Source: Saccharospirillum mangrovi
GTDB taxonomy: Bacteria > Pseudomonadota > Gammaproteobacteria > Pseudomonadales > Natronospirillaceae
Assembly (NCBI RefSeq): GCF_003367315.1
Contig: NZ_CP031415.1
Location: 928,001-992,000 of the forward strand
DNA length: 64,000 nt
Direction of reading: 5' to 3'
In this document: positions 1 to 64,000 of the stretch, in pieces
How the letters are laid out: each line of letters opens with the position of its first letter
Numbering within the stretch: the first letter of the stretch is position 1
Position numbers and translations under genes: made by a program
The notes under the pieces: model-generated
What the model saw: the letters and a program-made list of their open reading frames with translations, nothing else
Told to the model about the DNA's origin: nothing
Databases searched by the model: none

Positions 1-243
1 CCGCAGGTGATGATCAACGTGCAAATGCCGCAGAAAAAAGACGTGCTGTCGTTGCCCTCGGTTGTCGCTGCTGTTGCGGCCGCTGAAGCCGAACTGGGCC
101 GGACGGGTCGCGTGCTGTTGCGGCCGTCAGGTACCGAACCGCTGGTTCGCGTCATGGTGGAAGGCGAAGACGTCGGCCTGGTCAAACGCACTTGTCGGCA
201 ACTGGCGGCTGAAGTGGAAGCGGCGGTTCAGGCGGCTGTTTGA
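1..243 (+). CDS. glmM: Phosphoglucosamine mutase, C-terminal end (partial)
   Basis: The reading frame is open from base 1 and ends at a TGA at 241-243, so only about 80 C-terminal residues are present. They carry the phosphate-binding loop RPSGTEPLVRVMVEG of the last domain of alpha-D-phosphohexomutases. GlmM converts glucosamine-6-phosphate to glucosamine-1-phosphate in the cytoplasm, feeding UDP-GlcNAc, peptidoglycan and LPS synthesis. In many Gammaproteobacteria glmM lies just before tpiA or secG, as here, which separates it from the related phosphomannomutases. The start and the catalytic serine lie outside the window. Confidence 0.9.
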   Translation, partial: PQVMINVQMPQKKDVLSLPSVVAAVAAAEAELGRTGRVLLRPSGTEPLVRVMVEGEDVGLVKRTCRQLAAEVEAAVQAAV

Positions 244-293
244 CCGGCATTGGCTAACCCCTTGTTTTGAAACCACTCTTTTTGTCGGGTCGC

Positions 294-322
294 TTGCTCG
301 TGACCCACAAAGGCATTACACT
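294..322 (+). promoter_or_regulatory. Possible sigma-70 promoter of tpiA
   Basis: TTGCTC (294-299) and TACACT (317-322) are separated by 17 bp, in the gap between glmM and tpiA. The boxes match consensus only partly. A transcript would start near 329, just ahead of the GAGGGAGG ribosome binding site at about 336-343. Confidence 0.35.
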
Positions 323-349
323 CTGCGCCCGTTTTGAGGGAGGCCCACA

Positions 350-1105
350 ATGCGCCGCAAGCTGGTAGCCGCCAACTGGAAGATGAATGGCAGCAAGGCT
401 CAGACCGAAAGTCTGTTGAATGCCTTTGTTGCTGGCATCGATGCGAAAGCCGTCGATGCCGTAGTGTTCCCGCCCGCGCTCTATGTGGCTCAGGTTGCCC
501 AGCTGTTAAATGGCACCGGGCTGGAGTGGGGTACTCAAAACGTCCATGCCGCCGATAACGGCGCATTTACCGGTGAATTATCGCTGGGCATGGTGAAGGA
601 ATTTGGCTGTCGTTATGTGTTGATCGGCCATTCCGAGCGTCGCGAATTGTTTGGCGAAACCAATGCGGATGCCGCCACCAAGGTCGCGGCCGCGTTGAAC
701 GCTGATGTGATCCCGATGTTGTGTGTCGGTGAAACATTACAGCAGCGTGAAGCCGGTACTACCGAAGCGGTGGTGGGCGAGCAATTGGATGCCGTGCTGA
801 ATGAAGTCGGTATCGAAGCGTTCAAACGCATCGTCATTGCTTACGAACCGGTTTGGGCCATCGGCACAGGCAAAACCGCCACGCCGGAGCAGGCGCAAGC
901 GGTGCATGCATTTATTCGTGCCCGTCTGGCCAAGGCGGATGGCGATGTAGCGGCCCAGTGCCGGGTTTTGTATGGCGGCAGTGTTAAAGCTGCCAATGCA
1001 CAAGAATTGTTTCAGCAGCCGGATATTGACGGTGGCTTGGTCGGTGGAGCGTCTCTGCAAGCCGATGAGTTCACCGCCATCTGCCAGGCTGCAGCTGAGG
1101 TTTAA
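350..1105 (+). CDS. tpiA: Triosephosphate isomerase
   Basis: This 251-residue protein has the length and motifs of bacterial TpiA. N9 and K11 (ANWKMNGS) bind substrate, H94 (IGHSERR) is the electrophile and E166 (AYEPVWAIGTGKTA) is the catalytic base followed by the flexible loop 6. YGGSV near residue 211 forms the phosphate-binding turn. It interconverts dihydroxyacetone phosphate and glyceraldehyde-3-phosphate in glycolysis. The ATG has a GAGGGAGG ribosome binding site 6 bases upstream. secG follows 5 bases after the stop, so the two are probably co-transcribed. Confidence 0.98.
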   Translation: MRRKLVAANWKMNGSKAQTESLLNAFVAGIDAKAVDAVVFPPALYVAQVAQLLNGTGLEWGTQNVHAADNGAFTGELSLGMVKEFGCRYVLIGHSERRELFGETNADAATKVAAALNADVIPMLCVGETLQQREAGTTEAVVGEQLDAVLNEVGIEAFKRIVIAYEPVWAIGTGKTATPEQAQAVHAFIRARLAKADGDVAAQCRVLYGGSVKAANAQELFQQPDIDGGLVGGASLQADEFTAICQAAAEV

Positions 1106-1110
1106 CCGAT

Positions 1111-1482
1111 ATGATGGTCGAAAATTTAGTTCTGGTTGTGCACGTCTGCCTGGCGGTGGCCTTGGTCGGTTTCGTGCTGATTCAGCGCGGTAAAGGTGCC
1201 GATGCCGGTGCGTCTTTTGGTGGCGGCGCGTCGCAAACCGTTTTCGGTAGCAGCGGCAGCGGCAACTTCCTGACCCGCACCACTGCTGTTTTGGCAACCG
1301 GTTTCTTTTTGACCAGCTTTGGCTTGGCCTACGTCGCCAAACAAAAAGCCAGCGGTCTGGATGATTTGGGTTTGGACATTCCTGCTGTTGAACAAAGCGC
1401 GAGTGAGCCATCCAACAGCGCCGACGATCTCAGTGAGATTCCGGCCGCTGAAGGCAGCACCACTGAGGTACCTGCCGAGTAA
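1111..1482 (+). CDS. secG: Preprotein translocase subunit SecG
   Basis: This 123-residue inner-membrane protein has two predicted transmembrane helices, about residues 4-22 and 51-76. Between them is the typical loop IQRGKGADAGASFGGGASQT, the most conserved part of SecG. The C-terminal tail is acidic and Ser/Glu-rich, as in related species. SecG assists SecYE and SecA in protein export. It starts 5 bases after tpiA and ends 5 bases before a tRNA-Leu gene, the common gammaproteobacterial order secG-leuU. Confidence 0.95.
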   Translation: MMVENLVLVVHVCLAVALVGFVLIQRGKGADAGASFGGGASQTVFGSSGSGNFLTRTTAVLATGFFLTSFGLAYVAKQKASGLDDLGLDIPAVEQSASEPSNSADDLSEIPAAEGSTTEVPAE

Positions 1483-1487
1483 GTTTT

Positions 1488-1574
1488 GCCGACGTGGTGG
1501 AATTGGTAGACACGCCATCTTGAGGGGGTGGTGGGCTCACGCCCGTGCTAGTTCGAGTCTAGTCGTCGGCACCA
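1488..1574 (+). tRNA. leuU: tRNA-Leu (anticodon GAG)
   Basis: The gene is 87 nt with an encoded CCA end (1572-1574). The acceptor stem pairs 1488-1494 with 1564-1570. The anticodon stem CCATC (1515-1519) pairs with GGTGG, and the loop TTGAGGG presents GAG at 1522-1524. A long variable arm (class II) and a TTCGAGT T-loop are present. It closely resembles E. coli leuU and sits in the same place, after secG. Confidence 0.97.
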
Positions 1575-1578
1575 ATAC

Positions 1579-1608
1579 ACGGGCCTGGTTTCCAGGCCCG
1601 TTTTCTTT
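1579..1608 (+). terminator. Rho-independent terminator after tRNA-Leu
   Basis: CGGGCCTGG (1580-1588) and CCAGGCCCG (1592-1600) form a perfect 9-bp stem with a TTT loop, followed by TTTTCTTT. It would end the tpiA-secG-leuU transcript and insulate the metY promoter downstream. Confidence 0.9.
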
Positions 1609-1636
1609 CTCCCGGATATCACTGGCCGGGGCAGCC

Positions 1637-1665
1637 TTGAAAGTCGGGTAGCGCATCCCTATAAT
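1637..1665 (+). promoter_or_regulatory. Strong sigma-70 promoter of the initiator tRNA / rimP operon
   Basis: TTGAAA (1637-1642) and a perfect TATAAT (1660-1665) are separated by 17 bp. The GC-rich stretch CGCGCCGC follows at about 1668-1675. GC-rich discriminators next to strong promoters are typical of stable-RNA promoters under stringent control; that regulation is inferred. A transcript would start near 1672 and read through the tRNA towards rimP. Confidence 0.85.
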
Positions 1666-1714
1666 TCGCGCCGCTCGCAGGTGATCCGTACCTGGATTTT
1701 CGAGCAAAGTTTGT

Positions 1715-1793
<79 letters not shown>

Positions 1794-1800
1794 AAGAAGT

Positions 1801-2046
1801 GGGCGTCGCTTTAGGTGGTAAGGCGTCCCAGCGGTAAGGTCCAGGCTGCACATCCGTGTGCAGCCGTAAAACCGAACAGGAAGCATGCTTCCTAAGCGTT
1901 CGGTTTTACCCTGCCCCCGCTACCAATTGAGATGTTGTTTCTTTATATAAGGAAACAACATTTCCGGAATTCTGCGGAATTCCAGGGTCTTCGGACCACC
2001 GGGAGCCAGAGGGCCTCCCGTAGCATAAAGAAGTCCATCGGACTTC
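1801..2046 (+). other. Array of consecutive hairpins between tRNA-fMet and rimP
   Basis: This stretch has no plausible gene but is almost entirely made of inverted repeats. The arms are: 1807-1813/1819-1825 (closed by GGG/CCC at 1801-1803/1827-1829); 1844-1852/1857-1865 (perfect 9 bp, TCCG loop); 1866-1877/1898-1909 (perfect 12 bp enclosing a 16-nt palindrome at 1878-1893); 1932-1941/1952-1961 (30-nt near-palindrome); 1966-1972/1977-1983; 1986-1989/1994-1997 (TTCG tetraloop); 2000-2005/2015-2020; 2030-2036/2040-2046. It should be transcribed with the tRNA and rimP. Processing, attenuation or a separate small RNA are all possible. To my knowledge Rfam has a rimP-leader family; I cannot test whether this matches it. 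Confidence 0.75.
1910..1927 (+). repeat. 18-bp direct repeat, copy 2 (duplicated tRNA 3' end)
   Basis: This is identical to 1776-1793, the 3' end of the initiator tRNA including CCA. No 5' half of a tRNA precedes it: the matching acceptor strand, D arm and CAT anticodon arm are all missing. It is either the remnant of a second tandem tRNA gene or the distal boundary of a small element inserted at the tRNA end. Confidence 0.9.
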
Positions 2047-2052
2047 AGCATT

Positions 2053-2077
2053 AAGCCCCTCATGCAGGGGCTTTTTT
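2053..2077 (+). terminator. Terminator/attenuator upstream of rimP
   Basis: AAGCCCCT (2053-2060) pairs with AGGGGCTT (2066-2073) around a 5-nt loop, followed by T to 2077. It lies between the tRNA and rimP with no obvious promoter after it. It therefore probably releases part of the transcripts and sets the tRNA to mRNA ratio. Confidence 0.88.
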
Positions 2078-2233
2078 GTACGCGCAGCCTCTGGATGAGG
2101 TAAATGGACGCCGGCGGCGGCCATTGTCGAGATCAGTCATCATTGGTCTGGGCCTGCGGAATCGGCGCCGATGCGACGGTTCCAAAGTCGCCCTTTTTTT
2201 GTTTTTGAAAAAGCGCTCAACCAGAGGACGCCC

Positions 2234-2704
2234 ATGGCGAAAGTAGACGAACTGAGCAGCCTGTTGGAGCCGGTGGTAACCGGTTTGGGCTATGTGTTCT
2301 GGGGGCTGGAATATGTAGCGCGCGGCAAGCACAGCTTGTTGCGGGTTTATATCGATCACGAAGACGGCATCACTGTCGATCATTGCGCTGAAGTCAGCCA
2401 TCAGATCAGCGCGGTCATGGATGTCGAAGACCCGATCAGTCAGAACTACACCCTGGAAGTGTCATCACCGGGTATGGATCGACCGCTGTTTACGCTGGAA
2501 CAATTTGCGCTCTACATCGGCGAGTGGGTGGATGTGCGATTGCGCGTCGCGTTCGAAGGTCGCCGTAAATTCAAAGGCGTACTCACCGCCATCGAAGACG
2601 GCGATATTTGTGTGACGCTCGACGGCAGCGATTATCTGCTGCCCATTGAAAGCATTGAAGTGGCGCGTTTGGTGCCGAACTTCGACAACGATTTAACCGA
2701 TTAA
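2234..2704 (+). CDS. rimP: Ribosome maturation factor RimP
   Basis: This is a 156-residue protein of the RimP/YhbC family, which assists assembly of the 30S subunit. Recognisable parts are the N-terminal [10 protein letters not shown], the core [20 protein letters not shown], and [12 protein letters not shown], followed by a C-terminal SH3-like beta domain. I chose the ATG at 2234 because AGAGGA lies 6 bases upstream and the family begins near this [13 protein letters not shown] segment. An in-frame ATG at 2171 would add 21 unlike residues. It is the first protein gene of the nusA-infB operon. Confidence 0.95.
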
Positions 2705-2751
2705 TCGCAAAGGAAGCCCGGTACAGGCCCGGCAAACGAGAGGCTGAGACG

Positions 2752-4245
2752 ATGAGCAAAGAAATTCTTCTGGTCGTGGACGCGGTAGCGAACGAAAAGG
2801 GTGTTTCCCGGGAAGTCATTTTTGACGCCATGGAACTCGCTTTGGCCGCTGCGGCCAAGAAGCGCTTTGACGACGAAGGCGAAGCGGACATTAAGGTAGC
2901 TATTGACCGTCTTTCTGGTGAATACGAAACCTTCCGCCGCTGGACCGTCACCGCGGACGATGTCGTGCCGCTGCTGGGTTCCGAGTGGACCGTCGAAGAA
3001 GCGCACGAAGTCGACAAGACGCTGCAACCGGGCGATGTCTACGAAGAGAAAGTGGAAAACGCCGGCTTTGGTCGCATCAGCGCCCAGGCCGCCAAACAGA
3101 TTATCGTGCAGAAAGTGCGCGAAGCTGAGCGCGCGAAAATTGTTGAGCAATATCGCGAACGTGTCGGCGAAATGGTGTTGGGTACGGTTAAGAAAGTTAC
3201 CCGTGACAACATCATTGTCGATCTGGGTAACAACGCCGAAGCCGTATTGCCGCGTGAAGAAGTCATCGGTCGCGAAACTTTCCGCATCGGCGATCGCGTG
3301 CGTGCAGTACTGCAAGGCGTGCGTGCCGAAGGCCGTGGCCCGCAGTTGGTGTTGAGCCGCGCCAGCAACGAAATGCTGATCGAATTGTTCCGCATCGAAG
3401 TGCCAGAAATTCAGGAAGAAGTCATTGAAATTCGTGGCTGCGCTCGCGACCCGGGTTCACGTGCCAAGATCGCTGTGAAAACCAACGATGGCCGAATTGA
3501 TCCGGTCGGCGCTTGCGTCGGTATGCGCGGTTCGCGCGTTCAGGCGGTGTCGAACGAACTGAACAACGAACGCGTCGACATCATCTTGTGGGACGACAAC
3601 CCAGCGCAGTTGGTGATCAACGCCATGGCACCGGCCGAGGTCGCTTCCATCGTGATGGACGAAGACACCCACACCATGGATGTCGCGGTCGCTGAAGACA
3701 ACCTGGCCATCGCCATCGGCCGCAGCGGTCAGAACGTGCGTCTGGCCAGCGACCTGACCGGCTGGACCATCAACGTGATGACCGAAGCCGAAGCCGGTGA
3801 AAAACAGGAAGCCGAAGCCGGCGAACTGGTGCGCTACTTCGAAGACAAACTCGACGTCGATGAAGACATTGCGCTGGTGCTGGTGGAAGAAGGTTTCACC
3901 ACCGTCGAAGAAGTGGCTTACGTGCCGCAGGAAGAATTCCTCGCCATCGACGGTTTCGATGAAGACATTGTTCAGGAACTGCGTCAGCGCGCCAAAGACG
4001 TGCTGTTGACCCAGGAACTGGCCAGCGAAGAACAGCTGGACTCCGCAACCCCGGCAGAAGATTTGCTGACCTTGGAAGGCATGGACGATCTGTTGGCTCG
4101 CACTTTGGCGACCAAAGGCATTTGCACCATGGAAGATCTGGCAGAACAAAGTATCGATGACCTGATGGACATCGACGGAATGAACGAAGAGCGCGCCGGT
4201 CAATTGATCATGGCAGCACGGGCGCCTTGGTTTGAAAACGACTAA
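2752..4245 (+). CDS. nusA: Transcription termination/antitermination factor NusA
   Basis: This 497-residue protein matches E. coli NusA in length and domain order. It has an RNA-polymerase-binding N-terminal domain (1-125), an S1 domain (about 137-195, [20 protein letters not shown]), two KH domains ([14 protein letters not shown] and [16 protein letters not shown]), and two acidic helical repeats after about residue 365. NusA promotes pausing, Rho-independent termination and rRNA antitermination. The C-terminal repeats mark the gammaproteobacterial form, which binds the RNA polymerase alpha CTD and NusG. It lies 47 bases after rimP and 19 before infB. Confidence 0.98.
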
Positions 4246-4264
4246 TCACGGGTAGGAGGAATCC

Positions 4265-6859
4265 ATGGCAGAAGTCACCGTTAAACAACTGGCGGAGAGC
4301 GTTGGTACACCCGTTGATCGTTTGTTGAAACAGATGAGCGATGCGGGTCTGCCGCACCAGTCGGAAAGCGACGCCGTCAATGACGACCAGAAGCAGACCC
4401 TGCTGACCTTTTTGAAAAGCAGCCACGGCGAAAATGGCGACAGCGCGCCGAAGAAAATCACCTTGAAACGCAAGGTGACGACGCAGCTGAAAACCGGCGG
4501 TTCAGCACGGGGCAAGACGGTCAATATCGAAGTGCGCAAGAAGCGCACTTACGTTAAACGCGACGTTGAAGACGCCGTAGAAAACGGCGCGCCGGTTGAA
4601 GAAGCCGCAGCACCGGAAGCCGCCGCTGCACCGACGACGGCCAACAACGGCGCCAGTCGTCGTGCCGAAGAAGACGCCAAACTGGAAGCGGCGCGCCTGC
4701 GCGATGCCGAAGAAAAGGCACGCGCCGAAGCCGAACGCAAAGCTGCAGAAGCGGCGCGTCAGGCCGCTCAAGCTCCGGACGAGGAAGAAGATCCGCAACT
4801 GGCCGTTGCCGACGCCGAAGCCAAAATGGCGAAGGAAGATCGCACTTCCGAGAAGAAAAAACACAAGACTGAAAAACCGGTTCGGGTCGACGATGGCCCG
4901 GCTGGCGACAGCCGTAAAGCCGGTCACAAAAAAGGCGGCAAAAAAGCCGAAGTGGCGCAGCGCACGGTCAGCGGTCGTGGCAACAAACATCAACAGATGT
5001 TGTCGGTGTTGGACGAAGGTGACGGTGACGGTTTTGGCCGTCGTCGTCGTCGTAAATCCAGCAAGCGTCGCGATCACCAGTTCGAACGTCCGACCGCGCC
5101 GGTCGTGCGTGAAGTGCAACTGGGCGAAGCCATCATGGTGGCCGACCTGGCGAACCAGATGTCGATCAAAGCCGCTGAAGTGGTCAAAGTCCTGTTCAAG
5201 ATGGGTGTGATGGTCACTGTGAACCAGAGCATCGATCAGGACACCGCCATTCTGGTGATCGAAGAAATGGGTCACAAGTACGCCGTGGTGAACGAAAACG
5301 CCATGGAAGACGACGTGATGGAAGTGACCTACGACGGCGAAGAAACGCCGCGTGCTCCGGTCATCACCGTCATGGGTCACGTCGACCACGGCAAGACCAG
5401 TTTGCTCGACCATATTCGCCGTACCCGAGTGGTCGCGGGCGAATCCGGTGGTATTACCCAGCACATCGGCGCGTACCACGTGAAGACCGACAAAGGCATG
5501 ATCACCTTCCTGGATACCCCGGGACACGCGGCCTTTACCGCCATGCGTGCACGCGGTGCTCAGGCGACTGACGTGGTGATTCTGGTGGTGGCCGCAGACG
5601 ACGGCGTGATGCCGCAAACTGAAGAAGCCATTCAACACGCCAAGGCCGCCGGTGTACCGTTGATCGTTGCCATCAACAAGATGGACAAAGAAGAAGCCGA
5701 TCCCGATCGCGTCACCAACGAATTGTCGCAGCGCGATGTGATTCCGGAAGCCTGGGGTGGCGACACCCAGTTTGTTCAGGTGTCGGCCCACACCGGCCAA
5801 GGCATTGACGAACTGCTCGACGCCATTCTGCTGCAAGCCGAAGTGCTCGAACTGAAAGCACACGCCACTGGCCCGGGTAAGGGTGTGGTGGTGGAATCCA
5901 GCCTCGACAAAGGCCGCGGTGCGGTCGCGACGGTACTGGTTCAGTCCGGTCTGTTGCGCAAAGGCGATGTCGTACTGGCCGGTTCTTACTACGGCAAAGT
6001 GCGTGCGCTGCTGGACGAAAACGGTCAGCAGGTCGAACAAGCCGGCCCGTCCATTCCGGTCGAAATTCTCGGCCTGAACGGCACGCCGGACGCCGGTGAC
6101 GACTTCGTGGTCGCTGAAAGTGAACGCTCCGCACGTGAAGTGGCGGAAATGCGATTCGAGCGCGCCAAGGAATCCATCCAGGCGCAGCAGCAGGCGGCCA
6201 AACTCGATGCGCTGTTCCAAGGCATGGGGTCGGACGAACAGCAGAATCTCAACGTCGTACTCAAAGCCGACGTGCGCGGTTCGCTGGAAGCCATCAGCGC
6301 CTCCTTGCAGAAGCTGAGCACCGACGAAGTGAAGGTGAACATCATCGCCAGCGGCGTGGGTGCGATTTCCGAATCCGACGCCAACCTGGCGATTGCCGCC
6401 GGTGCGGTGGTGTTCGGTTTCAACGTGCGTGCCACCGGCAAGGCTCGGGATGTGATCGAAAGTGCCGGTCTGGATCTGCGTTATTACAACGTCATCTACG
6501 ATCTCATCGACGACGTCAAAGCCGCCATGAGTGGTCTGCTGTCGCCCGATCTGCGCGAAGAGATCGTCGGTCTGGCCGAAGTGCGCGATGTGTTCAACTC
6601 GCCGAAATTCGGTCAGGTGGCTGGCTGTATGGTCATCGAAGGCACTGTCTACCGGAACAAGAAAATCCGTGTTCTGCGCGACGAAGTCGTTATCTTCGAA
6701 GGCGAGCTGGAATCGCTGCGTCGCTTCAAGGACGACGTCCAGGAAGTGCGTCAGGGTATGGAGTGCGGTATCGGTGTCCGCAACTACAATGACGTCAAAG
6801 CTGGCGACAAGATCGAAGTATTCGACGTTAAAGAAGTTGCTCGCAGCATCGAAGACTGA
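4265..6859 (+). CDS. infB: Translation initiation factor IF-2
   Basis: This 864-residue GTPase places the initiator tRNA on the ribosome. An N-terminal IF2_N helix bundle (1-50) is followed by a long, charged, Ala/Glu/Lys-rich linker, a second IF2_N domain (about 285-335) and the G domain. The G motifs are GHVDHGKT at 371-378, DTPGH at 417-421 and NKMD at 471-474. The C-terminal domains that bind fMet-tRNA end the protein. The ATG follows GTAGGAGGAATCC, an excellent ribosome binding site. The gene sits in one operon with the initiator tRNA its product recruits. Confidence 0.98.
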
Positions 6860-6868
6860 TGCCCAATC

Positions 6869-6889
6869 GCCCCGGCCTTGTGCCGGGGC
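6869..6889 (+). other. Intercistronic hairpin between infB and rbfA
   Basis: GCCCCGGC (6869-6876) and GCCGGGGC (6882-6889) form a perfect 8-bp stem with a CTTGT loop. No T tract follows, so it is more likely an RNA-stability or processing element than a terminator. Confidence 0.6.
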
Positions 6890-6913
6890 ATCACGCTTTA
6901 GCTAGGTAATCCT

Positions 6914-7309
6914 ATGGCCAAAGAGAACAGTCGCCTGCGCCGCATTGGCGATCAGATGCAACGCGATCTGTCAGTGCTGATTCAGCAGGAAGTCAAAGAC
7001 CCGCGCCTGGGCATGGTGACCATTAATGCGGTCAAGGTCAGCCGCGATCTGTCCTACGCCGACATCTATTTCACCTGCATGGCCTTTGGCGACAACGCCG
7101 AAGCCGAACAGCAACGCGCCGACCAGGAAGCGGTGTTGAACAAGGCCAGCGGCTTTTTGCGCTCCATGCTGGCGCAGGAAATTCAGCTGCGCGTTATGCC
7201 GCAACTGCGTTTTCATTACGACACCGTGCTGGAAACCGGCACGCGTCTGACTGGTCTGATCGACGAAGCATTGCGTCAGGACCAGGCCCGTCATCGGGAC
7301 GACGACTGA
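6914..7309 (+). CDS. rbfA: 30S ribosome-binding factor A
   Basis: This 131-residue KH-fold protein is needed for late 16S rRNA 5'-end maturation and cold adaptation. Family signatures are RRIGDQMQRDLSVLIQQEVKDP near the start, VSRDLSYADIYFT, and RVMPQLRFHYD before the C-terminus. Its length is close to E. coli RbfA (133). The ATG is preceded by TAGGTAATCCT. The last codons and the stop lie inside a perfect hairpin (7295-7318), which may couple translation end to RNA structure. Confidence 0.97.
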   Translation: MAKENSRLRRIGDQMQRDLSVLIQQEVKDPRLGMVTINAVKVSRDLSYADIYFTCMAFGDNAEAEQQRADQEAVLNKASGFLRSMLAQEIQLRVMPQLRFHYDTVLETGTRLTGLIDEALRQDQARHRDDD

Positions 7310-7318
7310 GTCGTCCCG
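7295..7318 (+). other. Hairpin enclosing the rbfA stop codon
   Basis: CGGGACGAC (7295-7303) and GTCGTCCCG (7310-7318) form a perfect 9-bp stem whose 6-nt loop contains the rbfA TGA. The pyrimidine-rich CTTCTTTCTGTT follows. It could be a weak terminator between rbfA and truB or a processing site. Confidence 0.6.
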
Positions 7319-7346
7319 CTTCTTTCTGTTAATTCCCCGCTGACTC

Positions 7347-8276
7347 ATGGCAAGACGCAAAAAAGGTCGCCCGCTCGACGGCGTTATTCTGGTCGATAAA
7401 CCCGATGGCTGGTCGTCCAACGCTGTGCTGCAAAAAGTACGTTGGCTGTTCCAGGCACAAAAGGCCGGCCACACCGGCGCGCTCGATCCGTTAGCGACTG
7501 GCCTGTTGCCGATCTGTCTGGGCGAAGCCACCAAGTTCAGTCGTTTTCTGCTCGATGCCGATAAGGCCTACCGCGCCACCGCACGCTTGGGCGTAACCAC
7601 CGACACACTCGACGCCGAAGGCGAGGTGACTCAAACCCGGCCGGTGCCTGAACTCAATCGCGACGCGGTTGAACGGCTGCTGGCGGAGCGCTTCACCGGC
7701 ACCATCGAACAGGTGCCGCCGATGTATTCGGCGCTCAAACGCGACGGTCAGAAACTCTACGATTTGGCGCGCCAGGGCAAAACCATCGAGCGCGAAGCGC
7801 GGCCCGTGCAGATTTTCAGCCTGACGCTGGTCGAACTCGTCGGCGATGAGATGGTGCTCGACGTGCATTGCTCGAAAGGCACTTACATCCGCACCTTGGT
7901 CGGCGACATTGGCGAAGCCCTGGGCTGCGGCGCGCACATCACGGCGCTGCGACGCACCCGCCACGGCCGCTTCGATCTGCGCGATGCGCAACGGCTCGAT
8001 ACCTTAATCGAACGCCAGGAAGCGCAGGGCCATGAAGCCTTGGACGAATGGTTGCTGCCGCTGTCATCGTTGTTGGTCGATTTACCGCAAATCGAACTCA
8101 GCGAGGCACAGGCGCGGCGCTTTTGTCACGGCAATCCGGTCAGTCATTTCACTTTGTCGCAGCCGTTGACCGGTCTGGCGCAGGCGGTTTGCGACGGGCG
8201 TTTTCTCGGTGTCGGTGAACTCAGCGATGACGCTGGCCTGCAGCCGATTCGGCTGGTGGTCAGCCCGTCCGATTGA
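7347..8276 (+). CDS. truB: tRNA pseudouridine(55) synthase
   Basis: This 309-residue protein makes pseudouridine 55 in the T loop of tRNAs. The catalytic aspartate is D47 in GHTGALDPLATGLLP. VPPMYSALKRDGQKLYDLAR and CSKGTYIRTLVGDIGE are the other family motifs, and the C-terminal part is a PUA-like RNA-binding region. Length matches E. coli TruB (314). It lies in the conserved position between rbfA and rpsO. The ribosome binding site is weak. Confidence 0.97.
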   Translation: MARRKKGRPLDGVILVDKPDGWSSNAVLQKVRWLFQAQKAGHTGALDPLATGLLPICLGEATKFSRFLLDADKAYRATARLGVTTDTLDAEGEVTQTRPVPELNRDAVERLLAERFTGTIEQVPPMYSALKRDGQKLYDLARQGKTIEREARPVQIFSLTLVELVGDEMVLDVHCSKGTYIRTLVGDIGEALGCGAHITALRRTRHGRFDLRDAQRLDTLIERQEAQGHEALDEWLLPLSSLLVDLPQIELSEAQARRFCHGNPVSHFTLSQPLTGLAQAVCDGRFLGVGELSDDAGLQPIRLVVSPSD

Positions 8277-8281
8277 GGCCT

Positions 8282-8309
8282 TTGTTCCACCTGGACGCTG
8301 TTGTATAAT
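8282..8309 (+). promoter_or_regulatory. rpsO promoter
   Basis: TTGTTC (8282-8287) and TATAAT (8304-8309) are 16 bp apart, just after truB. They give rpsO-pnp their own start site near 8316, as in E. coli. Confidence 0.75.
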
Positions 8310-8317
8310 CCCGCGCG

Positions 8318-8342
8318 GTTTGCCGCCGTGACGGCAGCAAAC
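8318..8342 (+). promoter_or_regulatory. 5'-terminal stem-loop of the rpsO mRNA
   Basis: 8318-8328 pairs with 8332-8342 (10 pairs and one C-A mismatch) around a TGA loop. It would sit at the very 5' end of the rpsO transcript. A second weaker pairing, AATATGC (8358-8364) with GCATATT (8389-8395), lies next to the ribosome binding site. S15 autoregulates by binding its own leader in E. coli. Whether these elements serve that here is inference. Confidence 0.5.
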
Positions 8343-8409
8343 TGGAATGCCACTGTTAATATGCGCGGTGGTCACTCCTTTAAATTTGGCATATTCGTGG
8401 AGTTAAACC

Positions 8410-8679
8410 ATGTCACTGACAGTTGAACAGAAAGCGGAAATCGTGAAGGAATTCGGTACCGGCGCCAACGATACCGGCTCTCCTGAAGTCCAGGTTGCAC
8501 TGCTGACCCGCAACATCGAAGGTCTGCAAGGCCACTTCAAGGATCACAGCAAGGATCACCATTCTCGCCGTGGTCTGATCCGCATGGTTAACCAGCGCCG
8601 TAAGTTGCTGGACTACCTCAAGCGGAAAGACGTCGAACGTTACGCCACCCTGATCAAGAAACTGGGTCTGCGTCGCTAA
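8410..8679 (+). CDS. rpsO: 30S ribosomal protein S15
   Basis: This 89-residue, all-helical protein is a primary 16S rRNA binder of the 30S platform. Family signatures are [19 protein letters not shown], then [19 protein letters not shown] and [12 protein letters not shown]. Length is the same as E. coli S15. The ATG follows GTGGAGTTAAACC. It has its own promoter and a structured leader. A terminator-like hairpin separates it from pnp. Confidence 0.99.
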
Positions 8680-8689
8680 GCGATACCGC

Positions 8690-8720
8690 CAAGGGCTCCG
8701 ACAGGGGCCCTTGTTCGTTT
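8690..8720 (+). terminator. Terminator-like hairpin between rpsO and pnp
   Basis: 8690-8699 pairs with 8704-8713 over 10 bp (one T-G pair) around a GACA loop, followed by the T-rich TTCGTTT. It probably stops only part of the rpsO transcripts before pnp. Confidence 0.65.
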
Positions 8721-8821
8721 CAAGCCAGTGTGACTGTGCTCCCGCCGTTTTATTTGCACTGTTTTTTTGGACGACCGTGAACAACGAGTTTTCCCCGGGC
8801 CGGTAATACACCGCCTGCGGA

Positions 8822-8873
8822 GCTTCTATCCATGAGGCCCAGGCAAGAAGGATGGGGCTTTATCGATAGAAGC
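8822..8873 (+). promoter_or_regulatory. pnp leader stem-loop (candidate RNase III site)
   Basis: GCTTCTATC (8822-8830) pairs perfectly with GATAGAAGC (8865-8873). An inner stem pairs AGGCCC (8835-8840) with GGGCTT (8855-8860). E. coli pnp mRNA has a long leader stem cut by RNase III, which starts PNPase autocontrol. The same position suggests the same role here, by inference. Confidence 0.55.
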
Positions 8874-8919
8874 ATCGTTGGGATCGGGGTCCATCCATCC
8901 ACCAAAAAAGGAGACTCAT

Positions 8920-11049
8920 GTGAGTCATTTGACCCCTAAAACCCAAAGCTTCCAGTTCGGTGGCAAGACCGTCACCCTGGAAACCGCTCGCATTGCCCGC
9001 CAAGCCACCGGCGCTGTGCTGTGTAGCATTGAAGACACCGTCGTGCTGGCAACCGTTGTTGCCGCCAAAGAAGCCCCGGCCAACCAGCCGTTCTTCCCGC
9101 TGTCTGTGCACTATCAGGAAAAATACTACGCGGCCGGCAAAATCCCTGGCGGCTACCTGAAGCGTGAAGGCCGTCCGTCTGAGAAAGAGACCCTGACCTC
9201 GCGTCTGATCGACCGTCCGATTCGTCCGTTGTTCGCCAAAGGCTTCATGAACGAAGTTCAGGTCATCATCAACGTTGTCTCTGCCAACAAGACGGATGAC
9301 CCGGATATCGCGGCGATGATCGCCACTTCGGCGGCGCTGTCTATTTCCGGCGTGCCGTTCAACGGCCCGATCGGTGCCGCCCGTGTTGGTTACACCGACG
9401 CTGAAGGTTACCTGCTGAACCCGACCTTCGAACAACTGAAAGAGTCGCGTCTGGACATGGTTGTCGCCGGCACCACCGATGCCGTGCTGATGGTGGAGTC
9501 CGAAGCGCAGGAACTGACCGAAGACCAGATGTTGGGCGCCGTGCTGTACGCGCACCAGGAATATCAAGCTGTGGTCGAAGCGATCAAAGCCTTCGCTGCG
9601 GCCAATGGCAAGCCGCGTTGGGACTTCGAACCCAAGCCGGAAAACACCGCCCTGATCGAACAGGTCACCGCTGCCTTTGGCGACAAGATTGCCCAGGCCT
9701 ATCAGGTGTCTGACAAAATGGCGCGTTACGCCCAGTTGGATGCACTGAAATCTGAGCTGGTTGAACAACTGGCTAACGACGAAACCGGCCCGTCTGCCGA
9801 CGAACTGAAATCCGTCTTCGCCAAGCTCGAGAAAAAACTGGTCCGTGGTCGCATCGTCAAAGGCGAGCCGCGCATCGATGGCCGCGACAACAAAACCGTC
9901 CGTCCGATCAGCGTCGAAGTTGGTGTGCTGCCGAACGCTCACGGTTCTGCCCTGTTCACCCGTGGCGAAACTCAGGCGTTGGTTGCTACCACTCTGGGCA
10001 CGCTGCGCGACGGCAAGATGGAAGACCAGCTCAACGGCACCATCACCGATCACTTCATGTTCCACTACAACTTCCCGCCGTTCAGCGTCGGTGAAGCCGG
10101 CCGCATCGGTTCTGTTGGTCGTCGTGAAATTGGCCACGGCCGTCTCGCCAAGCGTGGCGTGTTGGCAATGATGCCGAACCAGGACGACTTCCCTTACACC
10201 GTGCGTGTGGTTTCTGAAATCACTGAATCCAACGGTTCTTCTTCCATGGCGTCTGTCTGTGGCGCGTCGCTGGCGATGATGGATGCCGGTGTGCCGGTGA
10301 AGAGCCCGGTGGCCGGTATCGCCATGGGTCTGGTGAAAGAAGCCGACGGTTTCGCGGTGCTGACCGACATCCTGGGTGACGAAGATCACCTGGGTGACAT
10401 GGACTTCAAAGTGGCCGGTACCCGCACCGGTGTGACCGCTTTGCAGATGGACATCAAGATCGAAGGCATCACCGAAGAAATCATGGAGATTGCACTGGAG
10501 CAGGCCAACGCCGCGCGTCAGCACATTCTCGATGAAATGAACAAGGTGATTGCATCTTCGCGCACCGAGCTGTCCGACAAAGCCCCGACCATGCAAACGA
10601 TGAAGATCGACACCGATAAGATTCGTGACGTCATCGGTAAAGGCGGCGCGACCATTCGCTCCATCGTTGAAGAAACCGGCGCGGAAGTGGACATCTCCGA
10701 CGACGGTACCGTCCGTCTGTACGCCCCGGACAACGCCTCGGCCACCGCCGCCAAGAACAAGATTCTGGCGCTGACCACCGAGCCGGAACCGGGCACCGTT
10801 TACCAGGGCAAGGTTGTGCGCATCGCCGATTTCGGTGCTTTCGTACAGTTCCTGCCGGGTAAAGACGGTCTGGTACACATCTCGCAAATCGCTGATCGTC
10901 GCATCGAGAAAGTGACCGACGAACTGAGCGAAGGCGATGTAGTTGTGGTCAAGATCCTGGATGTCGACAACCGCGGTCGCGTGAAGCTGTCCATTCGCGA
11001 AGTGACCGACGAAGAACGCGCCAGCTTTGCCGACGCGCCGGCCGAATAA
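8920..11049 (+). CDS. pnp: Polyribonucleotide nucleotidyltransferase (PNPase)
   Basis: This 709-residue 3'-5' phosphorolytic exoribonuclease belongs to the degradosome. It has two RNase PH domains with a helical linker, a KH domain ([20 protein letters not shown]) and a C-terminal S1 domain ([20 protein letters not shown]). GTG at 8920 is the best start: AAGGAG at 8908-8913 is 6 bases upstream, and the resulting [20 protein letters not shown] matches the E. coli N-terminus in position. An ATG at 8918 overlaps it but is followed at once by TGA. An in-frame ATG at 8878 would begin inside the leader. Confidence 0.98.
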
Positions 11050-11071
11050 GCCAAATTGCGTTAAAAATGAG

Positions 11072-11099
11072 AAAACCCCGGCCAGTCCGGGGTTTTTTT
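11072..11099 (+). terminator. Rho-independent terminator after pnp
   Basis: AAAACCCCGG and CCGGGGTTTT form the stem (11072-11081 / 11087-11096) with a 5-nt loop, followed by more T. It ends the rpsO-pnp operon and argues that the next gene starts after it. Confidence 0.95.
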
Positions 11100-11130
11100 A
11101 TGGCTTGAAGCCGGCGACTGGATATGAGTT

Positions 11131-11145
11131 AGACGTTTTACGTCT
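11131..11145. promoter_or_regulatory. Inverted repeat upstream of the TerB-like gene
   Basis: AGACGT-TTT-ACGTCT is a perfect 6-bp inverted repeat between the pnp terminator and the next gene. It could be an operator or a small hairpin. No regulator is recognised. Confidence 0.4.
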
Positions 11146-11242
11146 GACAGCCTGTGGTATGCTTCATGCGTTTGAATTAGCGTTGTATTGGTGGCGACAT
11201 CCAGTTGCGCGCCGTGGCAACCAGTGGTTGAATGAAAAGGTT

Positions 11243-12445
11243 ATGAAATTTTTGGCTGATTCTGATGTGACAAGCACTTCGTTCTGGTTGCGCCACCCTG
11301 ATTCCACCCAGGCGGCTGTTCACCTGGCGTTGCAGTGGCTGGCCTATGTGTATCCCTCCAGCGAACAACACCTGCGCGACACGTTAAAGCGGTCGCTGTC
11401 TTATACCGACGACACTCTGGTTGAGCGTTGGCGTCAATTGCTCGAAAACCAACCGATCGAGCAACACGTCGAGGCTCTGCGCTGGTTGTCGGAAACCTTA
11501 TCGCGCGATCAGGTGCCGTTTTTGGTTGAAACCTGCTGGCGGTTACTGCTGGTGCATCATGAAATGCCCAGCCAGGTGCCGTTGGCGCTGCGTTTGATGG
11601 GTCGCGTTCTGGATGTTTCTGAAGACCGCGTGCTGGAAATCGGCGAACGCATTCAGCGTGAAACCCAGGAAGAAAATGGCGATTACGATCGCTCGCCGCT
11701 GTTGCCGGAAGACCCGCGCTATCTGGATCGGGTGGAATGGCGGCTGTTCGGCATTCACGCCCGAACGCGACGCGCCCCGGCCCCCAAAGGCAACAAAAAC
11801 AGCCAGTGGGCGTCTTATACACTGGTGTTTTTAATCGGCTTTATGATGGGCGGCGGTGCCGTGACGTATCTGGTTTGGGGTCCGACGCAATGGGGCCGCC
11901 CGCCAGTGCCGCGCATGTCGCATCTGGAAATGGAATCGACAACGCCGGCTGTTACACCGCCGGTGACTACGGTTGAATCACCCAGTGCCGCAGCCGATAG
12001 CGCCGTTACCGAAGCGCCGGTCGCCGACGCAAGCCCGGCAGCGGAAGCCGCAACGCCAGCGGCCACCGCTACGGCGGCCGCCACTCAACCTGCGCCACAA
12101 CCCGAACCTGCTCAACCAACACCCACCCCGACGCCAGCGCAACCGACACCCGCACAACCGGCCCAAGCCAGTTCAGCGCCGGTGCAGACCGTGACTCCGG
12201 CTCAGCAGCCGAGCGATGGCCCGGCCATTTCATCGACCGGTTCGGAAGAAGTGCTGATGGCGGTGACGGCATCGGTACTGAACGTCCGTGCCGAACCGTC
12301 TACCGGCTCACCGGTGATTATGAAATTGGGTGAAGGTGCACGCGTGTGGGTGGATCCGGAGCAGCGGGTTGGATTCTGGGCTCGGGTTCGGGTCGCCGGT
12401 GAAATCGGTTACGCCAGCGCTAACTTCTTAGCGCCGGCCAACTGA
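11243..12445 (+). CDS. Membrane protein with TerB-like and SH3b domains
   Basis: This protein has about 400 residues. The first 175 or so are helical and resemble the TerB fold (DQVPFLVETCWRLLLVHHEM, then LMGRVLDVSEDRVLEIGERI). One transmembrane helix follows (SYTLVFLIGFMMGGGAVTYL), then a 120-residue Pro/Ala/Thr-rich linker and a C-terminal bacterial SH3 domain (VTASVLNVRAEPSTGSPVIM). The SH3 domain should be periplasmic, where such domains often bind peptidoglycan. ATG 11243 has AAAAGG close upstream. ATG 11159 is in frame but has no ribosome binding site. The function is unknown; a link between cytoplasmic sensing and the cell wall is inference. Confidence 0.75.
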   Translation: MKFLADSDVTSTSFWLRHPDSTQAAVHLALQWLAYVYPSSEQHLRDTLKRSLSYTDDTLVERWRQLLENQPIEQHVEALRWLSETLSRDQVPFLVETCWRLLLVHHEMPSQVPLALRLMGRVLDVSEDRVLEIGERIQRETQEENGDYDRSPLLPEDPRYLDRVEWRLFGIHARTRRAPAPKGNKNSQWASYTLVFLIGFMMGGGAVTYLVWGPTQWGRPPVPRMSHLEMESTTPAVTPPVTTVESPSAAADSAVTEAPVADASPAAEAATPAATATAAATQPAPQPEPAQPTPTPTPAQPTPAQPAQASSAPVQTVTPAQQPSDGPAISSTGSEEVLMAVTASVLNVRAEPSTGSPVIMKLGEGARVWVDPEQRVGFWARVRVAGEIGYASANFLAPAN

Positions 12446-12452
12446 CGGCGTT

Positions 12453-13244
12453 TTAGTCCGGCAGTTCAACGCTGAGTTGGAGCGCCGCCAGGCGCTCCTG
12501 ACTGCGCTGCCGGTAGCGTGCCCGCAATTCGCTGCCGGCCGGTTTCTCCAGGTAATACGCCAGTTGATAGGCATCGCCATCGCTGGCACCCGCCTTTTTC
12601 AGTTGTTCAATCAAACGATCTTCGGCAGAAAAATCCGGTGCGGGTAAGGCAACTTCCTGTGCCTCGAAATCGATCTCTTCGCCGTCGGCGAGCCGTTCAA
12701 TCAGATTGCGATACACCGACTCAAACGCCGGCCAACTGTGCCGTTCCGGCTCTGAGCGCAATTTGAAATAGCCGGTTTCGCGCGCCGCCCATTGCACTGC
12801 CGGATGCTGCCAACGGGTTTGCGACGGGGCATGGCTGTTCTGGCAGGCTTCGAGATAGGCATCGCGTGTGGACGGTAAGCCGAGCGCTTGCGGGTCGGGC
12901 GTCAGATAGCGGACGAATTCTGCGATGGTCGGCGGCCAGGCCAGTTCCAGCTTGCAACGCTCCAACGCGTATTCGATGCGCGCCTGCTCAACACCGGCCA
13001 GGCTGTACGCCCATTCGCGTTTGGCTTGCGTCAGGGTTTCTTCGTCGCCATAAGCACTTTCAAAGCGGTGGGTGTAGATCAGCTGCATGCGCGCAAAGAT
13101 CATGTTCACCAGCAGTTTGGTGTCGTGATCAAGCGGGCCTTTTTTACCAGTCGGTGTCGCGGATGTTACGGAGAGCTTCCCGGACTTTAGCCCGCTTGTC
13201 CCGATCAGGGTTTGCAGACTCTTGGGTGCGTTGGTTGCGCTCAT
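12453..13244 (-). CDS. Lambda P-like replication protein (putative helicase loader)
   Basis: The protein has 263 residues. Its region from about residue 38 to 125 (LVNMIFARMQLIYTHRFESA, WAYSLAGVEQARIEYALERC, WPPTIAEFVRYL) resembles the phage lambda replication P family, whose members deliver DnaB helicase. The N-terminus is low-complexity and the C-terminus is charged and helical. The ATG at 13244 has AAGGG 5 bases upstream and lies inside the end of the DnaT-like gene, a 101-bp overlap. The pair therefore looks translationally coupled. No other phage genes are nearby, so it seems a resident chromosomal gene. Family assignment is by motif recall. Confidence 0.6.
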   Translation of the reverse strand: MSATNAPKSLQTLIGTSGLKSGKLSVTSATPTGKKGPLDHDTKLLVNMIFARMQLIYTHRFESAYGDEETLTQAKREWAYSLAGVEQARIEYALERCKLELAWPPTIAEFVRYLTPDPQALGLPSTRDAYLEACQNSHAPSQTRWQHPAVQWAARETGYFKLRSEPERHSWPAFESVYRNLIERLADGEEIDFEAQEVALPAPDFSAEDRLIEQLKKAGASDGDAYQLAYYLEKPAGSELRARYRQRSQERLAALQLSVELPD

Positions 13245-13872
13245 AACGGCCCTTGTTGTTCAGTTGATCGTGCCAGGCGCGCTGAACCCAGTTCAGAAAG
13301 CGCACATCCCAGCTGTATTCTGCCTTGTCTCTATCCTGATAGTACTGGCGAAATTTGGCCAGTTCCGACAGCGCGAAGGTGATCGGAATGTCGTGGAAAG
13401 AGAGCAGGCGGGGAAAGTCTTCCGACGGTTCCCAGTCGGCGTGCATGCGGCTGCGTTCGGCGCGCACCGACATGGCCGGTGGTTGGTCGGCTTTCAGATA
13501 ATCGAGTTCGTCTTCCATCTGGTTGCGGCGCCGGGCATCGTTCATGCGCCGCACCGGAACGCGCTCGACCGGCGGTTCCGATACTACCGCTGGCACCGAC
13601 TCGCTCGGTTCCGCCAGATCGGCCAGTTGAATCTGCCAGGGGCCGTCGCCGGTCACTTCGAGCAACCCTTGCGCCTGTAATCGCCGCAATACCGAGCCAA
13701 CCTGCACCGCGCTCCAGAACGGCAACAACCGCTGCCGATGGGCATCGGTCAGTTGCAGCGACGGGCCACTCATCAGCGTCAGTTCGCTGAGCAGTTGGTA
13801 CAATAAGGCTTCTTCCAGGCCCAGTGTCTCGGCCAATGCCGGAGAAACCACCAGGACTTTCTCGGGTATCAC
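13144..13872 (-). CDS. DnaT-like primosomal protein
   Basis: With the GTG at 13872 this is a 242-residue protein. The N-terminal part (PEKVLVVSPALAETLGLEEA) is a winged-helix-like region. The C-terminal part (WEPSEDFPRLLSFHDIPITF, then WDVRFLNWVQRAWH) matches the DnaT C-terminal single-strand DNA-binding domain. DnaT acts in PriA-dependent primosome assembly. The GTG has GGAG 10 bases upstream and lies downstream of a candidate promoter at 13964-13992. An in-frame ATG at 14007 would add 45 residues but lies upstream of that promoter. It overlaps the P-like gene, suggesting that the two act together in replication restart. Confidence 0.65.
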   Translation of the reverse strand: MIPEKVLVVSPALAETLGLEEALLYQLLSELTLMSGPSLQLTDAHRQRLLPFWSAVQVGSVLRRLQAQGLLEVTGDGPWQIQLADLAEPSESVPAVVSEPPVERVPVRRMNDARRRNQMEDELDYLKADQPPAMSVRAERSRMHADWEPSEDFPRLLSFHDIPITFALSELAKFRQYYQDRDKAEYSWDVRFLNWVQRAWHDQLNNKGRYERNQRTQESANPDRDKRAKVREALRNIRDTDW

Positions 13873-13963
13873 AGAGGTTTCGCTCCAGGTACTCAGGTAA
13901 GGTCGGCCGATGCGGCCAGACAGGGTGAACAGCGGCGCGACCGATGGTCTGGCTGAAGGCGAA

Positions 13964-13992
13964 AGTCTACCATCGCCGGCGCCCGCTGTAGA
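13964..13992 (-). promoter_or_regulatory. Candidate promoter of the dnaT-like/P-like operon
   Basis: On the minus strand TCTACA (13992-13987) and the extended -10 TGGTAGACT (ending at 13964) are separated by 17 bp from TCTACA to TAGACT. Transcription would start near 13957, upstream of the GTG at 13872 and downstream of the ATG at 14007. Confidence 0.5.
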
Positions 13993-14107
13993 ATGGCAAT
14001 TGACCATGGCGTTGCCTCCCCGGTGACGTTAGGCTGCGCAACCAGCGGCCGCTGTGGTCGACGGTTATTTTCGGCAAATCGCCAAGTGTGGAGTGTGGCC
14101 CTCTGGC

Positions 14108-14986
14108 ATGAATGAACTTCTGTCCGTTCAACATCTGACCAAACGATATAAAAAACTGACCGCCGTCGACGACATCAGTTTCAACGTCGCCGAAGGCCAG
14201 TGTTTTGGTTTGCTCGGCCCCAACGGCGCTGGCAAAACCACCGCCATTGAAGTGATTGAAGGCATACTGCCGGCGACGTCCGGTGACGTTCGGTTATTCG
14301 GCGAGCCGGCGCGGCGACGCCAATACCAACGCGTCGGCATTCAATTTCAACACACCGCCTTGCCGGACTATCTGACCGTGCGCGAAACGCTGCAATTATT
14401 CGCGGCTTTTTATCCGCGCGCCTTGCCGTTGGACGACGCTATTGAGCTGTGCGCGCTTGGCGATTTTGTCGATCGCGATACGCGTCGTTTATCCGGCGGC
14501 CAACGCCAGCGTTTGTTGCTGGCGCTGGCGTTGATCAACGATCCGGATCTGGTGTTTCTGGACGAACCGACTACCGGCCTCGACCCGCAATCGCGGCGAC
14601 ATTTCTGGTCGCTGGTGCAGGCGATCAAAGCGCGCGGCAAAACCGTCGTGCTGACCACTCATTACATGGATGAAGCCCAGGTCTTGTGCGACCAGATCGC
14701 CATCATGGATGGCGGCCGCATCATCGAGCGCGGTGCACCGGCAGATTTGTTAGCGCAACATTTTGATGGCGTGTTGGTGCATTTGCCGGCGGCGTCGGTG
14801 CACGGCGTATCGCTGCCTTTTGCCGTGGTGGAGCGCGAAGACGGCATCGACATTCAGACCACGGCGGTTGATGAAACCGTCCGGCAATTAAGCGCCGCCG
14901 GTGTGCCGTTGGACGGATTAAAAGTCAGCAGTCCCAACCTCGAAGATTTGTTTTTGAAACTCACCGGCCATGCGCTGCGTGTCTGA
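14108..14986 (+). CDS. ABC exporter ATP-binding protein (ABC-2 type)
   Basis: The 292-residue ATPase has Walker A GPNGAGKTT at 37-45, signature LSGGQ at 128-132, Walker B LVFLDEP at about 148-154 and switch histidine TTHYMDEA. The order and the C-terminal extension of about 80 residues fit the DrrA/NodI/CcmA subgroup that pairs with ABC-2 permeases. The permease gene follows 17 bases after the stop, so the two form a two-gene transporter. The substrate cannot be read from the sequence. The ATG at 14108 begins the conserved part; its ribosome binding site is weak. Confidence 0.9.
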   Translation: MNELLSVQHLTKRYKKLTAVDDISFNVAEGQCFGLLGPNGAGKTTAIEVIEGILPATSGDVRLFGEPARRRQYQRVGIQFQHTALPDYLTVRETLQLFAAFYPRALPLDDAIELCALGDFVDRDTRRLSGGQRQRLLLALALINDPDLVFLDEPTTGLDPQSRRHFWSLVQAIKARGKTVVLTTHYMDEAQVLCDQIAIMDGGRIIERGAPADLLAQHFDGVLVHLPAASVHGVSLPFAVVEREDGIDIQTTAVDETVRQLSAAGVPLDGLKVSSPNLEDLFLKLTGHALRV

Positions 14987-15003
14987 CTGAACGGAGCGTC
15001 ACC

Positions 15004-16014
15004 ATGTTGAGCCGCATGCTGGCGGTGCTGAAAGCCCGCAACAAAGAATTTCTGCGCGACCGCAGTTCGCTGACCTGGAATCTGATCTTCCCGGTGATTC
15101 TGATCGTCGGTTTTTATGTATTGCTTGGCCAGGCGCAGCCGATGTTCAAAGTCGGCGTTATCAGCGAGCAGGATGCCTATGTGAACCGGCCGAAATTCAT
15201 GGCGCTGGAACACATTCAATTCGTGCCGTACGCGCATTTATCCGAAGCGCTCGATAAAGCTCGCCGCCATCAAATTGATCTGGTGATCGATCTGGATCAA
15301 CGCCGTTATTGGGTCAACGAAGAAAGCCGCCAGGGTTACGTGGTCGAGCGATTGCTGGCGAGTTCCGATCCGGATTTTCAGCGCCGACGCATCAGCGGTG
15401 AACCGATTCGTTACATCGATTGGGTACTGCCGGGCATCCTCGGGATGAACATCATGTTCGCGTCGTTATTCGGTGTCGGACACGCCATTGTGCGTTATCG
15501 AAAAAACGGCATGTTGAAGCGATTGAAAGCCACGCCGCTGTCGGCGGTGGAATTTGTCAGCGCGCAAATTCTGTCGCGATTAATGACGGTGTTGGGTTTA
15601 TCGTGTGCGATTTTTTTCGCCAGCCATTGGTTGCTCGGAACGCTGATGTTGGGGTCGGTCTGGGCGTTGTTGCTGACCTTCGTGCTCGGCGCGTTGGCGA
15701 TGATTTCGTTGGGGTTGGTTGTCGCCAGTCGCACCCGCAGCGAAGAGTTGACCAGCGGTCTGATGAACATGGCCGCCTGGCCGATGATGGGTTTGTCGGA
15801 AGTCTGGTTTTCGTTGGAAGGTGCGCCGCTGTCGTTGCAGCGGTTTTCCGACTGGTTGCCATTGACGCATCTGGTGCAGGCGTCCCGCGCCATCGCCACC
15901 GAAGGCGCGGGAGTGGCCGCGATCAGCGATCATTTGCTGACACTCGCGGGCATGACGCTGGTGTTGTTATTGATCGCCGCAGCATTGTTCCGTTGGGACA
16001 GCGACCGCCGCTGA
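15004..16014 (+). CDS. ABC-2 type permease
   Basis: This 336-residue inner-membrane protein starts with a cytoplasmic segment, then a first helix (LTWNLIFPVILIVGFYVLLG). A periplasmic domain of about 120 residues follows, then five further helices in the C-terminal half, the ABC2_membrane layout. GMLKRLKATPLSAVEF is the coupling-helix motif typical of the family. ACGGAG lies 9 bases before the ATG. It should form a homodimer with the preceding ATPase and export a lipid-like compound, drug or polysaccharide. It ends 19 bases from the convergent patatin gene. Confidence 0.88.
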   Translation: MLSRMLAVLKARNKEFLRDRSSLTWNLIFPVILIVGFYVLLGQAQPMFKVGVISEQDAYVNRPKFMALEHIQFVPYAHLSEALDKARRHQIDLVIDLDQRRYWVNEESRQGYVVERLLASSDPDFQRRRISGEPIRYIDWVLPGILGMNIMFASLFGVGHAIVRYRKNGMLKRLKATPLSAVEFVSAQILSRLMTVLGLSCAIFFASHWLLGTLMLGSVWALLLTFVLGALAMISLGLVVASRTRSEELTSGLMNMAAWPMMGLSEVWFSLEGAPLSLQRFSDWLPLTHLVQASRAIATEGAGVAAISDHLLTLAGMTLVLLLIAAALFRWDSDRR

Positions 16015-16032
16015 TCGACGCGCCAAAAACCC

Positions 16033-16983
16033 TCAGTTATCGACCTCAATGCGCGGCGGCGCGGCGTCGCCGTTGTGGTTTTTGGCTTCGTACCGCTCCA
16101 GCGCTTCTTCGCACAATTGATAGCCTTCGGCGATGATTTCTTCCGACAGGTTGTAGTCGAACAGTCCACCCATACTGCGCGGAATTTCGATCAGAATGTC
16201 CGGCTGATGCGCCGCCAGTTTCATGTGCGCGATGGTGTTTTGCATGGTGTCGATGGAGCGGTTGATCAGTTCCATAATGCCCCATTTGTTTTGCGGTTCG
16301 GCTTCTTTGGCGTCTTCGTTCCACCAACGATCGATAAACCGACCGACGGCGCGCTGCACCGCATTTTGTTCTTTCGGGTCCACTTTGGGCGGTTGCTTCT
16401 TGCGCACCTTGGCGGTCGGGCGCGGAATTTCCTCGCGGCCGTTCAGGTTCACCGCCAAGGTTAAATCGGTGATGGTGCGCAGCGTTGGCGCCATCGGTAC
16501 CGGGTTTAGCACGCCGCCGTCGACCAGCATCATGTCGCGGTAATAATGCGGCTTGAACACCGACGGAATAGCGATGGACGCACGAATGGCTTCGAACAGC
16601 GAGCCTTCGGTGAACCAGACTTCGCGCTGGCGTTCGATGTCGACCGCCACGGCAGTGAATTCTATCGGCAGGTCTTCGATCTGGGCGTCGCTGATCAGAC
16701 GGCGCAGCACCGTCATGATTTTATCGCCTTTGAATAAGCCGCCGCCGTCGAACGATAAATCGAGCAGGCGCAGCACATCGCGGCGGTCCAGCGCCGTGAC
16801 CCAGCTTTGGTATTTGTCGAGTTTTCCCGCCGCGTAAAAACCGCCGATCAGAGCGCCAATACTGGCACCGGCAATGTTGGTGATTTTGTAACCGTTGTCT
16901 TCCAGGCAACGGATGATGCCGATGTGCGCCATGCCCCGCGCACCGCCGCTGCCCAACACCAGAGAAACCGTTTTTTGCGTCAC
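16033..16983 (-). CDS. Patatin-like phospholipase (RssA/NTE family)
   Basis: The 316-residue protein has the full patatin catalytic set: oxyanion loop GSGGARG (11-17), nucleophile S41 in GASIG, and D155 in DGGVLNP. It is a serine-aspartate dyad hydrolase acting on acyl esters of lipids. The first half resembles bacterial RssA/YchK. The last 90 residues form a helical extension. The start is GTG, with GAGGAG 8 bases upstream. It is a single gene, divergent from the BASS transporter. The substrate is unknown. Confidence 0.88.
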   Translation of the reverse strand: MTQKTVSLVLGSGGARGMAHIGIIRCLEDNGYKITNIAGASIGALIGGFYAAGKLDKYQSWVTALDRRDVLRLLDLSFDGGGLFKGDKIMTVLRRLISDAQIEDLPIEFTAVAVDIERQREVWFTEGSLFEAIRASIAIPSVFKPHYYRDMMLVDGGVLNPVPMAPTLRTITDLTLAVNLNGREEIPRPTAKVRKKQPPKVDPKEQNAVQRAVGRFIDRWWNEDAKEAEPQNKWGIMELINRSIDTMQNTIAHMKLAAHQPDILIEIPRSMGGLFDYNLSEEIIAEGYQLCEEALERYEAKNHNGDAAPPRIEVDN

Positions 16984-17137
16984 GATACTGTCTCCTCAAC
17001 CGCTGCTGCCACGCGCCAGAATGTTGGGCGCCGGATTATTGTTTCACTTCGCTCACGGCGTTAAAAGAGCCGGCTCGCTGGCAATTCAACGCCAAGGCCA
17101 TGCTAGACTTCGCCGACTGTTGTGACGGAGTTCCCCC

Positions 17138-18046
17138 GTGCTTGATCAAGTCCGAATCGATTTTGACCCCGCCAGCCTGACGCTGTTGAACAGCCTGCTG
17201 GCGCTGATGATGTTTGCTGCGGCGCTGTCGGTGCGCAGCGCCGATTTCCGCTACATTCTGCGTTCGCCCAAAGCGCCGTTGATCGGCTTGGCCTGTCAGT
17301 TTGTGCTGCTGCCGGCGGCGACGTATGGCCTGACGCGCGTGCTGAATTTAACGCCGTCCATCGCGCTCGGCATGATTCTGGTGGCGGCCTGTCCGGGCGG
17401 CAGTTTTTCCAACATCATGACCTGGCTCAGCCGTGGTCATCTGGCAACCTCGGTCAGCATGACGGCGATTTCCTCAACCGCCGCCCTGGTGATGACGCCG
17501 CTGAATTTCATGTTCTATGCCCGCCTGAACCCCGATACCCGTCCCATTGTTGAAGCCATTGCCGTCGAGCCGATGCAGATGATGAAACTGGTGGCGCTGG
17601 TGTTGGTGATTCCGCTGCTGCTGGGCATGTTCGCCGGCCAGCGTTTTCCTGGTTTTGCGCAGCGTGCCGACCGACCGGCGCGTTGGTTGTCGTTGCTGGT
17701 GTTTTTAGTGTTCGTCGCCATTGCCTTCAGCCGCAACGGCGGTTTGTTTATGCAGCACGCGGCGTCGTTTGCCGGCCTGGTGATTCTGCACAATGCCGTG
17801 GCACTGGCGTTGGGTTGGGGCTCGGCACGACTGGCGCGGCTCAGCGAATCTGAAGTGCGGGCGGTGACGCTGGAAGTGGGCATTCAGAATTCGGGGCTGG
17901 GGCTGATCATTCTGTTCAGCTTCTACCCGGAACTGGGCGGCATGATGTTGATTGCCGCCTTCTGGGGTGTCTGGCATTTGGTCAGTGGGCTGACGTTGTC
18001 GGCGTTCTGGTCGCGGCGCGCACCGCAGCCGTTGCCTGCCGTCTAG
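17138..18046 (+). CDS. Bile acid:sodium symporter (BASS) family transporter
   Basis: This 302-residue, very hydrophobic protein has about nine to ten predicted transmembrane helices. Helix pairs with unwound prolines and the motif ACPGGSFSNIMTWLSRG identify the BASS/SBF family. Members use sodium to import bile acids, pantoate, keto acids and other organic anions, so the substrate here is open. The start is GTG with ACGGAG 7 bases upstream. Its TAG stop overlaps the stop of the convergent AraC gene within CTAG at 18043-18046. Confidence 0.87.
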   Translation: MLDQVRIDFDPASLTLLNSLLALMMFAAALSVRSADFRYILRSPKAPLIGLACQFVLLPAATYGLTRVLNLTPSIALGMILVAACPGGSFSNIMTWLSRGHLATSVSMTAISSTAALVMTPLNFMFYARLNPDTRPIVEAIAVEPMQMMKLVALVLVIPLLLGMFAGQRFPGFAQRADRPARWLSLLVFLVFVAIAFSRNGGLFMQHAASFAGLVILHNAVALALGWGSARLARLSESEVRAVTLEVGIQNSGLGLIILFSFYPELGGMMLIAAFWGVWHLVSGLTLSAFWSRRAPQPLPAV

Positions 18047-19020
18047 TGATGTTCCGCCGCGTACTGGCTCGGTGAGCAACCGGCCCAGCGCCGGAAGGCT
18101 TTGCTGAACGCCGAGTCGTCGCTGAAGCCCAATTGCCCGGCGATCTCGGCCAGCGAGCCGTGGTCGCCACTGAGCAAACGTTTGGCTTCGTCAAACTTCA
18201 CCCGATCCGACAACAATTTAAAGGTGGTGCCTTCGTCCGCCAGTTTGCGGTTCAGATGGCGCCCGCTGATCTGCAATTGTTCGGCAATGCGGTCGCGACC
18301 CCAACGCGGCTGTGCCCGAATCCAGTCACTCACCTCGGCCGACACACTGCCTTGCACCAGTTCCGACAATTGATGATCGGCCAGCACTTTCATGCGGCGA
18401 TACAGCGCTGCGTTGCTCTGGTTCAGCGGCAATTGCAGTTGGGCTGCATCGAACTGCACCGCGTCGGCTACCTGATGAAAACTGACCTCGGTGCCAAGGA
18501 ACTGGCGATACAGTTCGGCGGGCGCTTGTGGGCCGTGGGTGAACGCAATGCGCTCGGGCTGAAAGCGGTCGCCGGTCATCCAGCGGCCCAGATGCACCAG
18601 CGTCGCCAGCGCCGCTTCAACGCGTTGCGCCCGGGCGGCATCGTAAGTGGGGGCGTAAATCAGCGTGGCGCGGCCGTCGGCCTGGGTGAAGGTGAATTCG
18701 CCACCTTCGCCGACCAGCGGATAGTAAGCAATCAGCGTTTCCAGGGTCTCTTCGAGCGTTTCGCTGCTGAGTAACAGAAAGCCAACGATGTCGAGATTGC
18801 CCGGCAAAAAGTGCTGGCTCAGCCGCAAACCGATGGACGGATCGCCGCTCAATTCCAACGCGCTTTGCCAGATGCGGTCCTGCAACGACAGCGGCACCCG
18901 GGCGCTTGGGTCGTAGCCGCTCAACTCGGTCTGCAACGGTTGCGGCAGGCTCAGACCCAGGCGCGGCAGATTGGTGAGAATCGCCTGAGTAAATGACTGC
19001 GTGACCGTTTTCTGATGCAT
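18043..19020 (-). CDS. AraC-family transcriptional regulator
   Basis: This is a 325-residue regulator. Residues up to about 210 form the N-terminal sensing domain seen in OruR/ArgR-like AraC proteins (HFLPGNLDIVGFLLLSSETL). The C-terminal 100 residues hold two helix-turn-helix motifs, including RDRIAEQLQISGRHLNRKLA and LAEIAGQLGFSDDSAFSKAF. The ATG at 19020 has GGAGG 8 bases upstream; a TTG two codons earlier is less likely. The target is not evident. The convergent BASS gene is a candidate by proximity only. Confidence 0.88.
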   Translation of the reverse strand: MHQKTVTQSFTQAILTNLPRLGLSLPQPLQTELSGYDPSARVPLSLQDRIWQSALELSGDPSIGLRLSQHFLPGNLDIVGFLLLSSETLEETLETLIAYYPLVGEGGEFTFTQADGRATLIYAPTYDAARAQRVEAALATLVHLGRWMTGDRFQPERIAFTHGPQAPAELYRQFLGTEVSFHQVADAVQFDAAQLQLPLNQSNAALYRRMKVLADHQLSELVQGSVSAEVSDWIRAQPRWGRDRIAEQLQISGRHLNRKLADEGTTFKLLSDRVKFDEAKRLLSGDHGSLAEIAGQLGFSDDSAFSKAFRRWAGCSPSQYAAEHH

Positions 19021-19036
19021 GACCAAGGCCTCCGCC

Positions 19037-19807
19037 TCAGGGTTGCTGCGCCGGTTGGTGGCGTGCCTGTAACCAGGCGGCCTGTGCCGGTAGCGGCTGG
19101 TCGTCGGGCAATTCGTCCGGCTGCACGACAGCCACCACTTTCAGCCGAATGCGCTGGCGTTTGCCCAGGCGGTAGGCCCAGACCTGCGCCAGGGCGCGCA
19201 CGATCGGATGAATGCGATGCAGCAGTTGGCGCGTTGGCGAGTGCGACATCTGCACATCGACCAGAACGATCGGCTTGCCGCTGCTGCGCGCCAACCGGAC
19301 CACGCCAGTGCGCCACTGCGGATCGCGCGCTTCACTCCAGAACGGGTGCGCCACGCTGATGCCACCGGCCGGCGTCATCACCAGACGGCCACCTTCGGCG
19401 AGCAAAGCCTCAGCGGCATTGATGGAAGCGCGGCCGGCGTGGGAGCGACGTTGGTTGTCGAGCCGCACCGACAGAAAGACGCGCTGCAAAGGTTCAAACA
19501 CATTGAGAAAATGCCGGGCGATCACGCGCGTTTTCAGCCCCGGCCGGCTGGCCAGCCAGGCCAGCGCCAGACCATCGAACAAACCGTGCGGATGATTACC
19601 GGCGACGATGCAGGAACCGAGATCGTCGATCAGTTCGGCGTTCTCCACTTCCAGCTCGAAGGCGTTGCGCCGAAACAGCCAGTCGAGCATGCCGTGCAGT
19701 TGGCCGTTACCGGCGCGCCAGGCTTGATTGAGTAAACGGTCGGCCCAGTCAACGCCAACCAGAATGAACAGGCCACGTCGTAACGGGCCAGGCCAGTGTT
19801 CCAACAT
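19037..19807 (-). CDS. Glycerolipid-type acyltransferase (PlsC-like)
   Basis: The 256-residue protein carries the acyltransferase motif NHPHGLFDG, a variant of the NHx(4-5)D box, at about residues 71-79. MTPAGGISVA, like the EGTRS-type glycerol-3-phosphate site, follows near residue 145. The NHP(F/H)G form is typical of OlsB-associated and hemolysin-like acyltransferases rather than classical PlsC. It probably transfers an acyl chain to a lysophospholipid or related acceptor at the inner membrane. It lies between the MSHA genes and the AraC gene, all on the minus strand, with only 16 bases to the latter. Confidence 0.75.
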   Translation of the reverse strand: MLEHWPGPLRRGLFILVGVDWADRLLNQAWRAGNGQLHGMLDWLFRRNAFELEVENAELIDDLGSCIVAGNHPHGLFDGLALAWLASRPGLKTRVIARHFLNVFEPLQRVFLSVRLDNQRRSHAGRASINAAEALLAEGGRLVMTPAGGISVAHPFWSEARDPQWRTGVVRLARSSGKPIVLVDVQMSHSPTRQLLHRIHPIVRALAQVWAYRLGKRQRIRLKVVAVVQPDELPDDQPLPAQAAWLQARHQPAQQP

Positions 19808-19904
19808 ACCGCTTGTCCTGCTGAATCTTGTACTGCTGATGTGTGTATCGAGAAGGCGGCCGATCTGCGCCGACAGCCTGGTTTCGGGCGGCTATTATGC
19901 CGCC

Positions 19905-21173
19905 TCAACCGCCGTAGGCCGAGCCCAGATCCCACATGGGCAGGAACACGCCCAACACCAGAATCACCACCATGCCGCCCATAAAGGCGAGCAGAATCGG
20001 CTCGATCAATTCGGTCATGCGTTTCAAATCGTAGTCGACTTCCTGATCGTAGAAGTCGGCGATGTCGACCAATAAATCGGCGACGTTTCCGGTTTCCTCA
20101 CCGACGCCGATCATCTGCAAAATCAACGAGTCGAACATGCCGCTGCCGGAGGCGGTCGCCAGCAGCGATTCGCCGCGTTCAATGCCAGACACCATGCCTT
20201 CGATACCGCGACCGATGTAGTGGTTGCCAACGGTGCGGCTGCACACTTGCAACGCCTGCAACATGGGCACGCCGGCGTCGAGCATCATGGCGAACGGGCG
20301 GGCAAAACGGCCCAGGGCGATGCGTTCGTACAGCTTGCCCATCAGTGGCACTTTCAACAGCGCCCGGTCCCACAACACCGCGCCCTGGGGCGTGCGCTTC
20401 CAGCGAATCAGGCCGTAAATGCCCAGGGCGAGCAGCACCAGCAAATACGGCCAGGACACCAGCAAAAAGTTGGAACTGGCGATCAATACCCGCGTCGGCC
20501 AGGGCAGGTCGGCGCCGAGGCTGGCGAACACGCCGGAGAACGCTGGTATGACGCGGAAGTTGATGATCAACATCGCCGAGGTAATGGAGATCGACACAAA
20601 CAGCGGATAACGCGTCGCTGCCGCCAGTTGTTTGCGGGTGCTTTTCTCGCGCTCCAGATGGCCGATCAATTGTTGAAAGGCGGCGTCCAGTCGGCCGGTG
20701 GTTTCGCCTACGCGAATCATGGCGACGAACAGATCGTTGAACGCGTCCGGGTGCGCGCGCAGCGCGGTCGAGAGCGTGGAGCCCTGCGTTAAGCTGCGCG
20801 TCACGTCGTGCAAAATGGCGCTCAGGCGCGGCGAACGCGACGCATCGGCCAGGCCGTTGATGGCGCGCAACAGTGGAATGCCGGAGCGGGTCAGGGCGTG
20901 CATCTGCCGGCAGAACATAATCAGTTCGTCCAGCTTGATGCGCGCTCGGAACAGGCGGCTCAGCCAGTGGCCGTCGCTTTTGCCACGGCTTGGCGTTGCG
21001 CTGGCTTTGGCTTTCGCTTTGCGGCCTTTGGCGATTTGAACTTGCGTCGGGGTGATGTTCTGGCGGCGTAATGTCTGCACCAGCGCACTTTGCGAGGCGG
21101 CTTCCAGTTGGCCTTCGACCAGCCGGCCGTCGGCATCGCGGCCGCGATAGAAATAATCAGCCACGCTCGGCAT
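19905..21173 (-). CDS. mshG: MSHA pilus inner-membrane platform protein MshG
   Basis: The 422-residue protein belongs to the PilC/GspF family. Two homologous T2SSF domains (about 90-210 and 295-415) each end in membrane helices. Motifs include FCRQMHALTRSGIPLLRAI and LGRFARPFAMMLDAGVPMLQ. It forms the platform on which the assembly ATPase works. The ATG lies inside the end of mshE (17-bp overlap), indicating coupled translation. It is the last msh gene here. No mshF or prepilin gene follows. Confidence 0.92.
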   Translation of the reverse strand: MPSVADYFYRGRDADGRLVEGQLEAASQSALVQTLRRQNITPTQVQIAKGRKAKAKASATPSRGKSDGHWLSRLFRARIKLDELIMFCRQMHALTRSGIPLLRAINGLADASRSPRLSAILHDVTRSLTQGSTLSTALRAHPDAFNDLFVAMIRVGETTGRLDAAFQQLIGHLEREKSTRKQLAAATRYPLFVSISITSAMLIINFRVIPAFSGVFASLGADLPWPTRVLIASSNFLLVSWPYLLVLLALGIYGLIRWKRTPQGAVLWDRALLKVPLMGKLYERIALGRFARPFAMMLDAGVPMLQALQVCSRTVGNHYIGRGIEGMVSGIERGESLLATASGSGMFDSLILQMIGVGEETGNVADLLVDIADFYDQEVDYDLKRMTELIEPILLAFMGGMVVILVLGVFLPMWDLGSAYGG

Positions 21174-22887
21174 CCAGATCGTTCAGGTCCACGCTGATCT
21201 TGAACACTTCGGCGAGGTCAGTGAGGCCGTCGCGCGCGTATTCCAGCGCCCAGTCGCCCATGGGTTTGAAGTCGGGGTTGCGGCGGGCGGCGGCGATAAA
21301 GGCGGAATGGTCCTGATCGCGCAACGCCACCAGCATCGCCTCGTCCAGTTCCAGCCATTCGAACACGCCTACACGGCCGCGATAGCCGGTGTTGTTGCAG
21401 TGGTAGCAGCCGGTGCCGTGGAAGAAGGGCGTATCGACAAAACGGCCGCCGGCCAGATGTTGCAGCCAGATGCGTTCGCGCGCTTCCGGCTGATACGGCT
21501 GGCGGCAGTGTTCGCAGACTTTGCGCATCAGCCGCTGCGCCAGCACGCCGCGCAGTGCCGAGGCAATTAAATAGGATTCCACGCCCATGTCGGCCAGGCG
21601 CATGGCGCTGGAAATGGCGTCGTTGGTGTGCAGCGTCGACATCACCAAATGGCCGGTTAAGGCTGCGCGCGTGCCGATGGCGACGGTTTCCTGGTCGCGC
21701 ATTTCGCCGACCAGAATGATGTCCGGGTCCTGGCGCAACGCCGAGCGCAGAATGTTGGCGAAATTCAGTTCAATTTTCGGATTAACCTGAACCTGATTGA
21801 CGCGCGACATCCGGTATTCGATCGGGTCTTCTGCGGTAATGATTTTGCGCTGCGCCTGGTTCAGGCGGTTCAACGCCGAATACAGCGTCGTGGTTTTACC
21901 GCTGCCGGTCGGGCCGGTGACCAGAATCAGGCCGTAGGGCCGTTCGATCATCAATTCGAAGCGCTGGCGAATGGCGTCGGGCATGCCGAGGTCAGCCAGC
22001 GGTTGAATGCCGGCGGTCTGGTCGAGCAGGCGCATCACCACCGATTCGCCGTATTGCACCGGCAGCGTCGATAAACGCACGTCGATGGATTTGTTGCTGA
22101 CGCGAATGTTGAAGCGGCCGTCTTGCGGCAGGCGGCGTTCGGAAATGTCGAGGTTGGACATGATCTTCAGCCGCATTACCAACGCCGAGGCGACGCGTTT
22201 TTCCTTGATCACCTGTTCCTGCAAGGCGCCATCCACGCGCATGCGGATGCGGAATACCGACTCGTCCGGTTCGATGTGCACGTCTGAGGCGTTAATCGCC
22301 ACGGCGTCTTCGAGCACGCTTTGCAGCAGGCGGACCACCGGGGCGTCTTGCAGATCGGAATCGTCGGCCAGGTTGGCAAGGTCGAAATCGCTTTCGCGCA
22401 GTTCGCCTTCCAGTTCAACAGCGATGGATTCGATCTGGCCGGTGCGGCGGTACACCGAATCGAGCGTGGCGAGCAGTTCGGCCTCGCGCACAATCGCCGG
22501 TTTGACGGGTTTTTTCAGCCGCTTTTCGACTTCGTCGATGGCCATCAGATCGAGCGGGTCGGCCATCGCCAGCAACACGCCGTCGGCGTTGTCGGCCAGC
22601 AGCAGACAGCGGAACCGCCGTGCTACGGCTTCGTCGAGTAATTTGAGGGTGTTGGCGTCGAGCTGAAACTGGCGCAGCTCGATAAAGGGAATCTGCAAAT
22701 GGTCGGACAGCGTGCCGAGCAGTTTGTTTTCCGGCACCAGGCCCATGTCCACCAGAACCCGGCCGATTTTCTTGCCGGTCAGTTTCTGTTCTTTCAGCGC
22801 CAGGGCGAGCTGGCCGTCGGTGATCAGGCCGGCGTCAACCAGCAAATCCCCGAGGCGGATTTTTTTGCGATCTTGTGCGGTGGTCAT
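21157..22887 (-). CDS. mshE: MSHA pilus assembly ATPase MshE with c-di-GMP-binding N-domain
   Basis: The 576-residue GspE/PilB-type ATPase has Walker A GPTGSGKTT, Asp box TAEDPIEYRM, Walker B ILVGEMRDQET, His box HTNDA, and a four-cysteine zinc motif (CEHC and CYHC). The N-terminus carries two MshEN motifs, RLGDLLVDAGLI (about 11-22) and KIGRVLVDMGLV (about 40-51). In Vibrio cholerae MshE such motifs bind cyclic di-GMP and control pilus extension. MshE powers pilin polymerisation at the inner membrane. It lies 29 bases after the TPR gene and overlaps mshG. Confidence 0.95.
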   Translation of the reverse strand: MTTAQDRKKIRLGDLLVDAGLITDGQLALALKEQKLTGKKIGRVLVDMGLVPENKLLGTLSDHLQIPFIELRQFQLDANTLKLLDEAVARRFRCLLLADNADGVLLAMADPLDLMAIDEVEKRLKKPVKPAIVREAELLATLDSVYRRTGQIESIAVELEGELRESDFDLANLADDSDLQDAPVVRLLQSVLEDAVAINASDVHIEPDESVFRIRMRVDGALQEQVIKEKRVASALVMRLKIMSNLDISERRLPQDGRFNIRVSNKSIDVRLSTLPVQYGESVVMRLLDQTAGIQPLADLGMPDAIRQRFELMIERPYGLILVTGPTGSGKTTTLYSALNRLNQAQRKIITAEDPIEYRMSRVNQVQVNPKIELNFANILRSALRQDPDIILVGEMRDQETVAIGTRAALTGHLVMSTLHTNDAISSAMRLADMGVESYLIASALRGVLAQRLMRKVCEHCRQPYQPEARERIWLQHLAGGRFVDTPFFHGTGCYHCNNTGYRGRVGVFEWLELDEAMLVALRDQDHSAFIAAARRNPDFKPMGDWALEYARDGLTDLAEVFKISVDLNDLDAERG

Positions 22888-22916
22888 TCGGCGAGTCTGG
22901 TTTTACCCATTTAATG

Positions 22917-23762
22917 TCAGTGAGTCAGCGCATTGATGCGTTGCTTGGCGAAGCCCAGCAGTTTGGCATTCTTGCCACCGTTCAGATAGCGCTGATAGTG
23001 CTCCCGGGCTTCGTCAGGCAGGCGCGCCTTCTCCAGCGACACACCGAGCAGCAGATGCCAGCTCGCTTTTATCTTGGGCTGTTGCACCAGTTTCTGAAAG
23101 AAATTGATCGCCAGCAGATGCTTGTTGCGTGCCTGCTCAATCAGGCCTGCGTATTCCAGAAACGATGGGTCTTGCGGCGCCAGATCGAGGCCTTGCTGGT
23201 AGGGTTCGACCGCTTCGTCGTAATGCCGGCACAGCATGTACAGCCAGATCAGCAGAATCTTGATGCGCAGCGACTGGGCGAATTCGTCCTGGGCGTCGAT
23301 CAAAAACATCTCGGCTTCGGGGTACTGGCCGAGGCGGATCAATTCCACCGCCATTTCCACCACCTGGCGCTCGTCGCTGCCGCTTTCGGGATATCGGGCC
23401 AGGTTCGGTTTGGGGATCGACAGCGTCAGATTGGGGTTGGTCAACACCAGCGACTCGGATGGCATCAGCGTCTTGTTGCCCAGTTTGTAGCGCGTGGTGT
23501 GTTGCTGCGGCTTGATAACCTGATGGCTTTTACGCGCTTCGGTGATGCGTTTGAGCAGCGTTTGGGTGCGTGGAAACAGATCGTAGGTCAGCGCCAGATG
23601 CATCAGTTCGTAGAAGCCCAGCAGGCGTTCGCGCAACACCAGCCGACCCAGGGCGCGGGCGTCGTCTTTGTGTTTGAGCTCGTCCATCAACCGGTCAAGG
23701 CTTTGCGCATCGACCTTGCTGTGTTCCCGCAGCAGGTTGTAGAGGACGTTACTGGCCATCAT
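22917..23762 (-). CDS. TPR-containing protein of unknown role in the MSHA operon
   Basis: This 281-residue protein has no signal peptide or clear membrane helix. Its C-terminal half (from about 135) consists of tetratricopeptide-like helical pairs (LIRLGQYPEAEMFLIDAQDE, LLGVSLEKARLPDEAREHYQ). The N-terminal half is unlike anything I recognise. Its start overlaps the mshN stop as ATGA, and GGAG lies 5 bases upstream, so it is translated with the pilus genes. In the Vibrio order mshN is followed directly by mshE, so this gene is an addition. It may be a cytoplasmic adaptor for MshE; that is inference. Confidence 0.7.
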   Translation of the reverse strand: MMASNVLYNLLREHSKVDAQSLDRLMDELKHKDDARALGRLVLRERLLGFYELMHLALTYDLFPRTQTLLKRITEARKSHQVIKPQQHTTRYKLGNKTLMPSESLVLTNPNLTLSIPKPNLARYPESGSDERQVVEMAVELIRLGQYPEAEMFLIDAQDEFAQSLRIKILLIWLYMLCRHYDEAVEPYQQGLDLAPQDPSFLEYAGLIEQARNKHLLAINFFQKLVQQPKIKASWHLLLGVSLEKARLPDEAREHYQRYLNGGKNAKLLGFAKQRINALTH

Positions 23763-24742
23763 GGCGTCTCCAATGACCGAACCCGATTGTTGGCAAACGC
23801 CGTGAGTCTGGGGTTATCGGCCGCAAATCGATTGAGGTAATTGTGGTACAGACGCACGGCCTGTGCCACCTGACCGCTGTTTTCCGCATTGATCGCCCAA
23901 TGCAGTTGCCAGGCACCGTGCGTGGGTTGGGCACGTGTCAGTTGCTCGAACAGGACTGCGGCTTGCTCGGGCCGGCCGGCTTTTTCGTGCCACAGCGCCA
24001 ACAGGCCTTGCGCTTCGACGGAATTCTGACCTTCGAGCAAAGCGCCAATGGCGTCGAGCCGATCCTGGCTGAGCAGCAATTTAGCCAGCCAGACGCGCGG
24101 TTGGGCTGCTTCGGGCGCTTCGGCAATCCAGGCGCGCAGGCTTTGTTCTGCCAGGGCTAACTGGTTATCGGCCAATGCCGCCTGAACCTGATCCTGCCAA
24201 CGGTCTTCGATGCGCGTAACCGTTGTATTCGGTTCGCTGTTGAGCGTTGGCTGCGGCGGAGCGATTGGGGGCTCGATGGGTGTTTCAGGGGCGGTTTCAG
24301 CCGGTGGTGGTGGCTGGGAAACGGTGGTTTTCACCGGCGTTGGCTTGGGTTCGGTCGCAGTAGGCACCGGGGGTTGTTCCGGCATCATCACGGTTGCTGG
24401 GATAGCGCGGCGGCTGGGCAGTAATGCCAGGGTGTCGCTGGGTTCGGCTTGCAGGGTTTGCAGCGACGCCTGCAACTCCGGCACCAGCGAACTTAACGAT
24501 TCGGGCAAGGCAGGCAAAACAGGCAATACAGCTGTATCAGGCGGCGGCGTCAGCGGCGGCTCAGGCGTGACGCGATGCTGCCAGGGCGCCCACAGCAAGA
24601 TTACCGCCAGCGCCAAAGCGACCACCGCCACCAGCCACCAGTACTGGCCGTGAGCGCGTTTGGTGTCGCTCAGTGGATTGAACCCGCTGGCGGCACGTGG
24701 CGCTGGCAGTGGCCGCGTCAGCGCTTGATGAATCCGGCTCAC
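23759..24742 (-). CDS. mshN: MSHA biogenesis protein MshN (TPR)
   Basis: This 327-residue bitopic protein has a short cytoplasmic N-terminus and one transmembrane helix (about 33-53, YWWLVAVVALALAVILLW). A Pro/Thr/Val-rich linker of about 120 residues and periplasmic TPR-like repeats after about 180 follow. The layout and the place between mshM and mshE match MshN of Vibrio and Shewanella. It probably links inner-membrane and periplasmic parts of the assembly machine. The start is GTG, overlapping the mshM stop as GTGA. Confidence 0.8.
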   Translation of the reverse strand: MSRIHQALTRPLPAPRAASGFNPLSDTKRAHGQYWWLVAVVALALAVILLWAPWQHRVTPEPPLTPPPDTAVLPVLPALPESLSSLVPELQASLQTLQAEPSDTLALLPSRRAIPATVMMPEQPPVPTATEPKPTPVKTTVSQPPPPAETAPETPIEPPIAPPQPTLNSEPNTTVTRIEDRWQDQVQAALADNQLALAEQSLRAWIAEAPEAAQPRVWLAKLLLSQDRLDAIGALLEGQNSVEAQGLLALWHEKAGRPEQAAVLFEQLTRAQPTHGAWQLHWAINAENSGQVAQAVRLYHNYLNRFAADNPRLTAFANNRVRSLETP

Positions 24743-25644
24743 ACCAGCCTCCAGGCGGCCACGGCGATCAGAATGCCGATGGCGATCAACGCAAACCAGA
24801 CACCGTGGCGTCTGTAAGGCCGGCGTTGGTTGTCGAGCCAGGCTTGCTGCACATCGCGCACCTGAACCTGCGGCCGTTGATCGGCGTAGGCCGACAGCAA
24901 CGCCTTGTGCGCCAGCACGTTGATCATGCGCGGCACGCCGCCGGAACGGCGCTGCAACAGCGACAGGGCGCGACGATGAAACAGCGGCGGGCCGTTGTAA
25001 CCGCTGCGCGCCAGCCGAAAATCGATGTATTGGCGGGTGGCGCTGCGGTCGAGTGTTTTCAGATAGTGCGCGAAGGTGATGCGCTGGCGCAGTTGGCGAA
25101 AGCGATCCTGATCGAGCAAGTCGTCCAGTTCCGGCTGGCCGAACAGAATCACCTGCACCAGCTTTTGCTGTTCGGTTTCCAGGTTGGTGATCAGCCGCAG
25201 CGCTTCCAGCGTTTCTGCCGGCAGCGACTGGGCTTCATCGACGACGATGACCACGCCGCGTGCCTGTTCGGCCAGCGCCAGAATGCGGCGGGTGATGTGA
25301 TCGAGCAGGGCGTTGTTGTCGGCCTGTTGATCCAGATTCAGCCCCAGTTCCTGGCCGACGGCGCGGTACAGACCAATCGGCGACAGCATGGGGTTGGGAA
25401 TGTAAACCGAGTGAAACCGCTCGGCGATGTCCGGCTGTTCGGCCAGATGGCGCAACAGCCGGCGGCACAAAATGGTCTTGCCGGTGCCAACATCGCCGAC
25501 GACTTTGAGAAAGCCCTCGCCGGTGTCGAGCACGTGCGTCAGCAGGTCGAAGCAGCGTTCGTGGTCGGCCAGCCGCACGAACAACTGGGTGTCCGGCGAC
25601 AGGCTGAACGGCTTTTGCTGCAATCCAAAATGCGCTTCGTACAT
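24739..25644 (-). CDS. mshM: MSHA biogenesis ATPase MshM (ExeA/GspA-like)
   Basis: The 301-residue AAA+ ATPase begins MYEAHFGLQQKPFSLSPDTQ, typical of the ExeA/GspA family. It has Walker A GDVGTGKT (near 50), Walker B VVIVVDEAQSL (near 127) and an arginine-rich sensor region. A C-terminal hydrophobic helix (FALIAIGILIAVAAW) anchors it in the inner membrane. Such proteins help insert or localise the secretin. AGGATT precedes the ATG. It ends overlapping mshN. Confidence 0.9.
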   Translation of the reverse strand: MYEAHFGLQQKPFSLSPDTQLFVRLADHERCFDLLTHVLDTGEGFLKVVGDVGTGKTILCRRLLRHLAEQPDIAERFHSVYIPNPMLSPIGLYRAVGQELGLNLDQQADNNALLDHITRRILALAEQARGVVIVVDEAQSLPAETLEALRLITNLETEQQKLVQVILFGQPELDDLLDQDRFRQLRQRITFAHYLKTLDRSATRQYIDFRLARSGYNGPPLFHRRALSLLQRRSGGVPRMINVLAHKALLSAYADQRPQVQVRDVQQAWLDNQRRPYRRHGVWFALIAIGILIAVAAWRLV

Positions 25645-25655
25645 GCCGGCGAATC

Positions 25656-27278
25656 CTATGGCAACCGGCGCAGAACGGCGTCCAGCTGGTCAACCGAGGT
25701 ATCACTGCCGTACACGATGGGCTTCAGCAGAATGACCAGTTCGCTCTTGTTCTGACTGTCGCGCTGCTGACCAAACAGCCAGCTGAAACCGGGCACGCGT
25801 GACAGCCCCGGTACGCCGGTGCGCGAGCCGGTCTGTTGTTGCGACAGCAAACCGCCGATCACGACAATCTGGCCGCTGCTGGCGCGAATCACCGAATCGG
25901 TTTCGCGCACGCTGGAAAACGCCAGCGGCAGGTCGTAGGTCGAGCCGCCGACATTGATCACCTTGGTGCGCTCTTCAACGTCGGTCACCGACGGCCGCAC
26001 GTGCAGGATGACGTTGTCGTTGGCGCTGATCTGCGGCGTCACATCCAGCGCGATGCCAGAGAAGAAGGGCGACAGCGTGAATTCGGGCGTCGATTCAACA
26101 ATGCCATCGCCGTTGCTGTCGCCGGTCGAGGAATTTACCTCGGTGACGAAGAACTCGTCGGTGCCAACCTTGATCACCGCTTTCTGGTTGTTGACCGTAG
26201 CCACGCGCGGGCTCGACAGCACCTGCACGTCGCCCTGGTTCGACAGCAACTGCAACACGGTGCCGAATTCGTTGCTGCCGACGCCAATGGAAAATACGCC
26301 GCCAGCATCGGCCGGGCCTTGCAAGGCGTTACCGCCCAAACCCAGACCGCTGGTGATGTTCGACACGCTCAAATCGTCAGCAAAGGCCGACCAGTTGATG
26401 CCGGAGCTGTGTTCGCTGCTGAGCGTGACCTCGAGCACCTTGGCTTCAATGACGACCTGTTTTTGCAGGCTCAGTTCGGCGTCGGCCAGAAAGTTGGCAA
26501 CGATGTCGTGTTCACGCGGCGTGGCGCGTACCACCAACAGGCCGGTTTGCGGATTAACCACCACCTGGCGGCCAGCTTCCTGATTGAGCAGACCCAGGAT
26601 GGTGGTTTCCATGCCGCTCCAGAAATTGGCGCTGTATTGCGTCGCCACGCTGCTGGCGCGGTTCAGCTCGCCGCTTTCCTGACTGGTGATCTGGCCGCTG
26701 GAGACGGTGGTGTCGGAGCGGCCGGAACGGTCGATGTTCAGGTAGTTGAGCTGGTAGATGCGCGTCTGAATCTGGTTGGGCAATACCCGGAAACCGTAGT
26801 CGGTGCGCAGGTAGTCGTAGCCATACAGATCGCGAATGGCGTTCATCACCTGTTCGATGGTCACCGCGCGCAGGCTCAGGCTCAACGTGCCGGTAATGGA
26901 CGGATCAACCAGGATATTGATGTCCTGGCTGCGGCCCAGATCGGCGTAAAAGTGCTGGGCAGGGATGTTGTCGGCCTGCACGTTGAAACGCTTTTGCGTG
27001 GCCGGCGGCGCGCTGAAATCGAGCAGATCGGCGCTCAGTTCCGCGGGCGTTTCCACCGGCGCGGCTGCGGACGATGCCGTGCTGTTGGCTGAGACGGCAT
27101 CACGTTCTGCTTGCAGAACGGCGCGCACATCCAGATTGGCGGTAGTGGTGTCGGTTTTGGCTTCACCCGATTGCGGATTCATCGCGCAACCGTTCAGCAA
27201 CACAACCAGACCCAGGGCCGCCAGCAAACGGCGGCCGGGGTTATTGATGGCTGACATGACGGGTACTTCGGACAACAA
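25656..27278 (-). CDS. mshL: MSHA pilus outer-membrane secretin MshL (lipoprotein)
   Basis: This secretin has up to 540 residues. A lipoprotein signal ends in the lipobox LLNGC. N-domains follow (VDPSITGTLSLSLRAVTIEQ; RATPREHDIVANFL), then a C-terminal secretin domain (VQVLSSPRVATVNNQKAVIK, SSGQIVVIGGLLSQQ, VPGLSRVPGFSWLFG). It forms the outer-membrane channel for the pilus. The TTG at 27278 has GAGG 5 bases upstream. The alternative ATG at 27257 lacks a ribosome binding site but gives a more normal signal peptide, so the start is open. Confidence 0.92.
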   Translation of the reverse strand: MLSEVPVMSAINNPGRRLLAALGLVVLLNGCAMNPQSGEAKTDTTTANLDVRAVLQAERDAVSANSTASSAAAPVETPAELSADLLDFSAPPATQKRFNVQADNIPAQHFYADLGRSQDINILVDPSITGTLSLSLRAVTIEQVMNAIRDLYGYDYLRTDYGFRVLPNQIQTRIYQLNYLNIDRSGRSDTTVSSGQITSQESGELNRASSVATQYSANFWSGMETTILGLLNQEAGRQVVVNPQTGLLVVRATPREHDIVANFLADAELSLQKQVVIEAKVLEVTLSSEHSSGINWSAFADDLSVSNITSGLGLGGNALQGPADAGGVFSIGVGSNEFGTVLQLLSNQGDVQVLSSPRVATVNNQKAVIKVGTDEFFVTEVNSSTGDSNGDGIVESTPEFTLSPFFSGIALDVTPQISANDNVILHVRPSVTDVEERTKVINVGGSTYDLPLAFSSVRETDSVIRASSGQIVVIGGLLSQQQTGSRTGVPGLSRVPGFSWLFGQQRDSQNKSELVILLKPIVYGSDTSVDQLDAVLRRLP

Positions 27279-27282
27279 AACC

Positions 27283-27621
27283 TCAGTCCTCGTCCATCAT
27301 TGAAATAAGCAATGACCCGGTTTTCGGCAGCGTCAGAACACGTTGCTGGCCGTTCTGGCGGATCACCACCTGATCGTCGGCAATGTGCAGCACTTGCACA
27401 TCGCCCAGGCGGTCACCGACGCTCAGCCACTGGCCGTTGATCACGGCGTAGGCCTGGTTGTCGAGCAGATACACAGAATCCAGCGCCACGGCGCCGGTTG
27501 GGGCAACGGCGTTGGTCGCGCCGCTGGTAGGAAGGGGGTCGGGGCGCATCGGGTCGGCCTGGGCCGAACCAAGCGCTGCCGTAAGCGCTAAACAGAGCAC
27601 TGCAAACTTCGCTCTAAACAT
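27283..27621 (-). CDS. mshK: MSHA biogenesis protein MshK (pilotin/PilP-like)
   Basis: The 112-residue protein has a cleavable signal peptide (cleavage probably after SAQA). The mature N-terminus DPMRPDPLP is characteristic of MshK, and a small beta domain follows. MshK probably contacts MshL from the periplasm, as PilP does PilQ. It overlaps mshJ by 8 bases and ends 4 bases before mshL. Confidence 0.85.
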   Translation of the reverse strand: MFRAKFAVLCLALTAALGSAQADPMRPDPLPTSGATNAVAPTGAVALDSVYLLDNQAYAVINGQWLSVGDRLGDVQVLHIADDQVVIRQNGQQRVLTLPKTGSLLISMMDED

Positions 27622-28261
27622 TCATCCAAATCTCTTGATCACTCAGGGTATGCACATCCAGGCGAATGCGCAGTTGGGGGTAGCTGGTGGTTTCGATGCT
27701 TAACCGGTCCCAGAACAAGTGCCAGGGCAGCGCTTCGAGCGCGCGCAAATAGGCGCTTAAATCGTCAAAGGTGCCGGTTAAGGTCAGTTCCAGCTTGTGT
27801 TGGTAAAGGGCGCTCTGGCCCACCTCGGCGCTGCGCACCTGGGTGACCGGCTGTAACGCCAGTCGCACCAGGGTCAGGTCGCTGCGGTCAAGCAGCTCGC
27901 GCAGCACTGAGACCATTTGTTGCGGCGGAATCAACACTTCAGTGATGTTCGCCAGTCGGGCGTCCAGTTCAGCCAGTTCCGCTTCCAGCGCGGCCTGACG
28001 CTCGGTCAGTTGAATCACAACGGGGTTGTCGCGTGCGGCAGTCAGGTTGTTCAACGCAGTCTGGTTGGCGTTCTGTTCCAGGTTCAGCTGGTCCAGCCGC
28101 TCGCGCTCGCTGTGATGCTCGGCCAGGCCCGTTATACGTCCGGCCAGATAAAACAGACTACCCAGCACCGCGACCATGACGATCAACAGCAACAGCCGTT
28201 CGCGCGGCTGCAAGCGGCCGAGCAGCAGCCGCAGTCTGAGCGTGGTGGCGGTTGGCTTCAT
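27614..28261 (-). CDS. mshJ: MSHA biogenesis protein MshJ (PilO-like)
   Basis: The 215-residue protein has a basic N-terminus, one transmembrane helix (about 24-42, LLLLIVMVAVLGSLFYLAG), a periplasmic coiled coil (about 48-110) and a ferredoxin-like C-terminal domain, the PilO/GspM layout. I chose ATG 28261 because it overlaps the stop of the preceding gene as ATGA; an upstream in-frame start would read deep into that gene. It pairs with the PilN-like product to form the alignment complex. Confidence 0.85.
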   Translation of the reverse strand: MKPTATTLRLRLLLGRLQPRERLLLLIVMVAVLGSLFYLAGRITGLAEHHSERERLDQLNLEQNANQTALNNLTAARDNPVVIQLTERQAALEAELAELDARLANITEVLIPPQQMVSVLRELLDRSDLTLVRLALQPVTQVRSAEVGQSALYQHKLELTLTGTFDDLSAYLRALEALPWHLFWDRLSIETTSYPQLRIRLDVHTLSDQEIWMNV

Positions 28262-28875
28262 GGCAGCAACTCCTCCAGGCCCTTGGGCGTGTCGAGGGTT
28301 TCGGCCATGGTGAAGCGCCACAGGTTGGTGCCGCTTTGTTCAATGCTCAGGTTGCGGATGCTCAGGCCTTGAAAGACGGAGCTTTCGAGTTGCCCGAGAT
28401 AACGCGGAATCAGATTCGGCTGGCGCGCCATGCCTTCAAGTTCCAGATGGCTGTGGCTGTCGCGCAGTTCGATGCGGGTCAGCCAAAGGCCGTCCAGATC
28501 GTGGTCCGACAGGCTGGCGAGCGGCCGCGCAAAACCGCTGGCGACGGTATCAATCTGGTTGGTCAGGCCGTGCAGCTCTTCGCGTCGGGCGGTCAGTCGC
28601 GTTTGCAGCGTTTCGTTGTTGGCGCGCAAATCGGCTTCGCTGGCGATGCTCGGGTAATTCTGGCGCAAGCGGTGCAATTCCAGCGCGCTGGCGTCTACTC
28701 GCTGCTGTGCGCTGTCGATGCGCCGCTCGATGGTCAAACCGATGACCGCATGAACACCCAGATAGACGAAGCCCGCGACCAGCGTCAGCGCCAGCACGGC
28801 GGTAAACAAGGGCAGTTGCACCCGGCCCTGGCCGGGGCGCATGTCCGGTGTCATCAGATTGATGTGGCGGGTCAT
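28258..28875 (-). CDS. PilN-like MSHA assembly protein
   Basis: The 205-residue protein begins with the PilN signature HINLM near the N-terminus, followed by one transmembrane helix (about 24-44), a coiled coil (about 50-100) and a small periplasmic alpha/beta domain. In type IV pilus systems the NxNL tail binds PilM in the cytoplasm. The MshI-like protein encoded just upstream is the natural partner. It overlaps both neighbours as ATGA. In Vibrio nomenclature it corresponds to the second mshI-type gene; the name is not settled. Confidence 0.82.
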   Translation of the reverse strand: MTRHINLMTPDMRPGQGRVQLPLFTAVLALTLVAGFVYLGVHAVIGLTIERRIDSAQQRVDASALELHRLRQNYPSIASEADLRANNETLQTRLTARREELHGLTNQIDTVASGFARPLASLSDHDLDGLWLTRIELRDSHSHLELEGMARQPNLIPRYLGQLESSVFQGLSIRNLSIEQSGTNLWRFTMAETLDTPKGLEELLP

Positions 28876-29804
28876 GACGCGGCTCCACGAAAGGCTGCGC
28901 CGGCCAGTGGCAACAAGGCTTCGGGCAAGGGCGCGTCGGGCATCGAGATAAAGTCGGTCAACTGAATCGGGTTGAAGCGCAGGCCGAGTTTGGCGCCTAG
29001 ATCCTCGATCATGCCGGAGGTGCCCGGCCAGCCGATCAGTTGCAGTTGGTTGATGCTGCCCAGGCCGAGTTGCGATTCGTAGTAGTCGAAGGTGCGGCGC
29101 AATTCGAGCACCAGTGAATCGCGCTGAATATCGGTCTGGCCTTCGAGTACCAGGGCGTCGCCTTCGGCATCGGCGCCGAGGTCGAGATAGCCGATGTCAA
29201 AGCGCCGGCTCAGCACCAGTTCGTCCTGGTAGATCAGCAACAGTTGGCAGTGATCGTCGCGCAGATGCAGCAGGCCGTTTTGCGGCTGGTCGCTGGCGCG
29301 CAACGCCAGGTTGCGCAGTTGCAGCTGATCGATGTCGACGCTGGTCAGCGTCAGGCCGTGTTTGGCCAGCGCCAGGCCCCATTGCCGCAGCGGTTCTTTG
29401 CGCGTGGCGACGACAAAGGCCATGCGGGTACGGCCGTGGTAGGCTTGCGCCGGCAACAGGATCACCGCCAGGCTGGCGTCTTCGAGATCGTAGTGCAGCA
29501 GTTCGGCGGCTTTCAGGCGCAGCGCGGCTTCCATTTCGTCGGCTGGCACGTCGGGTACATCGACCAGCAACAGTTGGTAGTAGCCTTCACCGAGCAGAAT
29601 TTTCACCGTGCCTTTGGTCTGCTGCGCGAGCCAGTCGGCCAGGCGCTCCGGGTGTTGCAGCGGGTCGGTTTCGTCGTGCCAGGATTGCGGCAGACACAGC
29701 GGCATTTCGCCGGATTTCGCGCGCAGGCGTGCGAACCCGAAGCCGGTCGGCGTCAGGTAGAGCCAGTTGTGCATGCCACGCTGGGCGCGATTAAATAAAG
29801 CCAA
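28872..29804 (-). CDS. mshI: MSHA biogenesis protein MshI (PilM-like)
   Basis: The protein has about 310 residues in the PilM/actin-like fold ([50 protein letters not shown]). It is cytoplasmic and binds the PilN-like tail. It is the first gene of the msh run. The TTG at 29804 with GGAG 10 bases upstream gives a natural N-terminus ([19 protein letters not shown]). An in-frame TTG at 29864 lacks a ribosome binding site, and the ATG at 29774 is a further option. No mshH precedes it. Confidence 0.85.
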
Positions 29805-29979
29805 GAACCGAATACTCCGGCGTTTTTCTGGACCCGGATCGACACCGGTTCGGTTGTACGCCAATCGTTTGAATGTTGGCGCTGGGGGCCAATATGGTGT
29901 GCATCTGGCCGCTCAGCGTCAAATCATTGTGTGTTTCGATGGGTTAACCCCGTTATTCATGCCTAAAGGTAGACTATCT

Positions 29980-30450
29980 GTGTTCCATATCGTGCTTTAT
30001 CAGCCGGAAATCCCACCCAATACCGGCAACATCATTCGCTTGTGCGCCAACACCGGTTGCCATTTGCATCTCATTGAGCCGCTGGGCTTTTCCATGGAAG
30101 CCAAGGCGTTGCGACGCGCCGGGCTCGATTATCACGAATTCGCCGATATCCGGCGTTACCGCGATTACGCCCATTTCCTCGACAGCGCCGCTCCCGAGCG
30201 CCTGTTTGCCTTGTCGACCAAAGGCACCGCCGGCCCGGCCGAGGTGCGTTTTGAAGCCGGCGATTATCTGATGTTTGGCCCGGAAACGCGCGGTTTACCG
30301 GCCGATATTCGTGAATCCCTGCCCGCCGAACGGGTGTTGCGCCTGCCGATGGTGCCGGGCAGCCGCAGCCTGAATCTGTCGAACGCCACCGCCATCATGC
30401 TGTATGAAGCTTGGCGTCAGATCGGCTATCAGGGAGCGCTCAACGTTTGA
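29980..30450 (+). CDS. trmL: tRNA (cytidine(34)-2'-O)-methyltransferase
   Basis: This 156-residue SPOUT methyltransferase modifies the wobble base of tRNA-Leu isoacceptors. The start region [20 protein letters not shown] and the knot motifs [12 protein letters not shown] and [17 protein letters not shown] are near identical to TrmL. The GTG at 29980, with AAAGGT 9 bases upstream, gives a length equal to E. coli TrmL (157). The ATG at 29959 has no ribosome binding site. It diverges from the MSHA operon and converges on ubiI, ending 7 bases from its stop. Confidence 0.95.
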
Positions 30451-30457
30451 AGCGGCG

Positions 30458-31651
30458 TTAGCTCGTGGCCGCTTCGATGATGGCGCGTTTGGCCCAGCGC
30501 TGACTCGCCAACCCCTGCATCCCCAGATTTCGCGCCAATACGGCCAGCGGATGCGGGCTGCCGAAGAGTCGCTTGAACCCTTCCATGGCGGCCATGGTGG
30601 TCAGGTTGTGCGTTTGGCGGCGGCGCTGGAAACGGCGCAACACAGCGCTGTCACCGCACGAAAGTTGCAGCCGTTTGGCCCGTCCCCATTCCTGCGCCAG
30701 CACCTCGGCGTCGCGGAAGCCAAGGTTCACACCCTGGCCCGCCAGCGGGTGAATGGCGTGGGCGGCATCGCCCAGTAGCACAAGCCGGTCCTGTATATAG
30801 TCGACGCTGTGCATTTGCGCCAGTGGAAAACGAAAACGCCGGTCGCTGTGTTCAATCTCGCCCAAGCAACCTTCGCTGGCGCGGTTGAGTTCGGCCAGAA
30901 ACGCGGCGTCGTCGAGTGCGAACAGCGTTTCGGCGCGGCTGGTATCGGCGCTCCAGACGATGGAACTCCAGTGTTGGCTGCCGCTGTCGTCACTCAATGG
31001 CAAAAACGCCAGCGGGCCGGTGTCGAGAAACACCTGGCGCGCGGTGTGAGCGTGTGGGGCGCTGTGGCGAATCGAGGTCACCAGCGCCGTCTGGCCGTAA
31101 TCCCATTCGCGGGTGGCGAAACCGGCCTGTTGGCGAATGCCGGAGAATTTGCCGTCACAACCCGCCAACACGGCTGCCTGAAAGCGACTGCCGTCGTCCA
31201 GTTCAATGGCGACGCCATCCGGTTCGACCCGCCATTCCTGCAAGCGTCGGCCGATCAACTGCTGCACTTTAGGCAGCGCATCGACCCGTTCCCACAGCGC
31301 CTGAGTGATCCAGTGGTTTTCGACGATCTGGCCGAGTTGCTCAGCACCGACTTCGCTGGCGTGAAACTCGATGGCGCCCTGGCCCTGGCCGTCCCACACG
31401 CGCATCGCCGGGTAGGCACAGACACGCGCTGCCGGAATGCGCTGCCAGGCGTCCAATTGCGTCAACCATTGCCGATTGTGCGGGCTGATGGCACTGACGC
31501 GCGGCGCAAACTGGCTGGGCTGCGGCGCCACCGGCTCGGCGCGGTGTGGTTCGATCAGCGCCACGCTGAGGCCCTGTTCGGCGCTGGCAACGGCCAGACT
31601 GAGCCCGACCATGCCGCCGCCGACAATCACCGCATCAACGGTGGTGTTCAT
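30458..31651 (-). CDS. ubiI: Ubiquinone C5-hydroxylase-type FAD monooxygenase (UbiI/VisC)
   Basis: The 397-residue flavoprotein has the FAD dinucleotide fold VIVGGGMVGLSLAVA at the N-terminus, the DG-type motif AGCDGKFSGIRQ and the C-terminal GD motif LLGDAAHAIHPLAGQGVNLGFRD. The family (UbiH/F/I) hydroxylates the ubiquinone ring. Pairing with ubiH and overall similarity favour UbiI, but UbiF is not excluded. The ATG at 31651 overlaps the ubiH stop as ATGA. The frame stays open far upstream, but that part is only the opposite reading of ubiH. Confidence 0.85.
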   Translation of the reverse strand: MNTTVDAVIVGGGMVGLSLAVASAEQGLSVALIEPHRAEPVAPQPSQFAPRVSAISPHNRQWLTQLDAWQRIPAARVCAYPAMRVWDGQGQGAIEFHASEVGAEQLGQIVENHWITQALWERVDALPKVQQLIGRRLQEWRVEPDGVAIELDDGSRFQAAVLAGCDGKFSGIRQQAGFATREWDYGQTALVTSIRHSAPHAHTARQVFLDTGPLAFLPLSDDSGSQHWSSIVWSADTSRAETLFALDDAAFLAELNRASEGCLGEIEHSDRRFRFPLAQMHSVDYIQDRLVLLGDAAHAIHPLAGQGVNLGFRDAEVLAQEWGRAKRLQLSCGDSAVLRRFQRRRQTHNLTTMAAMEGFKRLFGSPHPLAVLARNLGMQGLASQRWAKRAIIEAATS

Positions 31652-32862
31652 GATTGTGCCTCCGGTAACGGTGCGCCCTGGCTCAGGCCCATGCTGGCGA
31701 GCACAAAGCTGCGGCTGAGCGACGGGTGGCGGTCGAGCAGATTCAGGCCCAGGTTGCGGCCCAATTGCAGCAATGGATTCGAACTGGCGAAGGTGCGCAC
31801 CAGGCTGTCGGAAAAAGTGGCCGTCAGGCGCTGATCGCCGGCAATGTCGGCCGCCAGCGGTTGCAGTAAAGCGCTGACGCCGGGGTCGTTCTGGTTCAGC
31901 AACGCCTGGTTCAAACGCTCGGCGGCGCGCATCAAACCGCGAATCGCCAGGTTGTAACCCTGGCCGGCCACCGGGTGCAGCGTGGCAGCGGCGTTGCCGA
32001 GCGCCAGCAAGCGCGGCCGCACCGGGTCGAGCAGTTCGCGCTTCACCAGCGGGTAGTCGAAGGCGTTGCCGAGTTCGGTGATGCGGCCGAGGCGTTGGCC
32101 GAAGGATTCGTTCAGCAACGCCAACTGCGCATCGTGCGACAGCGCATCGAGCTGACGCCGGCGCGAATCTGACAGCGTCCACACCAGTGCCGAATAATCG
32201 CCAAACGGCAGCAATGCGATCGGGCCGGCCTCGGTGAAGCGTTCGTAGGCGCGGCCGTTGTGGGGTGTTTCGGTGCGTACGGTGGCAATGCGTGCCCAGC
32301 CGTTGTAGTCGGTCTGGCGGGCGCTGAGGCCGAGTTGTGCGGCCAGCGGCGAGCGACCGCCGTCGCATAGAATCACCAGGCGGGCGTCGATGTCGGCGCC
32401 GGAATTCAGCGTTAATTGCTGGGCGTCCTGACCGGGCTTCAGCGCGCTGACGCTGTCGCCGAAGCGCCAGTCCAGACCGTCCAGTTCACGCGCGCGTTGC
32501 CACAAACCCAGACCCAGATTGGCGTTGGCGACGACAGCGCCGAAATCGCCATCGAAGTCGGCCGAATCCATCTGGTGGTAACCGAGATGGCCGCGGTCGC
32601 TGACTTCAATCCAGCGGATCGGGCTGGCGTATTGTTCCAGCAACGGCCAGACGCCCAGACGCTGGTAAACGCTCTGGGTGTAAGCCGATAAAGCGGTGGC
32701 GCGGTCATCAAAACTGGGGGAGCGAGGGGCGGACGTTTCCGGCTGAGGTGCCGGGTCGATCAATGTCAGGCGGGCGCCTGCGCGCAGGGCAGGCTCAAGG
32801 GCGATGGCCAGTGTCAGACCGACCAAACCGCCCCCGACAATCGCGATGTCGTAACGGGGCAT
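31648..32862 (-). CDS. ubiH: 2-octaprenyl-6-methoxyphenol hydroxylase
   Basis: The 404-residue FAD monooxygenase has the N-terminal IAIVGGGLVGLTLAIAL motif, LVILCDGGRSPLAAQLG and the UbiH-type GNAAATLHPVAGQGYN motif, in which N replaces D of the usual GDAA. The residues after it are LAIRG, where family members I recall have a conserved RD. It hydroxylates the quinone ring in aerobic ubiquinone synthesis, probably within the Ubi complex. It is the first gene of a two-gene operon with ubiI; pepP is not adjacent, unlike in E. coli. Confidence 0.88.
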   Translation of the reverse strand: MPRYDIAIVGGGLVGLTLAIALEPALRAGARLTLIDPAPQPETSAPRSPSFDDRATALSAYTQSVYQRLGVWPLLEQYASPIRWIEVSDRGHLGYHQMDSADFDGDFGAVVANANLGLGLWQRARELDGLDWRFGDSVSALKPGQDAQQLTLNSGADIDARLVILCDGGRSPLAAQLGLSARQTDYNGWARIATVRTETPHNGRAYERFTEAGPIALLPFGDYSALVWTLSDSRRRQLDALSHDAQLALLNESFGQRLGRITELGNAFDYPLVKRELLDPVRPRLLALGNAAATLHPVAGQGYNLAIRGLMRAAERLNQALLNQNDPGVSALLQPLAADIAGDQRLTATFSDSLVRTFASSNPLLQLGRNLGLNLLDRHPSLSRSFVLASMGLSQGAPLPEAQS

Positions 32863-32917
32863 GGCGTGCTTCGCATCCGTAAAAGTGCGCGGATGATAGC
32901 AGGCCAGAGGCCGCCGG

Positions 32918-33112
32918 TCAGGCTTTGCGCATCACCATAAAAAAGCCGACCACAAACAATACCGCGCCGACGCCGTAACGGATCATCACCTGAGTGTTTT
33001 CACCGCCGACGGCGTCGGTCAACATGCCGGACACCGAATGCGACATGTCGTACCCCCACCACAAACTGCCGGCACCGAGCACGACCAACACCAAACCGAT
33101 TAACTTCTTCAT
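32918..33112 (-). CDS. Small DUF3185-type membrane protein
   Basis: The 64-residue protein has two hydrophobic helices (about 4-22 and 45-61) separated by a short polar loop (WWGYDMSHSVSGMLTDAVGG). The GYDxSxS..G pattern matches the DUF3185 family of small inner-membrane proteins, whose function is unknown. It sits alone between the sugar importer and the ubi operon on the same strand. Confidence 0.75.
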   Translation of the reverse strand: MKKLIGLVLVVLGAGSLWWGYDMSHSVSGMLTDAVGGENTQVMIRYGVGAVLFVVGFFMVMRKA

Positions 33113-33159
33113 GCAACAACTCCTGTCGTGAATGAAGCTGCGATTCTAAGCACAGACGA

Positions 33160-33183
33160 ACGGTGTCTGACCAGCGACACCGT
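33160..33183. other. Perfect hairpin after the importer operon
   Basis: ACGGTGTC (33160-33167) and GACACCGT (33176-33183) form an 8-bp stem with an 8-nt loop, 11 bases past the last permease gene. There is no clear T tract on either strand. It may stabilise the mRNA 3' end or act with Rho. Confidence 0.45.
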
Positions 33184-33193
33184 CACGCTTTGC

Positions 33194-34033
33194 CTATTTC
33201 ACCGCGCCTGACGTCAAACCACGGATCAGGTGTTGCGACAGGAAGGCGTACAGGACCAGCACCGGCAGCACCGCCAGCGACAAGGCGCTCAACACCGAAT
33301 TCCAATCGGTCGCGTACTGGCCGATAAACTGCTGCACACCCAACTGAATGGTCTGAGTGCTCGGCCCCGGCGCGAGAATCAGCGGGAACCACAGATCGTT
33401 CCAGATCGGCACCATGGTGAAGATGGCAACCGTCGCCACGGCCGGTCGAATCAACGGCAAAATAATCTGGAAAAACAGCCGGTATTCGCTGACGCCTTCG
33501 CAGCGTGCTGCCTCTTTTAATTCTTCCGGCACCTGGCCGACGAACTCGGTCAGAATCAAAATCGCCAGCGGCAAACCCTGAGCGGTGTACACCAGAATCA
33601 ACGCCAGATGGGTGTTGACCAGATTCAAACCCACCATGATTTCCAGAATGCTCACCGTGCCCAAACGAATCGGCACCATGATGCCCATCGCCAGAAACAG
33701 CGCCAGCAAACGGTTGCCGCGAAAACGGTATTCGCTCAACGCCCAGGCGGCCATGGCACCGAACAGCATCACCAAAAACAACGGCACCAAGGTGACCAAT
33801 AAACTGTTGCCGAAAAACAACAGAAAATTCGATTCTTCCAGCACCTTGGCGTAGCCAGCGAGACTGAACGAATCCGGCCCTGGCAGTGCCAGCGGATCGG
33901 TAAAAATTGCGCGCCGGGATTTGAATGAATTGATGATCACCAAAATGATCGGGAACAGCGCGATCAGGGTGTAACCGAGCAGCGTGAAATGCACCAGCGC
34001 TTTGCTGCTGAGTCGATTGGAAGGTCCGTTCAT
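33194..34033 (-). CDS. Carbohydrate ABC importer permease (MalG type)
   Basis: This 279-residue inner-membrane protein has six predicted helices. The coupling motif EAARCEGVSEYRLFFQIILPLIRPA is the EAA loop that docks on the ATPase. The N-terminus (HFTLLGYTLIALFPIILVII) is MalG/GtsC-like. The ATG at 34033 has GGAG 9 bases upstream; an upstream TTG would include that site in the coding part. It is the last gene of a three-gene importer operon, and no nucleotide-binding subunit gene follows. Confidence 0.9.
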   Translation of the reverse strand: MNGPSNRLSSKALVHFTLLGYTLIALFPIILVIINSFKSRRAIFTDPLALPGPDSFSLAGYAKVLEESNFLLFFGNSLLVTLVPLFLVMLFGAMAAWALSEYRFRGNRLLALFLAMGIMVPIRLGTVSILEIMVGLNLVNTHLALILVYTAQGLPLAILILTEFVGQVPEELKEAARCEGVSEYRLFFQIILPLIRPAVATVAIFTMVPIWNDLWFPLILAPGPSTQTIQLGVQQFIGQYATDWNSVLSALSLAVLPVLVLYAFLSQHLIRGLTSGAVK

Positions 34034-34073
34034 TGGCGGCGGCTCCTGCAAGAAAAACGTGACATAAACAGCC

Positions 34074-34988
34074 TCACCATTGGTAACGCGTCAGTCGACG
34101 CTGAACGATAAAGAAATACAGCATGACGCCGACCAGGATGACTAAAAACATCATCGTTGCGACCGTGGCACCCATGGTGGCCGAGCCAATTTGCGACTGG
34201 TAACCGAAGAAAGTTCGATAGAAAAACGTACCCAGAATATCGGTGGAAAAATTCGGTCCGGCGAGTGCGCCTTTAACGGCGTAAATCAATTCGAAGGCGT
34301 TGAAATTTCCGACGAACGTCAGAATGGTGACCAGGCCTAAAGTCGGCAAAATCAATGGCACGCGAATGCGCCAGAAAATGCGCCAGGGTGAAGCGCCATC
34401 GACATGGGCGGCTTCAATTAAGTCGTCCGGAATCGACAGCAGCGCGGCGTAAATCAACATCATCGGGATGCCGACAAACTGCCACACCGAAATCAACGCC
34501 AGCGTAATTAAGGCACTGCTTTCACGACCGAGCCAGGCTTCGAATAAAAAGCCCAGTCCAAAGAAATCAAGAAAACCTTCGGTCACGCCCCACAACGGAC
34601 TCAGCATTAATTGCCAGATAAAACCGATGATGACGACCGATAACAACGTCGGTAAAAAAATCAGCGTGCGATAGGCGCGCGCACCGCGTAAATCTTTCAG
34701 GCTGAGCAAGGCTGCCAACAACAAACCGATGGGGTTTTGCACCAGCATGTGAATGATAAAAAATTTGGTGTTATTCCACAGCGCGTTCCAGAACGGACCG
34801 GACCAGTTGTCATCGCCCAGCAGAGTAAAAAAATTACCCAGGCCATGAAACTGACGGACACCATCGGGGCTGTCGGTAAACAAACTCAGGCGCAACGTAT
34901 CGAATAACGGATAGGCGCTGAACAGGGTGTAAATCAGCACGGCCGGCGCCAGGAAAAAAATCAGGTGCCAGGGGAAAGCGCGTTTCAT
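34074..34988 (-). CDS. Carbohydrate ABC importer permease (MalF type)
   Basis: This 304-residue permease has six helices and the EAA motif (IEAAHVDGASPWRIFWRIRV). The N-terminal helix WHLIFFLAPAVLIYTLF and the following NFFTLLGDDNW segment fit the MalF/UgpA/GtsB group. The ATG at 34988 has GAGG 6 bases upstream. It forms a heterodimer with the next gene's product. Its reading frame is richer in A/T than most of the window, suggesting a separate history or weaker codon selection. Confidence 0.9.
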   Translation of the reverse strand: MKRAFPWHLIFFLAPAVLIYTLFSAYPLFDTLRLSLFTDSPDGVRQFHGLGNFFTLLGDDNWSGPFWNALWNNTKFFIIHMLVQNPIGLLLAALLSLKDLRGARAYRTLIFLPTLLSVVIIGFIWQLMLSPLWGVTEGFLDFFGLGFLFEAWLGRESSALITLALISVWQFVGIPMMLIYAALLSIPDDLIEAAHVDGASPWRIFWRIRVPLILPTLGLVTILTFVGNFNAFELIYAVKGALAGPNFSTDILGTFFYRTFFGYQSQIGSATMGATVATMMFLVILVGVMLYFFIVQRRLTRYQW

Positions 34989-35014
34989 GGTGAACCTCGG
35001 AACGGCTAAAAACA

Positions 35015-35045
35015 GCCGGGCTTTTTGCGAATTAAAAAGCCCGGC
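35015..35045. repeat. 12-bp inverted repeat before the first permease gene
   Basis: GCCGGGCTTTTT (35015-35026) and AAAAAGCCCGGC (35034-35045) are perfect inverted arms around a 7-nt loop. It lies between the terminator after the solute-binding gene and the permease start. It may be a bidirectional terminator or an mRNA stabiliser. Confidence 0.75.
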
Positions 35046-35051
35046 AGGGAT

Positions 35052-35079
35052 AAAAAAAGGAGAGGCGTGACCGCCCCTC
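35052..35079 (-). terminator. Terminator between solute-binding protein and permease genes
   Basis: Reading the minus strand, the 8-bp stem 35079-35072 / 35067-35060 (one G-T pair) is followed within one base by seven T (35058-35052). Read-through past it would give low permease levels relative to the binding protein, a usual arrangement in importers. Confidence 0.8.
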
Positions 35080-35082
35080 AAA

Positions 35083-35104
35083 GAGCCGGGAGAGTGACCG
35101 GCTC
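35083..35104 (-). terminator. Hairpin directly after the solute-binding gene
   Basis: GAGCCGG and CCGGCTC (minus strand, 35104-35098 / 35089-35083) form a 7-bp stem followed by TTTGAGG. It is a weak terminator or a 3'-end protecting hairpin in front of the stronger one at 35052-35079. Confidence 0.55.
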
Positions 35105-35119
35105 ATCAGCCCTTTCAAA

Positions 35120-36373
35120 TCATTTGGACTGAGGTTCGTACCATTGCTCGAAACCGTCCTGAATCTGTTCAGCCGCGTCTTCCGGCGACAAAGTGCCGTT
35201 CAGAACCTGGCTGGAAACCACCCACAGTTCCTGTTCCATGTTCGGCGTGCCACGGTTCATAACCTGGGCGTTCAAGCGAATGGTGGATTCGCAATCGTTG
35301 CGCCAGGAAATCATTTCCGCCGCGACCGGATCCTGCACTTCAACCTGATGGTTCGACAGTGAGAAGAAACCGGTGACTTCGTTGGTGAACAGGTCGGCGA
35401 AATCAGCGCTGGCAACCCAGTCGAGGAAGGTGCGGGCGGCATCGCCGTTTTTGCTGGCCGGGTTGATGCCGATGCCCATGTCGGTGTGATCCGAGATGTA
35501 GCAGGTGTCGCCGCTGTCAGCGACCGGCGGTTTGAAGGCGCCGAACTCGAAGATCGCCTGGTTGTTGAAATAGGAAATGTCCCAGGAACCGGTCGGGTAA
35601 ATGGCCGCGCGGCCTAAAGCGAACAGGTTTTGCGAGTCGCCGTAGGTCTGGGCTTCGTAACCGCGACCCATGTAGTCGCCCCAGCTGGCCATTTCTTTCC
35701 AGACGTCGACGAACTCGTCGTCGGTGAATTTGGCGTCGCCAGACAACAGCGCCAGTCGGCCTTCTTCACCTTTCCAGTAATTTGCACCGATGTTGGTGAA
35801 AACGATCTGGTTGGCTTCCCACTGATCGTTGGTGCCCAACGCCAGCGGTGTGTAGTCGGAGTCGTCTTTGATGGTGTTCAGTGTGGCGAAGAATTCATCG
35901 CGCGTTTCCGGGATGTCCAGATCCAGTTCGTCAAAAATGGCTTTGTTGTAGAAGAAGCCATGAATGACTGAAGCCATCGGCAGACAGAAGGTGGTTTCAC
36001 CGTCGTCGGTGCTCCAGGCACGCTTGGCGAAATCCTGGTAGTTGTCGAGCGCGTCCAGGCCGTTCAGCGGTTGCAGGTAGCCTTGGTTGAACAGACTCAG
36101 CGACTGGTCGAACGGACGGCAGGTGATCAGGTCACCCGCGGTTCCGGCTTGCAGACGGGCGTTGATGGAGGAGTCGTATTCGGTCGGGGCCGTGGCGTTA
36201 AAACGCACTTCAATGTTCGGATGTTCGGCGTTAAACGCCGGAATCAGAATGTCTTCCCACAGGTCTTTATCGTCCACACGCCAGCTTTCGATGGTCAGTG
36301 TTTCAGCCTGAACGCCCAGGCTCAGGGTCGCCGCCAGCGTGACACCGGCAACGGTCGTTTGCATCTTCTTCAT
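35120..36373 (-). CDS. Carbohydrate ABC importer solute-binding protein
   Basis: The 417-residue periplasmic protein has a signal peptide ending near SLGVQA and a family-1 solute-binding fold (LQAGTAGDLITCRPFDQSLS; AIYPTGSWDISYFNNQ). The mature part is rich in Asp and Glu, as in marine bacteria. The ATG at 36373 follows GAGAGAATCGAG. An upstream in-frame start would add 30 residues before the signal peptide. It leads the importer operon with the two permeases. Sugars or glycosides are likely ligands; the exact one cannot be told. Confidence 0.9.
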   Translation of the reverse strand: MKKMQTTVAGVTLAATLSLGVQAETLTIESWRVDDKDLWEDILIPAFNAEHPNIEVRFNATAPTEYDSSINARLQAGTAGDLITCRPFDQSLSLFNQGYLQPLNGLDALDNYQDFAKRAWSTDDGETTFCLPMASVIHGFFYNKAIFDELDLDIPETRDEFFATLNTIKDDSDYTPLALGTNDQWEANQIVFTNIGANYWKGEEGRLALLSGDAKFTDDEFVDVWKEMASWGDYMGRGYEAQTYGDSQNLFALGRAAIYPTGSWDISYFNNQAIFEFGAFKPPVADSGDTCYISDHTDMGIGINPASKNGDAARTFLDWVASADFADLFTNEVTGFFSLSNHQVEVQDPVAAEMISWRNDCESTIRLNAQVMNRGTPNMEQELWVVSSQVLNGTLSPEDAAEQIQDGFEQWYEPQSK

Positions 36374-36684
36374 CTCGATTCTCTCGCTGTCATTATTGTT
36401 CAGGCCGCGTTGTGTGTTTCTTATCCGTTGCGGCCGACTGAGCCACTCTAGGAGGCTTGGCAACCTGACTGTGAATAACCCGCCGGCCCGGTTGAAAGGT
36501 GGCCGAAAGAGAGCCTGAACGGCGATGTCTCGCCGCCTCGAACCGGCGTAAACGACACCCTGGGACGTTGCGCAAACTTGCCCGCAAGACAGCGGTTACT
36601 GACGGTAAGACAGCGCTAAGATTTAGTAATACTTTGAAGGGTTTTGCTGGGTTAGGATGGCGAAAACGCTGTGATGTCCGTCTG
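36374..36684. promoter_or_regulatory. Divergent regulatory region between two solute-binding genes
   Basis: This 311-bp region has no convincing gene. It must hold divergent promoters for the importer and for the sensor operon, but I see no boxes close to consensus. Small inverted repeats are present: GGCCGC (36403-36408) with GCGGCC (36430-36435), and GGCGA-TGTC-TCGCC near 36520. These are candidate operator sites for the response regulator encoded downstream, without further support. Confidence 0.5.
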
Positions 36685-37938
36685 ATGAAACCCGCCATTC
36701 TTCGTTCCCTGTGCTGCTGTCTTCTCTGGGCCTGCTGGCTGCCGTATGCCGTCTCGGCGGACATGCCGACCTTGGAAGTGTTGCACTGGTGGACTTCGGC
36801 CGGAGAGGTTGAAGCGGCTGATGTGCTGAAGCAAGGTTTGGCCGAACGCGGTTTAAACTGGCAGGACTATCCGGTGCCCGGCGGTGGCGGCGATTCGGCC
36901 ATGGCGGTGTTGAAGGCGCGCGTCATCAACGGTTCGCCGCCGGGCGCGGCGCAAATCATCGGGCCGAACATTCAATACTGGTCGGGATTGGGTTTCTTGC
37001 AGCCGCTGTCGAACCCGGCGCTGGCGGCGGACGGTCTGTTTTATCCGGTGGTGGACGATTTAATTCGGGTCGATGGTCAGGTAGTAGCGGTACCGCTGTC
37101 GATTCATCGCATCAATTGGATGTGGCTGAACCCCAAGGTGTTCGAACAACTCGATTTGCCGCTGCCAACTACCTGGAGCCAGTTGATGCGCGCCGCGCCA
37201 AGGTTGCGCGCCGCCGGCATTGTGCCGCTGGCGCACGGCAACCAACCCTGGCAGAACGCGACCTTGTTTGAAGTGCTGTTGCTGAGCGAAGCCGGGCCGG
37301 AATTTTATCGGCGTTATTTTGTTGAGCAGGACCCGGCGGTGCTGGAAGACATTCGCGTCGTTGCGACTTTTGAACGCTTGCGCGAACTGAAGTCGCTGAT
37401 GGATCCGGGCATGATCAACCGCAGTTGGCAGGACGCCAGTCGCATGGTGGCCGACGGCGATGCGGCGGCGCAGATCATGGGCGACTGGGTGAAAGGGGCA
37501 TTCACTGCCTGGGGCCTGAAAGCCGGCGAAGATTATTTGTGCCTGGCCGTGCCTGGCACTAACGAGCAGCATCTGTACAGCATCGACACCTTCGTGCAGT
37601 TCAAAGACAACCCCAATCCGATTTCCGCCCAGCCGTTTATTGAAACGCTGTTGGCGCCGTCGGTGCAGCGCGAATTCAGTCTCGCCAAGGGCACGATTCC
37701 GGTGCGGCGCGATTTGACGATGGCGGGTTTCGACGATTGTTCGCGCGCCTCGCATCATGTGTTTAATCAGGCGGCGGACGAACATCGATTGGCGCCGTCG
37801 ATGGCGCATTCGATGGCCACCTCGCCGGAAACCGAAGACGCGGTGTTTGAAATTGTGCACCGCTTTTTTATCGACGACAGCGTCAGCCCCGAAACCGCCA
37901 CTGCGCAATTGGCGCAATCGTTAAGAGCCTTGAAGTGA
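36685..37938 (+). CDS. GtsA-like glucose/mannose-type solute-binding protein
   Basis: This 417-residue periplasmic protein has a signal peptide (cleavage probably after AVSA). Mature segments LEVLHWWTSAGEVEAADVLK, PVPGGGGDSAMAVLKARVIN and AAQIIGPNIQYWSGLGFL closely follow Pseudomonas GtsA and related glucose-binding proteins. It is not next to permease genes on its own strand. It is followed without a gap by a response regulator and a sensor kinase (its TGA overlaps the next ATG). It may serve as the periplasmic signal partner of the kinase, or bind sugar for the divergent importer. Both are inference. Confidence 0.85.
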   Translation: MKPAILRSLCCCLLWACWLPYAVSADMPTLEVLHWWTSAGEVEAADVLKQGLAERGLNWQDYPVPGGGGDSAMAVLKARVINGSPPGAAQIIGPNIQYWSGLGFLQPLSNPALAADGLFYPVVDDLIRVDGQVVAVPLSIHRINWMWLNPKVFEQLDLPLPTTWSQLMRAAPRLRAAGIVPLAHGNQPWQNATLFEVLLLSEAGPEFYRRYFVEQDPAVLEDIRVVATFERLRELKSLMDPGMINRSWQDASRMVADGDAAAQIMGDWVKGAFTAWGLKAGEDYLCLAVPGTNEQHLYSIDTFVQFKDNPNPISAQPFIETLLAPSVQREFSLAKGTIPVRRDLTMAGFDDCSRASHHVFNQAADEHRLAPSMAHSMATSPETEDAVFEIVHRFFIDDSVSPETATAQLAQSLRALK

Positions 37939-38663
37939 TGAAAGCCAAACGTCTGGTCGTGGTCGATGACGACTACAAAATCCGCGAATTGCTGAAAACC
38001 TATCTGGAGAAAAACAATTACCAGGTCGATGTCGCTGCCGATGGCGAATCCTTTCTGACGTTGTTCCGACAAACGCCGGATATTTCATTGGTGGTGCTCG
38101 ACATCATGTTGCCCGGCCAGGATGGTTTCAGCGTCTGCCAGAAAGTGCGGGCGGTGTCGGACGTACCAATCATCATGCTGACCGCCAATGCCGAGGAAAC
38201 CGACCGCGTCGTTGGCCTGGAAATGGGTGCGGACGATTACATCGCCAAGCCGTTCAGTCCGCGCGAATTACTGGCGCGCATTAAGGCCATTCATCGTCGT
38301 TATGAGCCGATGCAACACAGCGCCGACGATGGCGGTCGTTACTATCGGTTTCGCGGCCATGTGCTCGATGGTCTGGAACGCACGCTGACGTTGCAGGGCG
38401 GCCAGCCGGAAAGCATCAGTGGCGCCGATTTTCAGTTGCTGAAATTGTTCCTCGATCACGCCGGCGATGTGTTGTCGCGCTCCTATTTGATGAAGTCGAC
38501 ACGCGGGCGTGATCTGGGTCCGCTGGATCGTTATCTGGATGTGCAGATCAGTCGTTTGCGCACGCGGTTGTCGGGCAGCGATTCGTCGCAACTGATCAAA
38601 ACCGTGCGCGGTCAGGGCTATGTGTTCACCGCCGATGTGGAACGGCTGCATGCGCCCGATTAA
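37938..38663 (+). CDS. OmpR-family response regulator
   Basis: This 241-residue regulator has a receiver domain with acidic pocket D10-D12, phosphorylation site D55 (VVLDIMLPGQDG) and K near 105 (IAKPFSPRELLARI). The C-terminal half is an OmpR-type winged helix (LLKLFLDHAGDVLSRSYLM, then VDVQISRLRTRL-like DVQISRLRTRL, and TVRGQGYVF). The ATG at 37938 shares a base with the preceding stop. It resembles GltR, which controls glucose-uptake genes in Pseudomonas, and lies in a matching context. The target is probably the importer at 33194-36373. Confidence 0.9.
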   Translation: MKAKRLVVVDDDYKIRELLKTYLEKNNYQVDVAADGESFLTLFRQTPDISLVVLDIMLPGQDGFSVCQKVRAVSDVPIIMLTANAEETDRVVGLEMGADDYIAKPFSPRELLARIKAIHRRYEPMQHSADDGGRYYRFRGHVLDGLERTLTLQGGQPESISGADFQLLKLFLDHAGDVLSRSYLMKSTRGRDLGPLDRYLDVQISRLRTRLSGSDSSQLIKTVRGQGYVFTADVERLHAPD

Positions 38664-40110
38664 AGCCTGGCTGCCGAAATCGCTGTTTGCCCGTTTGTTG
38701 CTGGTGATGTTGACCGGCATCAGTTTGGCGCAGCTCAGCACCAGTTTGATTTGGGCCAGCCAGGTGCGCAGCGACAGCCGCGCGCGCATCAACGAAAACG
38801 CTCAATACATGGCGGTGTCGCTGGCATCGACCATTCGTTATTTTCAGGCGCTGCCGGATAACGTGCGGCCGATTGTGATTGAGCAGCAACGCGAAGTCGG
38901 CGGCAGCCGTTTGTTCATCAGCGTTAATCAGACGCGCTTGCCGATTGAGCCGGAAGTGAACGATCCGTGGCGGGCGCCGCTGCTCGGCGCCATTCAGACG
39001 CAACTCAAAGCCGAAATTGATCAGCCGGTGCAACTGGCGCTGGCGATGCCGTCGGCGGTTCGGTTGTACGACGAGCGCATTCCGCTGACCGAAATGCCGG
39101 TGCGCTGGATTCGCCAAAGTCTGGTTCTGGAACCCGATCCGGCGCCCATCGTTGTCGCCCAGGTACCGCTCGATAATGGCCATTGGTTGTATCTGGCGAC
39201 GCTGATGCCCGATCCGTACATTCTCGATCGTGATCGCGGTCTGGCGCCGGAACGGTGGTGGTCGCTGGGCGCGACCTTGTTCGTGGTCGGCGTGCTGTGT
39301 TTTCTGTTCGTGCGCTGGCAAACCCGACCGCTGCGCCGACTGGCCGAAGCCGCCGATGCCTTTGGCCGGGGCGTGGAAGAGCCGCCGGTCTCGGCCTCGG
39401 GCATGCGCGAACTGGACGCCACCGCCGAAGCGTTTGAGGCGATGAAGCTGCGCATTCAGCGGTATCTGGACGATCGCGAACGTTTGTTCGCCGCCATCTC
39501 GCACGACTTGCGCACACCCATCACCCGCTTGCGCATTCAAGCGGAATTGATCGACGACGACAGCCTGCGCGCCTCGCTCGACGAAGACTTGGAAGAGCTG
39601 GAAATGATGGTCAAGGGCGCGCTGCAAACGGTGCGCGACACCGATATTCACGAAGACCCGCGCCCGGTCGATCTCGGTGCCTTACTGTTGAAGATTGCCG
39701 ACGAGCGCCGGGTGGCGGCGCAGTCGGTGTCGGTCACGGTGTCTGATGCGGTTGATTACGTCGGCAAACCGCTGGCGCTGAAACGCAGCCTCGCCAACCT
39801 GATCGACAACGCCATTCAGTATGGCGACCGCGCCGAGGTGAGTCTGGCGGTGGTTGGCGACAGCGTGGAAATCCGCATTCGCGATCACGGCCCCGGCTTG
39901 CCAGACAGCGATCTCTCCAAGCTGTTCAAACCCTACAGTCGACTCGACCACGGCCGTGCCCGCAACGCCGGCGGCATGGGGTTGGGTCTGGGCATTGCGC
40001 AAAGCATCGTGCACGCCCACGGCGGCGATTTATTGCTGGCGAATCATCCATCCGGCGGCTTGTCGGTGCGGGTACGTCTGCCGCTGATTTATGCAGTGCG
40101 TCGCCTGTGA
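38650..40110 (+). CDS. Sensor histidine kinase
   Basis: This 486-residue inner-membrane kinase has a first helix (about 12-37), a periplasmic sensor region of about 160 residues and a second helix (WWSLGATLFVVGVLCFLFV, near 210-225). A HAMP segment, the phosphoacceptor H285 (FAAISHDLRTPITRLRIQAE) and ATPase boxes N (LANLIDNAIQYGD), G1 (DHGPGLP) and G2 (GMGLGLGI) follow. The ATG at 38650 overlaps the regulator gene by 14 bases. It phosphorylates the regulator encoded upstream. The likely stimulus is a sugar or a sugar-loaded binding protein. Confidence 0.92.
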   Translation: MRPIKAWLPKSLFARLLLVMLTGISLAQLSTSLIWASQVRSDSRARINENAQYMAVSLASTIRYFQALPDNVRPIVIEQQREVGGSRLFISVNQTRLPIEPEVNDPWRAPLLGAIQTQLKAEIDQPVQLALAMPSAVRLYDERIPLTEMPVRWIRQSLVLEPDPAPIVVAQVPLDNGHWLYLATLMPDPYILDRDRGLAPERWWSLGATLFVVGVLCFLFVRWQTRPLRRLAEAADAFGRGVEEPPVSASGMRELDATAEAFEAMKLRIQRYLDDRERLFAAISHDLRTPITRLRIQAELIDDDSLRASLDEDLEELEMMVKGALQTVRDTDIHEDPRPVDLGALLLKIADERRVAAQSVSVTVSDAVDYVGKPLALKRSLANLIDNAIQYGDRAEVSLAVVGDSVEIRIRDHGPGLPDSDLSKLFKPYSRLDHGRARNAGGMGLGLGIAQSIVHAHGGDLLLANHPSGGLSVRVRLPLIYAVRRL

Positions 40111-40176
40111 CGGCTGGCACGGGCTATGCTGGTTGAACGTGCAACTGGAACAGTAACCGTCAAAGAGGACTAGCAG

Positions 40177-40614
40177 ATGGATGCATTTTTACAGGCGGCA
40201 ATTGACGAAGCGCGACTCGGTCTGGACGAAGGCGGTATTCCCATTGGCTCGGTGCTGGTGCACGAAGGGCGCATCATCGGGCGCGGTCATAACCGGCGCG
40301 TGCAACACGGCAGTACGGTGTTGCACGGTGAAATGGATGCGCTGGAAAACGCCGGTCGTTTGCCCGCTTCGGTGTATCGCGACTGTGTGTTGTACACCAC
40401 CTTATCGCCGTGCCCGATGTGTACTGGCGCCATCTTGCTGTACGGCATTCCCAAAGTCGTGATCGGTGAAAACCACACCTTTATGGGCGAGGAAGGCTTG
40501 TTGCGCGAGCGTGGCGTCCAGATTGAGGTGGTGCAGAACGCCGATTGCATTGCGATGATGGAAGGCTTTATTGAAGCCGAACCGACCTTGTGGAACGAGG
40601 ACATCGGCGAGTAG
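40177..40614 (+). CDS. Cytosine deaminase of the small, yeast FCY1-like type
   Basis: The 145-residue protein has the zinc motifs H50-G-E52 and PCPMC (C79, C82) of the cytidine/deoxycytidylate deaminase fold. Beyond these, long stretches run parallel to yeast Fcy1: LHGEMDALENAGRLPASVYR, YTTLSPCPMCTGAILLYGIP, VVIGENHTF, and the C-terminal WNEDIGE (WFEDIGE in yeast). This points to cytosine deaminase rather than TadA or guanine deaminase. It would turn cytosine into uracil for pyrimidine salvage. The ATG has AGAGGA 9 bases upstream. It is a single gene. Confidence 0.85.
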   Translation: MDAFLQAAIDEARLGLDEGGIPIGSVLVHEGRIIGRGHNRRVQHGSTVLHGEMDALENAGRLPASVYRDCVLYTTLSPCPMCTGAILLYGIPKVVIGENHTFMGEEGLLRERGVQIEVVQNADCIAMMEGFIEAEPTLWNEDIGE

Positions 40615-40629
40615 CCGATGCCCCATTCA

Positions 40630-41457
40630 TCACATTAAAAACGGACCGAGCGTCGGCCGTTGCAACCAGTTTTCTGGCGCGTAAGGCAGTGCGCCATCGA
40701 CGACGTGAAAGGTCAGTGCCAGGCGCGAACGCGCCGAGCGATTGGCTGCACTGTAATGCGGCAAGTGGCCGTGAAACACCAGCAGATCGCCGGCCTTAAC
40801 CGGCATCGGCGTGCCGCTGTCGGTGGGCCAGGGCGTTGCGTCGAGCGGCACCATCCACATCTCTTTGCCATCGCAGTGATAGCGTTCGCGCAGCGGGCCG
40901 GTCTGGCCGCCAGGGTCGAGCCACAGGCAACCGTTTTCCAGCGTCGCATCTTCCAGTGCAAACCAATACGTCAGCACGCTGCTCGGTTCGGTATAGAAGA
41001 AACTGGCGTCCTGATGCCAGACCACTTCGCCACCGATGCGCGGCTGTTTAAAAATCACCATGGTCTGATACAGGCTGGGCTGTTGCTGGCCCAGATCGCG
41101 CGCGATGTCACCAAACACAGAACGTTGCGCCACTTCGCGATACACCTCGTCCAGATCGTGCAAGGCATGGCCGATTTTATTGATGCTCTGTGCTCGAGGC
41201 TGGGCCAGTTCGCCGGCGTCGTTGAAGGCTTTTTCTTCAAAAAAGCAGCGCACTTTTTCCGCCGAACCGAGAAAGAAATCGTTGTTCAGATGTTCGCGGT
41301 CGACGGTGGAAAAGCGCACGTTCGGATCGATTTCGGCGCTCTCAATTAATTCATAAGCGCGATCAATCAACGCAGCACGATCGGCGGCGCTGAGTTGTTG
41401 CGGCAACAGCACGTAGCCGTCGCGATCGAAGTGTTGGCGTTGTTCGGCACTGAGCAT
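40630..41457 (-). CDS. Phytanoyl-CoA dioxygenase (PhyH) family protein
   Basis: This 275-residue Fe(II)/2-oxoglutarate dioxygenase has the iron ligands H-x-D in VWHQDASFF and a distal His in FHGHLPHYSAANRS. The Arg that binds 2-oxoglutarate lies in the RSRLALTFH region. The overall length and the WLDPGGQTGPLRERY segment resemble PHYHD1-like proteins. The physiological substrate is unknown. The ATG at 41457 was chosen because the family begins here (MLSAEQRQHFDRDGYVLLP); in-frame sequence upstream belongs to the GST gene. It lies 41 bases after the GST stop. Confidence 0.88.
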   Translation of the reverse strand: MLSAEQRQHFDRDGYVLLPQQLSAADRAALIDRAYELIESAEIDPNVRFSTVDREHLNNDFFLGSAEKVRCFFEEKAFNDAGELAQPRAQSINKIGHALHDLDEVYREVAQRSVFGDIARDLGQQQPSLYQTMVIFKQPRIGGEVVWHQDASFFYTEPSSVLTYWFALEDATLENGCLWLDPGGQTGPLRERYHCDGKEMWMVPLDATPWPTDSGTPMPVKAGDLLVFHGHLPHYSAANRSARSRLALTFHVVDGALPYAPENWLQRPTLGPFLM

Positions 41458-41498
41458 GGTTGTTCTCGCGTATGAAGGCGTGACAACGCCTCGGTTAA

Positions 41499-42155
41499 TC
41501 AGGCGTCGGCGATTTCCGATTCGGCGATGGTTTCGGCTTCTTCCTGAGCGGCACTGAGCCATTCTTGCATGGCTTTGAGCCGGTTCAGTTCGCCCATCCA
41601 TTGGCTGATTTCCTGCGGCACGGCGATGCCATAGGTTGTGAATCGACTTGCCACCGGGGCGTAAAATGCATCGGCGATGGAGAATTTTCCGAGCAGAAAT
41701 GGCCCTTCGGAGCGCTGCAATAAATCACCCAATAATTCACACACCCGGTCGATGTCTTTTTGCGTGGCGGCATCCGGTTTAAAACCGCTGACCCGACGGC
41801 GGCAATTCATCGGCATGGCGTTGCGAAGCGCGAAAAACCCGGAGTGCATTTCGGCTACGGCCGCGCGACCGAGCGCACGCAAATTCGGATTACCGGGCCA
41901 GCCCTGACCGTCAAGAAAACGCTCGTTCACGGTTTCAGCAATGGCGAGCGAATCGCAGACCGTGAGGCCGCCCATATCGAGTACCGGCACTTTTCCGCTG
42001 GGTGAGTATTGCGCCATCAATGCCGACGTGCGTGCTTCGTACAACGGAATGCGCACTTCCTTGAAACGCACTTTGAATTGTTTGAGCAGCAACCAGGGGC
42101 GCAGCGACCAGGATGAATAATTTTTGTTGCCGATGACCAGCGTCAAATCGTTCAT
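41499..42155 (-). CDS. Glutathione S-transferase family protein
   Basis: This 218-residue protein has a thioredoxin-like N-terminal domain (LTLVIGNKNYSSWSLRPWLL, with a Ser-rich active site and SGKVPVLDMGGLTVCDSLAI as the glutathione-binding turn with cis-Pro). A helical C-terminal domain follows (GKFSIADAFYAPVASRF). It is of the type found widely in Proteobacteria with uncharacterised substrates. Its ATG overlaps the stop of the MmcQ/YjbR gene as ATGA. Confidence 0.9.
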   Translation of the reverse strand: MNDLTLVIGNKNYSSWSLRPWLLLKQFKVRFKEVRIPLYEARTSALMAQYSPSGKVPVLDMGGLTVCDSLAIAETVNERFLDGQGWPGNPNLRALGRAAVAEMHSGFFALRNAMPMNCRRRVSGFKPDAATQKDIDRVCELLGDLLQRSEGPFLLGKFSIADAFYAPVASRFTTYGIAVPQEISQWMGELNRLKAMQEWLSAAQEEAETIAESEIADA

Positions 42156-42538
42156 GATGACTCTCCTTCTGATTCTCCTTGATGAACGAGGCGGGCTTGG
42201 ACTGCTTTGGGCAGTGTTTGTTTGACCAGTTCATAGGAATCGTCGATCCAGCTTTGCACCAGTTCAATGTCCAGACCGGCCTCGAGATCGATCGTATTCC
42301 AGTGTTTTTTATTCATGTGGTAGCCGGGCGTGACGGCACTGAAGGTGTCGCGAATGATCAGCGCCTGTTGCGGGTCGCATTTGAGATTCATGCCCAGCGG
42401 TGTGCGATCAATCATCAGCAGCGCGAACATTTTTCCGGCGACTTTATACACCAACGCCTGCGGGCCGAAGGGCGTCTCTTCGGTGCAACCGGGTTTGGCG
42501 CTGAGTCGTTCGCGCCAGACTTCGACTTCGTTGTTCAT
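42152..42538 (-). CDS. MmcQ/YjbR family protein
   Basis: This 128-residue protein has the CyaY/YjbR-like fold signatures: TEETPFGPQALVYKVAGKMF, MNLKCDPQQALIIRDTF, GYHMNKKHWNTIDL, and LVQSWIDDSYELV. The family is annotated as DNA-binding but the biological role is unclear. It lies upstream of the GST and is translationally coupled to it. It is separated from dxs by 33 bases on the same strand. Confidence 0.9.
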   Translation of the reverse strand: MNNEVEVWRERLSAKPGCTEETPFGPQALVYKVAGKMFALLMIDRTPLGMNLKCDPQQALIIRDTFSAVTPGYHMNKKHWNTIDLEAGLDIELVQSWIDDSYELVKQTLPKAVQARLVHQGESEGESS

Positions 42539-42571
42539 GCAACCTCCGTTTTGCGCGGGCGCGTCGAGGTG

Positions 42572-44455
42572 TTACCTCCAGCGTTGCTCTATTGCAGCCT
42601 GAATACCAGCGGCGTCCAGGCCGGCTTCGCGTAGCATTTCTGTGGGTTTGGCGTGTTCGATAAAACGATCCGGCAAGCCCAATTGCAACAGCTCGACGCT
42701 CAGGCCAGCGTCGTTCAGACATTCGCTGACCGCCGAACCGGCACCGCCCATGATGGCGTTTTCTTCCACTGTGACCAATCGGCTGTGACTGGCGGCAACG
42801 GCCAGCACACGCTCGCGATCGAGCGGTTTGATAAAGCGCATGTTGATCAGAGTGGCGTTCAGCGCGTCGGCAACTTGTTGCGCCGGTGTGACCAGACTGC
42901 CGAAGGCGAGAATGGCGATGTCTTTGCCCTCGCGCAGTACTTCGGCTTTACCAATCGGCAGGTCGTCGAGGTTGTTGTCGATAGCAGCGCCCGGCCCGGT
43001 GCCGCGCGGATAACGCACCGCCGCCGGACCCGGATGGCGATAACCGGTGGTCAGCATGCGCCGGCATTCGGCTTCGTCTTTCGGCGCCATGATGACCAGA
43101 TTGGGTACGCAACGCAGGAAGCTTAAATCGAAACTGCCGGCGTGTGTCGGGCCGTCTTCGCCGACTAAACCGGCGCGGTCGATGGCGAACAGGACGTCGA
43201 GGTTTTGAATGGCGACGTCGTGAATTAACTGGTCGTAGGCGCGTTGCAAAAAGGTCGAGTAAATTGCGACCACCGGCTTGGCGCCATCGCAGGCGAGGCC
43301 AGCGGCCAAAGCCACTGCGTGTTGTTCGGCAATGGCGACATCGATGTAGCGTTTGGGAAAACGTTCAGAAAACTGCACCAGGTCTGAGCCTTCGCGCATA
43401 GCGGGGGTGATGCCGATCAGTTTTTCATCGGCCTGCGCCATGTCGCACAGCCACTGTCCAAACACGGCCGAATATTTGGTGCCTGTTGGCGCGCTGGTGG
43501 CGGCATGTCCGGCGTCGGATTTTTCCAGTTTGGTGATGGCGTGGTACTTGATCGGTTCGTTTTCCGCCGGTGTGAAACCTTTGCCTTTTTGCGTGGCGAC
43601 GTGCAGAAATTGCGGGCCTTTAAAGGTGCGTAAATTACGCAGCGTTTGCGCCAGGCCGACGACGTCGTGTCCATCAACCGGGCCGACGTAATTGAAGCCC
43701 ATTTCTTCGAACAAAGTGGCCGGCGACATCATGCCTTTAACGTGTTCTTCGGCGCGCCGGGCAAACTCCAGAACCGGCGGTAAATTCTGCAGCACTTTTT
43801 TCGAATTCTCGCGCAGGTGCGAATAGGTTTTGGAGGCAAAGACACGCGCGAAGGCGGTGGATAAGGCGCCGACGTTTTCGGAAATCGACATGTCGTTGTC
43901 GTTCAGAATGACCAGCAGGTTGGCGCCATCGTGACCGGCGTGGTTCAAGGCTTCGAAGGCGAGGCCGGCGGTGAGGGCACCGTCTCCGATAACGGCAACC
44001 GTCTGGCGGCCTTCGCCGAGCAAACGGTCGGTGATCGCCATGCCGAGTGCGGCGGAAATGGATGTACTGGAGTGACCGACGCCGAAGGTGTCGTAGTCGC
44101 TTTCCTCGCGCTTGGGAAAGGCGGCCAGGCCGCCGGCTTGACGAATGCTGTGCATGCGCTCGCGGCGACCGGTGAGAATTTTGTGTGGGTAGGCCTGGTG
44201 GCCGACGTCCCAGACCAGTTTTTCGACCGGGGTGTTATAGACGTAGTGCAGTGCGATGGTCAGTTCAACAACGCCGAGGCCGGCGCCGAAATGGCCGCCG
44301 GTCTGACCGACGCTGTAGAGCAGAAATTCGCGCAGTTCATCGGCGAGTTTGGGCAATTCGGCCGGGCTCAGTTGACGCAGATCGGCAGGCAGATCAATGC
44401 GGTCGAGCAGTGGCGTGGTGGGCCGTTGTTGCGGGATGCGGGTAAATACCTTCAT
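42572..44455 (-). CDS. dxs: 1-deoxy-D-xylulose-5-phosphate synthase
   Basis: This 627-residue thiamine diphosphate enzyme is close in length to E. coli Dxs (620). Motifs: [18 protein letters not shown], the TPP-binding [18 protein letters not shown] with LNDNDMSIS, and [16 protein letters not shown] with catalytic Glu of the transketolase fold. It condenses pyruvate and glyceraldehyde-3-phosphate, the first step of the MEP isoprenoid pathway. It is downstream of xseB-ispA, the usual gammaproteobacterial order, after a 170-bp gap with a small hairpin. Confidence 0.98.
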
Positions 44456-44625
44456 GAATGCGGTCTGGTCCTGCCGTAGCCCTGTCGGGCTGTCCGTACT
44501 GTGAAGATCGAAACCAGCCTAATGCCTTGGCCGGCCCGGTGAAAACCACCCTGTCGATGGCGGCGCACAGTTTACCGGAAAGCCAGCGGCGACCCCAGCG
44601 GCAATGCGTCGCAGCCTGATCGGCG

Positions 44626-45519
44626 TCAGTGATTGCGGCCGAGCAGCCAGTCGGCGAGCCAGGGCAGGGGGGCATCGTCCGGCAGGTTGAGTTCTTCCAG
44701 TGCGCGACATGCCTCAGCCGTTTGCTCGGCGGCGTGTTCGCGGGCGCCGTCCAGACCCAGCAAGCTGACGTAGGTCGATTTGCCGCGTGCGGCGTCGCTG
44801 CCTTGGGGTTTGCCCAGCGTGGCGGTGTCGCTGGTGACATCAAGAATGTCGTCGGTAATTTGAAACGCCAGGCCCAGAGCGGCGCCGTAGCGTTGCAGGC
44901 TGTCTTGAGTGGCGGCGTTGGCCTGGGCGCAGAGCGCGCCGAAGGCGATGGCGGTTTCGATCAACGCGCCGGTTTTCAGCCGGTGAATGTTGGCAAGTTC
45001 GGTCGGTTGCAGCGTCTGGCCTTCGGCAAGCAAATCCTGCATCTGGCCGCCAACCATGCCTTGGCGGCCACTGCCTTGTGCCAGTCTATGCACCATGCTC
45101 AGTCGGGTTTCGACCGCGAGGTCGGTGGCCTGGCTGAGGTGTTCGAAAGCCAGGCTTTGCAACGCATCGCCGGCGAGAATGGCGGTGGCTTCATCGAAGG
45201 CGCGGTGATTGGTGGGGCGGCCGCGGCGTAAATCGTCGTCGTCCATGGCCGGTAAGTCGTCGTGAATCAGACTGTAGGCATGGATCATTTCGACGGCCGC
45301 CGCCGGTGCCAGCCAGCGCTCGCTGGTGTCGCCCAAACTCAAAGCGGTGGCGTGAACCAACAGCGGACGCAACCGTTTGCCGCCGCCGAGCATTGAATAG
45401 CGCATGGCGTCGGTGAGGCGAGGGGCGGTGGTGTCGGCGAGCAGGGTCGCCAGGTGAGCTTCCAGGCGGGTGCGACTGGCGTGCAGAAAATCGTCTAAGG
45501 GGTTGGACACTGGGTTCAA
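44626..45519 (-). CDS. ispA: Farnesyl diphosphate synthase
   Basis: This 297-residue prenyltransferase has the first Asp-rich motif [14 protein letters not shown] and the second motif DDILD, with [10 protein letters not shown] near the start. It joins isopentenyl and dimethylallyl diphosphates into farnesyl diphosphate, the precursor of undecaprenyl phosphate and the ubiquinone side chain. These are used by MraY/MurG and the Ubi enzymes also encoded here. It overlaps xseB by 4 bases. Confidence 0.97.
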
Positions 45520-45749
45520 TCTTCGTCGTCAAGCGGCTCAAGTCGTTCAGCGCCAGCTTCGCCCAGCAGAACCTGAACTTTTTGTTCGGCGGTGTCGAGC
45601 GCCGCTTGGCAGTCGCGCGTTAAGCGAATGCCCTGCTCGAAGGTTTTCATGGCGTCGTCCAATGACAGTTCACCCGACTCAAGGCGTTCGACCAATTGTT
45701 CCAGGGCTTGCATCTGGCTTTCAAAATCGGTTTCTTTGGTGTCGGTCAT
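45516..45749 (-). CDS. xseB: Exodeoxyribonuclease VII small subunit
   Basis: The 77-residue helical protein has the XseB pattern [40 protein letters not shown] and a C-terminal acidic tail. It regulates and stabilises XseA, which degrades single-stranded DNA. The ATG at 45749 has AGGAAA upstream. An in-frame start 16 codons earlier is unlike the family. It is first in the xseB-ispA-dxs operon. Confidence 0.95.
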
Positions 45750-45947
45750 TGGATTTTCCTGCGTGCAGATTCGGCGCAACGGTAACGGCGCCGGCAAAAG
45801 GAATCAACTATTGCAGGGTGCGGCCGATACTCTGATTACTCTGGCCAGACCGCGATATGACGCCGCGTAAAGACAGCGAGCGACGGGGAACTGCTGCTAG
45901 AATATCAAGTCGGGTTTGGAAACCGGATTGTTGGGGAAGGGTTCACT

Positions 45948-46700
45948 GTGGATTTAGCTTCTATTATCGGCATGTTTGGCGCCTTTGCCATGGTCGCCAT
46001 GTCGATGCTGCTGAACGGCAGCGTGGGAATGTACGTTAACGTACCGTCCATTCTGATCGTGGTGGTCGGCTCCATTTTCGTGGCGATGTCGAAGCTGACG
46101 CTGGACAAGTTTCTCAGCGTCGGCGGCATTATCGGCAAGGCGTTTTCGTTCAAGATTGTGCAGCCGGAAGATCTGATCGACGAAATCGTCGAACTGGCCG
46201 ATGCCGCTCGTAAGGGCGGTTTGCTGTCGTTAGAAGGTCGCGAAACCAGCAACGAGTTTCTGGCAAAAGGCATTCAGTTATTGGTCGACGGTCACGATCC
46301 CGATGTGGTGCGCCAGTTGTTGTCTCGCGATATGAAAATGACCAAGGAACGTCATTTGGCCGGTGGTTATTTCTTTTCTTATATTGGCGATGTGGCGCCT
46401 GCGATGGGGATGATCGGTACGCTGATTGGCCTGGTTGCCATGTTGGCGAATATGGATGACCCCAAATCCATCGGCCCGGCCATGGCGGTGGCACTGCTGA
46501 CAACGCTGTATGGATCCTACATGGCAACCGCCTTCGCGTTGCCGATCAAAGACAAACTCAAGTTGCGCGCTGAAGAAGAAGAACGCATCCAGCGCATGGT
46601 CATTGATGGCCTGATCTCGATTCAGGGCGGCCAGAACCCTCGTATTATTGAGTCCATGTTGAAGAGCTATCTGCCGGCCACCAAGCGTGGCGCCGATTAA
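45948..46700 (+). CDS. pomA: Flagellar stator protein PomA (MotA family)
   Basis: This 250-residue inner-membrane protein has four helices, two near the N-terminus and two around 150-205 (GDVAPAMGMIGTLIGLVAML, GPAMAVALLTTLYGSYMATA). Between them is a charged cytoplasmic loop that contacts FliG. LNGSVGMYVNVPSILIVVVG and the PomA length favour the sodium-type stator. The start is GTG with GGGAAGGG upstream. It forms the ion-driven stator with the next gene's product. Confidence 0.93.
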   Translation: MDLASIIGMFGAFAMVAMSMLLNGSVGMYVNVPSILIVVVGSIFVAMSKLTLDKFLSVGGIIGKAFSFKIVQPEDLIDEIVELADAARKGGLLSLEGRETSNEFLAKGIQLLVDGHDPDVVRQLLSRDMKMTKERHLAGGYFFSYIGDVAPAMGMIGTLIGLVAMLANMDDPKSIGPAMAVALLTTLYGSYMATAFALPIKDKLKLRAEEEERIQRMVIDGLISIQGGQNPRIIESMLKSYLPATKRGAD

Positions 46701-46721
46701 GGCAGCGCTAGCGGAGACGTC

Positions 46722-47687
46722 ATGAGCGAAGAAGTCGAAGACGATTGCCCCGAATGTGAGCCTGGCCTAGCCGCCTGGATGGCCACCTTCTCAGATTTGA
46801 TGGCACTGTTGATGTGCTTTTTTGTGTTGTTGCTGTCGTTCTCGGAATTGGACGCTTTGAAGTTCAAGCGTCTGGCGGGTTCGCTGCGCAACGCTTTCGG
46901 TATCCAGTCTGAAGTGCTGGCCGATTACATTCCCAAAGGCACCAGCATCATCGCGCGCGAATTCAGCCCCGGTCGCCCGGAGCCGACACCGCTGAATGTG
47001 GTGCGCCAGAACACCGTCGATGAATTGCGCGATTCGCTGGAAGTGCTGTGCCAGGACACCATGACCGCACAGGAAGAGGCGCAGGGTGATCGGGGTGAAT
47101 TGACGCGGCGCATTGTTGTGCCGCTGGATTCGATCAACGAAGAAGTGCAACAGCAGGCCGAGGCGATGGCCAATGCGCTGTCGGATGTGATTGCCGAGGG
47201 GCTGCTGGAAATTGAGACGGTCAATCAGACCATTATTATCCGCGTGAAAGAGCAGTCGTTTGGTGAAGGCACCGATTACGTGGCTGATCGGTTCCTGCCC
47301 ATTCTCGACCGGGTGCGCGAATTGTTGGTGACGGTGCCGGGCAGTATTTCCATTGAAGGCCACACCGATAACATTCCGATTCGCTCGGCTCAGTTCCGCA
47401 ATAATTGGTTGCTCAGTGCGGCGCGGGCGTTGTCGGTGGGTGAGTATTTGTGGGAAGCACCGGAAATGCCGGAGGAGCGATTCCAGATTGTCGGGCACGG
47501 CAGTACGGAACCTTTGGCGAGTAACGACACCGAAGAGGGACGTGCGCAAAACCGCCGTGTGGAAATTATTGTGTCGCGCGATAATCCGGATTACGAAGGC
47601 CAGATTGTGCCGCCGGACGAGCAAGGGGAAGGCGTTGATTTTGGTGAGCCATCGCTGTTTGGCTTGGAACCGGAAGAGATTTTCTAG
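46722..47687 (+). CDS. pomB: Flagellar stator protein PomB (MotB family)
   Basis: This 321-residue protein has a single transmembrane helix holding the ion-binding D25 (TFSDLMALLMCFFVLLLSFS). A plug/linker region and a C-terminal OmpA-like peptidoglycan-binding domain (SIEGHTDNIPI, LLSAARALSVGEYL, NRRVEIIV) follow. The cysteine in the helix and the FVLLLSFSELDALKF pattern are PomB-like, fitting sodium-driven rotation in a marine species; this is inferred. It is 21 bases after pomA, with GGAG before the ATG. A terminator follows. Confidence 0.93.
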   Translation: MSEEVEDDCPECEPGLAAWMATFSDLMALLMCFFVLLLSFSELDALKFKRLAGSLRNAFGIQSEVLADYIPKGTSIIAREFSPGRPEPTPLNVVRQNTVDELRDSLEVLCQDTMTAQEEAQGDRGELTRRIVVPLDSINEEVQQQAEAMANALSDVIAEGLLEIETVNQTIIIRVKEQSFGEGTDYVADRFLPILDRVRELLVTVPGSISIEGHTDNIPIRSAQFRNNWLLSAARALSVGEYLWEAPEMPEERFQIVGHGSTEPLASNDTEEGRAQNRRVEIIVSRDNPDYEGQIVPPDEQGEGVDFGEPSLFGLEPEEIF

Positions 47688-47711
47688 CGCGCACGGTTTC
47701 GCCTAAGTCAT

Positions 47712-47742
47712 AAAAAATGGCCCGATAAGGGGCCATTTTTTT
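47712..47742. terminator. Bidirectional terminator between pomB and uspE
   Basis: ATGGCCC (47717-47723) and GGGCCAT (47730-47736) form the stem, with A-rich sequence before and seven T after. It can serve both convergent genes. Confidence 0.92.
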
Positions 47743-47756
47743 GTCTGAAAAAAACG

Positions 47757-48656
47757 CTATTTGACGATCAGAATATCCACGGTGATGCGGTCGAGAATTT
47801 TCTCGGCGGTGTGGCCGAGCAGCCAGCGCTCCAGCCCGGAACGCGGTACTGCGCCCATGATCACCAGATCGATGTTGGCCTGATGCAGATGATCGGGAAT
47901 GACCGACAGCGTTGAGCCGGTTTCCAGCACGGTGTTGGTTTCGGCGATCTGGTGTTGGGCTGCCAGCGCTTTCAGTGCGGCATCGTGTTGGTCGCGGATG
48001 TCTTCGCTGATGTCGGCGCTGTCGATGGTCGGCTGGTCGAGATAGATCAGCAACGGCGTCGGGTCGTAGACGTGCAGTAATTGCAATTCGCCGTGCAGCC
48101 GCGATGCGAAATCTTTGCCCCAACGTACGATGTGTTCGTCCAGCGAATCGGGTTTGTCGTTGGCCTGTACCGGATCGACCGCAGCGGTTACCCGCATCGG
48201 TTCGTTCCAGGCGTTGGCTTTGGTCAACAGCAACGGCAGCGAGCAGTGGCGAATCAATTCCCAGTCGGTCTGGCTGAAAAAGGTGCGTTGGATGACGTTC
48301 TGGTGATGCGTCGCTTTGACCACCATGTCGCACGGATGCTGTTCCAGAAATTGCAGCAGCGCGGCACCGGCGTGTTTGTCCCAAACGCCTTCGGTCTTGA
48401 CCTCGACGCCTTCGCCCCGGGCGATGTCGGCGACGGTTTCAAGGCCATCGAGCAGGCGGTGCATGTAGGCTTTTTTTGCCCGCTCGGCGGATTCGGGATC
48501 AAGCGGATGATTGGACGCCAGAGTGGCGTTGTAGCCGCAAGCGAAGAGCGTCAAGCGGGCGTTTTCGAGTTTGGCGAGTCGACTGGCCTTTTGTACGGCC
48601 AGTGCACTGTCTTCGGCTGGGTCAATCAGGACAACGATATGCTGGTTCGCGAACAT
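47757..48656 (-). CDS. uspE: Tandem universal stress protein (UspE-like)
   Basis: This 299-residue cytoplasmic protein is built of two UspA domains (about 1-145 and 155-299). The second ends in the nucleotide-site motif GAVPRSGLERWLLGHTAEKI. Two-domain length and TKANAWNEP-type linker fit UspE, linked in E. coli to motility, adhesion and stress survival. The ATG at 48656 has GGGGG upstream; further in-frame sequence upstream is unlike the family. It is a single gene. Confidence 0.9.
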   Translation of the reverse strand: MFANQHIVVLIDPAEDSALAVQKASRLAKLENARLTLFACGYNATLASNHPLDPESAERAKKAYMHRLLDGLETVADIARGEGVEVKTEGVWDKHAGAALLQFLEQHPCDMVVKATHHQNVIQRTFFSQTDWELIRHCSLPLLLTKANAWNEPMRVTAAVDPVQANDKPDSLDEHIVRWGKDFASRLHGELQLLHVYDPTPLLIYLDQPTIDSADISEDIRDQHDAALKALAAQHQIAETNTVLETGSTLSVIPDHLHQANIDLVIMGAVPRSGLERWLLGHTAEKILDRITVDILIVK

Positions 48657-48758
48657 GATGGGCACCCCCTTCGTCGTGGCCGGCAGGCGCATCCCGCGCC
48701 GATCCATTGTCTCCTGAGTTCAGGTTAGCCTGTTGCGATCCGCTTGTCCTGATTTCGA

Positions 48759-49352
48759 TCAGGGATTGGCGCTGGCCGGTCGCGAAAAGACCGTTACAAC
48801 GCGTTGCACGCCGTTCACTTCGGTGGCTATCTGCGCCGCCTGCTGAGACGTTTGCTCGTTGACCCGGCCCATCAGATAAACCACGCCCGCCTCGACGATG
48901 ACTTCCACGTGTGAGGACGGGAAGTTGTCGCGGGTGAACATGCGCGAGCGCACTTTAACCGCCAGCCAGCTGTCGTTGGCGCGCACGCCGGCGGAGAGCG
49001 GCTGTCCGACAGAGAGGTGATTGTGTACCGCCTTGACTGCCGGGTCGTGCCGGGCCACTTCCGATGCCTGACGCACCAGCGCATCGCTGGCGACCTGGCC
49101 GACCAACAAAATAATGCCGGCGTTGGCGTACACCTGAATACGACCCTCTTGCAGCCCCGGTGACGCCTTATTGAGGTTCACTTCCAGCCGGGTGGCGAGG
49201 CTCTTGTCGTCGATGACTTCGCCCATCGAACGACCTTGTGGATTGGGTGTGATCGGTTCATCGCCGGAGACGCCGCCGAGGATGGAGGCGCAGCCGGTCA
49301 AGCCCAGAGTCAGGCTGAGTGTCAGGGCGAGTGTTGGCAGTGAGGCTTTCAT
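48759..49352 (-). CDS. dolP: Division/outer-membrane stress lipoprotein DolP (two BON domains)
   Basis: This 197-residue lipoprotein has a signal peptide with lipobox GLTGC and two BON domains (about 48-115 and 125-190; GRIQVYANAGIILLVGQVAS and HVEVIVEAGVVYLMGRVNEQ). DolP (YraP) binds anionic lipids at the septum and supports outer-membrane integrity. It is the last gene of the lpoA-yraN-diaA-dolP cluster, as in E. coli. Its ATG shares one base with the diaA stop. Confidence 0.94.
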   Translation of the reverse strand: MKASLPTLALTLSLTLGLTGCASILGGVSGDEPITPNPQGRSMGEVIDDKSLATRLEVNLNKASPGLQEGRIQVYANAGIILLVGQVASDALVRQASEVARHDPAVKAVHNHLSVGQPLSAGVRANDSWLAVKVRSRMFTRDNFPSSHVEVIVEAGVVYLMGRVNEQTSQQAAQIATEVNGVQRVVTVFSRPASANP

Positions 49353-49945
49353 CAGAGTTCGCTTCCAAACAGTTGGTGCTCGATCAATTCGCCGAGGCAG
49401 TTCAACAGTAAGTGATGGGTGAGTTGGATCAGGCCGCTTTTGTCGGCGGCGACGCGTAATTCTACGTCGTTGTCTTCCAGTAGCGCGGCGATGTCGCCGC
49501 CACTGCCGCCGGTCAGGGCGACCACTCTCATGCCCATTTCGTGCGCGGCTTGAATCGCCCGGATCACCGGCGGTGCATTGCCGGTCGCCGACAGCGTTAA
49601 CAGCACATCGTTTTCGTGGCCGAGCGTTCGCAACTGACGGGAATAAATGTCGTTGGGGTTGGTGTCGTGGCTGATGCCGGTGAGCAACAGGCCGTCAGCC
49701 GACAGCGCCAGTGCTGGCAGGCCCGGGCGTTCGCGCTCGAAGCGACTGAGCATGCGGGCGACGAAGCCCTGGCCGTTGGCGGCGGAGCTGCCCATGCCAC
49801 ACACCAGAATTTTGCCGTCGTTCAGCAACGCCTGAGTCAGCAATTCGGCGCCGTGATGCAACAGGTCGTCGAGTTGCTCGGCTGCCAGTTGGAAGCTTTC
49901 CAGACTCTGGCCGATTTGTTCGTAAATGATGTTGTCCGCGTTCAT
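49352..49945 (-). CDS. diaA: DnaA initiator-associating protein DiaA (SIS domain)
   Basis: This 197-residue sugar isomerase-fold protein has GKILVCGMGSSAANGQGFVA, LALSADGLLLTGISHD and a C-terminal helix HHLLLNCLGELIEHQLF. DiaA binds DnaA and helps it assemble at oriC; the GmhA relatives make heptose. Context in the lpoA cluster and length equal to E. coli DiaA (196) support DiaA. The ATG at 49945 overlaps the yraN stop as ATGA; an earlier TTG has no advantage. Confidence 0.9.
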   Translation of the reverse strand: MNADNIIYEQIGQSLESFQLAAEQLDDLLHHGAELLTQALLNDGKILVCGMGSSAANGQGFVARMLSRFERERPGLPALALSADGLLLTGISHDTNPNDIYSRQLRTLGHENDVLLTLSATGNAPPVIRAIQAAHEMGMRVVALTGGSGGDIAALLEDNDVELRVAADKSGLIQLTHHLLLNCLGELIEHQLFGSEL

Positions 49946-50298
49946 CCGGCGGTAAAAGCTCCTTTGATCCAATCCAGTTGGCCGTTGGCGTCGAGTGTGA
50001 TGACGTCGAATCGGCTTGGCCGGCGCGCCTGCCGCGGGTTGTCCTGCAAATAACGCTGGGCGGCGGCAATCAGTTTGCGTTGTTTGGCGACGGTGACCGA
50101 GGCGGCTGCACCGCCGTAATTCGGGTTGCTACGTTGCCGCACTTCAATAAACACCAGGGCATTGCCGTCGTCACAAATCAAATCCAGTTCACCCTGAGTG
50201 ACGCGATAATTGCGCGCCAGGGTGCGCCAGCCTTGCTGACGACACCATTGCTCGGCCCGGTCTTCGGCGTCTGTACCGGCGCTCGGTCGCCAGGCCAT
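49942..50298 (-). CDS. yraN: YraN family (UPF0102) nuclease-fold protein
   Basis: This 118-residue protein has a restriction-endonuclease-like core: AEQWCRQQGWRTLARNYRVT, GELDLICDDG and FIEVRQRSNPNYGGAAASV. The E, D and E-x-R residues make a PD-(D/E)xK-type site. The family's role is poorly known; a part in DNA processing is suggested by the fold. It sits between lpoA and diaA with one-base and four-base overlaps. Confidence 0.92.
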   Translation of the reverse strand: MAWRPSAGTDAEDRAEQWCRQQGWRTLARNYRVTQGELDLICDDGNALVFIEVRQRSNPNYGGAAASVTVAKQRKLIAAAQRYLQDNPRQARRPSRFDVITLDANGQLDWIKGAFTAG

Positions 50299-52106
50299 CA
50301 GGGGCGCGGTGCGCTCGACGGTAACGGGCCTTCACTGGCGCGGGCAACGCCGTTGGTCATGGTGGCCCAGGTCAGTTCGCGGTGAATACGGCGACCATCG
50401 TCCAGACGCAGGGTGCCGGTTTCACCGTACAGTCGGGCGGTCGGGAAGCGCTGCAACTGCACCAGACGCGGGTGCAGGTGATAGGCATCCACGCCCAGTG
50501 CCACCAGCGTTTCGTATCCGCTGAACTCTTCGTTGAAAGCCTGATCAATGCTGCTTTCGAGCGCTGAATGGTGCAGCTTCCACGGCATTTCTACGAACTG
50601 GACGCCATCGAGGTCTTCGTCGCGTTCACGGTTGAGCGTACCGCCATACAAATGCGAGGTGCCCATCACCGGAATGGCGGTGGCGTACTGATAATTCAGA
50701 ATCGGTTTGAGCTGTCGCGCCTGTGGCGGGAAGGCGACCATAAAAATGAAGTCGACGTCTTCCCGACGACGTGGCTCAAACACCAGCTCGCGCTCGGTAA
50801 AGCGACGCAGGTTGCGCTCGCGGGTTTCACTGTCGTCGATGTTGAGCGCGCGCTTGACGGTGTAGAGATATTGGTCCGGCTGGGTGAACAGCGATTTGCT
50901 GGTGATGCTGCCGCCCTGGCGTTCCCAGCGCTGTACGAAGGCATCGCTGACTTTGCGGCCCCAATCGGTATTGGGCGCCAGCACCATGGCGCGGCGATGG
51001 CCTTCCTGCCAGGCCTGATCGGCCACCTGCATGGCTTCGTCTTCCGGTGCCAGACCGAATTGGTAGAAATTCTCCGGTGCGGGCAGGCGCTCGTCGCCGT
51101 AGTTCAATGCCAGCACTGGCACGGTTAAGGCAGCCTGGCTTTGCAGTCGTTGGACGCGGTTTTTGTCGAGCGGACCGATGACCAGATCGGCGCCTTCAAA
51201 CACCGCCTGTTTATAGACGTTGTAGACGTCGTCATTCAGAGCGGTATCGAAAAAGGTGATGGCCGGAGCGTCACGTCCGTTGGCACGGGCGTCATACCAG
51301 GCGGCCAACAAGCCGCTGCGAATGGCGCGGCCGGCTTTTTCCAGCGGGCCGGACAGCGGTACCAGCACGGCAATGTTCTGCGGTTGGCGGTTGGCCAGTT
51401 CACGCAGCAATACCAGATCGCCAGGCAGGTCGCGTGCTGCCGGGTGGTTGCGATGGCTGTTAATCCAGCTGTTGATGGCGAGCAATTGCTGGCGAACGTC
51501 GTCGGCGCTTTCGCGGCTGATCAACGCCAGCTCCAGCCAACCGGTAAGGTCCGGGCTGGATTCGGCTTCAATTAAGGCGCGCATCTGGTCTTCCGGCGCA
51601 CGTTGCAGTGCCGACCAGATATTGTCGCGGTTGCTCTGTGCCAGTTCGGCGTCCAGTTGCGGTGCCAGGAAAATGCGTTCGCGGGCGGCGGCCAGGTATT
51701 CACCGACCAGCGCATAGGCTTCGGCGCGCTTCAGACGCAAATCGATTTGTCGTTGCATCGGTAAGCCGTCGAACAAATAGGCGGTATTGCCAACCAGCCA
51801 GTTCAACGCTTCCTGGCCGTCGCCGCGTTGCAGTGCCAATTCGGCGCGTAGTTCGGCGTAGTCGGTTTGTTCGGCGATGGTGAGTTGATCGAACTGCAAA
51901 CCGCTGAGCGCGATTTCGGCTTCTTCGGTGCGGTCTTCGTTCAACAGTTGGCGGGTCAGATCGAGACGTTCGGCAACGCTTTGCGGAACGGTCAATTCGG
52001 TCAGCGAACCGTCCACTCCGGTCGGCCTGGAACCCTGACTGGCACAACCGGCCAACAGGACGACGAACAGCCAGGCAAGCAGCCGGGCGCTGGGGCGCAG
52101 GGGCAT
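50298..52106 (-). CDS. lpoA: Outer-membrane lipoprotein LpoA, activator of PBP1A
   Basis: This 602-residue lipoprotein has a signal peptide and lipobox LLAGC. An N-terminal TPR-like helical domain (to about 250) and a C-terminal periplasmic-binding-protein-like domain follow (NIAVLVPLSGPLEKAGRAIR, ADLVIGPLDKNRVQRLQSQA, FEPRRREDVDFIFMVAFPPQ). LpoA reaches across the periplasm to stimulate peptidoglycan synthesis by PBP1A. The ATG at 52106 has GGTGGAAG upstream; longer frames upstream are spurious. It diverges from rsmI. Confidence 0.93.
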   Translation of the reverse strand: MPLRPSARLLAWLFVVLLAGCASQGSRPTGVDGSLTELTVPQSVAERLDLTRQLLNEDRTEEAEIALSGLQFDQLTIAEQTDYAELRAELALQRGDGQEALNWLVGNTAYLFDGLPMQRQIDLRLKRAEAYALVGEYLAAARERIFLAPQLDAELAQSNRDNIWSALQRAPEDQMRALIEAESSPDLTGWLELALISRESADDVRQQLLAINSWINSHRNHPAARDLPGDLVLLRELANRQPQNIAVLVPLSGPLEKAGRAIRSGLLAAWYDARANGRDAPAITFFDTALNDDVYNVYKQAVFEGADLVIGPLDKNRVQRLQSQAALTVPVLALNYGDERLPAPENFYQFGLAPEDEAMQVADQAWQEGHRRAMVLAPNTDWGRKVSDAFVQRWERQGGSITSKSLFTQPDQYLYTVKRALNIDDSETRERNLRRFTERELVFEPRRREDVDFIFMVAFPPQARQLKPILNYQYATAIPVMGTSHLYGGTLNRERDEDLDGVQFVEMPWKLHHSALESSIDQAFNEEFSGYETLVALGVDAYHLHPRLVQLQRFPTARLYGETGTLRLDDGRRIHRELTWATMTNGVARASEGPLPSSAPRP

Positions 52107-52136
52107 TGTCAACTTCCACCTAAAGACGGTTACAAT
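52106..52136 (+). promoter_or_regulatory. Possible rsmI promoter
   Basis: TTGTCA (52106-52111) and TACAAT (52131-52136) are 19 bp apart, a long spacing, in the lpoA-rsmI intergenic region. Confidence 0.3.
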
Positions 52137-52146
52137 AATGCGCAGC

Positions 52147-52175
52147 ATTCTACTCCAGAAGGCGGCGCGCTTGAA
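52147..52175 (-). promoter_or_regulatory. Possible lpoA promoter
   Basis: On the minus strand TTCAAG (52175-52170) and TAGAAT (52152-52147) are separated by 17 bp, upstream of lpoA. The -35 match is weak. Confidence 0.35.
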
Positions 52176-52207
52176 AACCGCACCGCCACTCAACCGACAG
52201 GCCTTCC

Positions 52208-53080
52208 ATGACCACCGACTCTTCGTTGCCCGCTGCGCTTTATGTGGTAGCAACGCCCATCGGTCATCTCGATGACATCACTCGCCGCGCCGCGCAAATA
52301 CTGACCGAAGTGGACGTCTGTTGTTGCGAAGACACGCGTCACAGCAAGCGCCTGTTGGAGCACTTGGGCGCGCGCCCGAAACTGGTTTCGGTGCACGAAC
52401 ACAACGAGCGCGAGCGTATCGACTTTATTCTTTCTTTACTCGAACAAGGCCAGCGCGTGGCCTTAATCAGCGACGCCGGAACGCCGCTGATTTCCGATCC
52501 GGGTTTTCCGCTGGTGCGTGCGGTTACGCAAGCGGGATTTGATGTCCGGCCGGTGCCCGGCGTCAGTGCTGTCACCGCGGCTTTAAGTGTGGCGGGTTTG
52601 CCAACCGACCGTTGGGTCTTCGAAGGTTTTTTGCCGGCCAAAACCGGCCAGCGTCAGCAACGCCTGCAACAACTGGTGAATGAAACACGCACGCTGGTGT
52701 TGTACGAAAGCAGCCATCGTATTGAGCGTTGCCTGGATGACTTGGTTGACGTCATGGGTGCGGATCGACCTCTGGTATTAGCACGCGAACTGACCAAACA
52801 ATTTGAAACGGTCTTGCGTGGAACAGCCGCTGAGGTTCGGGAACTTGTCGCTCAGGATGCCGACCAGCGCAAAGGTGAGTTTGTGTTGATGATTGGCGGT
52901 GCTAATAGCGCCGATCAACCGAGCCAGACGCAACTGGATGGCGATCAATTAATGGCAGTTCTGGCGCCATTGATGCCGCCAAAGCAAGCCGCTGCAACTC
53001 TGGTGGAATTGATTGGGGGTCGCAAGAAAGACTGGTACGAGCGCATCGTCGCTTTGGGCGGTTCGTCGGCTGATCGCTAA
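52208..53080 (+). CDS. rsmI: 16S rRNA (cytidine(1402)-2'-O)-methyltransferase
   Basis: This 290-residue methyltransferase of the tetrapyrrole-methylase fold has ALYVVATPIGHLDDITRRA at the start, CEDTRHSKRLL, VALISDAGTPLISDPGFPLV and VRPVPGVSAVTAALSVAGL. It adds the 2'-O-methyl group to C1402 of 16S rRNA, the nucleotide whose base RsmH (54371) also methylates. It is divergent from lpoA as yraL is in E. coli. RNase P RNA begins 40 bases after its stop. Confidence 0.96.
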   Translation: MTTDSSLPAALYVVATPIGHLDDITRRAAQILTEVDVCCCEDTRHSKRLLEHLGARPKLVSVHEHNERERIDFILSLLEQGQRVALISDAGTPLISDPGFPLVRAVTQAGFDVRPVPGVSAVTAALSVAGLPTDRWVFEGFLPAKTGQRQQRLQQLVNETRTLVLYESSHRIERCLDDLVDVMGADRPLVLARELTKQFETVLRGTAAEVRELVAQDADQRKGEFVLMIGGANSADQPSQTQLDGDQLMAVLAPLMPPKQAAATLVELIGGRKKDWYERIVALGGSSADR

Positions 53081-53085
53081 AACAC

Positions 53086-53113
53086 TTGCCAATTCCCTGC
53101 AAACCCGTATTGT
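53086..53113 (+). promoter_or_regulatory. rnpB promoter
   Basis: TTGCCA (53086-53091) and TATTGT (53108-53113) are 16 bp apart. The expected start near 53120 coincides with the first paired base of RNase P RNA. Confidence 0.75.
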
Positions 53114-53119
53114 GCCCGC

Positions 53120-53466
53120 GCGAGCTGGCCAGGCAGTCGCCGCTTCGAAAGAAGGGGAGGAAAGTCCGGGCTCCATAGGGCAGGGTGCCAGATAACGTCT
53201 GGGCGGCGAAAGCCGACGGAAAGTGCAACAGAAAGGAAACCGCCGTTCGCTTGCGAGCGGTAAGGGTGAAAAGGTGCGGTAAGAGCGCACCGCGGCTCTG
53301 GTAACAGAGACGGCGATGGTAAACCCCACTCGGAGCAAGGCCAAATAGAGTCCCACACAGGCGTGGCCCGCGCCGGGACCGGGTAGGCTGCTTGATCCTG
53401 ACGGTGACGTCAGGGCTAGATGAATGACTGTCCACGACAGAACCCGGCTTATCGGCCAGCTCGCCT
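53120..53466 (+). ncRNA. rnpB: RNase P RNA, bacterial type A
   Basis: The conserved blocks of M1 RNA are all present in order: CAGTCGCCGCTTCG, GAGGAAAGTCCGGGCTCC, ATAGGGCAGGGTGCCAG, GTAAGGGTGAAAAGGTGCGG, TAAGAGCGCACCG, GGAGCAAGGCCAAATAG, GGGTAGGCTGCTTGA, and AGATGAATGACTGTCCACGA with ACAGAACCCGGCTTATCGG. The terminal helix pairs 53120-53130 with 53454-53464 over 11 bp. Length is about 347 nt (E. coli 377). It is the catalytic RNA that removes tRNA 5' leaders. Minus-strand open frames here are meaningless. Confidence 0.98.
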
Positions 53467-53471
53467 TTTTT
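53454..53471 (+). terminator. rnpB 3' end and T tract
   Basis: The closing helix strand of RNase P RNA is followed by six T (53466-53471), which probably ends transcription. Confidence 0.65.
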
Positions 53472-53476
53472 AATGG

Positions 53477-53526
53477 GAGACGCTAGACGCACGCTGCGCT
53501 GACGCTAAACGCTGAGTTAGCGTCTC
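53477..53526. repeat. Inverted repeat with internal ACGCT iterons
   Basis: GAGACGCTA (53477-53485) and TAGCGTCTC (53518-53526) are perfect 9-bp arms. The 32 bases between them repeat ACGCT several times. The right arm runs into the heptamer repeat. Confidence 0.7.
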
Positions 53527-53562
53527 TCGTCTCTCGTCTCTCGTCTCTCGTCTCTCGTCTCT
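53521..53562 (+). repeat. Tandem heptamer repeat, six copies of CGTCTCT
   Basis: Six exact head-to-tail copies of the 7-bp unit CGTCTCT occupy 53521-53562, followed by a partial unit CGTTTTT. There are no spacers, so this is a simple-sequence tract. Copy number is likely to vary between strains. Confidence 0.95.
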
Positions 53563-53773
53563 CGTTTTTAGCTCCCTCTGCTTATCAAACTCCTCAGATT
53601 CATTCGAAAACAGTCTTTGACCTGATAAATCACTTTAACTTCCAAAGCTAACTTGGCTCGCTTGCGGCGCTTTGTGTCGTTAGTGCTTGCTAACTTTTGT
53701 TCGGGGACTGTGAGCCACTTCCTAACCTTCTGTTTTGACAGCTTTTTTTTTGGCTTTCCCGGCTAGTGACCAC
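53563..53773. other. A/T-rich non-coding region upstream of the mra promoter
   Basis: No gene, tRNA or convincing promoter is visible in these 211 bases. A TTGACA occurs at 53736-53741 but lacks a -10 box at the right distance. A 16-nt inverted repeat (53679-53694) recurs in reverse orientation at 53847-53862. GCTAACTT occurs twice (53647-53654 and 53689-53696). Confidence 0.5.
53679..53694 (+). repeat. GTTAG/CTAAC hairpin element, copy 1
   Basis: The 16 bases GTTAGTGCTTGCTAAC form a 5-bp stem. Their reverse complement matches 53847-53862 at 14 of 16 positions. Confidence 0.65.
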
Positions 53774-53802
53774 TTGCTTGTGGCAGTTGCGCCTCCTATA
53801 GT
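53774..53802 (+). promoter_or_regulatory. Promoter of the mraZ/dcw operon
   Basis: TTGCTT (53774-53779) and TATAGT (53797-53802) are separated by 17 bp. Transcription would start near 53809, immediately before the MraZ boxes. Confidence 0.72.
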
Positions 53803-53810
53803 GTCGCATT

Positions 53811-53834
53811 GTGGAGAAAAGTGGCAGAAAGTGG
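53811..53834 (+). promoter_or_regulatory. MraZ-binding boxes (operator)
   Basis: GTGG occurs at 53811, 53821 and 53831, exactly 10 bp apart. The last two lie in AAAGTGG units (53818-53824, 53828-53834). Direct repeats of AAAGTG or TGGGN with 10-bp period are the known MraZ operators in other bacteria. Placed at about +2 to +26, they would let MraZ repress its own operon. Confidence 0.78.
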
Positions 53835-53846
53835 GTTTTTGGTGCT

Positions 53847-53862
53847 GTTAGCGACCACTAAC
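53847..53862 (+). repeat. GTTAG/CTAAC hairpin element, copy 2 (inverted)
   Basis: GTTAGCGACCACTAAC has a 5-bp stem in the mraZ 5' untranslated region. It is the near reverse complement of 53679-53694. Confidence 0.65.
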
Positions 53863-53897
53863 CCGTCGCCGAACGACAAAGCGCGGATCAAACCGAG

Positions 53898-54374
53898 ATG
53901 GCTGGAAATCAAACGATGATGTTGCGGGGCGTACACACCCTGGCGTTAGACGCCAAGGGTCGTATTGCCGTGCCCAGTCGTTATCGCGCTTTGCTGCAAT
54001 CGATGGCCGAAGGTGCCCTGGTAACCACCATCGATACCGAAGCGCGTTGTTTGCTGATTTATCCGCTGTCGGAATGGGAAGTCATTCAGGAAAAAATTTC
54101 TGCGTTATCCAGCTTTAATAAAGCCGCGCGTCGCATTCAGCGGTTGTTGGTCGGCCACGCGACCGACGTTGAGATGGACGCCTCCGGTCGCGTACTGGTG
54201 CCGCCGCCGCTGCGCGATTACGCCGGGCTGGATAAAAAGGTCGTGCTGTTAGGGCAGGGCAATAAGTTTGAACTCTGGTCTGAAGAGCAATGGGCTCAGA
54301 CCCGTGATGCGTATTTGGATGAGGCGGGTGACGAAGACACTCTCACCGCCGAGCTGGAGCAAATTTCATTGTGA
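53898..54374 (+). CDS. mraZ: Transcriptional regulator MraZ
   Basis: This 158-residue protein has two SpoVT/AbrB-like halves, each with the DxxGR motif ([16 protein letters not shown] and [20 protein letters not shown]). MraZ forms rings and represses the dcw operon through repeats upstream of its own gene, which are present at 53811-53834. The ATG at 53898 is used here. In-frame ATGs at 53916 and 53919 would give the more common [15 protein letters not shown] start and cannot be ruled out. rsmH overlaps by 4 bases. Confidence 0.95.
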
Positions 54375-55309
54375 CCGTCGATCCCGGCCAATTCAGCCAC
54401 GAAACGGTACTGCTGCAAGAAGCGGTGGACGCCCTGGCGGTCGACGGCGGCGTTTATGTGGATGGCACCTTTGGTCGTGGCGGTCACAGCCGGCTGATTT
54501 TGACGCGTTTGGCCGGCGACGGCCGTTTGGTGGTGGTCGACAAAGACCCGCAAGCCATTGAACAGGCGCAGCAGTTAGCCGCTGACGATGCGCGCGTCAC
54601 TGTCTGTCACGCCAGCTTTGCCGAACTGAAAAACGAATTGAAAGCACTGGGGCTGGTGGGTCAGGTGTGCGGTCTGTTGCTGGATTTGGGCGTGTCGTCG
54701 CCGCAACTGGACGACGCCGAGCGCGGGTTCAGTTTCCGTGCCGACGGCCCGCTCGATATGCGCATGGACCCGACTCAGGGCGAAAGCGCCGCCGACTGGC
54801 TGGCTCGGGTGAGCGAAACCGAATTGGCGGATGTGTTGTATCGCTACGGCGATGAACGTTACAGCCGACGCATCGCGCGCGCCATCTTGCGGGTACGGGA
54901 AAACGAACCGCTGACGCGCACCTTGCAACTGGCCGAAGTAATTGCCGAGGCGCATCCGGCCTGGGAGCGCCACAAGCATCCGGCGACGCGCAGCTTTCAG
55001 GCGATTCGCATTCACATCAATCAGGAATTGAACGATCTGCAAGCATTGCTGGCAGACGCTGTGGAGATTCTGGCGCCGGGCGGACGACTGGCCGTGATCA
55101 GTTTTCACAGCCTGGAAGACCGCCAGGTGAAGCAGTTTATGCGCGAAGCCGAGCAAGGGCCGGAATTGCCGCCGGGCTTGCCGATTCTGGACAGCGCTAT
55201 TGATCGGAAAATGAAGCGCATCGGCAAGGCCGTTCGGCCGACGGAAGCAGAAATCGCCGTCAACCAACGCTCGCGCAGTGCCACCTTAAGAGTGGCAGAG
55301 AAGTTGTGA
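54371..55309 (+). CDS. rsmH: 16S rRNA (cytosine(1402)-N(4))-methyltransferase
   Basis: This 312-residue SAM-dependent methyltransferase (formerly MraW) has [15 protein letters not shown], the SAM-site [36 protein letters not shown] and [19 protein letters not shown]. It methylates the base of C1402 in the ribosomal P site, complementing RsmI encoded at 52208. The start is GTG in a GTGA overlap with mraZ. It is the second gene of the dcw cluster. Confidence 0.97.
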
Positions 55310-55614
55310 TGGCGACGCCCTGGCCGCGCCGTCTGCTCACGCTGGTGTTGTTGGTGCTGGTGTTGGTATCGGCGTTTTCGGTGGTGGGCGTGACTTATCA
55401 AAGTCGCGTGCGCTACGCCCAGTTGGAGTCAATGCGTCAGCAGGGGCAATCGCTGGAAGAGCAGTGGGGCCGCTTACTGTTGGAAGAGAGTGCGTTTTCA
55501 TCGCCAGCGCGGGTCGAGCGGCTGGCGCGTGAGCAATTAAAGATGACCGAACCCGGCAGTGACCAGGTGCGTTGGTTGGGCCGGGCACAAAACGAGCAAG
55601 AGGCAAGTCGTTAA
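55309..55614 (+). CDS. ftsL: Cell division protein FtsL
   Basis: This 101-residue bitopic protein has a short basic N-terminus, one transmembrane helix (about 8-27, LLTLVLLVLVLVSAFSVVGV) and a periplasmic leucine-zipper-like coiled coil (about 30-80). It works with FtsB and FtsQ to activate FtsWI at the septum. The ATG shares a base with the rsmH stop, with AGAGAAG upstream, and ftsI begins immediately after its TAA. Confidence 0.9.
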   Translation: MATPWPRRLLTLVLLVLVLVSAFSVVGVTYQSRVRYAQLESMRQQGQSLEEQWGRLLLEESAFSSPARVERLAREQLKMTEPGSDQVRWLGRAQNEQEASR

Positions 55615-57282
55615 ATGTTGGCGAACTGGCGATTCTATTTCGTGCAAACCGTACTGGCGGCCCTGGTGGCGCTGGTGGTTTGGCGCGTCGTCAGTTTGCA
55701 GGTGCTTGATAAGGACTTTCTGATCGACCAGGGCACCTCGCGCTGGCAACGCATTGAAGTGGTGAACGCCCCGCGTGGCATGTTGACCGATCGCCACGGC
55801 GAGCCGGTGGCGGTGAGTACGCCGGTGGTATCGGTTTGGGCCGATCCGCGTGAACTGCGCGAAGAAGATTTACCCACGCTGGCTGAGGCGGCCGACGTGC
55901 CGGTGCGCACCCTGGCGGCCCGGCGTCAGCAACATCGGGCCTTTATGTACGTCAGCCGACATCTGTCGCCGGAAGCCGCCGAGCGCATTCTCGATTACGA
56001 CATTGCTGGCGTGTACGGGCTGACCGAATACAAACGCTTCTACCCCGCCGGCGAAGTGGCGGCGCATGTCGTCGGCTTTACCGATGTCGATGACCAGGGC
56101 CAGGAAGGCGTTGAGCTGGCGTTCGAAAATCAGTTGCGATCCGAACCCGGCCGCAAAGAAGTGATTCGTGATTTGCTCGGCCGGGCAGTGCGTGATGTCG
56201 GTGAACTTCAGGCACCGGAACCGGGTCGCGATCTGAGTCTGACCATTGATCTGCGACTGCAATATCTGGCCTACCGCGAACTGAAAAAAGCCGTCACGCA
56301 ATTTGGCGCGCGCGGCGGTTCGGCCGTAGTGATGGACGTGGCAACAGGCGACGTACTCGCCATGGTCAATCAACCCGGTTTTAACCCCAACGATCGCAGC
56401 CAGCTGTTGCCGGTCGCGACGCGCAACCGCGCCATGACCGACCAGTTCGAACCTGGCTCCGTTATGAAACCTTTAAGCATGGCGACCGCGCTGGACAGCG
56501 GTCAGTTTGTGCCAACTGATGTGATCGATACCTCGCCGGGCTATTTGCGTCTGGGCGAATACACCATTCGCGATTTCCGCAATTACGGCCGGCTCGATCT
56601 GACCGGCATCATCACCAAATCCAGTAACGTCGGCATGGCCCGGGTGGCGATGCAGCTCGACGGTCAACAGATGTGGGAAACCTTCTATGGCCTGGGTCTG
56701 GGTCAGACCACCGGCATCGGTTACCCCGGCGAAGCGACCGGACGTTTGCCCAATCCGCTGAACTGGCGACCGGTTGAACAGGGCGCGCTGTCGTACGGAT
56801 ATGGTCTGGCCGTTACGCCGCTGCAACTGGCGCAGGCGTACGCAACCTTGGCGAACGATGGCCGCCGCGTGAACGCGCGCATTTTGCTCGATACGCCGGT
56901 GCGTCCGGGCGAGCAAGTGGTGTCGCCGGAAGTGGCGCATGAAGTGCTGACGATGATGGAAACCGTGGTTACGCCCGCTGGCACCGGCAGTCGCGCTGCG
57001 CTCGATTGGTACAGTGTGGCCGGCAAAACCGGCACGGTGCACAAAGTCGGCGAGCAGGGTTACGAAGATCAAAAATACATTTCGTCGTTCGTCGGCATCG
57101 CTCCGGCGCATGATCCGCAAGTCGTGACGGTGGTGGTGATCAATGAACCGCCGACCGACCACTATTACGGCGGCGAAGTTCCCGCGCCGGTGTTCCGCGG
57201 CATCATGAATCAGGCATTGCCGCTGCTCGGCATTCAGCCCGACCGCATACCGGCGCAAGCGCGCCTGGAGAGTGGCTCATGA
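55615..57282 (+). CDS. ftsI: Septal peptidoglycan transpeptidase FtsI (PBP3)
   Basis: This 555-residue class B penicillin-binding protein has an N-terminal membrane anchor (about 7-24), a pedestal domain and the transpeptidase domain. Active-site motifs are S282-V-M-K285 (FEPGSVMKP), S336-S-N338 and K471-T-G (AGKTGTVHK). It cross-links septal wall with FtsW. The ATG directly follows the ftsL stop with no gap, and its own stop overlaps murE. Beta-lactams such as aztreonam target this protein. Confidence 0.97.
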   Translation: MLANWRFYFVQTVLAALVALVVWRVVSLQVLDKDFLIDQGTSRWQRIEVVNAPRGMLTDRHGEPVAVSTPVVSVWADPRELREEDLPTLAEAADVPVRTLAARRQQHRAFMYVSRHLSPEAAERILDYDIAGVYGLTEYKRFYPAGEVAAHVVGFTDVDDQGQEGVELAFENQLRSEPGRKEVIRDLLGRAVRDVGELQAPEPGRDLSLTIDLRLQYLAYRELKKAVTQFGARGGSAVVMDVATGDVLAMVNQPGFNPNDRSQLLPVATRNRAMTDQFEPGSVMKPLSMATALDSGQFVPTDVIDTSPGYLRLGEYTIRDFRNYGRLDLTGIITKSSNVGMARVAMQLDGQQMWETFYGLGLGQTTGIGYPGEATGRLPNPLNWRPVEQGALSYGYGLAVTPLQLAQAYATLANDGRRVNARILLDTPVRPGEQVVSPEVAHEVLTMMETVVTPAGTGSRAALDWYSVAGKTGTVHKVGEQGYEDQKYISSFVGIAPAHDPQVVTVVVINEPPTDHYYGGEVPAPVFRGIMNQALPLLGIQPDRIPAQARLESGS

Positions 57283-58724
57283 TTCTGCTCTCAACCTGGT
57301 TGCCCGATCATCCCGAATTGGCCGGCGTGAAAGCGCTCGATTTGACGCTCGACAGCCGCGAAGTGCGTCGCGGCAGTGTCTTCGTGGCGCTCAAAGGCAG
57401 CGCGGTGGACGGCCACGATTACATCGACGCCGCTATCAACGCCGGTGCCGTAGCCGTGTTGGCCGAACACCCGGTGGGCGAACTCGCCGTGCCGGTTGTG
57501 GTGTTTGCCGATTTGCGCGCTCGCTTGGGCGAACTGGCGCATCGGTTTTTCGAGGCGCCGTCCGAACAGCTGAATATGATCGGCATTACCGGCACCAACG
57601 GTAAGACGTCGACCTGCCAGTACATCGCTCAGTCTTTCGATTTCCTTGGCCGCCGCTGCGGCATCATCGGCACCAACGGCCAGGGTTTGTGGGGCGCGTT
57701 GCAGCAAACCCAGAACACCACGCCGGATGTGATTCGACTGCACAAAGAACTGTCGCGTCAGTACGTGCAGGGCGGTCGCTATTGCGCCATGGAAGTGTCG
57801 TCGCACGGTCTGGATCAGGGTCGGGTCGACAGCGTGTGTTATCGCACCGCTGTGTTCACCAACCTCAGCCGCGACCATCTGGATTACCACGGCACCATGG
57901 AAAACTACGGCAACGCCAAATGGCGGCTGTTCCAGTGGCCAGGTCTGGTCAATGCGGTGGTGAATCTGGACGACGCCTGGGTGCGCGAACATCGCGACAG
58001 CATTCAGGCCGAACAGGTGCTGACTTACGGCGAATCCGCCGAGGCCGATGTGCGCGTTATCGCTTACCGCTGTCACCCGACCGGCTTGGACGCGCGCGTT
58101 GCCACGCCCTGGGGCGAAGCCGAACTGAATTTGCCATTGCTGGGTCGCTTTAACCTCAGCAATGCTCTGGCCGCCTTCGCAGTCCTGTTGTGCGAAAACG
58201 TACCGCTGTCGACGGCAGCGCGGGTGTTGTCGAACCTGCGCCCTGTCAGCGGCCGGATGGAAAAAATCGCCTTGCGCGACGGCGCTACTGTGGTGGTCGA
58301 TTACGCCCACACACCGGATGCGTTGGAAAAAGCGCTGGCCGCTTGCCGTGATCATGTTCAAGGCCGGCTCGGCGTTATCTTCGGTTGCGGTGGCGATCGT
58401 GATCGCGGCAAGCGACCGGAAATGGCCGCCGTGGCGGAAGCCGGTGCCGACTTTGTGGTGATCACCGACGACAACCCGCGTTCGGAATCGTCCGCCAGCA
58501 TTCTGGCCGACATCCGTGCTGGCTTTGTCGCGCCGGAAAAAGTGACCGTCATCGCTGACCGCCGCCAGGCCATTTACGACACCCTGAACCGCACCGGCGA
58601 AGACGATGTGGTGTTGATCGCTGGCAAAGGTCACGAGGCGTATCAGGAAATCGCCGGCGTGCGTCATGACTTCTCCGACCAGCAAACGGTTCGTGACTGG
58701 CAGGAGGCGCACCATGTGGACTGA
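57279..58724 (+). CDS. murE: UDP-MurNAc-L-Ala-D-Glu:meso-diaminopimelate ligase
   Basis: This 481-residue Mur ligase has DSREVRRGSVFVALKG, the ATP loop GITGTNGKTSTCQYIAQ, the carbamylated-Lys region and VDYAHTPDALEKAL. The specificity motif DNPRSE indicates addition of meso-diaminopimelate rather than lysine, as expected for a Gram-negative wall. It acts in the cytoplasm. The ATG overlaps the ftsI stop as ATGA, and murF overlaps its end by 11 bases. Confidence 0.98.
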   Translation: MILLSTWLPDHPELAGVKALDLTLDSREVRRGSVFVALKGSAVDGHDYIDAAINAGAVAVLAEHPVGELAVPVVVFADLRARLGELAHRFFEAPSEQLNMIGITGTNGKTSTCQYIAQSFDFLGRRCGIIGTNGQGLWGALQQTQNTTPDVIRLHKELSRQYVQGGRYCAMEVSSHGLDQGRVDSVCYRTAVFTNLSRDHLDYHGTMENYGNAKWRLFQWPGLVNAVVNLDDAWVREHRDSIQAEQVLTYGESAEADVRVIAYRCHPTGLDARVATPWGEAELNLPLLGRFNLSNALAAFAVLLCENVPLSTAARVLSNLRPVSGRMEKIALRDGATVVVDYAHTPDALEKALAACRDHVQGRLGVIFGCGGDRDRGKRPEMAAVAEAGADFVVITDDNPRSESSASILADIRAGFVAPEKVTVIADRRQAIYDTLNRTGEDDVVLIAGKGHEAYQEIAGVRHDFSDQQTVRDWQEAHHVD

Positions 58725-60054
58725 GCCGCGTCTGAGCCAGTGGGCGAGTGCCGCCAACGGGCGTTTGTTGGGCAATGATCAAGTAGTCGGTCAGGTATCG
58801 ACCGATAGCCGCGAACTGACGCCGGGTGATGTCTATGTCGCGCTCAAAGGCGAGCAGTTTGACGGCCACAGCTACGTTGAGGCCGCGCTCAAGCAAGGCG
58901 CAGCGGCCATCGTGGTTGAACAGGAAATGCCGGTCGATGCACCGCAACTTATTGTGCCGGATACGCGGCTGGCATTGGGACAACTGGCTGGTCTGCTGCG
59001 GCAGGCGTTTCCGGGTCAGGTGATCGCGTTAACCGGCAGCGCCGGCAAAACCTCAACCCGAGCGATGCTGCAACGCATTTTTGAACAGGACGCCGGGCTG
59101 CTGGCTACCGCTGGCAACTTCAATAACGACATCGGCGTACCCAAAACCTGGTTTCGAATTAACGACGAACATCGTCGCGTGCTGCTCGAGTTGGGCGCTA
59201 ACGCTCAGGGCGAAATTGCCTGGACGGCGGGGTTCAGTCAGCCGTACATCAGCCTGTTACTGAACGCATCCGAAGCCCATTCCGAAGGCTTCGGTGGCCT
59301 GGATGGCGTGCGTCAGGCCAAGGGCGAAATCATTGACGGCACTCTGGCGGATGGTCATTGCGTATTGAATTGCGACGACCCGGCCTTTGCGCAGTGGCGC
59401 GAACGCGCTGGCTCTCGTTCGGTGTTGCGTTTTGGTCAGTCGGCCGAGGCCGAGGTGCGTCTGGACAGTTACGTCGCCACCGGTTTCGGCTCGATCTTTC
59501 AAGTGACATTGCCGGAAGGCGAAATCGAAGTGCGCTGGCCCATGCTGGGTCGGCACATGGCGTTGAATGCCGCCGCCGCTGCGGCCACGGCCTGGGTGGC
59601 GGGGATGTCGCTTAAATCGATCGTTCTGGGTCTGGCGCGTATGCAGCCCGAACCGGGACGGTTGCAGCCGTTGCCATCGTTGCACGGTGGTTTGCTGGTG
59701 GACGATTCCTACAACGCCAATCCGGCGTCGGTGCGCGCAGCCATCGATGTGCTGAGTGAAACGAGTGACGACACGGTGCTGGTGCTCGGCGATATGGCCG
59801 AACTCGGTACCGATGCCAACGAATTACACGCCGACGTTGGGCGTTACGCTAAAGGTCGCATCCGCGATGTCTGGACGCTGGGCAATTTGTCCCAGGCGAC
59901 CAGCGCGGCCTTCGGTGGTGAACATTTTGAATCGCTGGATCGACTGGTGGCGGCGTTGCCATCCCGTCTGACTGAAAAGACCGCGGTGTTGGTGAAAGGA
60001 TCACGCAGCGCGGCCATGGAAAGGGTGGTTGAAACCCTGAGAAGGAAAGCCTGA
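58714..60054 (+). CDS. murF: UDP-MurNAc-tripeptide:D-alanyl-D-alanine ligase
   Basis: This 446-residue Mur ligase has [20 protein letters not shown] near the start, the ATP loop [38 protein letters not shown] and [16 protein letters not shown]. It adds D-Ala-D-Ala to finish the UDP-MurNAc-pentapeptide. The ATG at 58714 has AGGAGG 7 bases upstream, which fixes the start; the in-frame sequence before it lies inside murE. Its stop shares a base with the mraY start. Confidence 0.97.
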
Positions 60055-61136
60055 TGTTTGTTTGGTTGACGCCTTTTTTGATGGAACTGCACAGCGGTTT
60101 TTCCGTGTTGCAGTACCTGACACTGCGCGCCATTTTCGGCGTGTTGACCGCGCTGGGTGTGTCTTTGCTGTTAGGCCCCTGGCTGATCCGCACGTTGCGC
60201 CAATATCAGATTGGTCAGTCGGTGCGCAGCGATGGTCCGCAAACGCATTTGAGCAAAGCCGGCACGCCCACCATGGGCGGCGCGCTGATTCTGATTTCCA
60301 TCGTTATTTCCGCCTTGTTGTGGTCGGACCTGAGCAATCGCTACGTCTGGATCACCATCGGTGTGACCGCCGGTTTCGGCATCATCGGTTGGGTGGACGA
60401 CTACCTCAAAGTCGTCAAACGCAACAGCAAGGGCTTGCCGGCGCGTACCAAATATCTGGCGCAATCGATGTTCGGTCTGGGTGCCGCCCTGGCGTTGTTT
60501 CTGACCGCAGGCGGCACCGTTGAAAACACTCTATATGTGCCGTTCTTTAAAGAAGTGGCGATTTCTCTAGGCGCCTTCTTCGTGGTGCTGACTTATTTCG
60601 TCATCGTCGGTACGTCCAACGCGGTCAATCTGACCGACGGTCTGGATGGTCTGGCGATTCTGCCGACGGTGTTGATCGCCGGTGCCCTGGGCGTGTTCGC
60701 CTACGTCGCGGGTAACAGCGTTTATTCCGATTATTTGCAGATTCCGTATGTGCTGGGTGCCGGTGAATTAATCGTACTTTGCGGCGCCATGGTTGGGTCG
60801 GGGCTGGGTTTTCTTTGGTTTAACACCTACCCGGCGCAGGTGTTTATGGGCGATGTCGGTTCACTGGCTCTGGGTGCGGCCCTGGGTGTGATTGCCGTCA
60901 TCGTGCGGCAGGAATTGGTGCTGTTCATCATGGGCGGTGTCTTCGTTGCGGAAACCCTGTCGGTGATTCTGCAAGTCGCGTCGTTCAAGTTGACCGGCCG
61001 CCGCATTTTCCGCATGGCGCCGTTGCATCACCACTATGAATTGAAAGGCTGGCCCGAGCCTCGGGTCATTGTGCGTTTTTGGATCATCACCGTAATTTTG
61101 GTGCTGGTCGGTCTGGCTACGTTGAAGATTCGTTGA
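60054..61136 (+). CDS. mraY: Phospho-MurNAc-pentapeptide transferase
   Basis: This 360-residue inner-membrane enzyme has ten predicted helices. Signatures are GTPTMGG-like [52 protein letters not shown] and the histidine-rich [15 protein letters not shown]. It transfers phospho-MurNAc-pentapeptide to undecaprenyl phosphate, giving lipid I. Length is the same as E. coli MraY (360). It lies between murF and murD as in other dcw clusters. Confidence 0.98.
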
Positions 61137-61137
61137 G

Positions 61138-62472
61138 ATGAATGTGATCACTGCTACACGCAATTATCTGGTCGTCGGCTTGGGTGCCACAGGCTTGTCC
61201 TGTGTGCGCTTTTTGCGCGCGCGCGGCCAGAGCGTGGCGGTGGTCGACAGTCGCGCCACACCGCCGGGACTGGATGTGTTACAGCGCGATTTTCCCGATG
61301 TCGAACTGACCACGGGCGCGTTCTCGGCGGAACAATTAAAAAGCGCCGACATTCTGGTGATGAGCCCGGGTGTGCCGCTGGCAACACCGGCGATTAAGGC
61401 AGCCATCGATGCCGGTGTGCCGGTCACGTCGGACATCGAATTGTTTCACCAGAATTTTACCGGCCAGCTGGTGCTGATCACCGGCTCCAACGCCAAATCG
61501 ACGGTTACTTCCTGGGTGGCCGATATGGCTCGGCTGGCGAACAAGGCTTATGTCGTCGGCGGCAATCTGGGCAAGCCGGCGCTGGAATTGCTCGATGAAC
61601 CAGCCGATCTGGCGATTCTCGAACTGTCGAGTTTTCAGTTGGAATTGCTGCCGCCTTTGGTGTCGAGCGTGGCGACGGTGTTGAACGTCAGCGAAGACCA
61701 TCTCGACCGTTACGACAGTTACGAGGCCTATCGGCAGGCCAAGCTGCGCATCTATCGCGGCGCGCAGCAAGTGGTGTTCAACCGCGCCGATGCACTGACG
61801 CAAGCGTCGCTGGAAACACCGGCGCGGTCTTTTGGTCTGGACGCTCCCAAGGGCGACGATTTTGGTTTGGTCGACGTCGCTGGCGATCTTTGCCTGGCGC
61901 AGGGCGAACAACCGTTGCTGCCGGCGAGTGAGGTGGCATTACCCGGTCGACACAATCTCGCTAACGCCCTGGCGAGTGTGGCGTTAGCCAGCGCTGTTGG
62001 CTTGCCGCAAGAAGCCATTCTGGCCTCGCTGCGCCGCTTCAAAGGTTTGCCGCATCGCTGTGAATTGGTGGCCACCAAAGCGGGCGTGCGCTACGTCAAC
62101 GATTCCAAAGGCACCAACGTCGGCGCGACGCTGGCGGCGGTCGAAGGCCTGGGTCGCGAAGCACCGGGCACGCTGATTTTGTTGGTTGGCGGCCAGGGCA
62201 AAGACGCGGATTTCGCGCCGCTGGCAGCGCCGGTTAATGAATTGTGCAAGGCGGTTTTTGCTTACGGCGAAGATGGCGATTTGCTGGCGGCGGCCATCGG
62301 CCCGCTGACGCAACGCCTGGATACAATGCAGGACGCATTAACAGCGGCGCATCAAAGCGCCAGCGATGGTGACACTGTATTGTTGTCGCCGGCCTGCGCC
62401 AGCTTCGATCAATTTCGCAATTTCGAACACAGAGGCGAGCAGTTCCGCGCTCTGGTGGAGGCGCTGGCATGA
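61138..62472 (+). CDS. murD: UDP-MurNAc-L-alanine:D-glutamate ligase
   Basis: This 444-residue Mur ligase has the N-terminal nucleotide fold (YLVVGLGATGLSCVRFLRAR), SPGVPLATPAI, the ATP loop TGSNAKSTVTSWV, LELSSFQLELL and VNDSKGTNVGATLAAVEG. In the ATP loop, Ala stands where E. coli MurD has Gly (GSNGKST). It adds D-Glu to UDP-MurNAc-L-Ala. It starts one base after the mraY stop and overlaps ftsW as ATGA. Confidence 0.97.
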   Translation: MNVITATRNYLVVGLGATGLSCVRFLRARGQSVAVVDSRATPPGLDVLQRDFPDVELTTGAFSAEQLKSADILVMSPGVPLATPAIKAAIDAGVPVTSDIELFHQNFTGQLVLITGSNAKSTVTSWVADMARLANKAYVVGGNLGKPALELLDEPADLAILELSSFQLELLPPLVSSVATVLNVSEDHLDRYDSYEAYRQAKLRIYRGAQQVVFNRADALTQASLETPARSFGLDAPKGDDFGLVDVAGDLCLAQGEQPLLPASEVALPGRHNLANALASVALASAVGLPQEAILASLRRFKGLPHRCELVATKAGVRYVNDSKGTNVGATLAAVEGLGREAPGTLILLVGGQGKDADFAPLAAPVNELCKAVFAYGEDGDLLAAAIGPLTQRLDTMQDALTAAHQSASDGDTVLLSPACASFDQFRNFEHRGEQFRALVEALA

Positions 62473-63659
62473 CCGCACAAGCGCGTTCATTTCCGTTACT
62501 GACCGACCGACTCAGCGCCGCCTATCAACCGCTGTGGCGCGGTGACCGCTGGTTGCTCGGCAGCAGCATCACGCTATTGATTCTGGGTGTGGTGATGATC
62601 GCCTCGGCGTCCATCGACATCAGTCAGCAGAATTTCGGTGTGCCGTATCACTACACCTTGCGGCATCTGATGTATCTCGCCCTCGGCGTCATGCTGGCTG
62701 CACTGGTGTCGGTGGTGCCCATGGTGGTGTGGCAGCGGTTGAGTGGTGTGTTTCTGATTGCGGCTTTGTTGCTGTTGGTGATCGTGCTGATTCCGGGTGT
62801 CGGCCGCGAAGTAAAAGGCAGCTGGCGCTGGATCGATTTAGGCCCGTTCGGCTTCCAGCCGTCGGAGTTGGGTAAAGGCGCCATCATTTTGTACGTCTCG
62901 GCGTATCTGGTGCGGCGTCGCGATGAAGTCATGACCCAGTTGTCGGGCTTTGTGAAACCACTGTTGGTGATGTCGGTGATGATCATGCTGCTGTTGCTGG
63001 AGCCGGATTTCGGCACGGTGGTGGTGGTGCTCGGCACCATTCTCGGCATGTTGTTTTTGGGTGGCGTGAAGGCCGGGCAATTCTTCCTGGCGATTCTCGC
63101 CGCCAGTGGCGCCATCACCATCATGGTGGCGTCGCAGACGTATCGGGTGCGGCGCGTACTGGCGTTCCTGGACCCTTGGTCGGCGGAAAATGTGTACGGC
63201 AGCGGCTATCAGCTGACGCAATCGTTGATCGCTTTTGGGCGTGGCGAATGGTTCGGCGTCGGCCTCGGTAATTCGATGCAGAAACTGTTTTACCTGCCCG
63301 AAGCGCACAACGATTTCATTCTCGCCATCGTCGGTGAAGAACTGGGTCTGGTCGGTGTGCTGTCGGTTTTGGTGCTGTTTGGCATTTTGATTCAGCGGAT
63401 GTTTTTCATCGCCCGCCTGGCCGAGCGCAAAGGTTATTTGTTTGGCGCCTTTGTCAGTTATGGCATCGGTTTGCTGTTCGCGATTCAGGTGCTGATCAAC
63501 ATCGGCGTGAACACCGGCCTGTTGCCGACCAAGGGTTTGACGCTGCCGTTTTTGTCATCCGGCGGCACCAGTCTGCTGATTTGTTTGTCGCTGCTGGCGT
63601 TGGTTAATCGCGTCTACGGCGAAGCCCTGGCACGTGATGCCGAGGAGGCGACGTCATGA
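62469..63659 (+). CDS. ftsW: Septal peptidoglycan glycosyltransferase FtsW
   Basis: This 396-residue SEDS-family polymerase has about ten helices. Family signatures include RWIDLGPFGFQPSELGKGAI, LLEPDFGTVVVVLGTILGM, GYQLTQSLIAFGRGEWFGVG and PEAHNDFILAIVGEELGLVG, with the C-terminal LPFLSSGGTSLL. It polymerises septal glycan from lipid II with FtsI. Overlaps at both ends (murD and murG, 4 bases each) show tight operon packing. Confidence 0.97.
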   Translation: MTAQARSFPLLTDRLSAAYQPLWRGDRWLLGSSITLLILGVVMIASASIDISQQNFGVPYHYTLRHLMYLALGVMLAALVSVVPMVVWQRLSGVFLIAALLLLVIVLIPGVGREVKGSWRWIDLGPFGFQPSELGKGAIILYVSAYLVRRRDEVMTQLSGFVKPLLVMSVMIMLLLLEPDFGTVVVVLGTILGMLFLGGVKAGQFFLAILAASGAITIMVASQTYRVRRVLAFLDPWSAENVYGSGYQLTQSLIAFGRGEWFGVGLGNSMQKLFYLPEAHNDFILAIVGEELGLVGVLSVLVLFGILIQRMFFIARLAERKGYLFGAFVSYGIGLLFAIQVLINIGVNTGLLPTKGLTLPFLSSGGTSLLICLSLLALVNRVYGEALARDAEEATS

Positions 63660-64000
63660 GTCGCATCCTGATCATGGCCGGTGGCACCGGTGGCCATATT
63701 TTCCCGGCCATGGCCGTTGCCGAAGCCTTGCAGGCCGAGGGCTATCAGGTGAGTTGGCTGGGTGCTAAGCGCGGTATGGAAACCGATTTGGTGCCGCGCG
63801 CGGGTTTTGATCTGCACACTTTGGGTGTGACCGCCTGGCAAGGCGGCGGTCTGCTGCGCAAGGTGACTGCACCGTTTAATTTGCTCGGCGCGCTGATGCA
63901 GGCGTTGGGTTTGTTGGGTCGATTAAAGCCAGCGGCGGTGATCGGCTTTGGCGGCTATGCCTCGGCACCGGGCGGCGTTGCGGCGCTGTTGCGTGGCATT
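63656..64000 (+). CDS. murG: Lipid II synthase MurG, N-terminal part (cut by window end)
   Basis: The first 115 codons encode SRILIMAGGTGGHIFPAMAV, the N-terminal glycine-rich loop of MurG, then VSWLGAKRGMETDLVPRAGF and IGFGGYASAPGGVAALL. MurG adds GlcNAc to lipid I on the cytoplasmic face of the membrane. The ATG overlaps the ftsW stop, with GAGGAGG upstream. The C-terminal UDP-GlcNAc-binding domain lies beyond the window. Confidence 0.97.
   Translation, partial: MSRILIMAGGTGGHIFPAMAVAEALQAEGYQVSWLGAKRGMETDLVPRAGFDLHTLGVTAWQGGGLLRKVTAPFNLLGALMQALGLLGRLKPAAVIGFGGYASAPGGVAALLRGI

Follow-up and report, generated by a model that had tools for sequence, protein, structure and literature searches.

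A probable composite 5′ leader uniting a tRNA-fMet-derived repeat unit with tandem terminators before rimP-nusA-infB in Saccharospirillum

Results

The window, a 64,000-nucleotide stretch of the single-contig Saccharospirillum mangrovi genome (3,686,911 bases), carries tpiA, secG, tRNA-Leu(gag), a terminator-like site, a promoter-like site, tRNA-fMet, a spacer, rimP, nusA, infB, rbfA and truB in that order. ARAGORN placed tRNA-Leu(gag) at 1488-1574 and the initiator tRNA-fMet, which occupies the metY position, at 1715-1791 on the + strand (64.1 bits with the Rfam tRNA model). Between them lie the terminator-like site (1579-1601) and, 5′ of tRNA-fMet, a sigma-70-like promoter, TTGAAA-17-TATAAT (1637-1665, + strand), recognized by consensus only at 11 of 12 positions. 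The open reading frame list and Pfam identified rimP (2234-2704), nusA (2752-4245), infB (4265-6859), rbfA (6914-7309) and truB (7347-8276), all on the + strand; with tpiA and secG, these are the seven neighbouring proteins that Pfam named. The nearest named relative in a rimP search was Saccharospirillum sp. MSK14-1, whose rimP is 96% identical, although the source genome's own record was possibly absent from that search. Elsewhere, the window holds a ribosomal S15 leader (RF00114; 8343-8466, 52.3 bits) and a class A RNase P RNA (53121-53467, 338.6 bits).

A sequence-only reading of positions 1801-2077 had described a dense run of stem-loops 3′ of the initiator tRNA. This run is present and goes beyond chance: the predicted fold of 1792-2080 reaches -133.6 kcal/mol (z -8.9), where 200 dinucleotide shuffles give -88.1 kcal/mol (sd 5.1). 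In five other Saccharospirillum species, the segment that runs from the first CCA to the upstream terminator T1 likewise folds below shuffles (z -4.3 to -7.2; 60 shuffles each, with genome G003 represented by the part on one contig). The hairpin run is real, structured and conserved within the genus, and its structure is kept beyond a single strain in six Saccharospirillum species. The individual stems named in that reading could all be located, among them a near-palindrome given as 30 nt that spans 36 nt. A consensus scan of 1200-2800 bore out the absence of a second promoter, its only hit being the 1637-1665 site, which lies upstream of the tRNA and outside the spacer. As to the statement that the interval has no open frame, three mechanical open reading frames of 40, 47 and 72 codons (minimum length 40) begin and end inside about 1906-2124. 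The conservation of the spacer is of the RNA-pairing type. That reading did not mention that 18 nt of the tRNA 3′ end are duplicated exactly, that the upstream half is a tRNA-derived repeat unit, or that a second terminator lies at 2150-2200, outside the interval.

Repeats at the tyrT locus of Escherichia coli have a layout in which a copy of the tRNA 3′ end stands at each border of a unit. Here, the 18 nt at 1776-1793 (16 nt of the tRNA plus two bases; direct-repeat family D2, + strand) recur without mismatch at 1910-1927. This exact duplication makes 1794-1927 a 134-bp unit bounded by tRNA 3′ ends and closing with the copied end, which is the tyrT/rtT layout. Within the unit, a tRNA-like core (1830-1925, + strand) begins AGCGG and terminates CCGCTACCA, comprising an acceptor-like AGCGG/CCGCT pairing, two arms and an ACCA end, and its acceptor-like ends are closed in the predicted fold. 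The 5-nt acceptor complement inside the unit was matched by 268 of 500 shuffles, and it is so common among them that it means nothing as evidence by itself.

Counterparts of the core are present in MSK14-1 and G003, and comparing these three sequences with the arms aligned by hand revealed three unpaired cells overall. The perfect 9-bp arm (1844-1865, + strand), which occupies the anticodon-arm position, shows one double-changed pair and two unpaired cells across the three species. In the place of the T arm, the perfect 12-bp arm (1866-1909, + strand; 1866-1877 pairing with 1898-1909 around an inner palindrome at 1878-1893) varies in sequence among the species while its pairing is kept, with 5 of its 12 positions (7-11) double-changed and one unpaired cell, in MSK14-1. 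At E values up to 0.01, the unit body was matched in only the source genome, MSK14-1 and G003 among 22 family genomes.

In its own genome the unit has no second copy, the only other matches being 27 nt or shorter. A dispersed palindrome family was rejected on this ground and because the 14-nt core of the 9-bp hairpin occurs at just one other place in the genome, which does not make a repeat family. A second perfect hairpin sharing the core GCACATCCGTGTGC with the 9-bp arm lies at L007:1501-1521 (genome 771494-771514). ARAGORN saw no complete cloverleaf in the unit, calling only 1488-1574 and 1715-1791 in the window, and the Rfam tRNA model, whose sole reported tRNA match was 1715-1788, left the unit unmatched. 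Near-hits to the Rfam families asX2, SpF51, sR14, Sernc389, YrlA, mir-5856, mir-5984 and RsmV fell far under their cut-offs and were dismissed as chance.

We compared the unit with RtT RNA, known from the tyrT repeats (Bosl & Kersten 1991, as cited in PMC4986893), which the cited passages of PMC4986893 describe as being released from tRNA transcripts and affecting the stringent response. As at RtT loci, the unit stands 3′ of a tRNA gene with copies of that tRNA's 3′ end at its borders; three of the four top RtT loci in other Gammaproteobacteria are bounded in this way (by tRNA-Gln, -Tyr and -Ser ends), and RtT locus units are 150-194 nt long. The unit differs from RtT in its length of 134 nt, its other hairpins, its initiator tRNA, its position inside an mRNA leader and the lack of a model match. 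The RtT model (RF00391) matched in 50 of 274 class genomes, with 18 over the cut-off. It gave no match at the locus, none at E values up to 0.5 in ten related loci that carry fMet units, and 0 in the source genome, where 11 of 181 candidate places were scored. Given the shared layout and the absent model match, the unit may work like RtT yet stand outside that family. Separately, at L181, two tRNA-Ser-tail units follow a tRNA-Ser gene, and the second contains a hairpin, TGCACATGGATGTGCA, that resembles the 9-bp arm of the window.

All 22 genomes of the family sample have rimP, and tRNA-fMet adjoins it in 17, counting G016, where the contig end truncates the tRNA. A unit is borne by 9 of these 17 fMet-rimP spacers (G000, G001, G002, G003, G005, G010, G012, G014 and G017), a count that includes G003 with its two contigs and a copied tail of just 12 nt and that may miss more degenerate units. 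Spacers with a single unit include those of G001 (78 bp), G005 (80 bp) and G014 (93 bp); G012 (Salinibius) has two units of 84 bp and G010 three of 83 bp. The most extensive array, in G017, lies upstream of rimP at L168:467-1180 and consists of six identical 102-bp fMet-tail units in tandem together with 86 bp of a seventh. Of the six Saccharospirillum species, G004 lacks a unit ahead of rimP, and G001 and G005 carry one of another kind, which makes the window-type unit dispensable.

Arrays also stand behind fMet genes away from rimP, as in G004 with three units and G010 with two, so it is the tRNA gene, not the operon, with which they are associated. In a set of loci that is not a random sample, the 400 nt downstream of each gene were examined for a tRNA fragment of at least 28 bits (real tRNAs masked). 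Such a fragment was present for 14 of the 70 distinct fMet genes and for 3 of the 76 tRNA-Leu genes; one of these three Leu genes is itself a pseudo-fMet that ARAGORN labels Leu. A reversed tRNA gave 0 for both. A stricter test for tail copies, covering the window and 80 rimP loci, found them after 5 of 41 tRNA-Met and 2 of 60 tRNA-Leu genes, and a shuffled tail gave 0. Arrays of fMet-derived repeats in these bacteria had no description among the matches listed from the open-licence literature.

Some fMet copies are themselves easily mistaken for genes. A degenerate copy in a tandem array of G004 (L044:785-875) was called tRNA-Leu(caa) by ARAGORN, and pseudo-tRNAs of this kind may be annotated as real tRNAs. 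Other copies (L149-L155, L081 and L126) have their anticodon arm swapped for a similar stretch, CTC..CTCTT..GGCGCAGCCGCTGAAGGTCG. This altered-anticodon form of fMet pseudo-tRNA occurs in 5 of 390 genomes of the order, in 4 families, with 0 for a reversed-pattern control. That distant families share the replaced-arm sequence points to transfer or to strong constraint. The unit in the window does not take this form.

Folding differs among units. Compared with 100 mononucleotide shuffles, single-unit folds scored -4.4 for the window, -2.7 for G017, -1.1 for G001, -0.8 for G005, -0.4 for G010 and 0.4 for Salinibius. The last four fold no better than shuffles, which argues against one stable fold common to all units. 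That four of the six units tested behave in this way would suit a neutral relic, that is, a functionless, decaying tandem duplicate of the tRNA gene re-amplified by unequal exchange. So would the variation of unit length and content across the family (78 to 216 bp tail to tail), the occasional tail copies after tRNA-Leu (2/60), and the six identical copies in one array, as recent unequal exchange would give. Against such a relic, window-type arms stay paired through double changes in three species, and spacer folding is well below shuffles in six. We therefore regard a functionless relic as possible but somewhat doubtful, and prefer to read the unit, as part of a probable composite leader, as a tRNA-fMet-derived repeat that is folded tRNA-like and ends in CCA.

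Downstream of the unit, the + strand continues into a series of hairpins and two terminators. A long near-palindromic hairpin (1929-1964; arms 89% complementary) is a candidate RNase III or processing site, and other hairpins take the same place in other species. A 7-bp hairpin, GGAATTC/GAATTCC (1966-1983), also occurs in MSK14-1. Three further hairpins precede the upstream terminator: hairpin A (1986-1997), the TTCG-capped GGTC-TTCG-GACC; hairpin B (2000-2020), whose stretch GCCAGAGGG is unchanged in 6 of 6 Saccharospirillum species; and hairpin C (2030-2046). T1 (2052-2077; stem 2052-2074) is a GCCCC..GGGGC terminator with a T run. T2 (2150-2200), the general rimP-leader terminator (GGGC..GCCC with seven T) on an extended stem, is directly preceded by another hairpin at 2130-2149.

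Across 49 pairs of hairpins A, B and C, T1, the pre-T2 hairpin and T2 in six Saccharospirillum species, 95.2% were paired, a percentage biased upward because almost the same alignment had served to derive the structure. For so few and related sequences, double changes are a stronger sign than percentage paired. Already present in the unit arms, they also occurred here, in 9 pairs and 13 cells; 0 of 500 shuffles reached these values (shuffles gave 3.5 pairs), and sliding the structure by 1-3 columns left 1-4 double-changed pairs. Five of the nine pairs fall in T2 (97.9% paired), three in hairpin C (85.7% of cells paired) and one in hairpin B (100%). Neither hairpin A nor the pre-T2 hairpin (91.7% of cells paired in each) has any. 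Most T1 pairs are invariant and none is double-changed, so that T1 has no covariation support.

The two terminators resemble a known element. In the cited passages of Naville & Gautheret 2010 (PMC2965389), the rimP-leader of several Gammaproteobacteria carries tandem terminators, a GGGc..gCCC terminator and, upstream of it, an inverse CCCg..cGGG terminator; NusA is named there as the best candidate regulator, its expression repressing the operon. The present locus likewise lies in the 5′ leader of rimP-nusA-infB. T2 (2150-2193 followed by seven T) ends 33 nt before rimP, fitting the GGGc(...)gCCC stem with a U stretch that is expected 4-130 nt ahead of rimP. T1, GCCCCTCATGCAGGGGC, fits the inverse CCCg(...)cGGG motif, with a C-rich 5′ arm and a G-rich 3′ arm, though C instead of g follows CCC. 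By pattern, T1 was recognized in 72, T2 in 63 and both in 57 of 79 rimP spacers, representing 80 rimP loci minus one with too little upstream sequence.

An assignment to the rimP-leader family held up in layout but not in score: the Rfam model RF01770 aligned to 2022-2200 with 19.1 bits (E 1.8), and the gathering cut-off of 47 was not reached. Among 20 related loci searched, Marinobacter L088 alone passes that cut-off. The locus departs from the described rimP-leader also in its longer T2 stem, in extra hairpins 5′ of T1 and in the tRNA-derived unit further upstream. Taken together, the downstream half is a divergent rimP-leader, and the upstream half is a tRNA-derived repeat of known layout that fits no Rfam family.

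We also considered whether the GAGGG loop of hairpin B pairs with the CCCUC of the T1 5′ arm as an antiterminator, the alternative to the upstream terminator that a rimP-leader would have. Loop and arm are invariant in six species, and in Reinekea T1 is again preceded by G-rich loops. The complementarity, however, does not exceed dinucleotide shuffles: when this one pairing was tested in 19 of the 22 family spacers (three lack T1 by pattern), which are non-independent, 1 of 19 gave p<0.05 (Fisher 46.3, 38 df). An antiterminator of this design is unlikely.

Discussion

We propose that the locus is probably a composite 5′ leader of the Saccharospirillum fMet-rimP-nusA-infB operon, built from a tRNA-derived unit, hairpins and the T1/T2 pair. 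By analogy with E. coli and the work cited above, the fMet promoter would drive one transcript containing the tRNA, the unit, the hairpins, T1 and T2. The tRNA ends would be trimmed as for any tRNA. In the first module (1794-1927), the copied 3′ end and its CCA would be cut by tRNA-processing enzymes, and the unit would probably be excised along with the tRNA. The second module (1929-2046) comprises the hairpins kept in structure, the longest of which (1929-1964) may receive an RNase III-type cut that would separate the tRNA side from the mRNA. In the third, T1 and T2 would set read-through into rimP-nusA-infB, with NusA as the most likely and simplest regulator, feeding back on that read-through.

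The sequence-only reading is partly supported. Its suggestion that the run is an attenuation or processing leader of rimP-nusA-infB holds up, and the terminator pair is already described both in the rimP-leader and, as t1/t2 with RNase III sites, in E. coli metY; its suggestions that the leader senses NusA or IF2 levels, or that a stable small RNA is released with the tRNA, are conjectural. In the cited passages on the E. coli metY-nusA-infB leader (PMC6511841), the initiator tRNA likewise precedes the rimP operon, t1 and t2 stand before rimP, and the tRNA is released through RNase III cleavage. According to the same passages, E. coli has a P2 promoter on the 3′ side of metY, where the consensus scan finds none here; they mention no tRNA repeat unit, unlike the present leader. 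A further parallel is the Bacillus cereus pseudo-tRNA tRNA-Other, described in the cited passages of PMC3399842 as a tRNA derivative that does not serve translation and has been proposed to form part of a larger regulatory RNA. Its locus differs in flanking a genomic island and in carrying a Trp anticodon.

One could go further and see in the fMet units a separate class of CCA-ended tRNA mimics, selected and matured with the tRNA, that titrate or report proteins binding the initiator tRNA. Candidates for such proteins would be RNase P, the CCA enzyme, TruB and IF2, the last two encoded downstream of the leader. If this were true, the leader would couple initiator-tRNA processing to the making of IF2. 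The occurrence of units behind rimP-unlinked fMet genes, and the folding of several no better than chance, speak against such mimics, which we consider very improbable. Least probable of all is a remnant of an integrative element that had its attachment site at the tRNA 3′ end: a direct repeat of that end does flank a short insert, but just 116 bp separate the repeats, no integrase is among the seven neighbouring proteins checked (tpiA, secG, rimP, nusA, infB, rbfA and truB), and the relatives' units hold much of the tRNA itself and are arranged in tandem, unlike att-flanked islands.

Returning to the composite leader, its terminator-pair half is already known, and its tRNA-derived half is a repeat of a little-studied kind. 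The former extends the rimP-leader by additional hairpins and a T2 stem with covariation, which the Rfam model misses. As for the latter, repeats bounded by tRNA 3′ ends are best known from E. coli tyrT/rtT; in several gammaproteobacterial families they have arisen behind initiator tRNA genes as well, in the present case within the leader of an operon for core transcription and translation functions. Related species with none, one or six copies at the same place make testable an old puzzle, whether such repeats are useful RNA or a by-product of gene duplication.
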